This document shows, piece by piece, positions 1 through 64,000 of a stretch of DNA of 64,000 nt. Both the position numbers and the translations under genes were made by a program. Source of the DNA: Wolfiporia cocos (lineage: Eukaryota > Basidiomycota > Agaricomycetes > Polyporales > Phaeolaceae); contig JACCLO010000009.1 of the NCBI GenBank assembly GCA_029448655.1, positions 1,612,001-1,676,000 on the forward strand, written 5' to 3'. The notes beneath the pieces are model-generated. The model was not told the DNA's origin. It searched no databases and saw only the letters and a program-made list of their open reading frames with translations. Position 1 is the stretch's first letter. Each line of letters starts with the position of its first letter.

Positions 1-322
1 ATTCGCACCTCCCTACACATGGTCTACCGAACGCATAACCCTATCCGCCCCATCCCAAAAGCCCCGCCTTCCGCCCACTAATGCCGCATTTAGTCGTAGT
101 TACTTGACGCGGGATACAAATGTACTTAAAAATAATAATAATAAAAGCGACCCACGTGATACGCACAACCGCGACGCGATGGAACGCGTGACACGTCAAT
201 ACTACTCCACACCTTCCAGCCCAAGAATATTCCACATTGCATTGTAAGTCAATCCCATCACAAGCTATAGAGCGTCTAATACAATGGGCTTGGTCGACGA
301 AGCAGCCAGACACTAGCATAAC
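1..322. other. Left window edge, no gene recognised
   Basis: This is the upstream region of the first acetyltransferase gene. It holds a short A/T-rich trinucleotide run (aataataataataa, about 130-145). The open frames here are short and resemble no protein I know. Confidence 0.5.
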
Positions 323-1665
323 ATGGCTTCATTCTCACTGGCGGATCTTTCGTTATTCCCAGCAACGCCCGAACAGACCTATGAATCTCGCAAGCGGACA
401 GCTGTACAGTGGGCCAAAGGGTTGAGTCTGGCACACTATATCCAGCGAGATGTGATAATGGAGTCGCTTGAACATGCGACCGATAACAAGTTCACGACAT
501 GGTCCGTACAACCTCGTTCCGATCAAGTAGTTCATCAGCTGTAGCACTCAAACTCTATGCTCAGGGTTCTTGCGCCCCGAAATGATCCCACCACACTGGA
601 CTTCATGTGCTCATGCGAGACGTGCGAGAATATATCTGTATCTATCGTTGCACGGGACGTTGTGCTGATATCGTTCCGACCCCTAGCTTCCGCCGCAAAG
701 CACTCATCGCGAGATCGTCTGCCGTAACAGAGGCTTCAGCATACGGTATAGCATCCGTGTTTACCCCCGAGGAGAAAAGACGGCGCGGCTACGCACAGCA
801 CATGATGCGTCTCCTCCACTGGATTCTCGCTCCTCGGTCTTCCATGCCTGACAAATTTCCTGCCGCATGGGGCGGGCCACCCAAAGCGTATGTCCACACA
901 GGAGATGCCCGTTTCTCCGTTCTATACAGTGATGTAGGCAGTGAATTCTACCGCGCCTGCGGGCCTTCCCCTTCTCTTAGAGAAGGGTGGCTCGAGCGTG
1001 GGTCCATACAAACGGCCCTTGATACTTCAACAGCCCCGGCAACTTACGCAGAGGATCAAGTCGCCGCGAAAAGCTGGCATCTGCTATCAGAAAACGATGT
1101 AAATGCCGTATTCTCCCGCGAGGCATCGTGGGTGCGTGCGGACCTCGCACATGCGGCTACCTCCACTCCGAGAACTTTATTTTCCTTCCTCCCGGACGAC
1201 GGTGTGGGAGCATTTTTGATCAAGCGAACCATGAACTTTACCTCTGAAGGACAACCGACATGGGTTTTCGACAAGTGGGGCGTCATCCTGCTCCCACGAG
1301 AGGGAGCTGCAGTAGCAGAGGCGATCAATGGTGCACAGCCGGACGAAGTTACTTACGCAACGTGGACCCTCGACATTCTGTCTGACTCACGGTCTCTTGT
1401 TGTTACGCGTCTTAGGACTACAACGGACACGTTCAAGGGCCTCTTAGACCAGCTGATTAAGTTCGCGAGGCAACAGAACATCTCGGCAATCGATATATGG
1501 GGCTTGCCAGAAAATCTACAGCATCTCGCTGGCGAATTTGGGTGGACAACGTCACATCGATCGGAGCATCTTTCGGCATTCAAGTGGTATGGCTCTGAAA
1601 ATGCCGGCGAAGTGGACTGGTTGTTCAACGAGAAGTATGTAGTACAATTTCGGAAGTCTCCTTGA
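323..1665 (+). CDS. LYC1-like GNAT N-acetyltransferase, copy A (intact)
   Basis: A three-exon gene (323-501, 565-621, 687-1665) encodes about 404 residues. Both introns have GT/AG ends and keep the frame. The protein resembles the fungal LYC1 family. Yarrowia LYC1 is a lysine N6-acetyltransferase that starts lysine catabolism; whether this protein uses lysine is inference. A GNAT acetyl-CoA signature is visible near residues 100-115 (a basic RRRGYA stretch followed by QHMMRLL), after the strand AYGIASVFTP. The long C-terminal half ends in WLFNEKYVVQFRKSP. The start was chosen because the first residues (SLADLSLFPATPEQ) match copy C at 20075-21403. A decayed copy lies about 1.3 kb downstream. 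Confidence is high for a GNAT/LYC1-type enzyme and moderate for the substrate. Confidence 0.85.
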
Positions 1666-2939
1666 GACGAGACGCTAATCTCCAATTAAACTGTGTAGGT
1701 TCTGCTGGTGTTAGGCTGCTAGTCAGCAGGCATTGTGCGGCAAGACAGGACTGTGAGTCTATCATCTGCCGCAACGGCACTGTTTGATTCATTTTTTGAA
1801 TGTACAACTTGGCCGTCGTATCTAGTAGCATATTGCGATTCCGTTGCAGCACTCTCCCGCATACATAGCTAGACGCATAAATTGCAACGCGACACATTAC
1901 AAATCGACCTTCCGATCGAGCCTCAAATACTGCGTATTGATGCTCATCTGTGATTATATCGCGTTGATGAGCTGAGACAGACAGCCAGTGAATTTTGGTT
2001 GATAATACCTTCATAGGATGTATCTCTCATGGCTCCCTGCTCGTCGTGCCCCTGAGGACAACTGGACCGATTCAGGTGTTTCTCAGCGATCCTTTCATCC
2101 ATTCTATTCTGTCCCGCTATCGCAGAAATTCTCGCAGCCTAATTGCTAAGCATCTTTGCAGAGAATCAACGAGTGACCCGTCGATGTCGGCTGGTCACCC
2201 AACCAAGACTAGGTGTACAGACGTCTTATGGAATCCACGGAGCTGCTATATGCCCACGATCAGCGCACCTTAAGCACGATCCATCGAGATAGTCATCGGC
2301 TTGCCCTTACCGCAATGATGCAAAGTATCTACTGGAGCCGGCAAGCCTAGCGGGAATGATGTCAAATTGAAGAACATCATATACACCCACCATCGGCAAG
2401 GATGACCCATGCGACATCGGAGTGGTATCACCTGCTCTTAGCCGTTGCTTTGATATATGTCCGGGAGTGTAGCCCCCGCGCGTGGGACCGCCATCGCCTT
2501 GATGCTGACCTTCCTGAGCTAGCTGGCAAGCTCCTCGCAACTGTTGTTGATTACCTTGGCTTTGCGTGCCACCTCGCGCAGTCCATCAGATGCTGCGCAA
2601 CATGGTGCTGACCCTGATCGCCGCGCCACGCAGTATAATGCTAAGAGGCCGCTTTCGCTTGCCAGGCTCACCGCATTGGTGCCTAGGCTCCTGGTAACAA
2701 TCCTTGCTGGTGTGTACAAGCGCACTAGTGACCCGTACTCCTGAAGACACAATACTAGCAGATTCACCTGCGGACGAGCCCTGTGCTGAAGGGCTATACG
2801 TTCATGTACACAACGTGTGACTTCATTACGCTTGGATTCAATTACAATGATATGCGAACCGTGGAGTTCTCGTCAACGCTCAACGACGGATCCGGCCTAG
2901 GGTTACGATCAGGGTATTGGTCATGATACATATCTAGAA
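1666..2939. other. Spacer between acetyltransferase copy A and its decayed duplicate
   Basis: No convincing coding sequence is present; all open frames are short and unfamiliar. The first 60 nt after the copy A stop contain a stretch (about 1695-1715, core GTAGGTTCTGCTGGTG) that recurs in altered form after the other two copies of this gene. It is probably part of the duplicated unit, such as a 3' UTR or terminator region. Confidence 0.5.
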
Positions 2940-3860
2940 AAAAAATGAGTCAACAGCCTGTAGTGACGACATTCTGGAAGAAAACCCCGCACCTGAAGAA
3001 GACGACGCGGCTACACACAGCACATGATGCGTCGCCTCCACTGGATTCTTGCTCCTCGTTCTTCCCTCCCTGGTAGATTCCCTGCGACATAGGGCGGGCC
3101 ACCCAAAGCATTTGACCATACAGGAGACGCCCGTTTCTCCGCTCTCTACAGTGACGTAGGTACTGAATTTTACCGTGCCTGCGGCCTTCAAAGCTTCACC
3201 GGTCACCTTCTCTTGGGAAAGGGTGGCTCGAGCGCGGGTCCATACAGACGGTCCTCGACATCTCAACAGTCCCGGCAACCTACGCAGAGGATCAAGTCGC
3301 CGGGCAACGCTGGCACCTGCTATCAGAAGATGATGTAAAGACCGTATACTCCCGCGAGACATCGTGGGTGCATGCGAACCTCGCATATGCGGCTACCTCT
3401 CCTCAGACAACTGGTGCTTCCCCTTCCTTCTCTGACGATGGCAGGAGCATTCTTGATCAAGCAGAGCATGAGCCTAACCCCCGAGGAGCAACCGAGATGG
3501 CCCCTCGATAGGTAGGGTTCCATTCTGCACCCACGAAAGGGAACTGCAGTCACCAGCGGCAGAGACGCACAGCCGGACGAAACTGTCTCCACAACGTGGA
3601 TTCTGTCCGACTCACGGTCTCTTGGATTCTCGACGATCGACGTCTGGCCATACTTGCCAGTGAGTTTGGACGGATGACGTCACATCGGCTCGGGGCCTCT
3701 TTCCGCATTCAAGCAGTGTAATTCTGAAAGGTTGAGTGGCTTGTAAGAGAGGTGTGTGCAGCAACGCTCGAAGAACGGTTCCTCGAGACAAGATGCTAAC
3801 TTCCGATTGCATAGGTTCTACTAGTGTTAGAACCGGTCTGTCGGGCTGTGCGGCGAGACT
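2940..3860 (+). pseudogene. Decayed tandem copy (B) of the LYC1-like acetyltransferase
   Basis: The DNA aligns by eye with the third exon and 3' flank of copy A, for example CGCGGCTACACACAGCACAT against CGCGGCTACGCACAGCACAT. It lacks the first two exons. A tryptophan codon of copy A (TGG in GCATGGGGCGGGC) is TAG here (ACATAGGGCGGGC). There are several small indels. A block of roughly 100 nt present in copy A after GGTCTCTTG is missing. A second in-frame TAG follows the CCCCTCGATAGG stretch. The downstream flank also matches that of copy A, so the duplication extended past the gene. It cannot make a full-length enzyme. Confidence 0.85.
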
Positions 3861-4331
3861 GAGCAGTAGGTCCGAGGTCCGTTGCACATATCATTTACCT
3901 TGATGGCGCCGCTCAGCGATCCCGTAGTAATGCGCACAAGTGAACTAGGACCAGCGAGCACCCACATCCATAGCAAGGCCCTGTAGGGGCTCATGCAACA
4001 TGTGAAGCGCAGAAATGCAGCATAGTCACAAGTCTTAGAATGTGTTCGTAATCTCGCCATTGTTCATTCTGGATTCTCGCTTATAGTGCTGATCTTAAGC
4101 TGATCTTCATATATATTCGTTTTGATGCTATAACTGTTGTATCTTTCAGGTCGCAGACAAAAACAACGTGCAAATTGCAAGGGTCTTGGCACAGAGCTTG
4201 GCTGGGATGGCATGGCGACCCTCCGATTAGGCATATTCGGCGGCTACGCTAGCAGGTTCCTTGTACTCTGCAATTGGAGTAAACGGAATATCGTGCAACC
4301 TATGGATAAAGATCAGTAACTAGGGGCACGT
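3861..4331. other. Spacer, nothing recognised
   Basis: This lies between the acetyltransferase pseudogene and the convergent 3' end of the hydantoinase gene. No coding sequence or RNA gene can be supported. Confidence 0.4.
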
Positions 4332-7300
4332 TTAAGTTCCAGTAATGAAACCGCACCCGAACGCAGAGGGCCCACCGCATGCCAGACCCTCCGTGGTCGT
4401 GGTCCATTTGGGCTCCGCCGCCATTGCGACGACGGTGACACGCAAACCGTATCTAGAGCGAAACTTTGATGCGGCGGACATTGCACCGAGGCATTCTCAG
4501 GGCTTACCGGTAATCGGGAGTGCCTAGCGCCGCTCCATTCTGCGAGTCTAGGACGGTAATCAAGTCTGGGACGGTGACCAGCACCTGAAGATGATCAATG
4601 AGTGTGCACAGAGAGCCAGGAGGATGGTAATGGATACTGACCTTCTTCTCGCCTTCAGGAGATTCAACGTAGGCGTACAGGTTCTCATTCTGGAAGGGAA
4701 TGATCATGCGATCTTCCGGACCGTAAGGCAACGCGGTCGTGTTCGGCGCAGACCCTGCATTCTCCTCCTCATCCTCGAGGAGGGGAGCAATCGTCACAGA
4801 GCCCCATGTGAAACCTTTTCGTACTTCCTGCTTGAAGCATCAGGACCAATTGGACATGGCACAATGACTGCGAATCGCACCCGTTGTACGTCCACAATCT
4901 TCCCTATGAAAAGACAAGCACCATTTTGCAATTCGAGAATGGCTGATGGGATAGACTTCAGGTCGTTCTTCTTTCTACAAAGGGCTACTGCACGCCCAAT
5001 ACGCCACGCTTGTGAGACGCTACGAGAAATACCTTGGAAGCACAGTGAGTATCTTATAACTGCAACGATTCGAGCCCATATCCGCGTACCGTATTTTTGA
5101 CAGCTCGCTCTGTTCAAAGGTGCCATACTAACACCGCTTTTTGATCCCATTTCTGTAGTAACGGTGCGTAGGATTGTCTCCACGGCTTTTGGATCCCTCG
5201 CCGTGGGAAGAATCTGCTATGTGTTAGAAATGAACCAAAGTAGCGAGGACCGGCTAACGCACGATTGTATTTCCCAGAGCATCGGAGATTGCGCAAGGCC
5301 ACAAGCCTCCGGGCACGTTGAAAGCGCCTGGAAGACTGGACAGAGTCGCAGTTTACAGCGAAATAGAGACTATTGAGAGGACCGCTTACGATTGGTACAT
5401 CTATGAACCGAGCCTTCGGTGAGAGCAGCACGCCAAGATACTAGCCAACGCACGTTTGGGTATGCCCGCCCCATTAGATCAGCATCAAGAACGACCTTGC
5501 CCATTTCAGTCGCCACAATCATCGGCTGTATGCCATTTCCTCCGCCAATCTCTTCGGATACGACTCCCGCAAAGTCATTCATTCCCAGGTACTTGAGTAG
5601 CGCACGGATGGATGCGGGAATCTCATCGCCTCCTTGCAAGCGCTCGAGCTAGAAGGTGGTTATCATTACTCTCGCCGTGTCCCGGGGTTTTACTTTAGCA
5701 CAGACTTACTGAGACGCTAGGAGAGCCCTGCGATCCAGATCAGCGAAAATACTTCTGTCTGTTCACGAGCGCCCATACCATGAAAGAACAACGTAAGAAC
5801 ATGGCGTCTTCGGGAATATCATCAGGGTCGCGAACCTAGTCCATTGATGAGTTAGCATATAATTAGTTGGGACACATCGCACTGACGACAATTGATTTTC
5901 CGTCTCGCAACAGCTGGCGAGCCATGAGATAAGGTGGGTATGTGGATCCTCCTCCTCCTGTACCCAGTACGCCACATCCTTCGGCGATCCATTCTGAGTT
6001 GTCACAATCAGCACGCGTCTTGCGTCAAAGAGACTGGCAGTCGACAGACCAAGGTCGAGCTCAGACAGATTCCATGAGCGATCAGAGAGGATTTGCGGTC
6101 TGTAGGACTCGATATCGATTTGCTGATCCTCCGATTCCTCTGCCACCACAGCCTTATCTCCTTCAGCGTAGTCGGTGTCGGAGTTTTGCAGAACGCTGTC
6201 CGGAGCGCTGATTGATGCAACAGCCTCCGGAGCAAGGTCACCGGCTGCCCTGACAATGATGCGGGTAGCTTGGTTCGTAACATACTGTGGGTACTCAGTT
6301 TAGTGATTGCTATCGGAATGGGATCAGCAAGAGACTACCTGAACTGGTAGGTTCACTACCTCGACAATTTTCGTCGCCGCTACATAAACACAGCGGCGTC
6401 AGCGTATGCCTGTACGTATACCCCAACGCTACTTACCAGGATCAGCACCAGATTTGATTGCCTTGTCAATTGCTTGCACTTTTATGGCCTCAATAACGTC
6501 GTGGATGTCACGACCTTGAAGCAACTCAATCGTGTCGATCTCTCCGGCGACTATACAAAGTGATAGATTACTCGTTATGAAACGTTGTAGCTCCTCATTA
6601 GGCCTAAGTACATTTACCTTTGGCCATTGCGGCACCCACAGCATTTGCCACACTGTAGTATGGAGGCTGCAGGATCTCGCCGACTCCTACGAGCTCGTCG
6701 GGCGCAATGATGCTGCCGCCTCCCACCAATAAAATGGTGATGTCTTCTGGAGAGGTTTTCATTCTGCAGGGTGCAAATAAGCAGAGATAATTTCCGCTTT
6801 AATGAGATGACATACTTGTCGATGATACCTTCAAGCTGCTTCTTGATTTCCTTGACGGCCTTCTCAACCACTATCGGGTCAAGGTCGATGACATTTTCCT
6901 TGCTACCAAGCGAAGAACGTCCGCTTGCGACCACGATGTCGCTAGCAGTCAACACATTTCCTCCGAACACTTTCGCGTCTCGCGTGAGATAGTGCCCAAC
7001 GGAGTCAGGACCAACCGCAACATGCGGCCCTTTCAGTGTCTCTGTGATCTTCACGCGCGATCCGCCGCCAAGACCGATAGACTGAACGTCCGCCATAGAG
7101 AAGTTAGTGCGCACACCGCCGACTTCGATGAAAGCAGCGGCTTGGCGGGGAAATCCGGACGGGAGCAACACGCCGACGTCCGATGTCGTCCCGCCAATGT
7201 CGACTACAATAGTAGACTTGCGCTGCACTGTGGCCTTGTGCTCGTCGAGGCCGGCGAGAAACGCCGCCCCGCGCATGGAGTTGGTCGGCCCCGACGCAAA

Positions 7301-8430
7301 GGTGCGAATCGGCAGCTGCGCGGCGGAGGCAGCTGTCGTGAGTGTGCCATCATTTTGCGTGAGGAAGAGCGGGCAAGAGAGATTGAGTGCGCGCATGGCA
7401 TGCTGGAAACTGTGTATCGTGCGCTGCGCAAACGTCAAGATCGACGCATTGAGGATTGAGGCGTTCTCTCGCTCAAGAAACCCTACTTGTCCGACTGCGA
7501 TCGGCATAATTAGCGTGGTCGAAGCGTATATTGGCTCGGAGGATTCACCATCGCGAGAACATACAACATTGACAGAAGGGCCAAGTTCCCTCTGCACGAT
7601 CTTTCGTGCAGCAACCTCTTGCCTATCACTATTGTCGAGTGGGGAATAAATCCCACAGAGCACCACCTTCGTGTAGACCTCGCGTGAGATATAATACGAA
7701 GCTTAGGATGAAATTTCCTCACATTCTTCAGGCCCTTGCTCCTGATAATAGCGCATTGCTCGACGATTTGCTCTTCCCTCAACGACATAATTTCGCGCCC
7801 ATCGACTGCAATCGGGTGAGATCACGAACGCCCCTTAGATCAATACTTCTTACTTTCAATGCCGCCATCCACGTATCCAACATGTCCCTCAGTCAAGGCA
7901 CGAAGCCGGGCAGGGAAATCTATGAAGGGCGGGCACTGCTTGGTGTACGGACCACACAGTCGAATGACGGCGACTTTGGCAAGACGTCGCACGTCCGCCT
8001 CAAGAACTGCATTGGTGAATGCGGTCGTACCAATACTGAGGCAAGAGATGCGCTCTGGTGGAACCGCGGCGAGAGTCAGGACCTCGCGCACGGCCGCTTC
8101 GATACCCACTGAGACGTTTGACGTTGTGGGTGCTTTGAAGTGCGCGAGGACACCCCGCGACGGCTCGTGAAGGCGTGTCACATCAATAAGCACACCGTCT
8201 GTGTTGGTTCCTACAGTAATCGGTCGATCAGTATGTCGCATACGGGTCAATCACCCAAATCGGTGGCGCGACATTGCTTTCGACCATTAATAACGTAGTC
8301 AACGATAAACTTTGTTCACATTACAGCGCAAATGCAGGACCACATGCCAATCGAGTTCGTCCAGGTGTTTCTTGTTGATCAAGGACACTACAGGCTGCTT
8401 ACCTCCGACATCGACTCCAATCCGTAACAT
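4332..8430 (-). CDS. Hydantoinase/oxoprolinase (HyuA-type) fused to a DUF917 domain
   Basis: A multi-exon minus-strand gene for a single-chain protein of roughly 950-1,000 residues. The first exon (8404-8430) encodes MLRIGVDVGG. A 193-nt intron follows, then TNTDGVLIDV, together giving the nucleotide-binding start of the hydantoinase A N-terminal domain. The hydantoinase A main domain follows (VVDIGGTTSDVGVL and SIGLGGGSRV, about 7000-7220). After a short intron near 5995-6050 the DUF917 domain begins with AEGCGVLGTGGGGSTYPPY. It ends in the last exon with YGLRVTVVAMAAEP and stops at 4332. The family hydrolyses cyclic amides such as hydantoins or 5-oxoproline in an ATP-dependent way, and DUF917 includes thiohydantoin desulfurases. 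The substrate here is unknown. The next gene upstream, on the same strand, is an amidase. I did not trace every intron. Confidence 0.85.
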
Positions 8431-9570
8431 TGTGGCACGCTGATCTTCGGATGTGGCAACAAGCACTAGCTCGATGCTCGTCCCGCGGGCTACTCCACGT
8501 TATAAGGCCGTCGAAGATTAAGAAAGAAGCTTATCTGTACGAGTCAGAGTCTGATTAGCATAGCTATTGAGGGCGATAAAAGATAGCATGAATGTTACCC
8601 ATCCCCGCTTTCTTCGCAGAATAATGGTTGGAGACCGGAGTGAGACAGCGATCAAAGAGAGATAGCGAGCAATCAGCAACTGTACCACGACGATGATATG
8701 CGAAAAGGCAATCCTCTGGTAGTCTCCTACAATCAAGAGAATCCTGCGGTAGCAGTGGTCTGGGCTATCGCTATCTTACTAACCGTTTATGAGCAGATTT
8801 TGACACGGAGGCGTCATGTCAGCTCGTGCGAGACGGTATCTGATTCAAGAACAAGAACAACGCTCTAATCTTATTGCAAGTTATTCTTGACCTTCGATGG
8901 AACCGAGTCGGTGAAGACACCCTGCAGATAACTGCGCTCTAGAGACTACAGATTCTAAACGCCTGCGCCATGGAACGGTCTCAAAGTCGATGTGAAAATA
9001 TGCAAACCTGCAAGCTTCCTAAGTTGCGAGCTGAAGCTATCGGGTGAGAGACGTGATAACTTGGATTGCGAGATGCGAGTACTTGGTAGTAATCATAGTC
9101 GTTCAGCAAGTCGCAAGTGGCTAGGGGTCCCGGCGCGGCACGTGTTTGCTGGTGTTGAGAACGAGGCCTTGAGGACTAGGGAGTGGTCTGGAACGCGCGG
9201 GGCGCGTTAGGATGCGAATTCCCGAGCCGGGGTACCTTCGATAGTGGGATGACGAGGTGGGACCAGTGCGTTGAGGGTTGGCATAGACGGTCGAGACGCG
9301 TGGCACGGCTACACCACAGCTCAGCGAAAGAAGTGGGCGAGGAAAAGGACTGCAGCATGCTACTATGCGGGGACGAAAACACGTCGACGCGCTCGCTTAG
9401 TAAAACATTACTTCTGCCATAAACACGAAATAAGAGTGAGTATGGAAGGGCGTGCATACGTCTACACACTATATCAAAGCTCTACAGTATTATTGTATGG
9501 TCACTAGATTATGCACGACTCACAGGTGGATCCAAGCAATCAGCCGCAGACCTGCATTGCGCGAGATGTC
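8431..9570. other. Spacer between hydantoinase and amidase genes
   Basis: This 1.1-kb stretch should contain the promoter of the hydantoinase gene and the 3' end of the amidase gene. Short frames on both strands have no recognisable similarity. I see no gene in it. Confidence 0.4.
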
Positions 9571-11615
9571 TCAGAACGTCTTGGGAACGAACCCCTTACC
9601 GGAGTCCCACAGTGCCCGCTCAACCTCCCGCATGCCCGCGATAACCTTCTCCTCCTCCATACGGCCCGCCACAACCTGCACGGCGAGTGGGAGTCCATGC
9701 ATCGCGCGAGAATCGTACAGGGAGTATGCTCCCCGTGCAATGTCATTCATGCTCTCGTACTCCTCGCTAGCGTGGAAGTCGATGGGCAGTGCGTCGAGCA
9801 TTCCGTTTACGTACGTGACAGGAACAACTCCAGCCGTGTAATCAAGCTGTCAGTTCAACGCCGATAAGGCATCATCAGAAGGGCCAGTTAGGTCGGATCA
9901 GACGGGCACCGCCACTCACGATGTTAAACAAGAACACGTAGCTTGCCGACACGAGAGTTGCCGCACCGGAACCACCCTTCGGTATAGGCGGGAGGGCGTG
10001 GGGAACTGTCAAAACGAAGTCCAAACCTTGGGACTGCCGCGCGGAGTGCCACGCTGCCCTGTAGTCTTCTTTCAGCACGTTCAGCATTTGTTCTTGTTGG
10101 GTTGTCTTCTTGTGGAAACATTCCAACAGGCCCGCCCACGCGTCGTTCCTGCCCGCAGGCCGCGAGAACAAGCGCAAATACAGCGCATACAATTGTTTGA
10201 ACCAGAGCGGCAATGCAAGCATTGTTCGCGTCGCCGAGGCCGCAGAGTTGAGGGTCTCGCCGGACCGCAGAGGGGCACCATGGGAGACTCCTGTAATCCG
10301 GGTAGGTGGAGCTGACCATAAGATTTCGGCCGGCTTACCTCCGTCAGCAAACATGAGCTGGAAGCCGATCTTGAGGCCTTCCAGAATACTTGGGGGGTAG
10401 CTGCACGCGGGGAGGATAGTCAGAGGTTATTCCGAGGTTGCGCATCGGAACCGACCGACAATTCCACGACTTCATGGCCTGCCCTCCGCAACGCATCGAC
10501 AGACTCGCGGAGCGCGCGGCTACACGCCGGGGTTGGTGGCACAATTCCTATAAGTGCTAGTGATGAGCTTCGACTGCTGTCAATTAGGTACGATCATTAC
10601 CGTCGGACCAGATGACGCCCCACTTCGGCTTCCTACCGCTCAAAAGAAAGTCCACCGGGCGCCAGGGCAGTGGGACGCACTGCGACGGAGGCACCACTGT
10701 CAGAAGCAGCAATTGACCGGCTCCCGGACAGCTGTACGTACAGTGTGATCGTACACCCACGGCCGCATCTCCATAACTCGCTTCCAGAACTCCTCCAGAT
10801 CGTCCAACGTGCGCGCGATGGGCGCGGTCACGGTGGGGGTGCCCTCTTGCCCAGGCATGCACGGCATGCACCCGTAGGACGGGAACCGGCCAACCGAGCT
10901 CTTGACCGAGTACAGCCCGCAGTATGCGGCGGGGAAACGGGTGCTCCCGCCGATGTCCGTGCCGACCTCGACTACGCTTCCTTGGTACGCGACCAGCGCC
11001 GATCCGCCGCCGGTCGACGCGCCTGGAGAATACGCGGAGTTGTACGGATTCGCGGTCTCACCAAACAGATCGGACACGACCTCAAGCGAGAGCAGCCCAG
11101 TCGGCACTGTCGTCTTAGCGTGTATCCGCGCCCCCGCGTCTTGCAGGAGGCGTACGATGGGCGCTGAGACAGCTTTCGGGTGGCCTACGTTGGCTGAGTA
11201 GCCGAGCGTGGTGTCGTGCCCCGCGACGTCGATACAATCCTTGACGCTCACCACGATGCCCGACAGGGGTCTATGCCTCTCTACAGCTACGCGCTCCGCC
11301 TCGTCAATCATGATGTCCGAAAGACAGTTGGTAGCATCTTGAGCACGCAGAGCTTGCTTGCCGTAGGCGCGTAGGATGGCGGAGGGCGGGATGGTCTGTG
11401 CGTTGCATTCATCGACGAGTTGAGAGAGGGATAGCGAAAGGATCTTCTTGTCCTCGTCAGTAATTGGCTCCGAGTATATCGGGGGAAGGGATCGTCGACT
11501 GCTCCCAATTGCGAACTGCTTCGACGCGCTGTCCAGACGTCAGCGCAGTCACAAGACGTGCAGCGGCATCTGAGCATGCTCACCAGGCGCTGCGGTGTTG
11601 CGGGGATGTGAACAT
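9571..11615 (-). CDS. Amidase-signature hydrolase (fungal amidase/FAAH-like)
   Basis: A multi-exon minus-strand gene of the amidase-signature family, which hydrolyses amides to acid and ammonia or amine. The catalytic pieces are visible in the exon around 10750-11528. The lysine lies in PLSGIVVSVKDCIDV. The flexible-serine loop is SPGASTGGGSA, and the nucleophilic serine is in VGTDIGGSTRFPAAYCGLY. The C-terminal exon (9571-9801) ends RALWDSGKGFVPKTF. The start at 11615 depends on a 55-nt intron (11529-11583, GTGAGC...ACAG with a GCTGAC branch-like site). Without it the upstream frame meets a TGA. Another intron joins YDHT to CVPLPWRPVDF, a junction typical of the fungal family. No signal peptide or membrane segment is evident. 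The gene appears intact. Confidence 0.85.
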
Positions 11616-12908
11616 GATGGGAACGGGTCGGCTTGAACTTGAAGTAGCGGAAGCGTGGGGATTAAATATTGCTGTCACGCGAGGAGGCTGATATCTTGAA
11701 TGACAGACATCACGGCCACGGCAACGACAGGGCGCTGTAAAACGACCGAGAAAGAGAACTCAGAAACGCCGCAGGAACAGAGTGAGGATGTGAAAGCCGC
11801 CCGAATGAGAGCTAGCCGCTCTCAGCTAGTCAGCGCACTGCCCGATACGTACAGTTTGACGAACTAGAAGGGCGTCCCGAGGCTTTGCCGATTCTAATCG
11901 GAGATGCAGTGTGTGCGAGCTGAACGGACTCTGCAGGGCTGCATGCGGGCGTGTCAGGGCGGACAGATGGCGAGGATGAAGCACGGTGTCCCGATGTGTT
12001 CCTCCGTGCATGTCATCGCCGGACGCAGGCGTTCAGTTGTCTGCGAGCGCGCTCAGCACTGGATCCTATCAATCGAGACGCGGTGAGCTCGCATAAGTCA
12101 TCATGGCTTATTGCTTACCCCGCATCCTCAATGACAATGTCAATCGCAGCTTCCGACGTGTTTCAGACATCACATATGGCTTGCCCGCACAGACGCACGC
12201 CTCGGCAGAATACACACCGTCTTGGGAATTTGATGCCGCCAACTCGTGCCTGCACGGGATTGCGGAGTCAATTGCACTAGCTGTAGCTGTAGCCGGTCTT
12301 GATCATGAGGAAATTTATGACTAGTTGACGGCGTCTTGCAAACAAAGGGATGGTGCGGATCTAGCAGATCGTCTTTTCAATAGCAGACAGCCCGGTTAGT
12401 GCGGAGTCCTTCTATGCTCAAATGTTGTACGAAATGCAAGTCCAATCTCTCCATTCATCGGAATATGGAGACGTACAGGAGCTAGTGGCGTTATCATTTA
12501 GTTCCCGAGGACTACCATACCGCTTTCTATGACGAAAACACTCCTTCTGGGTCTGGATTCCACGAGGGAGCGAGATAACCGGCCACAGGAGGACCAAGCA
12601 AGCGAATGCATTAAATTAGCGTGAGAACTACTGATTACACCGGCGTCTCTAAGTTGATACTACGGCACAAACAGTACCTGCCACAAGATCTGCGTCATTT
12701 CGTCAAGAATGTATGTTCTTTCAGCACTATGGACTATTCACGAGCGTATGCCGCCCCGTTGTCAGCATTTCATATCATACGCATGTTATAGATACGAATT
12801 GCGCTCTGAATTACGCGTTTGTGGCGCAGCTCGCGTCTTGCACATGATCATGTTGACGCGTTAATTATCGCGTAGCTAGCGCCCGTTCTTTGTCACTACC
12901 TACCAGCA
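11616..12908. other. Intergenic region, no supported gene
   Basis: It separates the minus-strand amidase start from the plus-strand unknown gene, so it should hold both promoters. A 73-codon plus frame at 12103-12324 has no recognisable features and is not called. Confidence 0.4.
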
Positions 12909-13855
12909 ATGTCGACGGAAATGCTCTCCTCGCCTAGCACGCCGACGAGGCCGTCGAGATATCACTATGCTTCATCTGCCAGCTATCAACCAGCCGATTC
13001 ATCTCCACTCGTCTCTTCCAGCCCCTCCTCTCCGCCATCGTCGCCCGGAGCAGAGGCTCACTCGCGCCGCCGTGCGCAATATAAGTCACTGAATGCTATA
13101 TCATATACTGCTCCTCGCGCGCACAGGTCACAGCGTCGCAAAGTGACGGTGGATACAGACCCATTCGCAGCGTTTTCAGGTAGCGACGCTGCCGCCTCCG
13201 CAACAGAGGAAGCACCGAGAAAGGCCATCCTTCGGGAGCGATTCAAGGCACGATGCTTGGAGCGTGCGCAAAAGGATCGGGAGCGGAAGATTGAAGGGCG
13301 AAGACGCGCACTGAGTGAAGCGATTAGTGACGGTGATGATGAAGTTATGGCCGATGATGAGGACGACGAGGATTTCATTAATGACGAGGTATTGTCTCCG
13401 CGTCTTGAACCGGCGGATCGCGCTGACCGCCTGATAGCTCTTTCGGCGACTTGTCGTGAACGGCAGGCGGAAGCAGCAGCATCAGTACCGGCTTTCATAC
13501 TCGCACGAAGTCGGCTCGTCGTATGATCCTGCCATCGAGGACATCACCGAATGGGAGCTGGATGACGAACCCGGTATGCTTCTCTTGTATAAGCGTCACG
13601 TTAATTGCTGTTCTCACGGAATCCGTCTCATTAGAAGTGCTGCCGCCGATCGATACTACTCCGGAAGACTTGGACCAGGAAGAGCTCGCAGCCTATGCCG
13701 AGGAATGTGACATATACTCGGGAGACATCAACACCGACGAGCTGTTCAGTCTTAGTGACATGGAGGACTTTGACGCGCCTGAAGAACGGCAGGAGCAGAG
13801 CAATAGCCAAAAGACTGCCACTGTGACCGAGACGGACATAGAGATGGTCTGTTAA
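12909..13855 (+). CDS. Small acidic protein of unknown function, Dikarya-type hypothetical
   Basis: Three exons (12909-13388, 13438-13573, 13635-13855) give about 278 residues. The first intron (GTATTG...GATAG, with a CTGAC branch site) and the second (GTATGC...TTAG) both keep the frame. The N-terminus is rich in Ser/Pro/Thr. The middle has a basic helix (RERFKARCLERAQKDRERK) followed by an acidic run (DDEVMADDEDDEDF). The second exon carries YRLSYSHEVGSSYDP and EDITEWELDDEP. The third exon is acidic and ends in TETDIEMVC. I do not recognise an enzyme or binding domain. Similar disordered acidic proteins with a conserved SYxHEVGSS-like core occur as hypothetical proteins in agaricomycetes, as far as I recall. 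A nuclear role is only a guess from composition. Confidence 0.7.
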
Positions 13856-15926
13856 AATGTTGTCACGGCATGCATATACATATTGTAATTGTACGTGTGC
13901 GTCTTTGTATATTATCGCTGAATGGATACTTCTCTGGAATCTCTTCTTTCTATTGAGCCCCTTCTAGATCAGACAGACCTTTGGCCGTAGCCTTCGCTGC
14001 ACAGCGATGTTCCCGAGTCGAAGTGGAGAGGACGAATCCTTCCTTGTGCGTGCACATTGTCGACTAACTGCACCTCGTTTAGGTTACATACATTCATATC
14101 GGCCTTTACTTACGGCACCTCAGTCGGGAACTCGGTATCTTCTCGCACACCGGAGATGATGGTCTCACTCCGCTTATCAGACGCACAAGGAAACTCAATC
14201 TTCCGTTCACTCCGTGCTGATGGTTTGAGAGTATGACCCATCTGTAACGCGCCGCAATCACAACGATAAAAGATCTGGATGACAGATGCCTCCGACATTT
14301 TCATTTTCGCGCGCGGGTCTTCGAGGGCTAAAGTTAAGCAGGATGTCGGCAAATGCATGCAGGGCCCAGAAGGTCCGCTGCCACATGTTATCGAGGACGT
14401 GGTGGTGTATCTGACATAGGAGACTGCACACATGCGATAGCAATTTATCCATATAAGCTACTCATTTCCTCCCACATAGCTACCGGAGCGGTCGTTGGCA
14501 TGCGCCGTGGCGCTCTACCATTACAACGTTGGCAGGGGGGTAATCGCCGATGGAGTAACCAATGCGCAGCCACGAACTCCGCGTCTATCCGTGTGGACTC
14601 GATTCAATAGCAACAGCCAAAGTGGTACTGTCCGATCTATATGCAGACCTCGTCCGACTATCTCTGATGTGTTTTGAACAGTGGCGAAGATTTGATCCCT
14701 CGGTTGAATGCGTACAGACATGACCCGATCGCGGCGGAATTTCAATCTGTCATGCAGGTAATTACCCGGCTCCTGGCCATGTAACGGTTCCTCATTGCGG
14801 CGCCGACATCAACGCCTCGGGAACTACTGCGTCGGGTGTCCCTGCTGCGATCTGCGTACCTCGGAAGCGAAGAAAGACTGCATGCCATGCGAATGGCCCG
14901 CGAAGACCATGTGTGCGTTCCTTGTATTCATCTTCCTGAACGGATCGCCATTCACGTCGCTGGGAGTCATCGATATTTGGCCATTGCTGCGCGGCGCGTA
15001 ACAATTACGTGATGCGTGCGCGACATGGAAAGATCGTCGCGCGCAAGATCAGAGAAAGGCCATGTTCGCAGGATGATGTGGCTCCGTGGCATGACGAATT
15101 TCTTTTAAAAACAAATATTCGTTTCAGACAATACTTCAACCAACGTGAGGCACCTACAAACGGCGGTCAGATGTGCTGTTTTGGATCGGCGGAAAGACCC
15201 CAGGTCCTCTCGCAAAAGGAGCCCTACCAGCGATTGAATGCTGGATTGCTATTAACTCATGTGTTGATACACGTGCAGCCTGTGTATCAAGTTCTTCCCA
15301 CATAGAGATACGAACAGATATTCCTGCCACATATTCGGTTACAGCACAAGCTGGCTATCAGCACTTCGAGCTGCACGAACTGCCAATACGACGAATACTT
15401 GGTACCAGATACTATATCATGGCCGAAATGTCTAGGTCGATTTCTATTCGCTATACAATACAGTTGTCCATGTAAGGTGCGATAAACAGAAGATATTATG
15501 AGCAGGGGTTGTGAAGGCTGCCGGACTCCTGCTAAATGCCACGGAACGGTGAAACAAGCATCGCATATGTTGTATATACTATATTTTTGCGCTTGCGTAA
15601 CTAGTGGGACCATGTAGTATGTGTCATTATGCAATTACTGGGCACAATATGCATTGTCCGCGGAGCCATCATATGCATGCTAGTATTTGTTCCTGCTGAC
15701 TTGCCAAAATCGGTCGCTATGATCCGCCCCTGTGATCTGTGACACGTGACATGTCGTCACATGCTGAGTCCTCCCGTTACAGTATGTCACTGCCACCACT
15801 GACCAGGTCGACCAACGTCTAACTATCGCTTGACTAGTAGACTAACAGCTTCTCATTCTTTACCTCGACATTCTGTTTTGTTATCACCGCGAAACATAGC
15901 CAGAACCTGTACATTTATTCCGCATT
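13856..15926. other. 2-kb intergenic stretch with only doubtful small frames
   Basis: Frames of 60-115 codons occur on both strands, for example minus 14110-14433, plus/minus 14792-15004 and plus 15173-15475. None shows a known motif or can be joined convincingly by introns. The last few hundred bases hold the promoter of the TFIIA gamma gene. Confidence 0.35.
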
Positions 15927-16439
15927 ATGGCCACAGCGTACTACGAATTCTACCGCGGTTCTTCGTACGTCTCATACTTGTGCGGTGCATAACAGCAATT
16001 GAGTGTATTCATCATCTACAGTATTGGCATGGCGCTCACAGACTCGCTGGACGAGCTGATCACAAGCGGTGCTATAACCCCTCAGCTTGCTATGAAGGTT
16101 CTCCAGCAGGTCCTGTTGTCTACCGGTATTGCTCTGTTCCACAACCTCTGATTCGGTGCTCCCGTTTCTAGTTTGACAAATCGCTGGCGGACACCATGGT
16201 CAAGTCCGTCAAGACCAAGACTACACTGAAAGTATGTCATACGACAGACGCCGCCATTTGCTTTACTGACAGTCCATGTAAAGGGCCACCTGCACACTTA
16301 CCGTCTCTGCGATGATGTGTGGACGTTCATTGTCAAGAATCCATCGTTTAAAATGGAAGGGAATGAATCAGTGCAGGCGAACAAAATCAAGATTATCGCA
16401 TGCAAGAACGGTGATGCCATAGAAGCTGGAAAGAAGTAA
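15927..16439 (+). CDS. TOA2: TFIIA small (gamma) subunit
   Basis: Four exons (15927-15964, 16022-16109, 16172-16231, 16284-16439) give 113 residues, a normal length for this subunit. The start [13 protein letters not shown], the helical N-terminal block ([14 protein letters not shown]) and the C-terminal beta-barrel block ([17 protein letters not shown]) are hallmark sequences. The protein pairs with the TFIIA large subunit and stabilises TBP on TATA DNA during RNA polymerase II initiation in the nucleus. All splice sites are GT/AG and frame-consistent. The gene is intact. Confidence 0.95.
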
Positions 16440-16877
16440 AGTCCGGTCTCATTTGCTCAGGCCAACGACCCCGGTCTACGCTTTCTTCGGTCTTCATGGA
16501 GTCATACCTTATGTACTACTTGCACCCAGTGCATCCACTCTAGTTTGTGACAGTAGTTTTGATGTATTATAGGGCACATCATAGATACAGATACAATGGC
16601 CGGACATTTTCTCATCGCCATCTCGCTCAACAGTCGCCGCTATGATTACATCCTGAACCAACAAAGTGAAGAAAATGCATCAGTAAATACTTGCACGACA
16701 CGCCGGGATCCTGACCAACAACGGGATCGCAAATGACAACAATGAGCACCAAGAACAATTATAAACTATAATACAACGTGATGGGTATGGGGCGGCGCCT
16801 TATAAAAACGGGAACGAAGGACTCCGTGGGATGCTGTACGGAGCCTTAGAGACAACGCAAGGTAAGTAGCTGAACAC
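16440..16877. other. Convergent 3' spacer, nothing recognised
   Basis: This lies between the 3' end of the TFIIA gamma gene and the 3' end of the F-box gene on the other strand. No gene is seen. Confidence 0.4.
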
Positions 16878-18869
16878 TCACCCGTCATATATTGGGTCAG
16901 CGCAAATGACATTGTCGATGCGCGTCTTGAGCCATCTGATGATATCGGGTCCTATCGCGGCGCAATCATACAACTCGAACTGCTGAAGACGTGCCGGTCC
17001 CCCTGCAGTAAACCCTGAGTTAACGTCGGGGTTGCGCGTCTCGACCATCTGCACAAGCTTGACAACATCATCGGCGTGCGAGTGGCAACCGCGCATCGAC
17101 AGCGTGGTCAAATTTGGGCACACCCAATGATCCTGCTGCCCGTCGTCGTCGTGGGCACTGAGCGTCGAGAGCAACGGCTCGAACGGCACACCCCCGACCT
17201 GCAGCGTTAGCAGCTGGTCGAGCTCGGCCAGGAAGTGCCAGGAGGCGACGCCGACGCCGCCGCCATAATAATAAAGCGAGCTTGACGAACCGCTCATTCC
17301 GTATGCGAGCGAAAGCTTCGTTAGAGGCGGGTTGCCCGACCGAGCCACGAGCGAGGACACGCTTTCCTCAATCGGCTCGCGTGCGTCGATGTCGAGCACC
17401 AGGTTATTTAGGCCAGGCAGGACGAGTGCCTCGAGGAGATTCGTGAGGAGGTAATGCCCGCTCATGGATAACGACGTGAGCATAGGCAATGTCGTCTGCG
17501 AGAGCGGAAGCACTGGTGGGGTGGGAGAGGTGAAATGCAGCGAAAGCGTCTCCAGTTGCGGATTCGCGGCAATCATGAACAGGATCCGGTCCAATGCGAC
17601 GTGAATCGTTGGCAGAGAGCGGATCGACAGCGATTGAAGATTGCGCAGCGTCGGTGACGACCATTTGAACGGCACGTTGTGCAATGTGACTTTCCTCAGG
17701 CTGGACGTGTCGAACGTCGAATGCGTTGGCGCGGATGGCAACCACTTCCAGTCGCCGTAGTATGCTGCTTCTGCGGATGAGACCTCAAACTCGCGAAGCA
17801 ACGGCGCGTCTCCTGCCATACGGTGAGACACTTCTGAGCATAGACTGCATACTCGGTACACACCTTCCACGGACTTGAGTGCGGCGATCGACGCAAACTG
17901 CTTATCAAACCGGAAGACGAATCTCTCCCAGCGGTGCATCTGCTCGGTGAGATAATAGAACGCAACATGTCCCCAGTGCATATTCTTCTTTGACCGGTGA
18001 GCACCGACCGAGCGTTCCGGAGCAACGAGCGTCGGAAGTCCACCTATGTCCACTTGAGCGAGTGTAGCTGTGTGTAACGCAGGTATGTTTGCCCCAAGCA
18101 AGCCTGTCCCACCTGTCCCATGCAACGGCAATATGTGGATGCCGGGAGTCGCCGGAACCTGCACATACGCCGCTGCCCCATTCCCGCCTAGTGCATGATG
18201 TGCGACCGCATGAGGGGGCGTCCAACCTCCTCCGCCAACAATCGCCCAGTCTACGAAACCCTGAGCAATACGGCGGCGAGAGAGCGGCTCGGCTACTGCG
18301 GTATGCACGGGTTGGGCCACGAGGAAGATCTCGATGTCTAGAGGTACGCTTTTCCCTGAACGTTCCAACCAAAGTCGGATCGTGTCTGCAGACGTCGCTT
18401 GCGACGTAACGAGGCGAATCTGACCATACGATCGGCACATTGGCCGAAGTATTCAGCACCCGGTTCGTGGACACTTCCGAATTTCGGGCTTGCTTACCTT
18501 TGACCACATGGTGGGCATAGATAGAACCAGCCTGCGCCATAGAGAGCAGACAGCAGATAGGATCCAAGCACAGCAAGGATGTTCGTCAAAGTTGAGCAAG
18601 AAGATATAGCGCAGTAATTCCTGGGGTAATCTCCTGATAGGAGATATGTACGCCAAAGTCTGAGCAACTTGCGCCTCGAGCGCGGCACGATCCTTCTGCA
18701 ATTCACGGATGGCACATTGCGATTCCTCGACGAAGCGGGCGAGTTTGTCCTCAGCAGCCTGGATTTTATCAGAAAGTTCTTGGACAGTCTGACGCCGAAC
18801 AGCTAGCTCTCTCCTAGCATCCTCGAGCGCAGCCCTAGTTGGAGGCTCTGGCAAATTCAACGCAGCCAT
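16878..18869 (-). CDS. F-box-like protein with N-terminal coiled coil and leucine-rich C-terminal part
   Basis: Two exons (18498-18869 and 16878-18419) are joined by a 78-nt intron, giving about 637 residues. The N-terminus has a predicted coiled coil rich in Glu/Lys/Arg/Gln (ELAVRRQTVQELSDKIQAAE onward). An F-box-like motif follows (ISPIRRLPQELLRYIF, about residues 84-99). The rest consists of hydrophobic, regularly spaced Leu/Ile segments (for example LRNLQSLSIRSLPTIH and LETLSLHFTSP) like the irregular LRR domains of agaricomycete F-box proteins. Such proteins recruit substrates to SCF ubiquitin ligases; the substrate is unknown. The family is strongly expanded in mushrooms. Start: the first ATG before the coiled coil; an upstream in-frame ATG at 19025 is less likely. 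Confidence 0.8.
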
Positions 18870-20074
18870 ATGGAAGCGGTCAGTGAGAGCGGGGATCTGG
18901 GAACTGCCAGGAGGAACCGGAAAGCGCCTCGTGTGATATTCAGATGCACAGCCGGAAGGCGTCTGTCCCGGTAAATTCAGGCCGAATCTGAGATGAGGCC
19001 AGGTGCCGGTAATTGTCAGATACAAGCTTATTGCCCACAGCGGTGTTGTGGTGAATGTCAGTAGGACTGCCCTACAGTATATATATATATATATCTAGTG
19101 ACTGGTCGAGGATCATAAAGTTGTGGGTCTCATTACATCCTGCTGCTGCGTTATATATAAATTCAGGGGAAACTGGCGAAAGGCAATCTCTCCGGCGTTC
19201 AATCAAGTTGGGTACTGCACCACCGTGTATGAATAACACGAACGCGTCACAAGCCCTCAGAAATCATCAATCTCATTACATCCGTCCCGGAAATCCTGCA
19301 CATGCGCTTTTACTTTCGCGATAAATTAAAATACAGAAGCGTCGTCAGGCGCCTGCGCAGCGCAACTGCCCAGGCAATAAGCGGCAGACATTTGGATGAT
19401 TCTATAACTCATTCTAAATGTCCTTGGGAAGGCCCGGCTCATCCACATGAGCGACTGTTGGAATTTAATCGTTGCTGCCCGGCGCTTGGTGTTGTGGGTT
19501 GGCACTGTACAGTGCGTTTTCGTATTTTGAACCAAAATTACACAATCACTTTCACCCGAAACGGCGCATTATCAAGGATTCCAGAATGGCTGAGAGCGTA
19601 ACTCGTCCTATCATCCCAGATGCTATAGACAATGCAAGGTAGCCATATGTCATGGCAGTGTTGCCGACTGGGCTTGTTCAAAACCTACTAGCGGCTATAG
19701 TCGTTTAACAAAATGACTCGGATGGCATTATAGGGCACGGCCCGTATGGCCTCCATACACCGGTACAGTCACCAAGATCCCTGGCATTTACTTCCGCGAG
19801 GATTGTCCAGGATTCCGGGGTTGTCATTCTAGGCTGTTTCGCGATGCAATATCCATTGAACGCCACAGTACCTTTCACGAAGGCATGATACTGCTGGAAA
19901 TCAGACCTCGTCAGACAAAAACTACCAGCACAACACCATCTTCAACATATCAAAAACGTCTCAACACAGTGATGCCTATACACAAATAACCCTATCCGAT
20001 TAGCACCAGCAGAACCTGCACAGATGACGCATGGTCAGTAATTCGTCTAAGGTCAGGTTTGGTGGGCTAGACTC
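18870..20074. other. Intergenic region with a TA microsatellite
   Basis: There is no supported gene. A pure (TA)n run of about 18 nt lies near 19077-19094. Close to the 3' end of acetyltransferase copy C (about 20000-20025) the minus strand carries the same GGTTCTGCTGGTG-containing flank seen after copy A. Confidence 0.45.
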
Positions 20075-21403
20075 TCACCGCTCACTGAACAGCCACTCCA
20101 CATCATCTTCTTTCTCTTCTCCATACCATTTGAAGGAGGGTAGATAGTCTGTACGGTCAAACGTCTTCCAACCCCTCTCGCGAGCGGCTACCTGAAACGC
20201 TTCAGGCAAGTTCAAAATGTCGACTTCGAGCATTCCTTCCCTTCTTGCTGCCTTCTCGATCTCATCCAAGAGGCTCACCACATTATCCGTCGTGGCCCTC
20301 AATCGCGTTACGACAAGCGTCGGGGTTGAGCGGAAAACGTCGACGCTCCAGGTTACAAGTGCAGCCTCCTTCCTTGACTCGTTTTGCAGAACATCTGCAA
20401 CAGATGATGTCCCGGAGGGGAGCAACATAACACCCCAAGAATCAAGTGGCATGACCAGCCGCCCATCGTTAGTGAATTTGAGAGCAAACTCGTTGGCATA
20501 GGCTCCGACGCCATAATTCGGGAGAAAAGTAAACAGCGTGTTGGGCGAGTGAGCAGATTTAATCGCTAAGTCCTGGGTCATCCACTCCGCGTCGCGATCA
20601 AAAACCGTCTTCACTTCGTCCAACGAGAGCAGCTTCCACTGCCGCCCAGCTGTATCTGCATCGTCGACTCCCACATCTCGCGCGACAGGCTCCGCAGCAA
20701 GATCGCGCATCGTGCTTACATGCCCTCCAACGAGCCACCCGTTTCCTGCTTCTGCAGAGGGCCCACATGCTCGATAGAATTCTGGGCCGATGGCACTGTA
20801 CAGCACAGAGAACTGGGCATCCCCAAGCCCGAGGTTCTGATGGACTCTGGGTGGCGCTCCCCATTCTGCTGGGAAGCTGGAGGGAAGGGCAGAACGAGGA
20901 GCGAGGATCCAGTGAAGAAGCCGCATCATATGTCGAGCATAGCCGTACCCCCTCTTGCTTGCAGGCGTGTAAACAGAGGCCACTCCGTATGCTATGACAT
21001 CCGACGGCATTGAACACTTTGCAACAACGCCATTACGGCGATAACTATAAGATGAGTTATCCATCCGATCACTATATCGTGAGTCATATAGCACTCACGT
21101 CTGACAAGAACACATGAAATCTAAAGTGGCAGGATCACTCCTAGGTGCGAGGATCCTTTGGTCGCGGCATCATGTTCAGTTGAAGCGAACTGGATCAGAA
21201 GACCGCCTCACAATCAACGTCACTTACCATGTAATATGCTTGTTACCCGCCGCGTGCTCCTTCTGATGGAGGATGTCACCGCGCCGTATGTATTGCTCGA
21301 GGGTCAACCCATGGCCCCACTCTGCAGCTGAGCGTCTACGTCCTTCAAGGATTTGCTCCGGCGTAGCCGGGAATAGGGATAGATCTGCTGGCACTAGGTG
21401 CAT
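20075..21403 (-). CDS. LYC1-like GNAT N-acetyltransferase, copy C (intact)
   Basis: Three exons (21228-21403, 21099-21155, 20075-21044) encode about 400 residues. Intron positions and phases are the same as in copy A at 323-1665. The shared start (ADLSLFPATPEQ), the GNAT strand AYGVASVYTP, the acetyl-CoA loop RGYGYARHMMRLL and the C-terminal end (SFKWYGEEKEDDVEWLFSER) show that it is a full paralogue. The likely role is acetylation of lysine or a related small amine, by analogy with LYC1. It lies in the opposite orientation to copies A and B, about 16 kb away. Sequence differences from copy A are spread over the protein, so this is an older duplicate. Its promoter region is shared with the divergent PTEN gene. 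Confidence 0.85.
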
Positions 21404-22532
21404 GCGACAATGATACTGCTGTTGATCTCTGTGTTTCCTCGACGGGTACAGGAACAAGAGGTTACAGCAATCTCGTGCACTTTGACTTGCTCGAGGTTAA
21501 TCCATAATGTCCCACACGGTATATATATGGCCTTTGAAACTCCGCGGTGGCTGAAGCGCAGGGGTGGCTGGCTCGGCGTTACAGATAAGTTGGTTGCGAA
21601 ACTCTCTAATGTTTCACAGGATGATGGCATAGATCTATTCGTTCTACTGTGACTTAGGTCAGATTCCGCACAGGAATAATTTGCAACTGGCTGAATTCGG
21701 GAGGAAGGCCTAAGCCTCGAAACCCAGCGATTCTGCAGTGGTAAGCGCCAGCCTGAGTCACGGTGAATCTGAGGCAAGCTTGAGGCTCGATTTTGGAACA
21801 TCTCCGGGGCTAAATTATGTGGCTGCAGAACCTCTAAAACACATTTTCATGCCATTCAGTGAGCGCCATCTCCTCCCTCTTATAAGTTTCTCTCCGTAGT
21901 TGGCCGAGATAGTTGTTGATTCTTAGACGCCCATATTATTCTCGATTCTGACGCGGTCAAGGTGTTTTGCAGTGATGAGAAATGGGGAATTATGTTTAGT
22001 ATATGCTACTGTAGAAGTGTGACATTTACGGAGACAGTGAAAGCGTATAACTCTGCAATGCCACATGCCGCATGCGAAGTTACACATACCCATTCAGCGC
22101 TCGGCGCGGTAGAGTCGGCGTTCTTACATCAAGTCATGCATTTTCACGGGGGCGGGAGGCAGCCATATGGGTCCCTCCCTCCTGTATCGACTCAACCTAG
22201 GGACTCCGTCATAGTATTTGAGACATCGAGAATTGTTGTACAATGTAATGTATGTTCAGACAATTTTGGATGATTTGTAAACTATCCCGAATGAACTCAG
22301 TGATGAGTCTACATATATCTGATCGCATATAACAAATCATATTACTGTTCACCCTGAGATGGATGACCGTTCATCTAATTCACCTTCCTCTTTTGGATAG
22401 ACACTATGACCTCACGAGACCGCCATGCTTCTCGTAGACGACCATCGTTTCAGCGGCAGACCCAGTCGAATGATACGTTGATTTCCTTGGGACGGCATCT
22501 GATCTCATTAGCATCAGACACTGACGATCACT
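21404..22532. promoter_or_regulatory. Divergent promoter region of acetyltransferase C and the PTEN homologue
   Basis: The minus-strand acetyltransferase starts at 21403 and the plus-strand PTEN homologue at 22533, so this 1.1-kb stretch must hold both promoters. I can point to no specific binding site. Frames on either strand are short and unfamiliar. Confidence 0.4.
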
Positions 22533-22538
22533 ATGTCT

Positions 22539-22543
22539 GACTT
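22539..22543 (+). repeat. Target-site duplication, left copy (GACTT)
   Basis: The five bases directly before the 5' LTR are repeated directly after the 3' LTR (30280-30284). They belong to codons 3-4 of the interrupted PTEN gene. Five-bp duplications are usual for LTR retrotransposons. Confidence 0.95.
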
Positions 22544-23336
22544 TGTCACAAGCCAATTTCAAAGCCTAGTAGAACACGCTAGCTTGGCACCCCACTCACG
22601 CCGTACGCACGCTACAGCACTCTATCCGAGCCCAGCTGGAACCCCACGGCAACGCTAGTAGAAGCCCTCCGCTATACAGGACACTACGGGCACTAGCAGA
22701 CCACCAGCAGTCTAACCCTAAAACTCAGTCCAAGTCCCGGCAGCAAGACATACGCTGCCTAGTCCCTAAACCCCGGAGTCACGAGCCGACCCCTAGAGTC
22801 CAACAGGCTACTATAGCACGACGGCACGCCTTGTACAGATCAGGCTAAACCATCGCACACTACGCTATACGCCAACTAGGGGCATGGTCTACACTCGCAC
22901 GTGACCCAGTACACTAAACCTAACGCCTCGCGTCCCCACCGCACGGACACGCGCCATTACTGGCATAGACATTATACTATACCCCTTATACACCCTGACC
23001 TACGAGTACACCAGGCAGGGATAATAACCCCAGGCTCTGCACGACTGAGAACCCTACCAGTCACAGAGCGCTGTACCCCGATCGTGGCAGACCACGCCCG
23101 ATCACGGACTTAGAACCCCGCCATTACCGGCGCATCCACGATCGACGAGAACCACTGATCGAACCCGATAGACTGGCTACTCCATTGATCCGCCCCTTAC
23201 GCTACGTTACCATGGACATCCTCGCGTACCCCAGCGCTCCGATGCCATTACCGGCACGTAGCTCATAGCCAGTTAGATACCAGTACGTAGAGGCCTCTGA
23301 GCCACCGTACACAAACATGTACAAATAGATTAGGAG

Positions 23337-23343
23337 TATATAT
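23337..23343 (+). promoter_or_regulatory. TATA box of the 5' LTR
   Basis: TATATAT lies 33 nt before the inferred RNA start (A at 23370), a normal TATA-to-start distance. The same box is at 30144-30150 in the 3' LTR. Confidence 0.7.
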
Positions 23344-23369
23344 GCCGGGCAGTCTTGAGCGTAAACCTC

Positions 23370-23380
23370 AGACTTGTCTT
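23370..23380 (+). promoter_or_regulatory. Inferred RNA 5' end that serves as primer (AGACTTGTCTT)
   Basis: This 11-mer is the exact reverse complement of AAGACAAGTCT at 23474-23484, and pairing stops at both ends of the 11 bases. In Tf1 the first 11 nt of the mRNA fold back on the primer-binding site and are cleaved to prime reverse transcription. The geometry here is the same. Confidence 0.75.
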
Positions 23381-23473
23381 GGCCTTTTGTGCCTTGAGAT
23401 GCCCGGACCAGGAAGGCGCTTTCATGCGACCCACCTTCCCCCGGTGTGTGTCTTAAGGTTGCGCTTGTGTCAT

Positions 23474-23484
23474 AAGACAAGTCT
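23474..23484 (+). other. Primer-binding site (self-priming)
   Basis: AAGACAAGTCT begins one base after the 5' LTR. It does not start with the TGG expected for a tRNA-primed site. It is perfectly complementary to the inferred 5' end of the element RNA. Confidence 0.75.
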
Positions 23485-26400
23485 CAACCCCCGGGGAGGT
23501 GTTCACCACTCCCCAACCCCGGCGCACGAGGGGCAACGTGCATTTCTCTTTCGCCCTTGTTTGACTGCGGTCATCCGGGCATTGTAGATCTTACACCCAC
23601 CGCACCAGGGTTAAGGGCAACTATACCCGACGACCAGGGTCAAGGTCTTACACCCGTACACTCCAGGGTCAAGGAGTATTGGGATCTGGGGGTACATCGA
23701 GCAGCGTGAGGGGACCCCTCCTCACCGTTGTCTCTGAAGCTACTGGGCCACCCTCGCGCAATGCTTGGGCAAGGCTTTGGGTTACAACCCCACCAGCGAA
23801 ACCGTGCACCCGTCGTGAAATAATCAAAGACGATAAGGGGCCCGCTGGCAGTTTACCAGGGAGCTGAGCGATTAGTTACGGCCATTATCGGCCCGACTGT
23901 ACGGACATTACAGTCCCCCCGGTTACCATAGAACCCAGCGCCTAACCAGCGGCTGAAGGGCCCAGACAGCGGCCAGTACATTACGCCACTTGGCATATAC
24001 CATAGACTTTTACACGCCCCATCACATAGGCGGATAGATCCCGGTCCCCCGGTATCCCGGATTAGCTCTGGGGCTGGACGAGGATTCGGAGGCTGCACTT
24101 TCTTGCCGGCCTTGGGCAGAAAACCCCTTGGCGTTTCTTGGCGCATCACCGAAAAGTGATGGGTGCAGATTAGAGTAGATCGAAAGTACCCGAGAAGTAG
24201 GAGTTTGTAGTCTCCACCCCGATAGCAGCTATAGGCTGAATGCCACAGTGGGCGGGGGGCGCTCCGAAAAGATACAGGGGAAATCTGATCGTGACTCCAC
24301 TTTTTCGTACTGTAGGAATTCAGTACATACACACTCGTTACGTATACCGCCGGAGACTGGGCTTGGTCGCCCCCGGCACAGGACATTCTCTTTTGGACAT
24401 TGCCGCGAAGAACGCCGTGGCTAGAACGATTAAATCTCCATGCCGCCCTACCATGACTGGTCGCGTGAAGGGCTCAGTGGCACCCAAAGTCCTAGGGGGA
24501 AAGAACCGTGCCGCAGATCGAAAGCGGTCACCCCGAAGATGAAACACCACTGGACCCCGAGTACCCCGCAGGCCAGGGGCCGCTATAGGAGATACATACA
24601 CCCTCGTTTAGGATGGACAATATATTCCTTCTCGATAAACCCGTCCGACGTAACGTCTAGTCCGACATATCCACAGTCCACAATACATAGTCAATTAGGC
24701 AGCAAGGGTACCCAACTCCCTGCTTCATACAGAAGGCCTGCACCGTAGCGGAATCCGACACCGGCTCGTAAAGTAGAAAAGCCTCACCAGCACTTTACGC
24801 AGCCAACGCCGCCACGCACTACACCGCGCTTGGGAAAAGGAGGTACAAAACTCCCGAGCACGCCGAACGACTATACGTAGTTACTAGACCATGTATACTA
24901 CGGACTGTAAAAATCCTATACAATATACTCTATATCGGTAACCCCGAAAAGACCAAACGTAGGAAGTACACACCGGTCACTCCGACGGCACCGCGAAATC
25001 CAAGGCTGCCGTGAACATCTTGGGGGCCGCGCCTCCCTTGAGCACTCGGTATGCTAAGGACTAGCAACGCTGTGAAACCGCGTACCTACTAGGGGGAACA
25101 TAACCCGAATAAGAGTAGGGATGGACATATACAAACTGGACATAGGAAAAAGACGTATACGAAGAAACTGGACAACAAAGGAAGGAGACCGACGGAGCGA
25201 GAGGAAGCAGTAAGCTACGCTACGCAAGGACGAAGGATCGAGCTTTCGAGCTCTCTGGGATACACCAAGCATGCGGAAGCCGAACAAGTACCTGTTCCGC
25301 CACAACACGACATCCATCCACAACCGGCATCAAACCCGACTGGCACCGGCAGTCTGTCCCGAGACCGACGTAACCAAAAGCAAGTACTCCGGAGAGGAAC
25401 CCGGGGCCTGGATGCACTTCGTCCAATAGGAAACGGCTCACGGAAAAAAAAGCTTAGGAAGCGAGTATCGGACTCACACGAACCAGGTATGCCCCTTAAA
25501 TTTAATACATGGACTATACTCTGCCATAGGGCAAACCACGACCCCGAGCGATGAACCATTCCGCTCTGTCACGAACCCAAGCGGTAAACCATCCCGCTAC
25601 GAACTTTCTATTTGGAGGAATGGCCCATGGGCACTCCACCCTTTTTCAACCCCGTTATGAAATAAAATAAATACCCTGGGGAACCGCGTAATACGCGCCC
25701 ACCTAATACTTTATAAAGATATATAAATCGATGCAACCCTCAATAGTAAGGGATAACATCACGTCACGTACCACGGGTCTGGACGAGGGGAAATGGCAGC
25801 CTCGCCCAGACTCACGACCCATAACACATGAAGCGCGAACCCAGACCACGGGCGCGTGGAATCTATTCAGTACGACCCAGACAAAGGGCGTACATTTACA
25901 ATGAAGCGTGTCCCAACCCAAGAACGGGAAGGAGCACGTGGAATTTTTTATGACACCCCCGGGCGCAACCCTCCCAGACACACGGAGGACCGGGCATGCC
26001 GATGACCTAACCCTGCAGGGAGGTCATGACCACGCCTACGGGCATAGGGACATTGTACCCTGGTAGTAGCACATGTACTACCAACGGGAATAATTGAACC
26101 CGCCACGCCCAGAATGGCCTTAACCGGCGAGGACGTGAAGGGGCAGTGCAACGGAACATTCCGCGCTGTCCATACACTAAAAGTCGTACTAAATGATTCG
26201 AAACGGAATAGATCATTTAGGGAACCGAAACGACACCCCATGGATAATCGAACCGACTCGCGGACCAGCTCGTACAGCAATAATACGACCAGTCACAGCT
26301 CGAACGGCCAGAGTAAGAGGAACATTTTGAGAACATACGGAAAGTACTCCGAGAGGAAAACGGCACCGGTTACGACCCCGGCTGAGCCACCTCGGTAGAG

Positions 26401-29336
26401 GAAATCCCGTCTGATAGGCAACTACCCCACACAGGGAGTCGTAAGCCCTAGTTCAGAAATATGAACTTGATTAGTACTCCGAAGCCCGATGACTTGGCTC
26501 GCCACGCAGTACCGATCCCCGCTAATACAAGAGCCCCGGCGTACTTCACCAGCTCAGCACAAGACGGACCTATTCGATCGTCACTACATCCATGACGACC
26601 CATTCCGGGACAGCCAACGAGAACCACCGGCAGTCCACCACCGCGACGAGAAATACCGCGGGTAACGAATGCACGACCGACGTATCATTCCGGTCAATGA
26701 ACCAACCCCGCCCCCGGTCTGAACCAAGTAGATCGCGGGGATGTAAAATATATTATACTTGCTTACATTCTAGAGAAAACAGGAACAGGAGAAGTAGAAG
26801 GACCATCCCTAAAGGGGGGGTCCTGGTAACCCAATACGACGCGCACTTCCGTCGTAACCGATCAAGCCTGAGGGAACCGCAACCAAAGCAGGTGTTCCCT
26901 AGTCCTCGCGTTACCCCGCCAGGAACGCTGAGAAACCGGAACCACCAGCTGAGGAAGCAACCCCCTCCGCTCGATCTCAAAACCCCTACACCAACTAGAA
27001 TCGTCAAAAAATAAGCAAGTCGCCGCTGCCAACACACCACCCCAGCAGACGGCTGTATTAGTATACACCTATACCCCGCCTTCGACAGGATCGAGGCAGG
27101 CAGGACGTCACGTGCCGGACCCTAACCCGGAACTATGGGCCGCACACGAACCAGACGCCCAGCCACTATACCCCCACGCGCTAGATCGCGCACTTTTAAA
27201 TTCACTAACGTACATAGGAAGAAACGAACCGAGCAGGAGATCAGGCATACACCGCCTGGGCCAACGGCTGAACATGTAGCCGCCGCCAGTAAAGACCATG
27301 GAAGCCGACCAATCCCGGCATGACGCCACTCCCCAGTACCTAAGCCAGAATACGGCAGTGGGAACAGGGACCGCCTCTCATGTCCGGTTACGCGACCACG
27401 GGACTGCACCATCGTCCCTCAACCCGAATCGACCTCGTACGCGGGCCAAGCAGTGCCCCTCTTTCGACACCTTGGGCCATTGATGCCCCACACACTCATT
27501 CGGCGATTCCGGCCGTAAAACGGATCGGGCAGCTGGACAGCCCATATACCAACCCCCAGTAGACTCAGACGGCTAGAAAAGAACCAACGCCGTGACCTCC
27601 TGGTAAACCAGACCGGGCACAGCTAAGTACTTTCCTCTAAAAAGCACTATGAGGAACTCGAAAAGGGACAATATACCCTAAGAGGGAACACGGCAGAATA
27701 CGCCACCTCTTATACAATAAAAACACGAGCGAGATCCTAACGCTCTAATAGTAAAAGCATACACTCTTGCGCTCGTAGAAACCCAGGCGAGCGTGTTACG
27801 CCCTGGATTACTACGAGCATAAGATAATCCTTATACACCGAACACAGGGGCAATAGAATAGCCCATAATAATATAACGACCCATACAACCGAGAGGAGAC
27901 ATCCCTCGGAAGTATACGATTAAGCACGGGAACCTACGGGCCCGTTGCAACGACTCAATCTCTAGAAACACCGGGGAAACCCTACTAGAGATACGAATAA
28001 AACTATACCCGAGCACGAACAAGCTCACAAGGGGATAGCGCCCCTTAAACCGCTAACCACTCGTTTATATTTATAAAATAGAATAACGAACCAACAAGGA
28101 TGCGGGGAAACATACGCACCTTGAACGAACACGGAAGGACCCAAGTACCTAGAAATCGGACCAGAGCTCGCGTCCGCGCCAAGCCACCCTTCAGTACCGT
28201 AACCTTTGGGAACACGAGTCACGAACGACTCCCAGTACTATAACCTCGGGAACCAAGGCCGCTGAAGCGCCCTCAGACCAAGCATGAAGGGAAAGAAAGT
28301 AAAGGGAAAAAGTAGAAGTAGAAGGGAACAACAAGCCGAGGACAGCTTGAATCTAGGGGGGGGAAATCGATTATTTCGGGTCAAATTTAACGAAAATCAC
28401 CCCCTCTGGACATCGACGACGACACCTTGCCTCACCAAAAAACACGGTGAAGGGCTACCGCTATGCGGCATTTGGCAAAATCAAGCCATCACGCGCACAC
28501 GTACTTAGGCAGTAGACAACGGTGCAATAAGCAAAAGGCACCCTCTTACTATACGAACCCGGGGAGAGCAACCCAGACACCCCACTTCCAACGAATATTA
28601 CGATACAATAATGATCCTTACGATACAAAATCACGCCGACGATTGAAGGCGAACAAAAGAAACAAAAACATACAGAAAATACAAAATACAAAAAAACATA
28701 TACATAAAAAAGACACATACTACAGTAACGAATCACATATACCCAAGCAAAGGAACCACATCCCCCCTACTATACAGATAGGATACATACGGATAGGAAC
28801 CAGGACTTATTACTTACATTCATTTCATACCTACGGTAGACGAAACATTCCTACCACGAACCGCAGAAGACGACAGGTAACAGGTCGGACGAACAGGACA
28901 CATGGACACACGGAGCCAGCCAGTCGCTCCAGGGAAGGATACTTGCAAGCGGGTTGTGTAGAAAAGACACGCGGACATACCATACACGCACTACACTACA
29001 ACCCACTGTCAAAACCAGGGAACACGTAAGACAAAGAGCAAGGACGTCTACAGGACCCAAGGACCCGCGCGTCCAAGGTGATCCAACGGTAGACAGAGCT
29101 CAGAGTCGAACAATCTGGTCAGACAGCACCAGAAGGACATGCGGGCATAGGACCACTGAAGTAGAAAAGCTATACACTAGCACTTCAGACATCACTGGTC
29201 ACGCCTACAAGTAGACTAGAAAACACGCGGGCACTAGAACGTCGAGACCAGACCGATAGTACATCACGCCCGGTGCAGACAAGCACAGTCGAACCACGTC
29301 CAAGGAACTTGCAAGGAAACTCGGGGACGAGTTGCT
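23485..29336 (+). other. Interior of the retrotransposon, no intact gag or pol
   Basis: The plus strand looks poor in T and rich in A and C, as is common for retroelement coding strands. Stop codons nonetheless occur frequently in every frame. The longest plus frames are 28463-29029 (188 codons, a Lys/Arg/Asn/Thr-rich translation with no known domain) and 26592-27014 (140 codons). No YxDD, DTG/DSG, HHCC or chromodomain signature could be found by eye. It is either a heavily decayed gag-pol that still moves in trans or a large non-autonomous derivative (LARD-like). Confidence 0.6.
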
Positions 29337-29350
29337 AAAAGAGGGGGTAC
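29337..29350 (+). other. Polypurine tract
   Basis: AAAAGAGGGGGTAC lies directly before the 3' LTR. Such a tract primes plus-strand DNA synthesis. Its position and orientation agree with the primer-binding site at the other end. Confidence 0.75.
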
Positions 29351-30279
29351 TGTCACAAGCCAATTTCAAAGCCTAGTAGAACACGCTAGCTTGGCACCCC
29401 ACTCACGCCGTACGCACGCTACAGCACTCTATCCGAGCCCAGCTGGAACCCCACGGCAACGCTAGTAGAAGCCCTCCGCTATACAGGACACTACGGGCAC
29501 TAGCAGACCACCAGCAGTCTAACCCTAAAACTCAGTCCAAGTCCCGGCAGCAAGACATACGCTGCCTAGTCCCTAAACCCCGGAGTCACGAGCCGACCCC
29601 TAGAGTCCAACAGGCTACTATAGCACGACGGCACGCCTTGTACAGATCAGGCTAAACCATCGCACACTACGCTATACGCCAACTAGGGGCATGGTCTACA
29701 CTCGCACGTGACCCAGTACACTAAACCTAACGCCTCGCGTCCCCACCGCACGGACACGCGCCATTACTGGCATAGACATTATACTATACCCCTTATACAC
29801 CCTGACCTACGAGTACACCAGGCAGGGATAATAACCCCAGGCTCTGCACGACTGAGAACCCTACCAGTCACAGAGCGCTGTACCCCGATCGTGGCAGACC
29901 ACGCCCGATCACGGACTTAGAACCCCGCCATTACCGGCGCATCCACGATCGACGAGAACCACTGATCGAACCCGATAGACTGGCTACTCCATTGATCCGC
30001 CCCTTACGCTACGTTACCATGGACATCCTCGCGTACCCCAGCGCTCCGATGCCATTACCGGCACGTAGCTCATAGCCAGTTAGATACCAGTACGTAGAGG
30101 CCTCTGAGCCACCGTACACAAACATGTACAAATAGATTAGGAGTATATATGCCGGGCAGTCTTGAGCATAAACCTCAGACTTGTCTTGGCCTTTTGTGCC
30201 TTGAGATGCCCGGACCAGGAAGGCGCTTTCATGCGACCCACCTTCCCCCGGTGTGTGTCTTAAGGTTGCGCTTGTGTCA
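29351..30279 (+). repeat. 3' LTR (929 bp), promoter directed into the PTEN gene
   Basis: Same length as the 5' LTR with one visible difference (A at 30168). Its TATA box (30144-30150) and inferred start (30177) would produce RNA entering the PTEN gene 108 nt downstream. The first ATGs in that RNA (30206 and 30231) are not in the PTEN frame. The first in-frame ATG is at 30439, in the second PTEN exon. Confidence 0.95.
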
Positions 30280-30284
30280 GACTT
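30280..30284 (+). repeat. Target-site duplication, right copy (GACTT)
   Basis: Identical to 22539-22543. Removing the element plus one copy restores an uninterrupted reading frame across the junction. Confidence 0.95.
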
Positions 30285-32742
30285 CGTCCGTCGACTCATT
30301 TCTGGAGATAAAGCGCGCTTTCGTGATGGAGAATTACAAGTTGATTTGGGTTCGTCTATTATATGCGTTTAGAGTCCTGCCAGTCTGAATATTGCTCCCC
30401 CATCAGATCTTGTCTATATCATAAATCAAGTCATCGTTATGGGCTACCCTTCAGCAGGGCTTGAAGCCTTGTATCGCAATAGTCGAGAGGACGCTAAGAG
30501 ATTCTTGCAGCATCGTCACGGAGAGGATTATTGGGTTTTCAACTTCTGTCCAGTCAAGGAAAACTCCTATCCTTCGAGTGTTTTTGATGGGCGAGTGAGC
30601 AGATACCCCTTTCCCGATCACCAGTACGTCTTCAATCTGTCCTGATTGCTAGTGGTACGCCGGCATACGCGATGCTTTCAGTCATGAGCGTAGTCAGTCC
30701 AATGGGCCAGGGAACTGCCAAAGTGGGAGGACCTGTGGCATCATAGTGCTTATGAAGATCTTTGGGCACCAGGATAATGGGAATATTGTCCAGATAACCT
30801 ATAGCTGACAGACTGCACACTGACTCATCATTGTCCTGGTGCTCGGGGATGCTCAGAACACTCCTTGCGTATCGTCGATTTCTGAGCGTCTGGCATTGTA
30901 TTAATTTGATCATCCTGAGACTGCTCATTTCGCAAAACGTTCGTTTTCCGGATGTCTCTTGAACTCCACGAGCAGAGCCCTTCGCCTATGGCGCTCTAGT
31001 GATTGTAGCATTCTGCATATGGTCGTCATTGGCTGTATGGACCTATTGATGGAGGATCACGTTACAGCACACCACCGCTTGCGATACTGCCCCTCGTGGT
31101 TCGCGAGATGCGGGTATGGCTGGAAAAATCTTCTGAGCATGTTGCTGTGCTCCATTGCAAAGGTTTGAATCATAATCTAATCACACATAATCCTGATGAA
31201 TCATTATACTACTTTACGCGCAGCTGGAAAGGGAAGGTCTGGAACTATGGCTTGCGCATATCTGCTCGCACTGGAGTCAACCCCCACTCTGCCGTCGACG
31301 AACCGAAGCCCGACCGCGAGAGAACGAGTTGCTTCCCAAGCAGAGCAAGTGATGGACGCCATGCCATCAGACGACACCTGCAGTAGCACTGAGATATCGT
31401 CGGAGGAATCTGCCGATGTTGCACTCGATCAAAGATATCCCGAACAGTCCGGCGAGACAAAGAGCCGTCTCAGCCAAGTGCTCGAGTTGCATACTTCCCG
31501 GCGCATGAAGCGCTCCTCGTCTCCATCAAAGACGAAGCAGGGTGTAAGCATTCCAAGTCAGCGCCGCTGGCTCTACTACTGGTCGCTCCTCCTCGCGCGT
31601 CAGGGTCCTCCCAGATTCTGGGCGAGCGACCCAAGTACAGCAGAGAAGCCTGTGCCGAACGTTCGTCTGACGCGGATCACAGTGCGCATGCGCGAGCTGT
31701 CCGGGGTTAAGACGCATCTATTGCGCGCAGCTAATGCGGTCATCGAGCGGACAGGTTATGCCAAAGCGACAGTCGGGAATACAGCCAATGTGGACGATAG
31801 AGACCAGGTGTGGGCGTCCCTCACGAGGTACGACGATGAATTAGTGGATCTGTTGGAGAGATGGGAGAGGAATACCCGAGATGGTGATAATATGGGGCGG
31901 AGGAAAGCCGGGTCAGATCGAATTGGCGAAGAGGTACTAGTGGACATCTTCAAGGATGACCGATGGGATAGAAGCAAGATGGTACGGAGCTTCGCACGGT
32001 TTGGCATGGAGGACAATCCTATCCTGACAGAGACCTCTGAGGCGGTAAGATGGCTTGATGGTGGCGCTCTTACCTCAGGTGGCGCCCCCACTGCTAGTGA
32101 CAATTGTACTGATGGTGTTTCGAATGTCACCAGCATGGGAAAATCACAACGCGCGCACTGCGGCCGCTGTCAGACCACAAATGGGTAGCGTCGCGCGAGA
32201 AGATCCAACAGAATCTCGAGAAACCTCAGCCTGGCTGCTCGAATGTCGACTCCGAGGAAACAAGTCCGAACGATGCCACTCATGCGGCTCGAGAAAACGA
32301 TGGACTCATCCTCAACGCTAACAGGGAGGTTCGCGTCAAGCTATATATGGGTCAAGTGAGGTGGAACCATCATACCCGGGACTTGAGGAGCTGCGATCCA
32401 ACTAACTTGTGATGCCATCAGGTGTTTATGGCCTGGTTTTGGTTCATCCCTGCTTTCCACATGCCACATTCCCGATCGAATACCGGGCCGATGGCAAGGC
32501 TAACGCTAAATCGAGAAGAGCTTGACTTTCCAATTGGCATTGGCTCACACATTGTCGACGTGCAATTGTCGTTGGAGTGGGTCCCAGAGGCTGCTCATCA
32601 TCTAGATCCACCGACACGCCAAGGAAGCCCCACATCAAGAGAGAGGCACGGGGAGCCAGCGGGGATTGCTGCATTGGTCCACGCTGCTTCAACAGATAGA
32701 CTGTCGGACATGGTGCATACTAAGCAGGCAGCCGAGGACTAG
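30285..32742 (+). CDS. Body of the PTEN homologue downstream of the transposon
   Basis: The phosphatase domain contains MGYPSAGLEALYRN, HRHGEDYWVFNFCP, VSRYPFPDH and the active-site P loop HCKAGKGRSG, split by the intron at 31163-31223. The Cys and Arg of the HCX5R motif and both P-loop lysines typical of PTEN are present, which favours phosphoinositide over protein substrates. The 821-nt fourth exon encodes a long, partly disordered, charged insert that animal PTEN lacks. The C2 domain then follows (NREVRVKLYMGQ, VFMAWFWFIPAFHM, ELDFPIGIGS), which binds the membrane. The C-terminus is Ser/His/Pro rich. The intron at 30624-31067 (444 nt) is far longer than the others. Confidence 0.9.
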
Positions 32743-33626
32743 CAGTTTCAGGCTGAGTTGGTGCCATGGTGAAGGTAGCGCTCGTAATATTGCCATCAGT
32801 GTTGTGATTGAATGTTCTGACAGATGCAAGCAGAATCGGATAGACAGGGCGACTGCGGGATGCTATTCATTCAAGGGCCGTGGGACATTCGTCATGATAG
32901 ATGCGAGATGTGTAAACAATTCGTCACGTCGACGATGTTGGTACGGACTGTGTCGCTGGGTGCTGGAATGACACTTTAAAGCCAGGCACAATCCTTGTCC
33001 TGAACCGTGCTCAAAATCTCGTGTAAGGTCAAACGTGCGGGAACCGGCGGTAACTCTGCTTTACGAGGTGATCGAAAGGAAGAATGTAAGCGCTTCCAGG
33101 CGCTCACGAATCCGGCTAATAAGGTACGGACTGCTGAATATTATTCCGCTTCGGCCTCCGCTTTCTCGTGGGAGCTACAGCTACAAGCCAGGATAACAAC
33201 TGAACTTATTCACCTACGCTTCCATGTGTCCTGAAAACAAACGTCGCCTTCCTGAACCTGAAGGGTCTCCGAACAGATCGCCCGAAATGGTCGACCGGCA
33301 CGATATCCAGGAATTGAATCAGTCAGCACCGGAGTTACTACGCGCGAAGCACTAGTGATGTCGGCGACCCTACTCTTGGCGTGTACCTACCAAACCGGTA
33401 CGCCTTATGATTCAGTGATAGACGGGCTGTGTTCGAAGCAGACCACGAAGAGTCGGCATCATAGTTCGCCACTTCCGAAGGAGCTAGAGTTTCCCATCTT
33501 CAGCCTCAAGGCCAGGTCGTTCCTTATCGCCCCCTCCTCTTTCTTTCCCCATTGCGAGGTCAGAACACTGGATAGCAATCGCAACGGTACCACCGCGTTC
33601 AGCGGCGAGGTGAGACTGTCTCCAGA
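32743..33626. other. Spacer between PTEN and the receptor-like gene
   Basis: No gene can be supported with confidence. The right-hand part may contain the first exon of the receptor-like gene, whose 5' end I could not resolve. Confidence 0.35.
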
Positions 33627-35541
33627 ATGCTACCTTTCGCACTCAAGGTAGCATGGTTCGTTCTCTCTCTGTCCGGTGAGCAAATATTCTTCTTTTCTCT
33701 GTATCCATGGAGACATGACCGATTTTCTCGAGCTGCAGGTCTCTTGAGTGGCTTGGTCGGCCTGCCTCGATTTGCGTCTGTATCAGGCGGATTCTGGATA
33801 CCCATACTGTACAATTCGGCAAATACGATAATTCAAGGCATGCTGTGTATTGGTACGGGAATGCTTCCACGCCCACCCGGAATCCGGTGGTATACATGAA
33901 TTTACTCATTCCCCTGTTTTAGGTATGATCTGGAGGATGAATCCGCCTGCAATGCCTCGAAGCTTCTGCATTGGTACTATCTCCGTGTCTGATCCCCTGC
34001 CAAGGTTCTGATGCGTGAACCTCGTCTTGAATAGTGCAAAGTTGCTTGACGGCGACATCGTGGTTTATTACGACTAGCCTATGTGCGACCGTGACGATTG
34101 CAACATTCATAGCCATTCTTCATTCGCACGGGAACTACACCCTTCGTGTCACCGATTTGTATGTCGATTCACATCGGGTATTAATTAGGATCTCATCAAC
34201 ACCGATTAGGCAACGATCTCTACAGCGTCGTCCCTCCTCCCTTTCACTCATTATTGGATTCCCTTTGGTTTCATCAATGGCATATTTTATCGTTGCTCTC
34301 AAACTAGGTGCTATACAGGCATCCGACGACATGCGTTGCGATGCCACCAACCCCATCTGGTAAGCGAAGCCAGTTCACGAGTATCATATTCTGTGCTGAT
34401 CCTTTTCTTAGGGTTCGTCTTCTAAGCTATGCAGGGCTTCCGTTGCTTCTCGCCATACCCTCTTTCCTCCTCACATTCACTTCTATATTCCTCCTATTAT
34501 CCAGTCGTAAGCGTCTTCAAAGTCAGATGGCTATGCCGCGTGAAGAAGTTTTCACCCCTATCCCAATGCGCCGCGGCAGCAAGTTCAAGCGACCGTCGCT
34601 ACAGGGTACCTTCAACCTACCAGTGATTTCCGCGCTTCCTACAACCACTAGCTCCCTCGATTCTGAGCCCAGCCAGAGAACTGCTTCATCGACTCCGACT
34701 CCCGGTATGATCCTCTATGCCATCCCTTCGCCTCCGCGTTCTTTATCAGCCGGGACAAACAGCTGGCCTGCGGGACGTACACCCGTGCACCCGTCAGCCG
34801 CGCATCCTAAGCGCTACCATCTTCCATTTTCATGGAACGCCAGGTCCAGCCCGCGATCCTCGCCCGAGGATCGTTGGAAACGCCAGACCCGCTATAGTAG
34901 ATCTGCCTCGCCTATGACATTCGCACCTCCGTCGACCGCTCCGATTGCCAGAACGAGTCCTACGAACAAGGGCTATTTCTCGAGTCTGGGGCGTGCATTC
35001 GAAAATCCTGTTGCCGATGCGGGACCCGACGAAGAGGATATATTGCCGGAGGAGATGGGAGCTGTACTGACGGGCTACGAGGAGTACGAAGGAGATTCAA
35101 TTAGCAGCTCTCTCAAGTGGGCCAGGGGATCTGGAGTTTCCTCTGTTACGAAATCTGAGCTTGAATTTGCAAGGGAAGAGAGCGAGACGGACGATCTCAC
35201 TGTTTACACTCGTAGGTCCACCTTGATTGTCATAAAGTGTCAGATCACTGATGAGAACCTCGCGACAAACCATGTCCCTTGTAACATCAGACTCAATGTG
35301 GGAACACTCCTTCGTGGATTCATTGTACGCATGCAAAAGCCCAGTCGCATGGCGGATCCTCTTCTTCCAGCTGTTCCTAGCCACTACCCAAATTGTGGCC
35401 TCCATCTCGTCGCTCGTCGATATGCTGGCCGGGCGCACTTCGGCCTCTCCTTTTGGCACTCAACATGTTGCACTTATTCTTACAGCGTGGGCACCCACGA
35501 TTGCATTCGGCGTACTTCCCTGGCGCCGTGGGCCGTTATAA
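33627..35541 (+). CDS. Predicted fungal 7TM receptor-like membrane protein (5' end unresolved)
   Basis: A chain of exons with frame-consistent GT/AG introns encodes several hydrophobic helices. The clearest pieces are an exon at 33923-33973 (MIWRMNPPAMPRSFCI), 34035-34169 (SWFITTSLCATVTIATFIAI), an exon starting near 34218 (LIIGFPLVSSMAYFIVAL) and the next (LLSYAGLPLLLAIPSFLLTF followed by SIFLLLSSRKR). A long hydrophilic Ser/Pro-rich cytoplasmic loop of about 250 residues follows. The last exon adds two more helices (AWRILFFQLFLATTQIV and HVALILTAWAPTIAFG) and stops at 35541. The WRM-x-P and AW-x-P motifs resemble uncharacterised agaricomycete GPCR-like proteins. The ligand is unknown. The start given is only the left limit of plausible coding sequence. 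Confidence 0.5.
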
Positions 35542-35844
35542 TCTCTCTCCGTACTTCTAGCTGTGACTTGGAGATGTGTTAGACCCCACTCCTCTCTTCT
35601 TTCGCCCCAGGCTTCCCCTAACTTCCTACCTAATGTTATACGCTGACACACGATATTAACCTCGGACTTTTCTACCACTGTCTTTCTTCGTTGAATATAC
35701 CTCTGTATCATATATGTAGACTTACTCCAGTGTTGTTGTCTGTAGCTGGTTGTATAAATGGCAGTCTTTCTACATCACATACAATACAGGAAATCGATGT
35801 CATACCAAGAGGCAGATGAGAAGGGACCGTCCAATACTCAGTAT

Positions 35845-36633
35845 TCAAAAGCCACGCCGCGAGACAAAATTCTAGAATTATGAAACGGGTAAACACTCGT
35901 CGGAGGACGTTTGGCTTTCATCGCAGACAGAGTCGTACCTCAAGGTCCTGAGAGGTTACAATGCCAAGGACAAATTTGCGGTCTTGATCTGTGACTAGCA
36001 AGAAATCAAGCGATTTATCACAAGGCGCATACTGACTACAAGAGATTGCGTACTCAATGCAAAGATATTGTGGCGCAGAAACTCTTCGAGTTCTGCCAGA
36101 GGTGTTGACGGCGTGATGATGGTGTACGGCTGGGAGGCTGAACGGATGAATTTTGTCATGTACTGCGAAACTCTATCACTCTGCGTTCCGATGTTCACTC
36201 GGGGGTCAAACAGAACTCCACAGAAGGAATACTGGGTACACTCACCGGGTTCGCTTCGCCTGCCTCCCATTTGCCCTTCAACGCCGCAACGTCGAGGTAT
36301 CCAAGAGGTTTACGATTATGGTCAAGCACACTATGGCGCGGAACAGACCGCAAGCATAATCCAGTTTCGTAAATTGAAACTGATACATAGACACTCACGG
36401 GAATTGGGAGAAGTCGCGCTCATATGCGAGCTCGATCGCCCGAGAAATAGGCTCATCTAGGGGCAGTGCAAAAGCGGGCTGCAGTTGGAGATCCTTGCGG
36501 ATTATGTTAACCTCGGTTCCCATTCCCGCTCGTTTCAGTCAGATACCTCGACAACCGCTCCGCGATATTTGTCTGCCGATGACAGAGAGAATCCTGCGAG
36601 TTGCAGCTCGGAAGCAGCAGAAAGAGTAGCCAT
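35845..36633 (-). CDS. Small CBS-domain protein
   Basis: Six exons (36547-36633, 36399-36493, 36246-36330, 36054-36180, 35939-35994, 35845-35871), all with GT/AG introns, keep one frame and give 158 residues. The sequence contains a CBS pair: AYERDFSQFPVLDHNRKPLGYLDV for the first unit, then YMTKFIRSASQPYTIITPST, LAELEEFLRHNIFAL and FVLGIVTSQDLENFV for the second. CBS pairs bind adenine nucleotides and act as energy sensors. Stand-alone proteins of this size are common in fungi, and the target is unknown. An in-frame upstream ATG at 36843 exists, but the start at 36633 gives the usual short N-terminus. It is convergent with the receptor-like gene. Confidence 0.85.
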
Positions 36634-36914
36634 GTCGAGTTCACAGGGGGAACACAGAGTCGTCTCAGCTGTAGTGGTAGTGGGAAGAGCTGAAATAGCG
36701 AGACCAGTCAAAGAGGCTGAATCGGACCATTCTGTGCTCGTACAATCGCTTTCGCCACAACAAATGGTGATCCTGCCACCGGCGGCTTGCTGCGCTCGTA
36801 AACGCCCAAGATTTTTCGTCGGTGAATTAGCTACGTGTGGCAATCGATGGGCTCAAGCGTACATATGATGTCCATTCAAAGCGGAAGAAAACTAGATTTA
36901 TGTTACGACAACAA

Positions 36915-39900
36915 TTACAGCTCCATCTTGTCCTCCTTCTCATACCCAGGATTTTTCTGCAGAATTACAATGCCTTCCAGCACCTGAGCGAACGGAATAT
37001 ACTCCTCAGTTGCGAGCTCAGCTCGCTCTGTTGTGCCAAGTCGTACTGGTGTTGAGTGTGTCTGGAAGCCCGAAATCGTTCTTGGCTTGCCAGCTTGGCC
37101 AACAACGTCAACAGCCTACGGAAAAATCGTCGTTACATTGCAGAAGCAGTAGCATGCTGAATATACGCACTTGGCCGACACGGACGGTGACAGGGAAGCT
37201 CTTGAGCTCCTCATCAAGGGTGATCAAGAATCTAGGATACATGGCGGTGACAAGGAAATACAGCATCCAATGATACTTCTCAAGTACAACTGAGGGAGGC
37301 ATCAGGATCATACTTGATGCCACAGAACTTGCTACTCACAGCCCTTCGCGTCGGTAAACGCAATCAACGTCGAGAGCAGGCCAGCAACAGCTGTTTTGCT
37401 CATTGTTGTCCGATCGGCGAAAAATGGGTTGATAGTGATAGTGCCCTTGCCCATGTGCACCAACCCTTGCGAGACCCGCACCATAAACAAGCAGTCAGGC
37501 TCCTTATAGTAGTAGCCTGCCAGTTGTCGGAGCATTTGCGCTAACCGCGCATTGTTCGTGCCGGCACCGATCAGACCCATGGCGAATATCGCGTTCAACG
37601 CCACCCCGAGGTCATTATCGTGACTGTACTTCGATAGCGTGTCCATGACTGGTAATTGTGGATTCGACGCGCTCAGCAGGCCCAGTGCGAGAGGTACTGC
37701 TCTGCGAATAACTGGCTCGCCATAGTGCATCTTGGCAATTTGTGTAAGCGATAGCTATGGCTACACCTATGACGACTTACCAGGTGATTGAGTGTCCGCA
37801 TGGACATCTCTGATCCCACCTCCTCGCCCATGGCGACCAAAGCAATACCCAAGACCGCGAAAGCCTGGAAGGTATCGTCTTGGGGCTCCTCAGATGCATC
37901 TTTTTCTGCCTCCTTGTCCTTGTCCTCCTTTGGTGTCTTGACGATGTGTTCATCGCAGTGGTGCAACATTGCCTGCACTTTCAGGACATCGCCAGATCCC
38001 GCATACGAGCACGTCTCGACCAAGATCACGGCCTGTCTGGATATTGGGTGCTCAATGGCTTTCAGCGTCTCGATTGTCGCATCCGATGCATCCTGAAGAC
38101 CTAGAAATCGGGCAGAAGATAAAGCGTAGTGAGTCATTGTACTCTCGTAATCAGGAGCTAACGCCTACCGAGGTAGATGAGCGCCAAGCCGAGTATCATA
38201 TACCGCGCCCACTTCTCCTCGAGCTGCTTGTCGTCCCTCTCCATCAGCGTTTGCAGAATGGTGCTAGCGATCTCGCCATTGCCGCTGCCAACAAAGGCGA
38301 AGCCTAACGCCAGTGCACTCAGAGATGCAATCTCCATTGAAAGGCCATCATCGGAGACCTGCGGCAAGATCAACTGCAGGATGTCCTCTCGGTGCGAGCC
38401 GGCGTATGCGAGACCAAGGCCAACGGTGGCGCTGTTCCTCAAGGGGACAGATTTGTTCGTGACGTGCTCGGCAAGGAGGGCCATTGCGGCGTCTGCCTCG
38501 GTACGAACGCCTGAGTTTAGGATACCTGTCGCGAGAAGAGCGCCGGCCTGATGCAATGCTCAGCTAAGGCGAATTCATGTTGTACATGTAACGCACCTTA
38601 ATGTGCTCCTCCGACGAATATGTGTATTTGTCGACATGACTCAGACCAACATCGGTATCCCAGAGCAGGCTCAGACCGAGACTGGCAGCGGCGCTCATCA
38701 TACCTGTGAAACGCACGCAGTGAGTTATGGTTCTGGAAATGGATTACCCAATGCGCTGTACCATGATCCTTGTTCTTATAAATCCAACTGCTGCCCTCCT
38801 CAGCCTTCACCATTAGCTTGTCATTGCCAAAACCTGCGTTCACAAATGCATTCACAAATGTCCCGGCAAGGTTGCCTCGAGCAGAATCGACATTCGCAGC
38901 CGCCGTTGATCCTAAGATGGTCGTTCAGCGTTATTGCGATAATGCAGCGCACATATGCGCGTACGCACTCGTGTTCTCCAGGTGAGACTTGTACACATCT
39001 TCCAAGCTCTTCGGCTCCAGGACACCAAGCTCCTTACCGAACTCACGGAAGTGCTCGCTCAGATGAGCGTTACCCAAGCATTCCGCGAGGTCTTGGGGAA
39101 GCTCAGACTCCTCATCCATATCCGGCGATATCAACCATTCCTTCGGTACCTGCGCACGGGCCAAGAGCAAAGCTAATTGCCGTTTCATAAGGGGGTTTGC
39201 GGGAGTGTTGAAGTCACGTCGGATGAGCTCCTGATCACTCAGTCGTATCGACAGCGAAAGTGCTTGTGGGAATTTGTTATGTTGCACATAGATCGAATGC
39301 GCAGTGCGCAGGAATGTACGGTCGTCCGGTGACGGGAGAAGGCTCACGCAGCTAGATACAATGTTCAGCGTTCGCTTCGATAAGAAACCTGCGAGTTCAC
39401 CAATACTCACCGAATCATGTATTGACACACGCGTTCATACGTGTTCTCGTCCACAAGCTCCGCTATCCGGTCGACAATCTCCAGCTCCTCCAGAAGATCG
39501 ACTGCATCTGGCTCGGCGTTGTGTTGCAGCAAGAATGTTGCGCACTCCATTGCAAGAGCACGCAGCGCGTCCATAGTCCCAATCACCTCTACTGGTTTCT
39601 TTTGCACCTTCGTCTCGTTCTCCTGCCCTTCTGCCTTCTCCTTGTCCTCATTAGCAGGCGTCTCCTCTGGCTCCTCGCCTAGCACCCGTGCGTTATATTC
39701 CTCACCCAGTTCTGCCGCAAGATGTCGGACATATTCGTGACCCCAGGAACCTGGGTCGGACAATGGTGATGCGGACGAGCGAAGGGAAGCGGAGAGGAGA
39801 CGGTAACGGAGGGTCCCTCGAGGTTCAATGTCGGAATAGGTCATAGCAAGAACAGAGAGGATGTCCGCAAACAAGCTCTGAGGAGGCGTTGTCAGAAGCT

Positions 39901-40391
39901 ACGCGCTATAAGCTGGACACACCAACCTTGTCCTCCGAGGGCGGCCATTTCTCGAAGATCGACTGCAGGTCTCGATAGTGGGGGTGTAGGAACTTGAGAG
40001 GCTTTGGTACAGATGTCATTGATGATGTCGAGGTTCTGATGAGCGTGCGCAGGGTCTCAAGTGCTGGTCGGTAGAGGTCTGTGTTGGGTTCCTGCATCGC
40101 GTCCGTTCAGTCGACGCGTCCGGAGAGCAAGCGGAGTCCAAGATACACACCTTCAGGCGCTCTACTAGCATCTCCAGCTCGTTCTTTAGCTGGAGGTCCT
40201 CCTCGGACTACATCGAGCTCATGTTCAGCACACAATCCAAGAGGAATCGTCAGCACGCGTACCAGATTCTCCCCTTCCGCCTCATCTCCCTTCTTCTTGG
40301 CCGCGTCTGCCTGCTCTGGCTTGTCTTCCGTCTCACCCTTCTTCTTTGGGTCCTCCGAGGTCACTGGAATCGAAATAGTGGGTTCAGGCAT
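36915..40391 (-). CDS. RPN1: 26S proteasome regulatory subunit RPN1 (PSMD2)
   Basis: A multi-exon minus-strand gene begins [20 protein letters not shown], followed by a Lys/Glu-rich tail. The N-terminal helical region ([20 protein letters not shown] and [19 protein letters not shown], 39690-39880) and the proteasome/cyclosome repeats ([70 protein letters not shown]) are typical. It ends with [20 protein letters not shown] and EDKMEL. Rpn1 is the base-subcomplex scaffold that docks ubiquitin receptors and Ubp6. Length is close to the family norm. The gene appears intact; I did not fix every intron. Confidence 0.95.
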
Positions 40392-41000
40392 GGTGCGAGC
40401 GGAGAATGAGCAAGCGATAGAGTATTGGAGGACTAACGCAGGTTACGCGTACGGCGTACGCGTCGCGCGCGTTTACGCAATATTTTGGTATTTTGGACAC
40501 TAACCTCAAATCAACACTTCAAATTCACTTACTGGTGTCGACTCGGCCTTGCCTCGGGCAGAGTCAGTCGATCACAGGCCTCGCTGCAATTCTGTTAGGA
40601 CTTCAGCCCACATCGAAAGCTGAAAACTTCATATTTATTTCCTTCACGACGTCCCCTACCATGCTACTACATATTTTGACTGGATCATACAATATTACGT
40701 TTGCTACTCTGGTGGTTATACGTCAAGGAAAGAATGCACAAATCTACCCGGAAACAGAATGTTTGCATGGTTTCTACTAACAATTATGTCTTCACGAGGA
40801 GTATCGGTTCGGATGCGGCGGAATGAGATGCAAGTGATGAAGCAACGGAGGGAAGTGGTGATGCGAGGAATTAAAATAATATTTGCTTGTGGTGATGTCC
40901 CATTTCGTGATACGATGATGCAGTTGTTGTTCGTGAATGCTTGGAAGGTGAGCCTTTAACTGGTATGTTGTATGTTGATCTTCTGCTTGTGAATACGAGC
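40392..41000. promoter_or_regulatory. Upstream region of RPN1, nothing else recognised
   Basis: This 0.6-kb stretch between the RPN1 start and the 3' end of the next minus-strand gene should contain the RPN1 promoter. A proteasome-associated control element cannot be claimed from reading alone. Confidence 0.4.
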
Positions 41001-42536
41001 CTATGAACGAGCCCAGCTGCCGGGAATTCTGCTTCTTTTCTTCGCGTTGAACCCTGGAGCGCCCATGATGTCCCACTCGTGACCTTCGTCATCCATCGAG
41101 TCGCTCCTGCCGCGACCTCTTGTGCCAAAGTCATCCTCCACCTCTCGAGTCAGAGCCTGATCTCGGAGGTTGCTGTGGCTGTGGTGGAGGTGCCTGCGGA
41201 GACTCTGTATCGAATACTGACGCTTCGGAGGCACAAGAAGCCGAGCGAAATCGAGCTCGCCCTCGTCATCGTCGTCGTCGTCGTCGTATTCGTCCATGGA
41301 AGACTGCGCCAAGTTATCTTTAACGAACAGTATGGGCACACGCAGACCATGCACCCATTGCGTGCTCCACACGTCGTTCTCGATAGATGTGGTCGCGAGG
41401 CTCGGGACGCCATCGCACTTGCTCGGCCTCCGAGCGGTACGCCCGCGTCCACTAGCCTGAGTGCGCAGAGACCCGTAACTCGGTCTATCGCCCACCCGCG
41501 AGGACGAGCGCGACGCTGGAGCGGACCGGCACATGACCTGTGCGGTACTCACGGCGCTCGTCGCCGCCTCGGGAGGAATCAAGTACGACGTCAGTCCCGG
41601 AGGGGCACCCGACACGCTTCCTCCGGGAGACTTGCTGGGCCGGTCAGCCAGCGTGGGCTTGCTCTCCTTCTTTGCACGCGACGTACGCGATGACGGAAGG
41701 CTGACACGGCGCGACGCGGACGGACCTCCGACGTGTGCGTCAGGATGGCCTGATCCGGCGACGGCTTTGGTGACCTGGTCCAGCCATCTTGATGGGAGAG
41801 CAGGCAGCGCGCTTGTGGAGTTCGCGACCACGCTGGCAGAACCTGTGGCGGTCCCCCGCGACGATGACGACCGCATAGCCATGTTGGGATTAGATGCTAT
41901 GTGTCGCAGGTAGCCCTGCGCTGCCGAGACCTGCGCATACGTTCGCAAGGTGCCCGATGCCGATGCCTGGGGACGCAGATGGCGCTGAGGCACATACAGC
42001 TGTTGGACGCTGCGCTGGTAACGCACTGCGGGACTGCCAGAGTCGCTCGAGATGCGGCTACGCAGGGAGGCAGTCGTAGTACTCGACGCAGTGGGAGAGA
42101 CGGATAGTGGGCTCCGTGTATGCGCGGTCCTCTCCGACTTGCGCTTATGCACGAGAGGCGATGGTGGCGTGGACCGGTGCAGCCGCTCCTCGCGAACCCC
42201 ACTTGGAGAGCTTTGCTTGGACTCCGTCGGGTCTCCGCTCCTACCTGCGTTGGGCATCCAGCTCGCGATGTAGCCAACGACCGCATCAACGCTGCCCTTC
42301 ACACTACTCCTTCGACCCTCCTCCTCCCTCCGCTCGGCATCTGGGGTGAAGATGCGCGTCTCTTTGTACCCGGCTTCTCTGAGGAGATCCTCAAGGCGCT
42401 CGTATGTCCTCGACGTTCCTCGGCGGTGTAGCGGGACTCGCCCAGGCTCCCCTCGGGCGAGAGAAACAGGGTACCGCGACGAGGAACGGCCTCTTGGCGG
42501 GGTTAACGAAGACACTTCACCAATGCTCTTGACCAT
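41001..42536 (-). CDS. Disordered Ser/Arg-rich protein of unknown function, single exon
   Basis: A single open frame of 511 codons, the only long intron-free gene here. The sequence is low in complexity and rich in Ser, Arg, Pro and Thr, so it is probably largely disordered. Short ordered-looking islands are TYERLEDLLREAGYKETRIF near residue 45, AVVGYIASWMP near residue 90, and NDVWSTQWVHGLRVPILFVK near residue 390. A run of aspartates (EYDDDDDDDEGELDF) and a basic, Trp-containing C-terminus (EWDIMGAPGFNAKKRSRIPG) follow. I do not know the family. The upstream region is shared with MLH1 on the other strand. Confidence 0.75.
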   Translation of the reverse strand: MVKSIGEVSSLTPPRGRSSSRYPVSLARGEPGRVPLHRRGTSRTYERLEDLLREAGYKETRIFTPDAERREEEGRRSSVKGSVDAVVGYIASWMPNAGRSGDPTESKQSSPSGVREERLHRSTPPSPLVHKRKSERTAHTRSPLSVSPTASSTTTASLRSRISSDSGSPAVRYQRSVQQLYVPQRHLRPQASASGTLRTYAQVSAAQGYLRHIASNPNMAMRSSSSRGTATGSASVVANSTSALPALPSRWLDQVTKAVAGSGHPDAHVGGPSASRRVSLPSSRTSRAKKESKPTLADRPSKSPGGSVSGAPPGLTSYLIPPEAATSAVSTAQVMCRSAPASRSSSRVGDRPSYGSLRTQASGRGRTARRPSKCDGVPSLATTSIENDVWSTQWVHGLRVPILFVKDNLAQSSMDEYDDDDDDDEGELDFARLLVPPKRQYSIQSLRRHLHHSHSNLRDQALTREVEDDFGTRGRGRSDSMDDEGHEWDIMGAPGFNAKKRSRIPGSWARS

Positions 42537-43305
42537 GGGCGACGCCGGGGTGGGGCTCCCATTCTGAACAATTCCTCCACGGTATATAAGCCGTTCACGT
42601 TACATTCGGCCACAACCTCACCTCTTGTGCCATGGATCTATTTCCATGTGCAGTAACCGTCGTGGCCATATAGTATGAAGCTCGTCAATGCTGAAACCAG
42701 CTCCTCGGACGAAGTGTGGATGGTGGCAAAGCAGTTCTGCGGCGACGTCTTGTAGCTGAGGGCTGGTTCGGGCCACAGGTATTGCGCCGAGGCCGGTCGT
42801 GCTAGTTCATGCGGTATACTCGGAATGTAACAAAGTTATGCCGAGGGGTCTTTAAGTCGGTGGGCGAGGAGCAACGTCGTAACCGACGTCTTGACGAGGA
42901 AGTGGGTAAGGTTAGAATGAATGCGGGGTAGGAATGTCTGGCGAAATTGCTCGAGCTGCTTACATAATATCCCCGAGAATCGCCCACGTGCCTTGACGCG
43001 TCTGTGGCTGTTTCAATGCGATCCGCGGACGTTCCTCTGATTGTGGATCATATTTCGTCGCGCACGCTGGTATCATCCCCTGAACTCTATTATACACCAG
43101 TGCACGCAAAACATCGCTGATCTAAGTGGCCCCGTAGAGCCGGCTTCCCTGTGACTCGGATTTGGCTTGAGCATTGTGAGCTTAAACGTACGCGTCGATT
43201 GATACCGCTCAGCATCATTCTGTCGTCGCAGTCCTATAACGGGATTGAAACTTAGGATACCTCCTGCCTGCTCCTTGGCACAGCGAAGTATCCTGGCCTT
43301 TGAAT
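42537..43305. promoter_or_regulatory. Divergent promoter region of the disordered protein and MLH1
   Basis: The flanking genes start at 42536 (minus) and 43306 (plus). Frames inside are short and unfamiliar. No defined regulatory motif is claimed. Confidence 0.45.
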
Positions 43306-46221
43306 ATGACAACTCAAGCGCGGTCACCATCCCCAACTCCTGATGGACCGCTCCCGATCCGACGCCTACAGGAGTCTGTGATCAATCGAATTGCTGCAGG
43401 CGAAGTCAGCCTGTTCACTATAGGTAGTAAGCGTTGCTGAGGATGACACGTGCAGATAATACAACGGCCGGCCTCTGCTCTGAAAGAACTCATAGAGAAC
43501 AGCCTCGATGCAGGCTCTATGTCCATCAAGATCACTGTCAAAGATGGTGGCATGAAATTGCTGCAGACTCAGGATAGCGGTTGTGGTATACGGGTGGGTC
43601 TTCTGCACGCTGCAGCGCTGACAATTTGAATCATAACACCCAGCGCAGAAAGCCGATCTTCCAATTCTAGCGGAACGCTTCACGACGTCTAAACTTTCGA
43701 CGTTCTCAGACCTCGCCAGATTGACGACTTATGGTTTTAGAGGCGAGGCACTAGCCTCGATATCGTACGTGTCGCACCTGACAGTCATCACCAAGACAAA
43801 GACGGACAGTTGTGCCTGGAAGTCAGTACATGCTGGACTTCATGCAGCACGTCCATTGAAACGAAGTCACACCGATTTCATAGGGCGTGTTACGCAGATG
43901 GAGCATTGGCTGCGCCACGAGGCGCAACATCTTTGGAACCCAAAGCCTGCGCAGGAAATGACGGCACAACTATCACTGTATGCACCTTGTCCGCTCTCAT
44001 TATTCACTGAAATGCTGAAAGAGGCCCTGTAGGTAGAGAATCTCTTCTACAACACGCCTACTCGATTGTCCGCCTTACGCAGCTCATCGGAAGAATATGC
44101 ACGTATTCTGGATGTTGTCACTAAGTATGCTATCCACAACCCACACGTCTCCTTCACATGCAAAAAGGTACATCCCTTACTCTCGCGTCTCTCCTTGCCA
44201 ATGACTCAATTTACGGAATAGGCGGGCTCATCCGCACCTGATGTCTCTACACCTTCCGCCTCCACGATCCCACAAGCTATCCGCCTACTCTACGGGCAAA
44301 CGATCGCCAAAGACCTATTGTATGCGTCTATATCTGCATCTGATCAAATAGATGCCACGTCGGATGCGAGTTCAGAAGACAAGGGAGAGACCTGGTCAGC
44401 CGAGGCGCATTTTACCAATGCTCATTACCATGCCAAAAAGACGGTGCTGTTGTTATTCATCAATCGTGAGACTTCCGTGCTGTATGCAGTGACATTCAAC
44501 TTATCTCCATTTATTACGAGATCGTCTGGTTGAGTCGCTGAGGATCAAGAAGGCTCTCGAGAGCATATATAATGGAATACTTCCTAAGGGAGCCTCGCCT
44601 TTCATATACCTCAGGTCCAGAGTCTCAGTACACAATCCAGGCCCTGCCAGCAGCTGACATAATTATCCAGCTTACAGATCGACCCACAATCTGTTGACGT
44701 CAATGTACATCCCACAAAACGCGAGGTCCACTTCCTAGACGAGGAAACAATAATCGAGCGGATTGCAAGCTCTCTACAACAAAAGCTGATCGGGCAGAGC
44801 CAGTCTCGAGTCTTCGAGTACCAGGTATGTCTGACGAATCGATGCTATGGATGAATACGTCATTCTCAGCCGTCGTACTTTAGACTCTGCTTACAGGCGG
44901 TATAGCAGAGTCACAGAACGTTAAAGGCAAAGGTAAGGAGAGGGAAAACCAGAGGGGAACAGAAGAAAGTCCCACGAGCGATCGGACTGACTCTCCGTCA
45001 ATGACGCCTTGTAAGATTATTTGTTTGTTAACCGCAATACTCACAACTCGCACAAAGCCTCCCAGAAACCAAGGAAGACTCTTTCACAACATAAAGTGCG
45101 GACTTCCCTCCAGGACCGCACCCTTGAATCAATGTTCCCGGTCACGAGCTCTCAGACGGCGGCGAATGGTGGTTCTGGCTCCAAAGCGGCTGATTTCGAT
45201 GATTCATCGCCAGCCCCCAATCCGCTCAAGACTCGCGAGATCAAAGAGTCAGAATGCTCTCTGACGTCTGTACAGAAGTTGAGGCGAGCAATCGTCCAAG
45301 GCACACATAGACGTATGTGGTATTCCACCTTCGCAGTTTTTGCGACTGATTCAGCACAATCGTGATGCAGAGCTGCACGAGATACTGGAGAAACACACCT
45401 TTGTGGGAATTGTTGACGTAAATAGGTGCCTGTCGCTCATACAATATTCGACAAAGCTTTACCTCGTGAATCATGGCGCACTTGCGTACGCATAATCATC
45501 GTTCACAACGCGAGTCACTGATGTTGTCTCCTCTCTGCAGGGAAGAACTCTTCTATCAATTGGGTCTGCGGCAGTTTGGCAATATCTGCCGGATCAAGTT
45601 GGATCCGCCTCCACCGCTGAAGGACCTCGTCAAACTAGCTGTCGACGTAGAAGAAGGCATAGAACGCAGCAGCCTCTCAAGACCACAAATTGTTGACGTA
45701 AGTTAATTACTTCTCGGAGAATTACTATCTGACAATGAATTAGCGGATTGTCGACATATTGATGGCTCGTCGTGAAATGTTGTCAGAGTACTTCTCGCTG
45801 GATATCAGCGCTGATGGTGCGGTGGAAAGCATCCCAATGCTATTACGGAACTACACACCAAATCTCGACAAGTTGCCGTTATTTTTGATGCGCCTTGGCC
45901 CTCAGGTGGGACCAACCTACATCTTCTATCAAGGACATTGACCTACACCCCCAATAGGTGAACTGGGCATCAGAGAGAGAATGTTTTGAATCGTTCCTGC
46001 GCGAACTGGCTTTCTTCTATGTACCGGAGCCGCTTTCGCCCACCCATACGGATGAAGCACCGCAAAGCGAAGCGGAGGACAAATCCATGCGATGGCAACT
46101 CCAGCATGTGTTGTTACCAGCGATTGCACGCTATCTGGTAGCACCAAAATCACTTCTGGACCGGGACGTTGTACAAGTGGCCAACCTGCCGGATCTATAC
46201 CGCGTCTTTGAAAGATGCTGA
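43306..46221 (+). CDS. MLH1: DNA mismatch repair protein MLH1
   Basis: A plus-strand gene with about a dozen short introns starts with [18 protein letters not shown]. The GHKL ATPase motifs are clear: [13 protein letters not shown] (motif I, with the catalytic Glu and Asn), DSGCGI (motif II) and [12 protein letters not shown] (motif III). They are followed by NLFYNTPTR and [14 protein letters not shown] Ser/Thr-rich linker precedes the C-terminal interaction domain ([27 protein letters not shown]). The protein ends in the invariant FERC, which contributes to the Mlh1-Pms1 endonuclease site. MLH1 pairs with PMS1 to act after MutS proteins recognise a mismatch. All pieces join in one frame by eye, so the gene looks intact. 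Confidence 0.95.
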
Positions 46222-46432
46222 TTAGCAGACCGAGCTCGGAAAGCGATTCCGCTTGATCCTTATAAATTCATCACGTCGACGCACTCGTCTTTGCACTATA
46301 TTGGACAATACCATGGAATCAGCAGCTGTATAGAATACCCCTCTAGTGATACAGATATGTGTAAGATATCACACGTGCGAGAGACAAATGAGGATGAACG
46401 AGTGCGAGTCTAGCGACTAAATGAGTGTAATG
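46222..46432. other. Short convergent spacer between MLH1 and TAO3
   Basis: Only 211 bp separate the two convergent stop codons. Overlapping 3' UTRs are therefore possible. Confidence 0.5.
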
Positions 46433-49400
46433 TTATGATTGATGCGATGTGTTAGAAGTGAATCGTGAAAGGGCGGGGGAGTCAAACTCGAACAAATCAG
46501 ACGTTGTGTCGTAGTCGGAGTCGTCTGAATCGTCATCATACGAGGACATGTTCCCGACATCGAACACGTCCATGAAAGGGGTTTGTGGGGCGCCATGCGC
46601 TACTTCTGACGACTTTGCTAAGATGGCAGCAACCCTGGCCTCCAGTTGTCTGTGGTGCATCGGCGCTGCGGACCGCTCCTGCTGGAAATAACTGCTGAGC
46701 TCGTGGAGGTTCTGCACCATATCTCCTAGATCATCATCTAAAGGATCGTCTGGCAGAACCGGGACGTCTTCTGGCTGAAAGTCGATACGGGATGGCCTAC
46801 CGTACGATAACGACGAGTCGAGTACGGCAAGGAGATTCGCTCTGCAAAGATCGCGAAGCGCACTAGAACGAGGGACACACCAGCCAGACTCTTGCGCGAT
46901 CCCGAACACTTCGGCCACAGATTCTACCTCCTTAGCATCGGCGCGAAGATGGTGATAGAGACTCATCCGAAGGACGTGTTTCGCGGCAGGCCCGCCAGAG
47001 ATCTGCAAAGGTTCGTCGAGCACGTCAAGTGCCTGGGAAGCGAGGTCCGTCTCCAGAAGGCGCAGGAGGGGCATCAATAGCTCGGAACCAAGCAGATCGA
47101 CAGGGGATCGTGTCTCTCTCTGCTGGAATAGGACCTTCAAGATCTGCATAGTGTGTATACAGAGCCACCGCTCTTTGTTGAGCACAAGGCCCATTAGAAG
47201 AGTGATAACATGAGTCCAGTGCTCCGAGCCGTAGTGCTCGCGAAGACTTGCCACCGCCTCTCGTAGGAAATCTTCCTTCGTACGGAAACGGCTTTTCGCG
47301 AATGAAGTCATGATGCGGGAGATACTCGGCCGCTCTTCTTCGTCTGCCAACCATCCAACATTGAGCGCAAACTCTTGCAAAGATTCGTCCTGGATGCCGG
47401 AAGCCATGGCATGTAGACACCACGGGAGCGATAATGTGTATAGATCGCGAAGACGCGCCTCGGTGTCATCGATCAGCCGCGCATCACTGATTTTCGTGAG
47501 GCGCTGCAAGAGCTTGAAGGTAAGGGTAGAAGTCGATGAAGAGCGAAGTCCCGTGAGTAAGCATGACTGCAGAGAGCGTTTGCTACTCCATGTTACTGGC
47601 TGTTGCTCCAGTAGTATATCAGCCGTTCGAGGATCATCCAGGTCCACGCGGGTCAAAAGCGCATCGAGGAACTCCAGGACGTGACCAAACTCCTTCTCAG
47701 CCGTAGTTGATAGGCCTGCGACAGCGCTCCAAAACAACTTCGGCAGCAGCACCACATCAAGATCACCAGAGGAAGTCATCGCGGTCAAGGTCATAATGAT
47801 TCCGACGTTGAAAGACTGAGTACCGGAATCTTCGTGTGCGATAGTGTCTGAGAGACGTCCCAACAGAATATTCAAGTCGCGCTTCGTGACAGGTGGCGTC
47901 AACGCCCTGTATATCTGGAAGGAGCGAAGGGCCAAGTCTCGCTTGTTGCATGCTGTGCCCCACTCTAAGGCTTTGGTTCCCCAGAGCGAGCGCAGCTTCG
48001 GTTGCAGCGGCTCCAGTAGATTGAGCACCTCGGATGTTAGCCACCTAATCTTGGGGCCTGATTGGCTGACCGATTCGTCATCCCTCCAAAGTCGTCCTTC
48101 AACCTCCCGCTCCAGGTACAAAACGGCTGCCTTTAAATCTGACCGAGAGTGGTATACTGAACGATCCGCGATCTCATCATATCCAGACATGCAAGAGCGC
48201 AGGAGCTGAAAGAGCATGTGTCGTGCTCTTTGGCGAACAATCGACTGGCGATGGCTGAGATGCAGAAATAGGGCATGGATAAGCGAGGGAAGTTGTTTTT
48301 CGAACTCCCAGAATCGATCCATTGATGCTTCCGATAGGAAGAGGAGTACGTATTGGAGTTGACCTAAAGTCATCTTGGGCTGATCCGCGAAGAGAACATC
48401 AAGATCCGACCATTCTTCAATCTCCTCTGCTCCTGGATGAGTCATCTTGTGGTCGAGAGTGGGTAGATCTCGCGTAGGCTCCAACAGATTGCAGAGCTCT
48501 TCAAAAACCTTGGTGCCAATTGCACTCTGAGACAAACAGGCGACTACTCTTGATGCGCAATTGACAAACGCTGAAGTTGCGATCTTCGGGGCCAGTTCCA
48601 GCAAATATCTGACTGCGCCATAACCGTTGATTTGGTATGGCGCATCGACCAGCCGCGTCCAGAGGACCAGGACCTGCTCAGCATGGCTCTCAGCGTAGCG
48701 AACAGTCAGCGTCATCAGATGGTAGACCGCCTGACGGCCCTGCCGAGACAGTCCCGACTTTGTGGCATCCATTAGGTCTATGTTTGGAACCCAGTACTCC
48801 AGGCTCTGTAGCAAAAGCAGGGGACTGTGATCGGGATGGCTGTCGAAGACCACGGGCAGCCAGCTTGCGAACTGGGCGAGGACGTGGCTAGATTGATCAG
48901 GATGTTCACCGGCCAGAACATCCGAGATGAGGCGATGGGCATACAAGTAGACGCTGGGAGCAGAGCTACACACGGAAGCCTCATGCTGCATCAACGATAT
49001 AAGGCCAGATGATTGCTCATGTATCGCTTCCAGGATGCTAAAGGCCAGTCGACGAATCTCCAGTATGGGGTGATACAGGTTGGAAAGTCCCAGACACACA
49101 ACCTGGCTGAAGCTGAATCCATGCGCAGGAGGAACCTCGCAAATAGCCTCCGCTATGACCTCGAAGTATCGGGCATTGCTGGTGTCAAGGTCCCTTGTGG
49201 TCACAAAGGCTCGCCTGAGAACCTCGTCCAAGAATCCCCTGTCCGCGGGAGAGTGCATCAAGAGCGAACGGAGCGCCTTCCTATATCGAAAGTAGTTCAA
49301 AAACATTGCAGCTCCAGGTTATGGGTTTGCGCTTACTTTCCAGCATACTGCACAGGCTCGTGGAAAGATGCAAGGATGGCTGTCAAGCGATCCAGGGTAG

Positions 49401-52400
49401 GGCCCGCTTGGAGAGGCTTCGTGTTCATATCCAACGTGGACTTATCTGTGGGAGATGCAGATGATTGGTCCGGCGGGAAGAATGCCTTATGCTATAGGGC
49501 AAATCAACACATAGCACGGACGATATACCAAGGGATCTTACACAAAGAGCTGCCATGGCGCCGACAGCAGCGTTCGATAGGGCCCTTGTCTCCGTCTGGA
49601 ACCGCTGAATGATCTCAGCCTGATCAGCAGGATCTGTGAGGGATTTGCCAGCTGCTGTTTGCATCAAAACTAGGCGTTTTGTGACGCTTTCTGACTGCTT
49701 CCCCAACTGGCACCATTCTTCGCACAGCCTGTACAAAGCTAGATGCATATTGGCTGGGATGAAGCGGTCGGAGTCATTTAACGTCGCTAATCCGTCGAAT
49801 AAACGCTCCACTGTCCCACAGAAGTAGCGACGTAGTCTTTGCAACGAGAAGAGGTCACGGTGCTCTGGGGAAATTAGGAATGCCTGCATGTTCCGAATAT
49901 ACTTCAATACGTGAGCTAAGGCTGCTTGTTTTCCGGAAGATCGCTGATCTTGCAATAAGTGAGCGGTAAGGTAATATATGCGTGCCACCGCTGTGTGAAA
50001 CCGTTCTTGACGGCGAGCACGACCAACAACAGGGGCATTGGTGGCTTTGGGTCTCGAGTCGTCATAGAACTGACGAGACGCTAGTATAGTGAGGTCTTCG
50101 AGTAATTGCGAATATCCATGGGCAGGGAAAGAACTGATGCTTGACACTGCAACATCGCGGAAGAATGAATGGTCTGAATCGAGGAATTGGCTGAGATATT
50201 TGAAGAGATCACGAGTGGTTGTCATCTGGTCGCGCTCGAAATTGGCTTCTGACCGAGCACGAGAGTGATCTCGCATGGGGTAATTCACGGTGGGTCTCAC
50301 ATCGGAAACCTGCGTCGTAGCACAGGCGATCTTAACCCAGATGTGCCATTGATGAATGACATGCTTGTTGTCGTTGATCAGCCGAGAAATATCTTTGTCG
50401 CCGCTGGAGCCAGATCGCTGAGGCATGTTAGGCATTGTCCTATTCTGTATGCCGGATAACTGCATCATATAATGGTGGAACCTGCTCGCAGCCGCGACGA
50501 CTTTGTCGCGGAAGGCAAACAGGACTCGCGGGGCCGAATCCATACAGCCTTGCAAGAAGGCAGGATAAATGTGCGTCCAGAGATTGCGATCAGTGAGCGT
50601 ATCGGAATCAGCTAATTGCAGTGCCAGATCTGATCGGCCCAAGTGCTTCAGCTCCTCCAAGCGCACTGCTTCGTCCGGCTCTAAAACATCCGAGTGGCCA
50701 TTCAGGTACGCGTTAGATGCCGCCTTGCCGTGCAGGGCCAGCACGAAGCGGAACGGTGTGTCTGATCCACTATGGTCCGACGATGTTGGCTCCAATTCCA
50801 AGTGGCTCTCAAGGACGCCTAGCAGGCGAATGGCTTTGACGCCAACGGTATAGACAGTCCTCCTATTGTGACACAGGAGGAAGAGGGAACCTGCTACGAT
50901 CTCTTCCGACCTCGCAAGAATATCTTGCACTTCATTTGTGTCCAATGTCTCGCACAGTTTCTGCATGGTGTAGCTGACCCACTGATCCACGAAGCTGAGC
51001 CAAAGGTTGAGCAACCGTGTTGACTCAACGTTGAGCCTCAGTCCCGAACCTTCGTTGGAGATGAGCGTTGAGTCGAATAGGAAGGTAGACATCCGAGAGA
51101 GTAAGGCAGATGCGTGGGTGTGATCTGCCATGAAGCGCTGCAGCGCGAGGACGGCGGCCTCTCCAACGGCAGGTTCAACGTGTACAACGCCACGGATCAG
51201 CATGTCGAAAGCATCCGCAGGCGCAAGCGAGGAATCAAGACAGCGCGGCCATGTTTGGAACACCATTTGTAATACGCTGATCTGTGGCATGAATTGAGAA
51301 GGGTAGGCCACGGAGCCCTCTGGGTGGCGGCGGATTGTGTAATTGTGCGCGTCCTCGAATGTGGGGCTGAGACGAGTCGCGGACCATTGATCATCGAGCA
51401 CAGACCATTTTCCAACGGTTTGGTAGCACAGGACTGCCACCGTTTTCAAACAGGCATTAGACCGCTCCAGCAAATCTGTCCACCCTGACTTCAAGGAAAG
51501 CGATGACGGAATCAGGTCTGACGAAGACGGGTAATCACTTGGGAGAGGCAATACGGAGAAATCAGCGGAGGATGGCCAGGTTGGGGTCGGCTCGTCTCGC
51601 TCTAAGACATGCAGCGAAAGCAGAATAGCACTTGTGGCAATTGCCATTCTCTCCGGGGCTAGCACACCCAAAGGACCGGTATTCTGTCCTGCTATACTGT
51701 GTTCCTGAAGCAACTCCAAGCAGAATTCGCTACCGAAGTCGAAGTGGCGTGAGAGTATGTAATGAACCATGTACGTGATTGGCTCTATGCGCTCTTCCTG
51801 AGGGTTGACCGTAAGGCGGTTTGTAGGGAAGAAATGCTTCAGGATAGCCTCCAGCTTCGTAATCGCCGCGGACCCAGGCTCGTGGCATCTGTAGAGATAC
51901 GTCCAAAGTAGACGCAACATCCCGTTCAGCACAGGCACTCGATACACCTTTTCCTACGATGAAACGTTCAGCATTTGGTTCAGGAACAAGCGGGTCAGAA
52001 GTACCAACTTTCATCTTACTCAAACCGGCCTCGAAGCATGTGCTCCAATGTTTCAGGAAATATTCTTGTGGCGCCACGCACAGAGACGTCACGGCTAAAG
52101 GATAGGCGACATGCCAGTACCTTGGCTTGGCCATCATGTCCCGGGCCCGGGGGAATATGACCTCAATCGCTTTGGCCCATTCCGGATGATTGACCTCAGC
52201 CTGCGCAGTCTGCGGATGCAATCACATCAGTCCAGATGTCAAATTTAGTACGTAGAAGTTCACCTTGGCTATAGGATGGAGCATGTGCACAAGAGTCTCT
52301 GCAAAGATGGTCTTCAAGCGGTTGCCGTGCGCGTTTTCAAATGATTTTGACAGCGACGCCATAAATTCTGCTCCTTCCTCGAATGATTCCGGCGGCCAAA

Positions 52401-54049
52401 CCTGTCGCGGGAATTCGTTCAATCAGAATACCGACGGAAAGGAACCAGTCGTACTTTGATCTCAACGTGCTTCAACCCTTTGACCAGATTCTCGTACTTG
52501 AAATCCGCATCTTTGGGCACTTGCCCGGAAGCGACAGGTCCTAACTCGGTCAAGAATCTGTCCGTTACGCTCTCAAATCTATCCAGCTATCAATAGAGGT
52601 TACACTTGCGAAGGAAGACTGCATACCGAACGTTGGCGATTTGACCCAGCAACGTGGCATACAACTCCGCATTAGCGCGATGGTTCGCGGACTGAGTTAG
52701 CGACTTAACGTCTGGTCGGCGGAACTGGTCAAATGTGAGCTCCTCAAGGCTATGGCCGACTGCCTCGCTAAGTCCATCTTTCGCCATTGATTGGGTCGCC
52801 GCGATCAACGCGCGACACATAATATAGATGGATGCGAGCGACTTGCGCTCGTTGAGCACGTCCTGGGGCCGTGCCCCGCGCGCGCTTGTCGACGACTGCA
52901 TCGTGTGGTGGCGGAGCAGCTCCGCGCCGACAGGCTCGTTCTGCGATTTCCGCCAGCGCATTACCGAGTCGACCACCTGCTTCGCATGCTTTTGGGCAAT
53001 CTTTCCCAAGGACTGAAGCAGCTCATCAAGCTTGCCATCAACCCCCGGACCCATGACGTTCGTGAGTAACGGATCGCGTTCCTAGGTGCGGTCAGATGAG
53101 CGCCGTGGCGGCAAAATTTGAATAAGGACATACCAGAGGCTGATGGAGAAAGCGGTCGATGTGCGATTCCGCCGACGCCGCGAAGCGGATGAAGATAGCG
53201 TGGAGCGCATAATCAGACGGCGTGCGCGGGTCCATGTTGATCCTGTCCTCCAAGTCAGACAGAGAGCGAGACTCGTCCTGGTTCATCAGCTCGCCGAATG
53301 CGCCGGGCATCCGCGGGACAGGCGGTGGTGATGAGGACGTGAAGTGGTGGCCGTAGTCGCTGCCGGTATCTGAACTATGGAATATGGAGCCCGAATGCGA
53401 GTGTTGTGATCGCGCATATGTACGCTCTCTTGCCCGAGACGGTGTCGCACGCGCCCTTGCATCAGAAGAAACTGGTGTCATCGGCCGAAAGTTCGGCGGA
53501 CTAGCATGCATAGAAGGTTGTTGCTTATGTGGCATGGGAGGGTGATGAGCGAGGGACGATGTGGAACGATTGAATGGGTTCTTCAGCGCTGGGTACGCCT
53601 GGTGATCGAGAGGGGGAAGTGGAGGCGCAGGTTCGGACGACTTCTTGAACGGATTACGGAGAGATGGAAACGAAGTCTTCTTCGAGAACGACGTGTTCCC
53701 AGTCGTGCCCGTGGCGAACGAGGACTGCGCCGAATGGGCAAATGGAGACTTGACCTTACGCGAAGTATATTGAAGTGAATGTGCCGAGTCATCAGAAGTT
53801 ATTGAGTCTCCTCGGTTATGGAAGTAAGACTTGTCTGTGCGTTCTGGAAGGGCTAATGGCGTGAGGATGGTCGGGGAGTCCTGACCAGAAGTCGGAGTCC
53901 CCCAGAACGGACCACCCTGAGAGCGTCCAAAGACTGGAGTAGAATTAATTTCTTCATCGTCAAAATCTGGCCAGCGGAATGAGTATCTGGCGCAGCACTT
54001 AAGAGCAGGAACACGCACCAGGGATTGTAATCTGAATGCCTTCGCTCAT
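46433..54049 (-). CDS. Cell morphogenesis protein of the Tao3/Mor2/Furry family
   Basis: The largest gene in the window, about 2,350 residues, in several exons. Exon 1 is short (54019-54049, MSEGIQITIP). Exon 2 encodes a disordered Ser/Pro-rich region (DFDDEEINSTPVFGRS onward). The Furry N-terminal domain then starts around SDYALHAIFIRFAASAESHI, continues through RYWHVAYPLAVTSLCVAPQE and LNGMLRLLWTYLYRCHEPGS, and passes into HEAT-like repeats. The C-terminal Furry domain includes SLEYWVPNIDL and FLSEASMDRFWEFEKQLP. The C-terminus is acidic. These scaffolds connect NDR-family kinases with Mob proteins in the RAM/MOR network controlling polarised growth. Full length for the family and no damage seen. 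It ends 211 bp from MLH1, convergently. Confidence 0.9.
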
Positions 54050-55253
54050 GATTCCGCCGCTCCCGAGTCTTGTTTCCCGCGCGAGCACCTCAGTCTCAGT
54101 CTCGGTGCAGTGACCCGTAAGGTAGACGGGACTGGCAAAGTCGCTGGATTTCTCGGAGACTGTAATCCAGAACTGTGCTCCTTCCAGCTAGCCTCGCTGC
54201 AGATAGATATCCAGGAGAGTAACTAGTGCTATGGCAGTGAGTACGACCAGGCCTTTCCCAATTTGTCCGAGGCCGGTTGGCAAGCGCTCGCGCCGGCCGC
54301 CACACTCTGGGCAGGCGGCAGTAAACTGTTCTCGAACGGTCTCTGACGCGGCGCGATGTGCTCGCGGAATCTTTTCACAGGCAGCGAATGGAATCGGGCA
54401 AACGATGGTGCCTGCTCATACCGGCCGGTTGGAACCCAGAGAAGGGAGGTGGATTCTTGCTGGCGGCAATGATAATCGCGGATACCTACGTCGGAACGTC
54501 TAGCCTCCAGAAAGCTCGATTGGACTGTAGGAGACACTGGGCCCATTCTTTCATCTGATGACCTCTCCAGGCCACAAGGCGCAGCGTAGGTTCCCAATCT
54601 CCGATGACACTATTACCTATAAATGCTATGAAAAAGCTATTTTGAACGACGATCCCGCATAAAAGGAGTTTCCGCAACGCAACGGCCTGAAGCGGATATG
54701 GTCTAGTTCGTCTACGCCTTCGCTGCATATCTTGTCACGCCCGAACAGCTCGTATGCAGTGCGTCGGGGGTCGGAAATGAAAGCCCAGAAACACTGATCG
54801 TCTGCTTTTGATCGCACATTTTGCAAGCTGGCAGCTCAATGACATCCAAGGATGAAACACGCTCCGAATCATATGGGGGTTCCAAACATAGCCCCTGGGC
54901 TTCCCCACCTCGTCGATTGGCTCCCGCGACGATTTATTTCACGCGCCCGAAAGGATCTCGCTCCGTGACTAGTCGACGCATACAGACTCTGGTATTGGCT
55001 CCCCTTCGCGTCAACGCCGCCGGCACAGTGACCGTGGCTTATATATTGCCCACGAGCTGACCTACCAGAGTTCCTTCATCCTCCAGAGTATCGTCCAGAT
55101 CGCACCATTTGATTGGCTAGAGCTCGCCAGCCACTCGCAGGGGTGTCTTCAATTGTCTCGCGTGTCCTCTTGCTTCTGTTGTGGCTGGCGCTCGATCTTG
55201 ATTGATTCTCCTCTTGATTGACTATCATCGTCCTGTTTGACCTCGTGATCGCC
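54050..55253. other. Intergenic region between TAO3 and the first zinc-finger gene
   Basis: Frames up to 122 codons occur on the minus strand (for example 54229-54597 and 54626-54826). None has a recognised domain or clear splice partners. It should hold both divergent promoters. Confidence 0.35.
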
Positions 55254-56233
55254 ATGAACAATCATCCCTCCCACTATTCTCCCGCATCTTTGGATTTTAT
55301 CCAGTCATCGAGCTTGTTCAACGACGCATCGAGCCCATCGGTATCGAATTTGTTATCAAACCAATCCTTTGTGGGGTCATACGAGGCAGAAGCAAATCCT
55401 CATTTTGTTAGTCTGTAGGTATCACGCGAACATTGTTTCGATATCAAGCTCACCCTGATCCAGCCTGAGCTTCCCGACAATACATACGCCGTCACAACAA
55501 AATGAGACTACGTGTTACCGCTTCGCTAGTTCCATGTGCTCTAGCGCTCGAGAAGAGTGCGTTGATCTTGGATGCCTTTTGCCGTAGTAGAACGGAGATG
55601 CTCATCATCACTTCCATCGCTTCCATCTCCAGACAGCCAGCGTCCTGGCCGGCTCCACCCTTCCCCGACAACCTAGCGTTTACCTCCATCCAACCATCAC
55701 TCATTTTCCCAAGGTCGAGTGATGATGGCCAGCCTCACAACTCCCCCGTATATCCGCCCCATCTCCCACATCTCTCGCCGATGGGCGAACCTTTCCGCGC
55801 TCCGGAGCGGAATGTAACTCAAAGTCACATCCCCCAGTCCACGCGCTGTTCCTGGGATGGGAAATGTGACATGCTCCTAGAGGACCTTTCGCCTTCGGGG
55901 ATTGCGCGTCATCTGAAAGTACACCACTTTGCCGACTCGTGGGACGACCGCCGGCGCGGGACGTGCCGTTGGCATGGAAGCCCATGCACGGGAGGCCGGC
56001 CAATATTTTACGCGAGTTACGGGAAGCACATTGCTGCGGTCCATCTTGGCACGAGCTCAAGGCAATGCCCGAGATGCGGCCGTGCTTTCGTGCGCCCCGA
56101 CACGCTTGACCGCCACATGAAGCGATACTGCCACGCACCGACGCCAGAAGCGTCCAGCGAATCCTGCGGTGTGTTGCCTACTTGCCTGGGAGGCGTGCTT
56201 TCTCTGACGACCTGGGTCTATGCAGGATTGTGA
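55254..56233 (+). CDS. Atypical zinc-finger protein, family member 1
   Basis: Exons join in frame from MNNHPSHYSPASLDFIQSSS through two introns (first donor at 55415) into a last exon ending in TWVYAGL. Three Cys/His modules are visible. Module 1 is CSWDGKCDMLLEDLSPSGIA followed by RHLKVHH (C-x5-C...H-x4-H). Module 2 is CRWHGSPCTGGRPIFYASYG followed by KHIAAVH. Module 3 is an ordinary C2H2-like finger, CPRCGRAFVRPDTLDRHMKR followed by YC, with Cys as the last ligand. The N-terminal half is Ser/Pro-rich and probably disordered. The layout suggests a DNA-binding regulator, but no target is known. It is closely related in its last third to the genes at 57188 and 63422. Confidence 0.75.
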
Positions 56234-57187
56234 TGTTGAAATATAGCGACATGGGCGCTATTGACCGGATCTTGGTGGCCTGTTGTGAGCTACGGGCTCA
56301 GCGCTCATGGCCCGAATGATACTGGTATCCGTGCCTCTGCCCCAAAACGTGGGCCATGTGTGCCAATATGAATGCGGGGCGAGATGTCAGCCCAAGGCGT
56401 ACCTATGCTTAGAAGCACTCTTTCTTGTTTCTTGCGGACGGCCGTGTCACGTCGATATATATTCGTGACATCATGATATCTAGGCATTGGCCGTTCGGTG
56501 GCAGAATCGGAGATAGCCCGCTTCTCCTGTTGCCAATTGCTCATGATGCATTCACAGCAGTCTCCCACAACATGAGACTCCGAGACGCGTTTGAGCTATG
56601 CCACTGCCATTCGCACTCCCGTCAGGCACCTAATTTCAACGCCACGTCGTGCACTATTTCGCAGATGATGTGGATATCCGATGGTGGCGTGACCGAGCCA
56701 TACTAGTACCGGCTCGTCGATCATCGATCAAGCTTGCCCACTATTGAGGCTGTGCGCTTGTAGCCCCGCTCCTCACAGCATTGAAGATATTCTCTTGTCT
56801 TTTCAGAAGGCAGAGGCATTACTCAAGGTCCTTGAAGACCGGTGCCCTTAAACCGTCTGAGTTGGCCTCTTTCGGCTGCCAGATAGATAGATATTAACGC
56901 GGAACATAACGACCGGTGCGTAAATTGACGCCTGGGCTTTAGCCTGAACCGCAATTCTCCACCGTGGTAGCCCGGCTACAGCACTGGTAACCTTCGACGG
57001 GACGTAATAGTGTGGCATAGCGCGCGCCCATCTTGAGCGCGCAAAGTACATCCAGGCGCTGATCAAGTTCCCTGCCGAGGCTGCGAGTACTATCTATCAA
57101 ATCGCATATATAACACGATCGATTGGATGTCGCGTCCACCGCGATCCGCTCGACACCTGGACTGGGCCCCCCACCACCAACCACAGC
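56234..57187. other. Spacer between zinc-finger genes 1 and 2
   Basis: No gene is supported. It probably contains the promoter of zinc-finger gene 2. Confidence 0.4.
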
Positions 57188-58303
57188 ATGCTGTCGTCCC
57201 CCGAGTTCGTCCGTCGTCAGTCTCACTATTCCTCCCTCGAGCTCGAGCTCGCCCTGCGCAGCAATGATGAGCCCGACTTGTACCGTAGCGAAGAGTACCC
57301 ATTGCGCGACGTTGAGGCCGCCGAGGAGTCATCCTTCTGCTCAGACATGTCTCAGTACTTTCCCATGAATGATATGGGATATCAAAACGGCGCCTTCCCC
57401 ACTGGCATGAATGCGGATTGCTTCCCCGTTCTGCTGTCTCAGGGCAAGTCGTGCCACACCATGATGGTTGATGAGCTGACTATTGATGCACAACCGCAGG
57501 TCCTTGGCCACCTCCTGAAATCTCGGAAGACCGATTTCGGCAAGAACAGGTGACAGACTTATCTAGTCTTGCGCCTGAGGCTGCCTACCCAACTGTCTCG
57601 TGGGTCATATGCTTGACTGACTTTCTGCATACTCACATTCAGTACAGTGAGCCCTCGTTTTATCCTATAATCACCGGAAATGTGCACACGGTAGCTGATT
57701 TTGCTGCCACTGCACTTGTTAATCAGTAGGTGTGCTTCGATAAATTGATGATTTGTTGTCTGACAGCAAAAAAGGTCATATCCAAGCACCCAAAATACCG
57801 ATCCGTTTGCTCTTTTAGATCCTCACCCAGCAAGTGTGTCCACGTACGACCAGCCAGTATACCCCAGCAGTCACAGCCACGTACCACAGCCTGAGGAAGT
57901 GCGAGGTGACGCTCGTGTCGAGCACAACTACAACCCTCGGGAGCCTGAAGACGCAGAGCCCTCTTTCCCGCGGGCAGCGTGTCGGTGGGGAGGCCACTGC
58001 TCGGTAGCACTGGATGATCTTACTCCGTCCGGCATCACGAGGCACCTCAGAGAATATCACTTTGGGCGCGATGAATGGGACAATAGGGCCCGTGGCCCCT
58101 GTAAATGGGGAGGAAACGCGTGCACGAGCAAGTTGGGCGAACCCTTATTCTATGCCAGCTTTGGGAAACACGTTGCCTCCGTCCACCTTCGCACAACCGC
58201 ACGGAGATGCCCCGCTTGTCATGAAGCATTCACGCGTGCCGATGTCCTCGATCGGCATCGAAAACGCTACTGCCGGGCCCTGGAATGTCCTCCGAAGACA
58301 TGA
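57188..58303 (+). CDS. Atypical zinc-finger protein, family member 2
   Basis: The first exon starts MLSSPEFVRRQSHYSSLELE and is acidic. Short introns follow, and the last exon contains the zinc-binding part. Modules: CRWGGHCSVALDDLTPSGIT with RHLREYH; CKWGGNACTSKLGEPLFYAS with FGKHVASVH; CPACHEAFTRADVLDRHRKR with YC. The spacing of Cys and His is nearly the same as in the gene at 55254. An in-frame acceptor ending in aaaaaag (near 57775) joins the NQ and SYPSTQNTDPF segments. The N-terminal parts of the two proteins do not align, so only the finger region is conserved. Likely a sequence-specific DNA-binding or chromatin protein, by inference from the fingers. Confidence 0.75.
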
Positions 58304-61300
58304 CATGCATCCCGGTCTCCCATCTCACCCTGCATCCCACCCTACGCCCCACCGGCGCCTGAGATGCCTTCGGCGCTTTGGCAATGACAAGCCTGCTATA
58401 CACTGCTACTTCTCATCGATCAAATCGGCGGGTCCCCTAAGTGCTTTCGTGCGCTAGGGCTACGGCCTCACTGGCCCCCGCGAGAGTAACGCTCAGCAGC
58501 GGTGTTTCTGAGATTTCGGACTGGCTTGGCATCGGAACCGTAATATCTTGGTTTGGCACCACAATCATAACTTGATCCAGACAATTCTTCAAGCGCTTCG
58601 TGACTTGCGAGCATTCATGCGTCCTGGCAATGTGATAGGTCCTCATCGGCTTCTACTCACCTCACTGGTCTTCTGCTCATATGCTATGGGCACTTCCGCT
58701 CTATGTTCGTTTTTACACAATCAACCCCCATTTTCTACCTCATTTAGCGACATTTTCTCGATCCGTTGAGTCACGCCGTATTCAATAATGCTCCTCCGCT
58801 TCGACGGCATCACGCTTATTCTTGTTTCCATAGTCTTTAGCCTCTCTTTCTTTTACACATTCACAACTGGTTAGCTTACGACTCTCAAGGGCAGTATTGC
58901 ATCTCACTCTTTTTCATCGATGTAATCCTATAATGCTATCGAAGACCCTGACTGGTTGTGTCTCGGCCTTTGACCAATCGGTGGCAATCCGGCTCAGTTT
59001 CTTCCTAGGCATCCGCGGAGTACTCATGCAGTTCGCTGTGACAGAAGCGACCAAACGAATCATCTGGTTCGCATAATCCTCCGCGATTCTATAGTCCGGG
59101 CGATGCATGCACAGCAAGTGATCACAGCCTCAGGGCTTACGTGGTTTTGGTTCGAAAGCAGTTTCTGACGCTGCTGTGGCGGTGCGGATCCTATCTGATC
59201 TAGCTTGTATTCTATGATAGCTGTGCAGATCTATTGAGCGACATTACTCTGCTCCGTAGGGGCAGTGTACCCTTGTCCATGACTATCATGGACCCGAATG
59301 ACGCATGGATATTGCAGACCTGTGCTGGAGTTCTGGGCTACTTCATTCTGTAGCATCGAAGATATCCTTCACATGCGGAGTGTCGCGGTCATTCAAATGC
59401 GTATGCTGGCTTGGGTTGTCATTTATTTCATATACTACGGTTCTCTTAGGCTATCATTGAGCTCCGCTTAAGAAATTGAATAGATCCATGATCATGACGC
59501 TGTCGATCCTTGCATGATTCTGTTGCATACCACACGTTGCTGTGATAGTTATCCTGAGTGCGAGTGTTGCGGGAACAGGGGAACTGCTACTCGATTACAA
59601 GCCGCTGCGCATACTTCTCCACATGGCGTTGAACGTGAATATCAACTCAGCAAACCCACGACGTGCGCCCAGCTTGGTGCGCTGGGCTCGGTCGAAAGTT
59701 TACAAAGCTGATAATCCTTACCAATATTCGCGCAACCCGTGACTTGCGGTAATGACCGAGTTGGTGTGTGAGCAGGAAATCTCATCCTGGATCTCGGGAG
59801 CCATGTTGATTTCCATGAAGGCGCAAATAATCTTTGCGCTTTAGATGTAAACTCCTTGTCGAGATCGCTAGTCGATAAACTGATTATAGTGAACAACTCA
59901 CAACTGTACTGAAGCCGTATCTATATGTGCGGTGGGATAGCAACATCGCAAGTATATGCCGTAAGTCCTTTTGATCATAAGCAAAAACCTTAGCTGATCA
60001 GTGATCGCGCATGCAGGCAAGCGAGACATATCATGGTCCAGATTCCCAATCAGTTTGCTCTCAGCTCTAACACTAGCCAGAGCTTCAGACGTACTGATCT
60101 ATCACGAAACATCTAAGCTTAGGAAAGGGATCGGTATTGCTCCATACTTTCTGGACACATCGCTTGTCGTAGCTTGCTTATGAGCTTTGACAAAGTGAAC
60201 CTTCGCTCAAAATTTATTTTCCGCTCAAGAATCTCACCAGAACACTCGTGAGTGAACGAATAATTTCCTCGCACACAGTCTTGAGGCCCATTCATCAATA
60301 TTACACATGATGCATATCAGCAGCATTCAGGACAAAAATCTAATGATAACGTCATCATTAACCTCTCTAGAGTAATAATAGCTACCTTTCACGCTCAGGG
60401 CGCGTATAATCGATTAATCCTTCAGGACATTAGCAGAGCAATGAATGGCATCATGAACCGATGTTACATAGTCCAGGTACCATCGCAGTAAACTCCGCAT
60501 GGCAAGGTACTGAGCACAGCAATATCCACGTCCTGACAATCACCCCATCATACGCTTGGAGGCTTCGTGTCCTGCAATCCTCATAATGCTTGGTAGATGC
60601 AGTATCATTCATTGCATAACAGCCATCTCACATTCATAGCCACCTCAATACTGATTGTTGCTCACCAGACATATCCCCAAGTGTTCGGCGCTCCATGTAT
60701 ATTGGAACATACTGTTGCAGCCAGACTCCGCATTTCTAGAATGGATATGTATCTACATAACTCGAATCATAGGCGATCATGAAGGGCGAAGGTGCCTGTC
60801 ACGACTCACGTCATCCCTACAGACATCACCTTGACATAAATAAGCGCCCTCCATGGTCAATGAAAAGCGCGTGGATTATGTAAACGACGCTATCGTAGTG
60901 GACGATGCAGTGGATACGAGCACATTGCTGCGCATCACTAACAGCGTCTCGCGCGAATGTGCCCTCGCTGCTTTACCTGGCTTGGGGCGTACCAGCTTAC
61001 TTGCTTGTCACCTTCAGTGATATCATTTTGGTGCAAAACAGAGTGCAAGCTAAGAATGACAAACTGTGACTTTGATGAATGTTATGATCCATCCGTGTGC
61101 TTACATCTCCGATTAGATCGATGCCTCTCATATCCTGCGTGTTCTGCGCCTTCCGCAGAGTTCTGCTCCAATGATTGTTCAATGTCCTTATAGCTGATCT
61201 AATACGCAACGGCGTTTCATAATGAACTTCGCCATGAGTGTTACGTTGCGTGCTAATTAGGATGGCACGTCATCGACCGTTGACAGTCTCACCGCACACT

Positions 61301-61626
61301 CAGCTTATCTTCGACATACAGAGGCCTCATCTGAGCAGTTTCCCTTGTGCCATGGTTTTTCTGAAAGAACGATCCATCTATCAAGCATTCAGCTCATGCC
61401 CCTATTTTGCACAACTTCAAAGATGTGCCTTGGATTTGAGGTGCTGATCTGAAATATCGATATGAGCAACGACTTGCCATTTCTCGGGATGTAGACGTGT
61501 GCCGCTCGACTGCATTTCCCAATATTGCCGATGTGTATATCCATGATTCCTAGTATACAGGCTAGAAGCCTGGGCATACTTGCGAAATCTTCATAATCCA
61601 TCGTGTGGTCCGATATCAACAGTGAT

Positions 61627-61656
61627 GGGGTGATCGACGTCGGGGTGATCGACGTC
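61627..61656 (+). repeat. Two perfect tandem copies of a 15-mer
   Basis: GGGGTGATCGACGTC occurs twice head to tail. The inner TCGACGTCGA-like part is partly palindromic, so a protein-binding site is conceivable but unproven. Confidence 0.85.
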
Positions 61657-61850
61657 GATCGTAGCAGTGGAAACTAAGCACACACGCGATTCCATCAGTT
61701 CGTAAAGCTTTTGGTCGGACATAGCAGCGACAAAATGCTGCAGCCACTGATTACCACGACTACGCTGCGTACTGTAACTTCAGGAGGAATAAGATGATGC
61801 ATACATTCTGCAGTGAATGAGATTTTGCATACTTAATGTTCTCTCGATGA

Positions 61851-61873
61851 CCTGGTCCTGGTCCTGGTCCTGG
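61851..61873 (+). repeat. CCTGGT hexamer minisatellite
   Basis: Three perfect CCTGGT units plus a partial fourth. Ordinary slippage repeat. Confidence 0.85.
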
Positions 61874-63421
61874 AATCGTGATGAATGAGAGATAACACAG
61901 TGATCCAGGAAGCATTCTGATAAGACAGTGATGACAAAGTCACAAGTGTCTATGACAGAGTGGGGGCCCGGTGAGTAGCTATGGTAAGACTGTGCCTCGT
62001 GGCATAAACGGCTAGACCCTCGATGGGTAAGCTGTCATTGATGCCCTTTAGCTAAGGGAGCTAACATGCCACAAGGCTGGCACCGAATGGATCCCGGGCT
62101 TGCATTCCGATCGCTGATCCTCCCGCCTAGGCCTGATTACATATAAGTTCTCAACGTCGTGAGAAAGTAAGCTACTAGTGAGTATCACCACATTTGCCGT
62201 TCCAGACCACTTGACATCCTCGTAGGACGTACTGTATGAAGAATTTTGTGTTACGCATCACTAATTATTATCTCGTGACTATGTGATGCGTGACAGAAAT
62301 AGCATTGTTCTCAAGGCTAAGGAGCCCACAGCCGGCAGCACTGTTACATTATAGCAACTAGAACTGTGTGGCATGCTATAATACGACCAAATTAGCAACT
62401 TCTTGAAGGCTTGTGACGCGTCATCAGTTACTCTCCATATGTACACACAATTACAGTGTATAGAAACACGACGTCCAGAGGATCGGCGATCTCACCGTGA
62501 ATTTTCTCGTTGTAAATACACTTCGCACTAGAAGCGGTACAAATGCTCGCTCGCAATCGGTGCCGATGAGTTTTGATCGATTTTCCCAGCGTCCCCAACA
62601 CGACGCTTCAGCAGGAGGCTTGATTTCGGCGCAACATCAGCAAATACGATCTGATCAACAAATCTTCCTCATGATTACCATGGCCGTCCTTTTCCCCGGC
62701 TTGGACGTCAGCCATAATGGAAGCAATAAGACGGTAGGGCACTCGCCCGTATCCTGTGATGCAGATGCTGTTCCGGAGAAAGCGCGGCGTACCAACGTTG
62801 CCGACTGGTCTGCCGTTTCTTCACAGAAACGCTGGATATCCAGCAGATCAGCGCTCAGCGCTCATACGGTTTCATCAGCTGAGCGCTCGGGTCTGACGCG
62901 TCAGATAGTACACGTCCGCCGATGAAAGCTGCCTTCACAATATAGTGCATCTGACCTGCGTTTGTGTCGGTACAGTCAATGAAACAGCAGCGTTACTCAG
63001 GGTACGGAAATGAACCAACTAGCAATTGTGAACGCGATCCAGATCACAGGGAACTCCATGTCGTCTGTGGCGAAAGTTGATCGTCTTCATCCGAGATTCG
63101 CTTGCAGTCCCAGGCTCGCCGTTCCGAGATATGCTACAACGTGGTAGCGTCAGTTATAGCGGTATGAAATAACGTTGACGCTCGTGCGGACGAGAGCTCG
63201 CTGCAGAACAGCCTCGATTTAGCTTGCAGCCATGCGGCTTCCTGACCGGCTCAACGCTCTATCTTCCACCGCAAGGCTCATAAACGCCTGAGAAGACTCA
63301 CTTTGTACATAAGGCGGCTGCAGCTACGTGCCCTGCACGTCCTGCTCGGCGGTGGACCGCTCGTTGAACTCCTTCCCACTTTCCTCTAGCCAGCTATCCT
63401 CGTTCTCTCTCAATCGTCACG

Positions 63422-64000
63422 ATGATGCCGAACTACTCCCACAGCCAATCCACTGGCTGGCAACATGTTGCAACACCTACTCAAGACAACACCCACGAAT
63501 TCGCTTTCGCGATGATGCACGATCAATCACAGATAGGGCTGTTAGTGTATCGCTCAGCTGAGTCATCTACAGGCCGAGGACTGATTATCTGCAGAGGGCA
63601 GGACTCACCATACTCGACTGGCAATGTCGGATTTTCTTTTCACCAATATGGAGTCAGTTCAAGTCACCTTCCGTGAGCTTCATCTTCCCTATGATTACGT
63701 CTCACCAACCATCTCGTTTCAGTCAGGAACAGGCGCATACAAATCATCCATCCGCACCCATGCCGTCCATGCAGTCCATGTTACTTAGCCATCACGCCGG
63801 CCACTACATGCATCCTCACCCTTATCACCCATTACAAACTGAAGATCCGTCGATTCATCCGGTCCATACATCGCCAATTAGCTCATCCGACCAGGCGCAA
63901 TGCCGCTGGGGTCATTCATGTGGAAGGTCCCTTGATGATGTCACTCCTGCTGGCATCGCACGCCATCTGAAGGAGCATCATATCGACCCTAGCACTTGGC
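63422..64000 (+). CDS. Atypical zinc-finger protein, family member 3 (cut by the window end)
   Basis: The gene starts MMPNYSHSQSTGWQHVATPT and proceeds through at least two introns into a His/Pro/Ser-rich exon (HHAGHYMHPHPYHPL). It then reaches the first finger module, CRWGHSCGRSLDDVTPAGIA followed by RHLKEHH, which matches modules of the genes at 55254 and 57188. The sequence stops 15-20 residues later at the window edge. The second and third modules would lie beyond it. Same strand as its two relatives. Confidence 0.7.

Follow-up and report, generated by a model that had tools for sequence, protein, structure and literature searches.

Recent insertion of an apparently noncoding LTR retrotransposon into the only PTEN gene found in a Wolfiporia genome assembly

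The only PTEN gene that we could find in the assembly is interrupted by an LTR element. The reading that we favour, with a probability of about 0.86, is that one recent retrotransposition brought the element into PTEN and would abolish the full-length protein, the element being probably non-autonomous, self-primed and copied in trans. The natural insertion described here is well defined and of a kind already known, and the noncoding nature of the element is new in comparison to the initial annotation, which had missed it. Positions refer to the window, the whole 64-kb stretch of DNA that was analysed.

The assembly is likely that of the medicinal mushroom Wolfiporia hoelen CGMCC 5.545 SS20, a published homokaryon, and therefore no second nucleus would be hiding an intact allele. 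The other nucleus, which had been proposed as a source of the empty site, does not apply if the strain is SS20.

Structure of the element and its insertion site

The features of the element and of its target site are as follows.

22539-22543, + strand: target-site duplication GACTT, left copy
22544-30279, + strand: whole LTR element, 7,736 bp, with two LTRs at its ends
22544-23472, + strand: 5' LTR, 929 bp
23337-23343, + strand: TATA-like TATATAT in the 5' LTR, beginning 33 nt 5' of the predicted RNA start
23370-23380, + strand: AGACTTGTCTT, predicted first 11 nt of the element RNA (putative self-primer), an 11-nt match to the primer-binding region
23473-29350, + strand: internal region, 5.9 kb, with no recognisable coding sequence
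23474-23484, + strand: primer-binding site AAGACAAGTCT, 1 base past the 5' LTR
29335-29347, + strand: purine tract CTAAAAGAGGGGG, directly 5' of the 3' LTR
29351-30279, + strand: 3' LTR, 929 bp, with a predicted RNA start at 30177 directed at PTEN
30280-30284, + strand: target-site duplication GACTT, right copy

The LTR termini read TGTCAC...GTGTCA, and the paired LTRs, their TG..CA ends and the target duplication, together with a primer-binding site and a purine tract, identify the element as an LTR retrotransposon. Its two LTRs are equal at 928 of 929 bases, the single mismatch being G at 23361 and A at 30168, which excludes chance as the origin of the pair. The spacing from the TATA-like box to the predicted RNA start is equal within one base in related LTRs.

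The insertion point is located after nucleotide 11 of the PTEN coding sequence, the host ATG being at 22533. An LTR retrotransposon 11 nt into the PTEN frame, as claimed by the initial annotation, is thus confirmed by the LTRs, the GACTT duplication and the 11 coding nucleotides upstream, and a single clean insertion is likewise supported. The span given for it, 22533 to 30349, is right as to the insertion but not as to its limits, since the element occupies 22544-30279 and it is the interrupted exon that ends at 30349. The insertion had also been called fresh; it is recent, but in a relative sense, as one LTR difference is compatible with an age of tens to hundreds of thousands of years, an order of magnitude only, obtained by LTR-divergence dating with general substitution rates.

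The interrupted PTEN gene

The gene is divided by the element into the following parts.

22533-22543, + strand: first 11 nt of the PTEN coding sequence (ATG TCT GAC TT), severed from the remainder
30280-30349, + strand: remainder of exon 1, reading DFVRRLISGDK...
30407-30623, + strand: exon 2, with the first in-frame ATG (M37) at 30439
31068-31162, + strand: exon 3
31224-32044, + strand: exon 4; the P-loop HCKAGKGRSG straddles exons 3 and 4
32134-32355, + strand: exon 5
32422-32742, + strand: exon 6, with the stop codon at 32740-32742

The orthologue of Wolfiporia cocos MD-104 (583 aa, beginning MSDFVRRLVSGDK) is a 97% match to the window gene and, apart from the first two MD-104 residues, all 581 residues align without a gap. 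The assignment to PTEN made earlier is supported by this orthologue, which matches PTEN (PDB 7jvx) at E 2e-37. The P-loop (HCKAGKGR[ST]G) is present as HCKAGKGRSG in both the window and MD-104 and is aligned with that of 7jvx. The segment YPFxDH, which we take to be the general-acid Asp region of PTEN, reads YPFPDH in the window and YPFEDH in 7jvx, and the IPSQRR segment past the phosphatase core is also recognisable (VSIPSQRRWLYY versus VTIPSQRRYVYY). C2 models gave no match at E 0.001 for either the MD-104 or the window protein; alignments with the listed fungal homologues extend across most of the protein. A protein search with exon 4 against the assembly (64,431,438 bases in 76 contigs; such genome searches score the best candidates only) found one PTEN copy, the window gene being the one match among the best 7 candidates scored.

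Intron 2 of the gene is long (444 nt). The genome search for a nested insert in it matched intron 2 itself alone, and the inverted repeats seen there are weak.

Full-length PTEN is predicted to be lost in the strain. Transcripts from the PTEN promoter would encode a 41-residue peptide ending within the 5' LTR. In-frame rescue from the LTR was considered and rejected, as no in-frame ATG of the 3' LTR reads into PTEN and a TGA closes the frame.

A hypomorphic or rewired allele, with a partly active PTEN made from M37 by way of the 3' LTR promoter or of reinitiation, seems improbable to us. The predicted RNA start, some 100 nt 5' of the gene, points in the same direction and has a TATA-like box before it, the in-frame ATG at 30439 carries a G at +4 and begins a stretch of 547 residues including the whole P-loop, and the remainder of the protein has no accelerated change. 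However, three out-of-frame ATGs, one of them opening 53 codons, would precede M37 on a transcript started in the 3' LTR, and therefore rescue of PTEN by this route looks poor. A protein starting at M37 would also be devoid of the N-terminal segment that binds PI(4,5)P2 in studied PTENs and that other PTENs need for stable membrane binding (PMC7048775). Transposable elements of SS20 are, in addition, reported to be more methylated than genes (PMC9503964).

It is considerably less probable still that PTEN was an old pseudogene, already dead in the lineage before the element landed. Among the 18 of 581 residues that differ between the window and MD-104 are the window-side changes V9I and A330T, at positions with no or almost no variation among 49 further homologues. 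Window-side changes are nevertheless not commoner than MD-104-side ones (6 versus 8, with 4 assigned to no side), the catalytic motif is intact, and the gene remains open to its stop through six exons and five GT...AG introns, with no stop, frameshift or splice-site loss 3' of the element. The earlier description of an otherwise undecayed gene is upheld by this open frame and the small number of differences from MD-104.

A true start elsewhere, with the element lying in a 5' UTR or an intron, is very unlikely: a few of the 120 listed homologues do differ ahead of the aligned D3 (two with long upstream extensions of 47 and 190 residues, two with 3 and 5 residues, two with none), but 114 of them, including MD-104, have exactly two residues there, i.e. 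the same start, and the 3' LTR contains no ATG that is connected in frame to PTEN. The start codon chosen in the initial annotation agrees with these 114 homologues and with the uninterrupted MD-104 relative, which begins MSDF.

The element appears to be noncoding and belongs to a recently active family

Pfam searches of the element, restricted to ORFs of at least 80 aa, gave no match over the cut-off for any of the 31 ORFs, the one match noted (E 0.096) being below its own cut-off. The longest ORF of the internal region is 206 aa on the minus strand, and 50 shuffles give longest ORFs of 125-256 aa. With no long ORF and no Pfam match over the cut-off, the gag-pol region of an autonomous Ty3/gypsy element is not recognisable, and the related copies L035, L036, L041, L043, L044 and L045 likewise have no ORF longer than 206 aa. 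The element thus appears to be non-autonomous and encodes no protein that could be recognised. Neither Rfam nor tRNA scans of the 64-kb window yielded a match.

At least 40 near-full-length LTR matches were listed in the assembly. Five-bp duplications, read from the flanks, are seen in 6 of 6 LTR pairs and in 13 of the 18 LTRs for which no partner lay in the 30 loci examined, with identical flanks in two cases (L014 and L015). The 12 nt AAGAGGGGGTAC directly precede the 3' LTR in all six paired copies. The two LTRs within each pair differ by just 0, 0, 0, 0, 1 and 1 bases, which indicates recent activity of the family.

The repetitive nature of the family raises the question of a wrong join between a copy of the element and an intact PTEN gene during assembly, as repeats may cause misjoins. 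We regard such an artefact as highly unlikely, because a 5-bp duplication of a unique target plus matching TG..CA ends is not so produced, the nearest other LTR among those fetched is a solo copy that is 3 and 2 bases off the two LTRs of the PTEN element, and SS20 is reported to have been sequenced with about 330x PacBio (PMC9503964).

With an interior that spans several kb without recognisable coding sequence, and with a family that is repeated and was recently mobile, the PTEN element would fall among the large retrotransposon derivatives (LARDs), non-autonomous LTR retrotransposons best known from plants. It resembles them in its long noncoding interior, LTRs, primer-binding site, purine tract and target duplications, and in its recent movement without proteins of its own, but differs in residing in a fungal host and in having a primer-binding site complementary to its own LTR.

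Priming and a candidate helper

The RNA of the element is predicted to start at AGACTTGTCTT in the LTR and may fold back onto the complementary primer-binding site past the 5' LTR in a Tf1-like manner. An LTR-internal stretch of about 11 nt complementary to the primer-binding site, as in Tf1, is present in the PTEN element, and the 11-nt match was attained in 6 of 2000 shuffled sequences. All 13 distinct contexts compared (13 of 13) have an LTR stretch that is complementary to the primer-binding type of its own element and never to the other type, a covariation equivalent to roughly one change between two lineages. Not every copy has the pairing, as three of four further copies with an A-type primer-binding site (L046, L047 and L049) have no exact LTR complement. 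From these matches, we infer Tf1-type self-priming of the PTEN element. PMC7175516 describes Tf1 self-priming with 11 nt and Tf1/Tf2 as self-primed Ty3/gypsy elements of Schizosaccharomyces pombe; the 11-nt complementarity between an LTR-internal stretch and a primer-binding site beside the 5' LTR is common to both systems, whereas the PTEN element has no recognisable Gag or Pol and its self-priming is putative.

The element would have been copied in trans by the proteins of a relative resembling L042, a related element with an open dUTPase-PR-RT-RH-IN frame that is likely the helper. Its open frame is 2,252 aa in length and, searched as four pieces, matches dUTPase, aspartyl protease, RVT_1, RT_RNaseH, Integrase_H2C2 and a Tf2-1-like SH3 domain over the cut-off, the last being a further likeness to Tf1/Tf2; no Gag match over the cut-off was obtained in its N-terminal region. 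L042 and the PTEN element have in common the LTR end, the leader and a 46-nt stretch at the purine tract and start of the 3' LTR, with 69-78% identity restricted to these shared parts (87% over the 46 nt), and the primer-binding site of L042 is of the other type. L042 has the presence of a dUTPase domain in common with Gypsy elements described from the brown-rot fungus Postia placenta (PMC2864245), unlike the PTEN element itself, which has no dUTPase domain.

Of the four copies with an A-type primer-binding site that were fetched as helper candidates, none surpassed L042. The ORFs reach 993 aa in L046 and 753 aa in L047, but neither copy contains an exact LTR match, and L048 contains one but has no ORF above 250 aa.

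Implications for signalling and for the strain

It had been proposed that loss of PTEN should raise PI3K-type signalling. A PI3K_C2 search gave one match in the assembly, in a class III (Vps34-like) gene, and none in the control genomes; a search for class I PI3K with PI3K_rbd had no match here, but none in any control genome either, which deprives this negative of weight. Raised PI3K signalling is therefore weakly founded, since a Vps34-class PI3K alone was found, and the proposal has no basis here. Another basidiomycete lacking PTEN (a loss that is predicted here) is the Ustilago maydis ptn1 deletion mutant, viable with normal axenic growth according to PMC6462984, although that is an engineered deletion in a smut as opposed to a natural insertion.

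SS20 has been published as a single-spore isolate with slow growth, a brown colony, no medium acidification and no fruiting. A noncoding self-primed family with a dUTPase Ty3/gypsy helper might have produced a PTEN-null homokaryon whose allele contributes to all of these traits, a scenario which we consider doubtful; homokaryosis confounds any tie of the slow growth or non-fruiting to the insertion. PTEN, phosphatase, phosphatidylinositol and LARD are absent from the main text of PMC9503964, and the literature searched, mostly outside subscription papers, gave no report of this insertion; judged by title or opening abstract, none of the papers listed for PTEN and Wolfiporia deals with a fungal PTEN gene.

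If the assembly is that of SS20, a reference homokaryon of the species would carry a disrupted signalling gene, which matters to users of its genome and transcriptomes. The insertion draws attention to a fungal family of retroelements that is noncoding, apparently self-primed and recently mobile, and that has a candidate helper. It also provides a clean candidate for natural loss of PTEN function in an Agaricomycete, and the role of PTEN without class I PI3K would become testable in siblings differing at one site.

Structure of the insertion

The LTR retrotransposon inside the PTEN homologue is 7,736 bp in length (22544-30279, ends read directly from the sequence), and its two LTRs (22544-23472 and 29351-30279), both of 929 bp, differ by a single mismatch. 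The target duplication GACTT is present on either side of the element, and the host ATG is located at 22533, with 11 coding nucleotides before the LTR. The initial annotation had placed an insertion 11 nt into the PTEN frame with this duplication, and direct reading of the ends, the duplication and the frames confirms it. Its description of the insertion as fresh is to be understood on the following scale: at two assumed substitution rates, the single LTR difference means an age of about 54,000 to 513,000 years.

The interrupted PTEN gene

On the 3' side of the element, PTEN consists of six exons with an open frame throughout and five introns, all GT...AG, of 57, 444, 61, 89 and 66 nt. Intron 2 (30624-31067), of 444 nt as compared to 57-89 nt in the other four, contains only weak inverted repeats, and the genome search gave no match to it besides itself. 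Along its whole length, the product of this downstream part has 97% identity to a 583-aa protein of W. cocos strain MD-104. The MD-104 protein begins with MSDFVRRLVSGDK and matches PTEN (PDB ID: 7jvx) over residues 2-144 (E 2e-37), and the motifs HCKAGKGRSG, YPFPDH and IPSQRR are present in this alignment. A homologue search, in which 7,996 candidates were scored, yielded 1,153 proteins at E <= 0.001. Among the best 120, which were aligned, exactly two residues precede the aligned D3 in 114, and the other six have 0, 0, 3, 5, 47 and 190.

A search of the genome (64,431,438 bases in 76 contigs; 7 candidates scored) with the exon-4 protein gave a single match, the window's own. The window protein differs from that of MD-104 at 18 of 581 aligned residues. 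Since these changes, polarised with 49 further homologues, fall 6 on the window side and 8 on the MD-104 side (4 unassignable), the coding part gives no sign of long decay. An ORF of 44 codons lies immediately upstream (22406-22540), with its TGA overlapping the PTEN start (TATGTCTGA), and it is possible that it controls PTEN translation.

The frame opened by the host ATG runs for 41 codons and then stops inside the 5' LTR. A transcript begun at the corresponding position of the 3' LTR (30177) would first meet out-of-frame ATGs at 30206, 30231 and 30326 and then M37 (30439), the first in-frame ATG downstream of the element. The insertion is therefore predicted to abolish full-length PTEN, and the earlier reading of it as a knock-out is well supported at the sequence level. 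A weak truncated product may be made; if it started at M37, it would be without the N-terminal segment with which studied PTENs are reported to bind PI(4,5)P2 and to stabilise their membrane binding (PMC7048775, PMC3323581).

A repeated, noncoding family

The longest ORF in the interior of the element is 206 aa, which falls inside the span of 125-256 aa given by the longest ORFs of 50 shuffled sequences. None of the 31 element ORFs of at least 80 aa (LTRs included) matched Pfam over the cut-off, with E limits of 0.01 for six ORFs and 0.1 for the remaining ones; one ORF had a match below the cut-off, at E 0.096. Six other loci (L035, L036, L041, L043, L044 and L045) share most of the interior and are also without an ORF longer than 206 aa.

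With 40 of 908 candidates scored, the genome has at least 45 LTR matches, of which 40 are nearly full-length. There are also at least 46 leader matches and at least 40 matches to the purine-tract end. Six LTR pairs differ internally by 0, 0, 0, 0, 1 and 1 bases, and 5-bp duplications, read from the flanks, surround all six. Another 18 LTRs have no partner within the 30 loci that were examined. A perfect 5-bp duplication borders 13 of them, and two of the 13 have the same flanks. With few differences within pairs, duplications, repetition and no recognisable coding capacity, the family is therefore one of non-autonomous LTR elements that moved recently.

Of the LTRs scored, L003 (C12:178634-179561) comes nearest to the two in PTEN, from which it differs at 3 and 2 of 929 positions. 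It is a solo LTR and has a 5-bp duplication of its own. Two pairs of LTR copies on different contigs, L014 (contig C18) with L015 (C14) and L019 (C3) with L022 (C1), agree within each pair in the 12 nt that flank them on either side, which suggests that the assembly has duplicated segments or redundant contigs.

Priming and a candidate helper

The stretch AAGACAAGTCT, which begins one base past the 5' LTR, is the complement of LTR-internal AGACTTGTCTT, located 33 nt downstream of the start of a TATA-like box. A match of this grade was reached by 6 of 2,000 shuffles of the primer-binding site (PBS) region. The pattern of LTR end plus PBS, with at most 3 mismatches, occurs at 236 places and the reversed pattern at none. 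Copies are A-type or G-type by one PBS base, and in all 13 distinct contexts (17 rows, 4 marked as repeats) the LTR carries a stretch complementary to its own type, never to the other. In four further A-type copies, the complement is present in L048 and absent from L046, L047 and L049. Tf1 of fission yeast is reported to use the first 11 bases of its own RNA as primer (PMC7175516). The element in PTEN is apparently self-primed as well: its RNA would prime itself through the LTR stretch paired with the PBS after the 5' LTR.

The best helper candidate is L042, a related element with a single open frame of 2,252 aa:

L042 1769-8524, minus strand: Ty3/gypsy-like frame, dUTPase domain preceding the protease

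Scanned in four pieces, the frame matches dUTPase, aspartyl protease, reverse transcriptase, RNase H, integrase zinc-binding and Tf2-1-like SH3 domains over the cut-off; the N-terminal piece had no such match. Three parts are common to L042 and the element in PTEN: the end of the LTR, the leader, and 46 nt where the purine tract meets the 3' LTR. Proteins of the L042 type would presumably mobilise the element in trans.

Other genes in the window

A pair of LYC1-like acetyltransferase ORFs on opposite strands (586-1665, plus strand; 20075-21094, minus strand) is separated by about 18 kb. The minus strand at 46433-51953 carries two long ORFs with cell-morphogenesis MOR2/PAG1 domains, which probably belong to a single gene; a genome search gave one match for the larger ORF.

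Source isolate, signalling and phenotype

The protein nearest to the window PTEN product is from W. cocos, and we infer that the source isolate is the published homokaryon SS20, a single-spore isolate of W. hoelen CGMCC 5.545. SS20 is described as homokaryotic by culture traits, SSR markers and 0.01% heterozygosity (PMC7868546). If it is the source, the isolate has no second nucleus with an intact PTEN allele, and a strain can live with the insertion.

The raised PI3K-type signalling proposed in the initial annotation is unsupported. One PI3K_C2 match was found in the genome, in a gene whose neighbouring ORF (L038) resembles class III PI3K most closely (E 1.4e-32; the best class I chain gives 1e-12), so the class I PI3K picture of mammals should not carry over. 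Ustilago maydis without ptn1 is reported to grow normally in axenic culture, but it tolerates cell-wall stress less well, is less virulent and has spores that germinate less (PMC6462984).

According to its published description, SS20 reaches less than half of the parental growth rate on PDA and about one third of it on sawdust. It is also described as brown and non-fruiting, with a medium that stays neutral; the authors ascribe these traits to homokaryons, and another isolate, SS31, is similar (PMC7868546). Homokaryons are elsewhere reported not to differ from the parent in some strains and to grow more slowly in others (PMC11354754). Thus, loss of PTEN may at most be a contributing factor in the traits of SS20. 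LTR insertion into a gene is a well-known type of event; the added interest of this one lies in a noncoding, apparently self-primed element and in a test at hand in sibling isolates.
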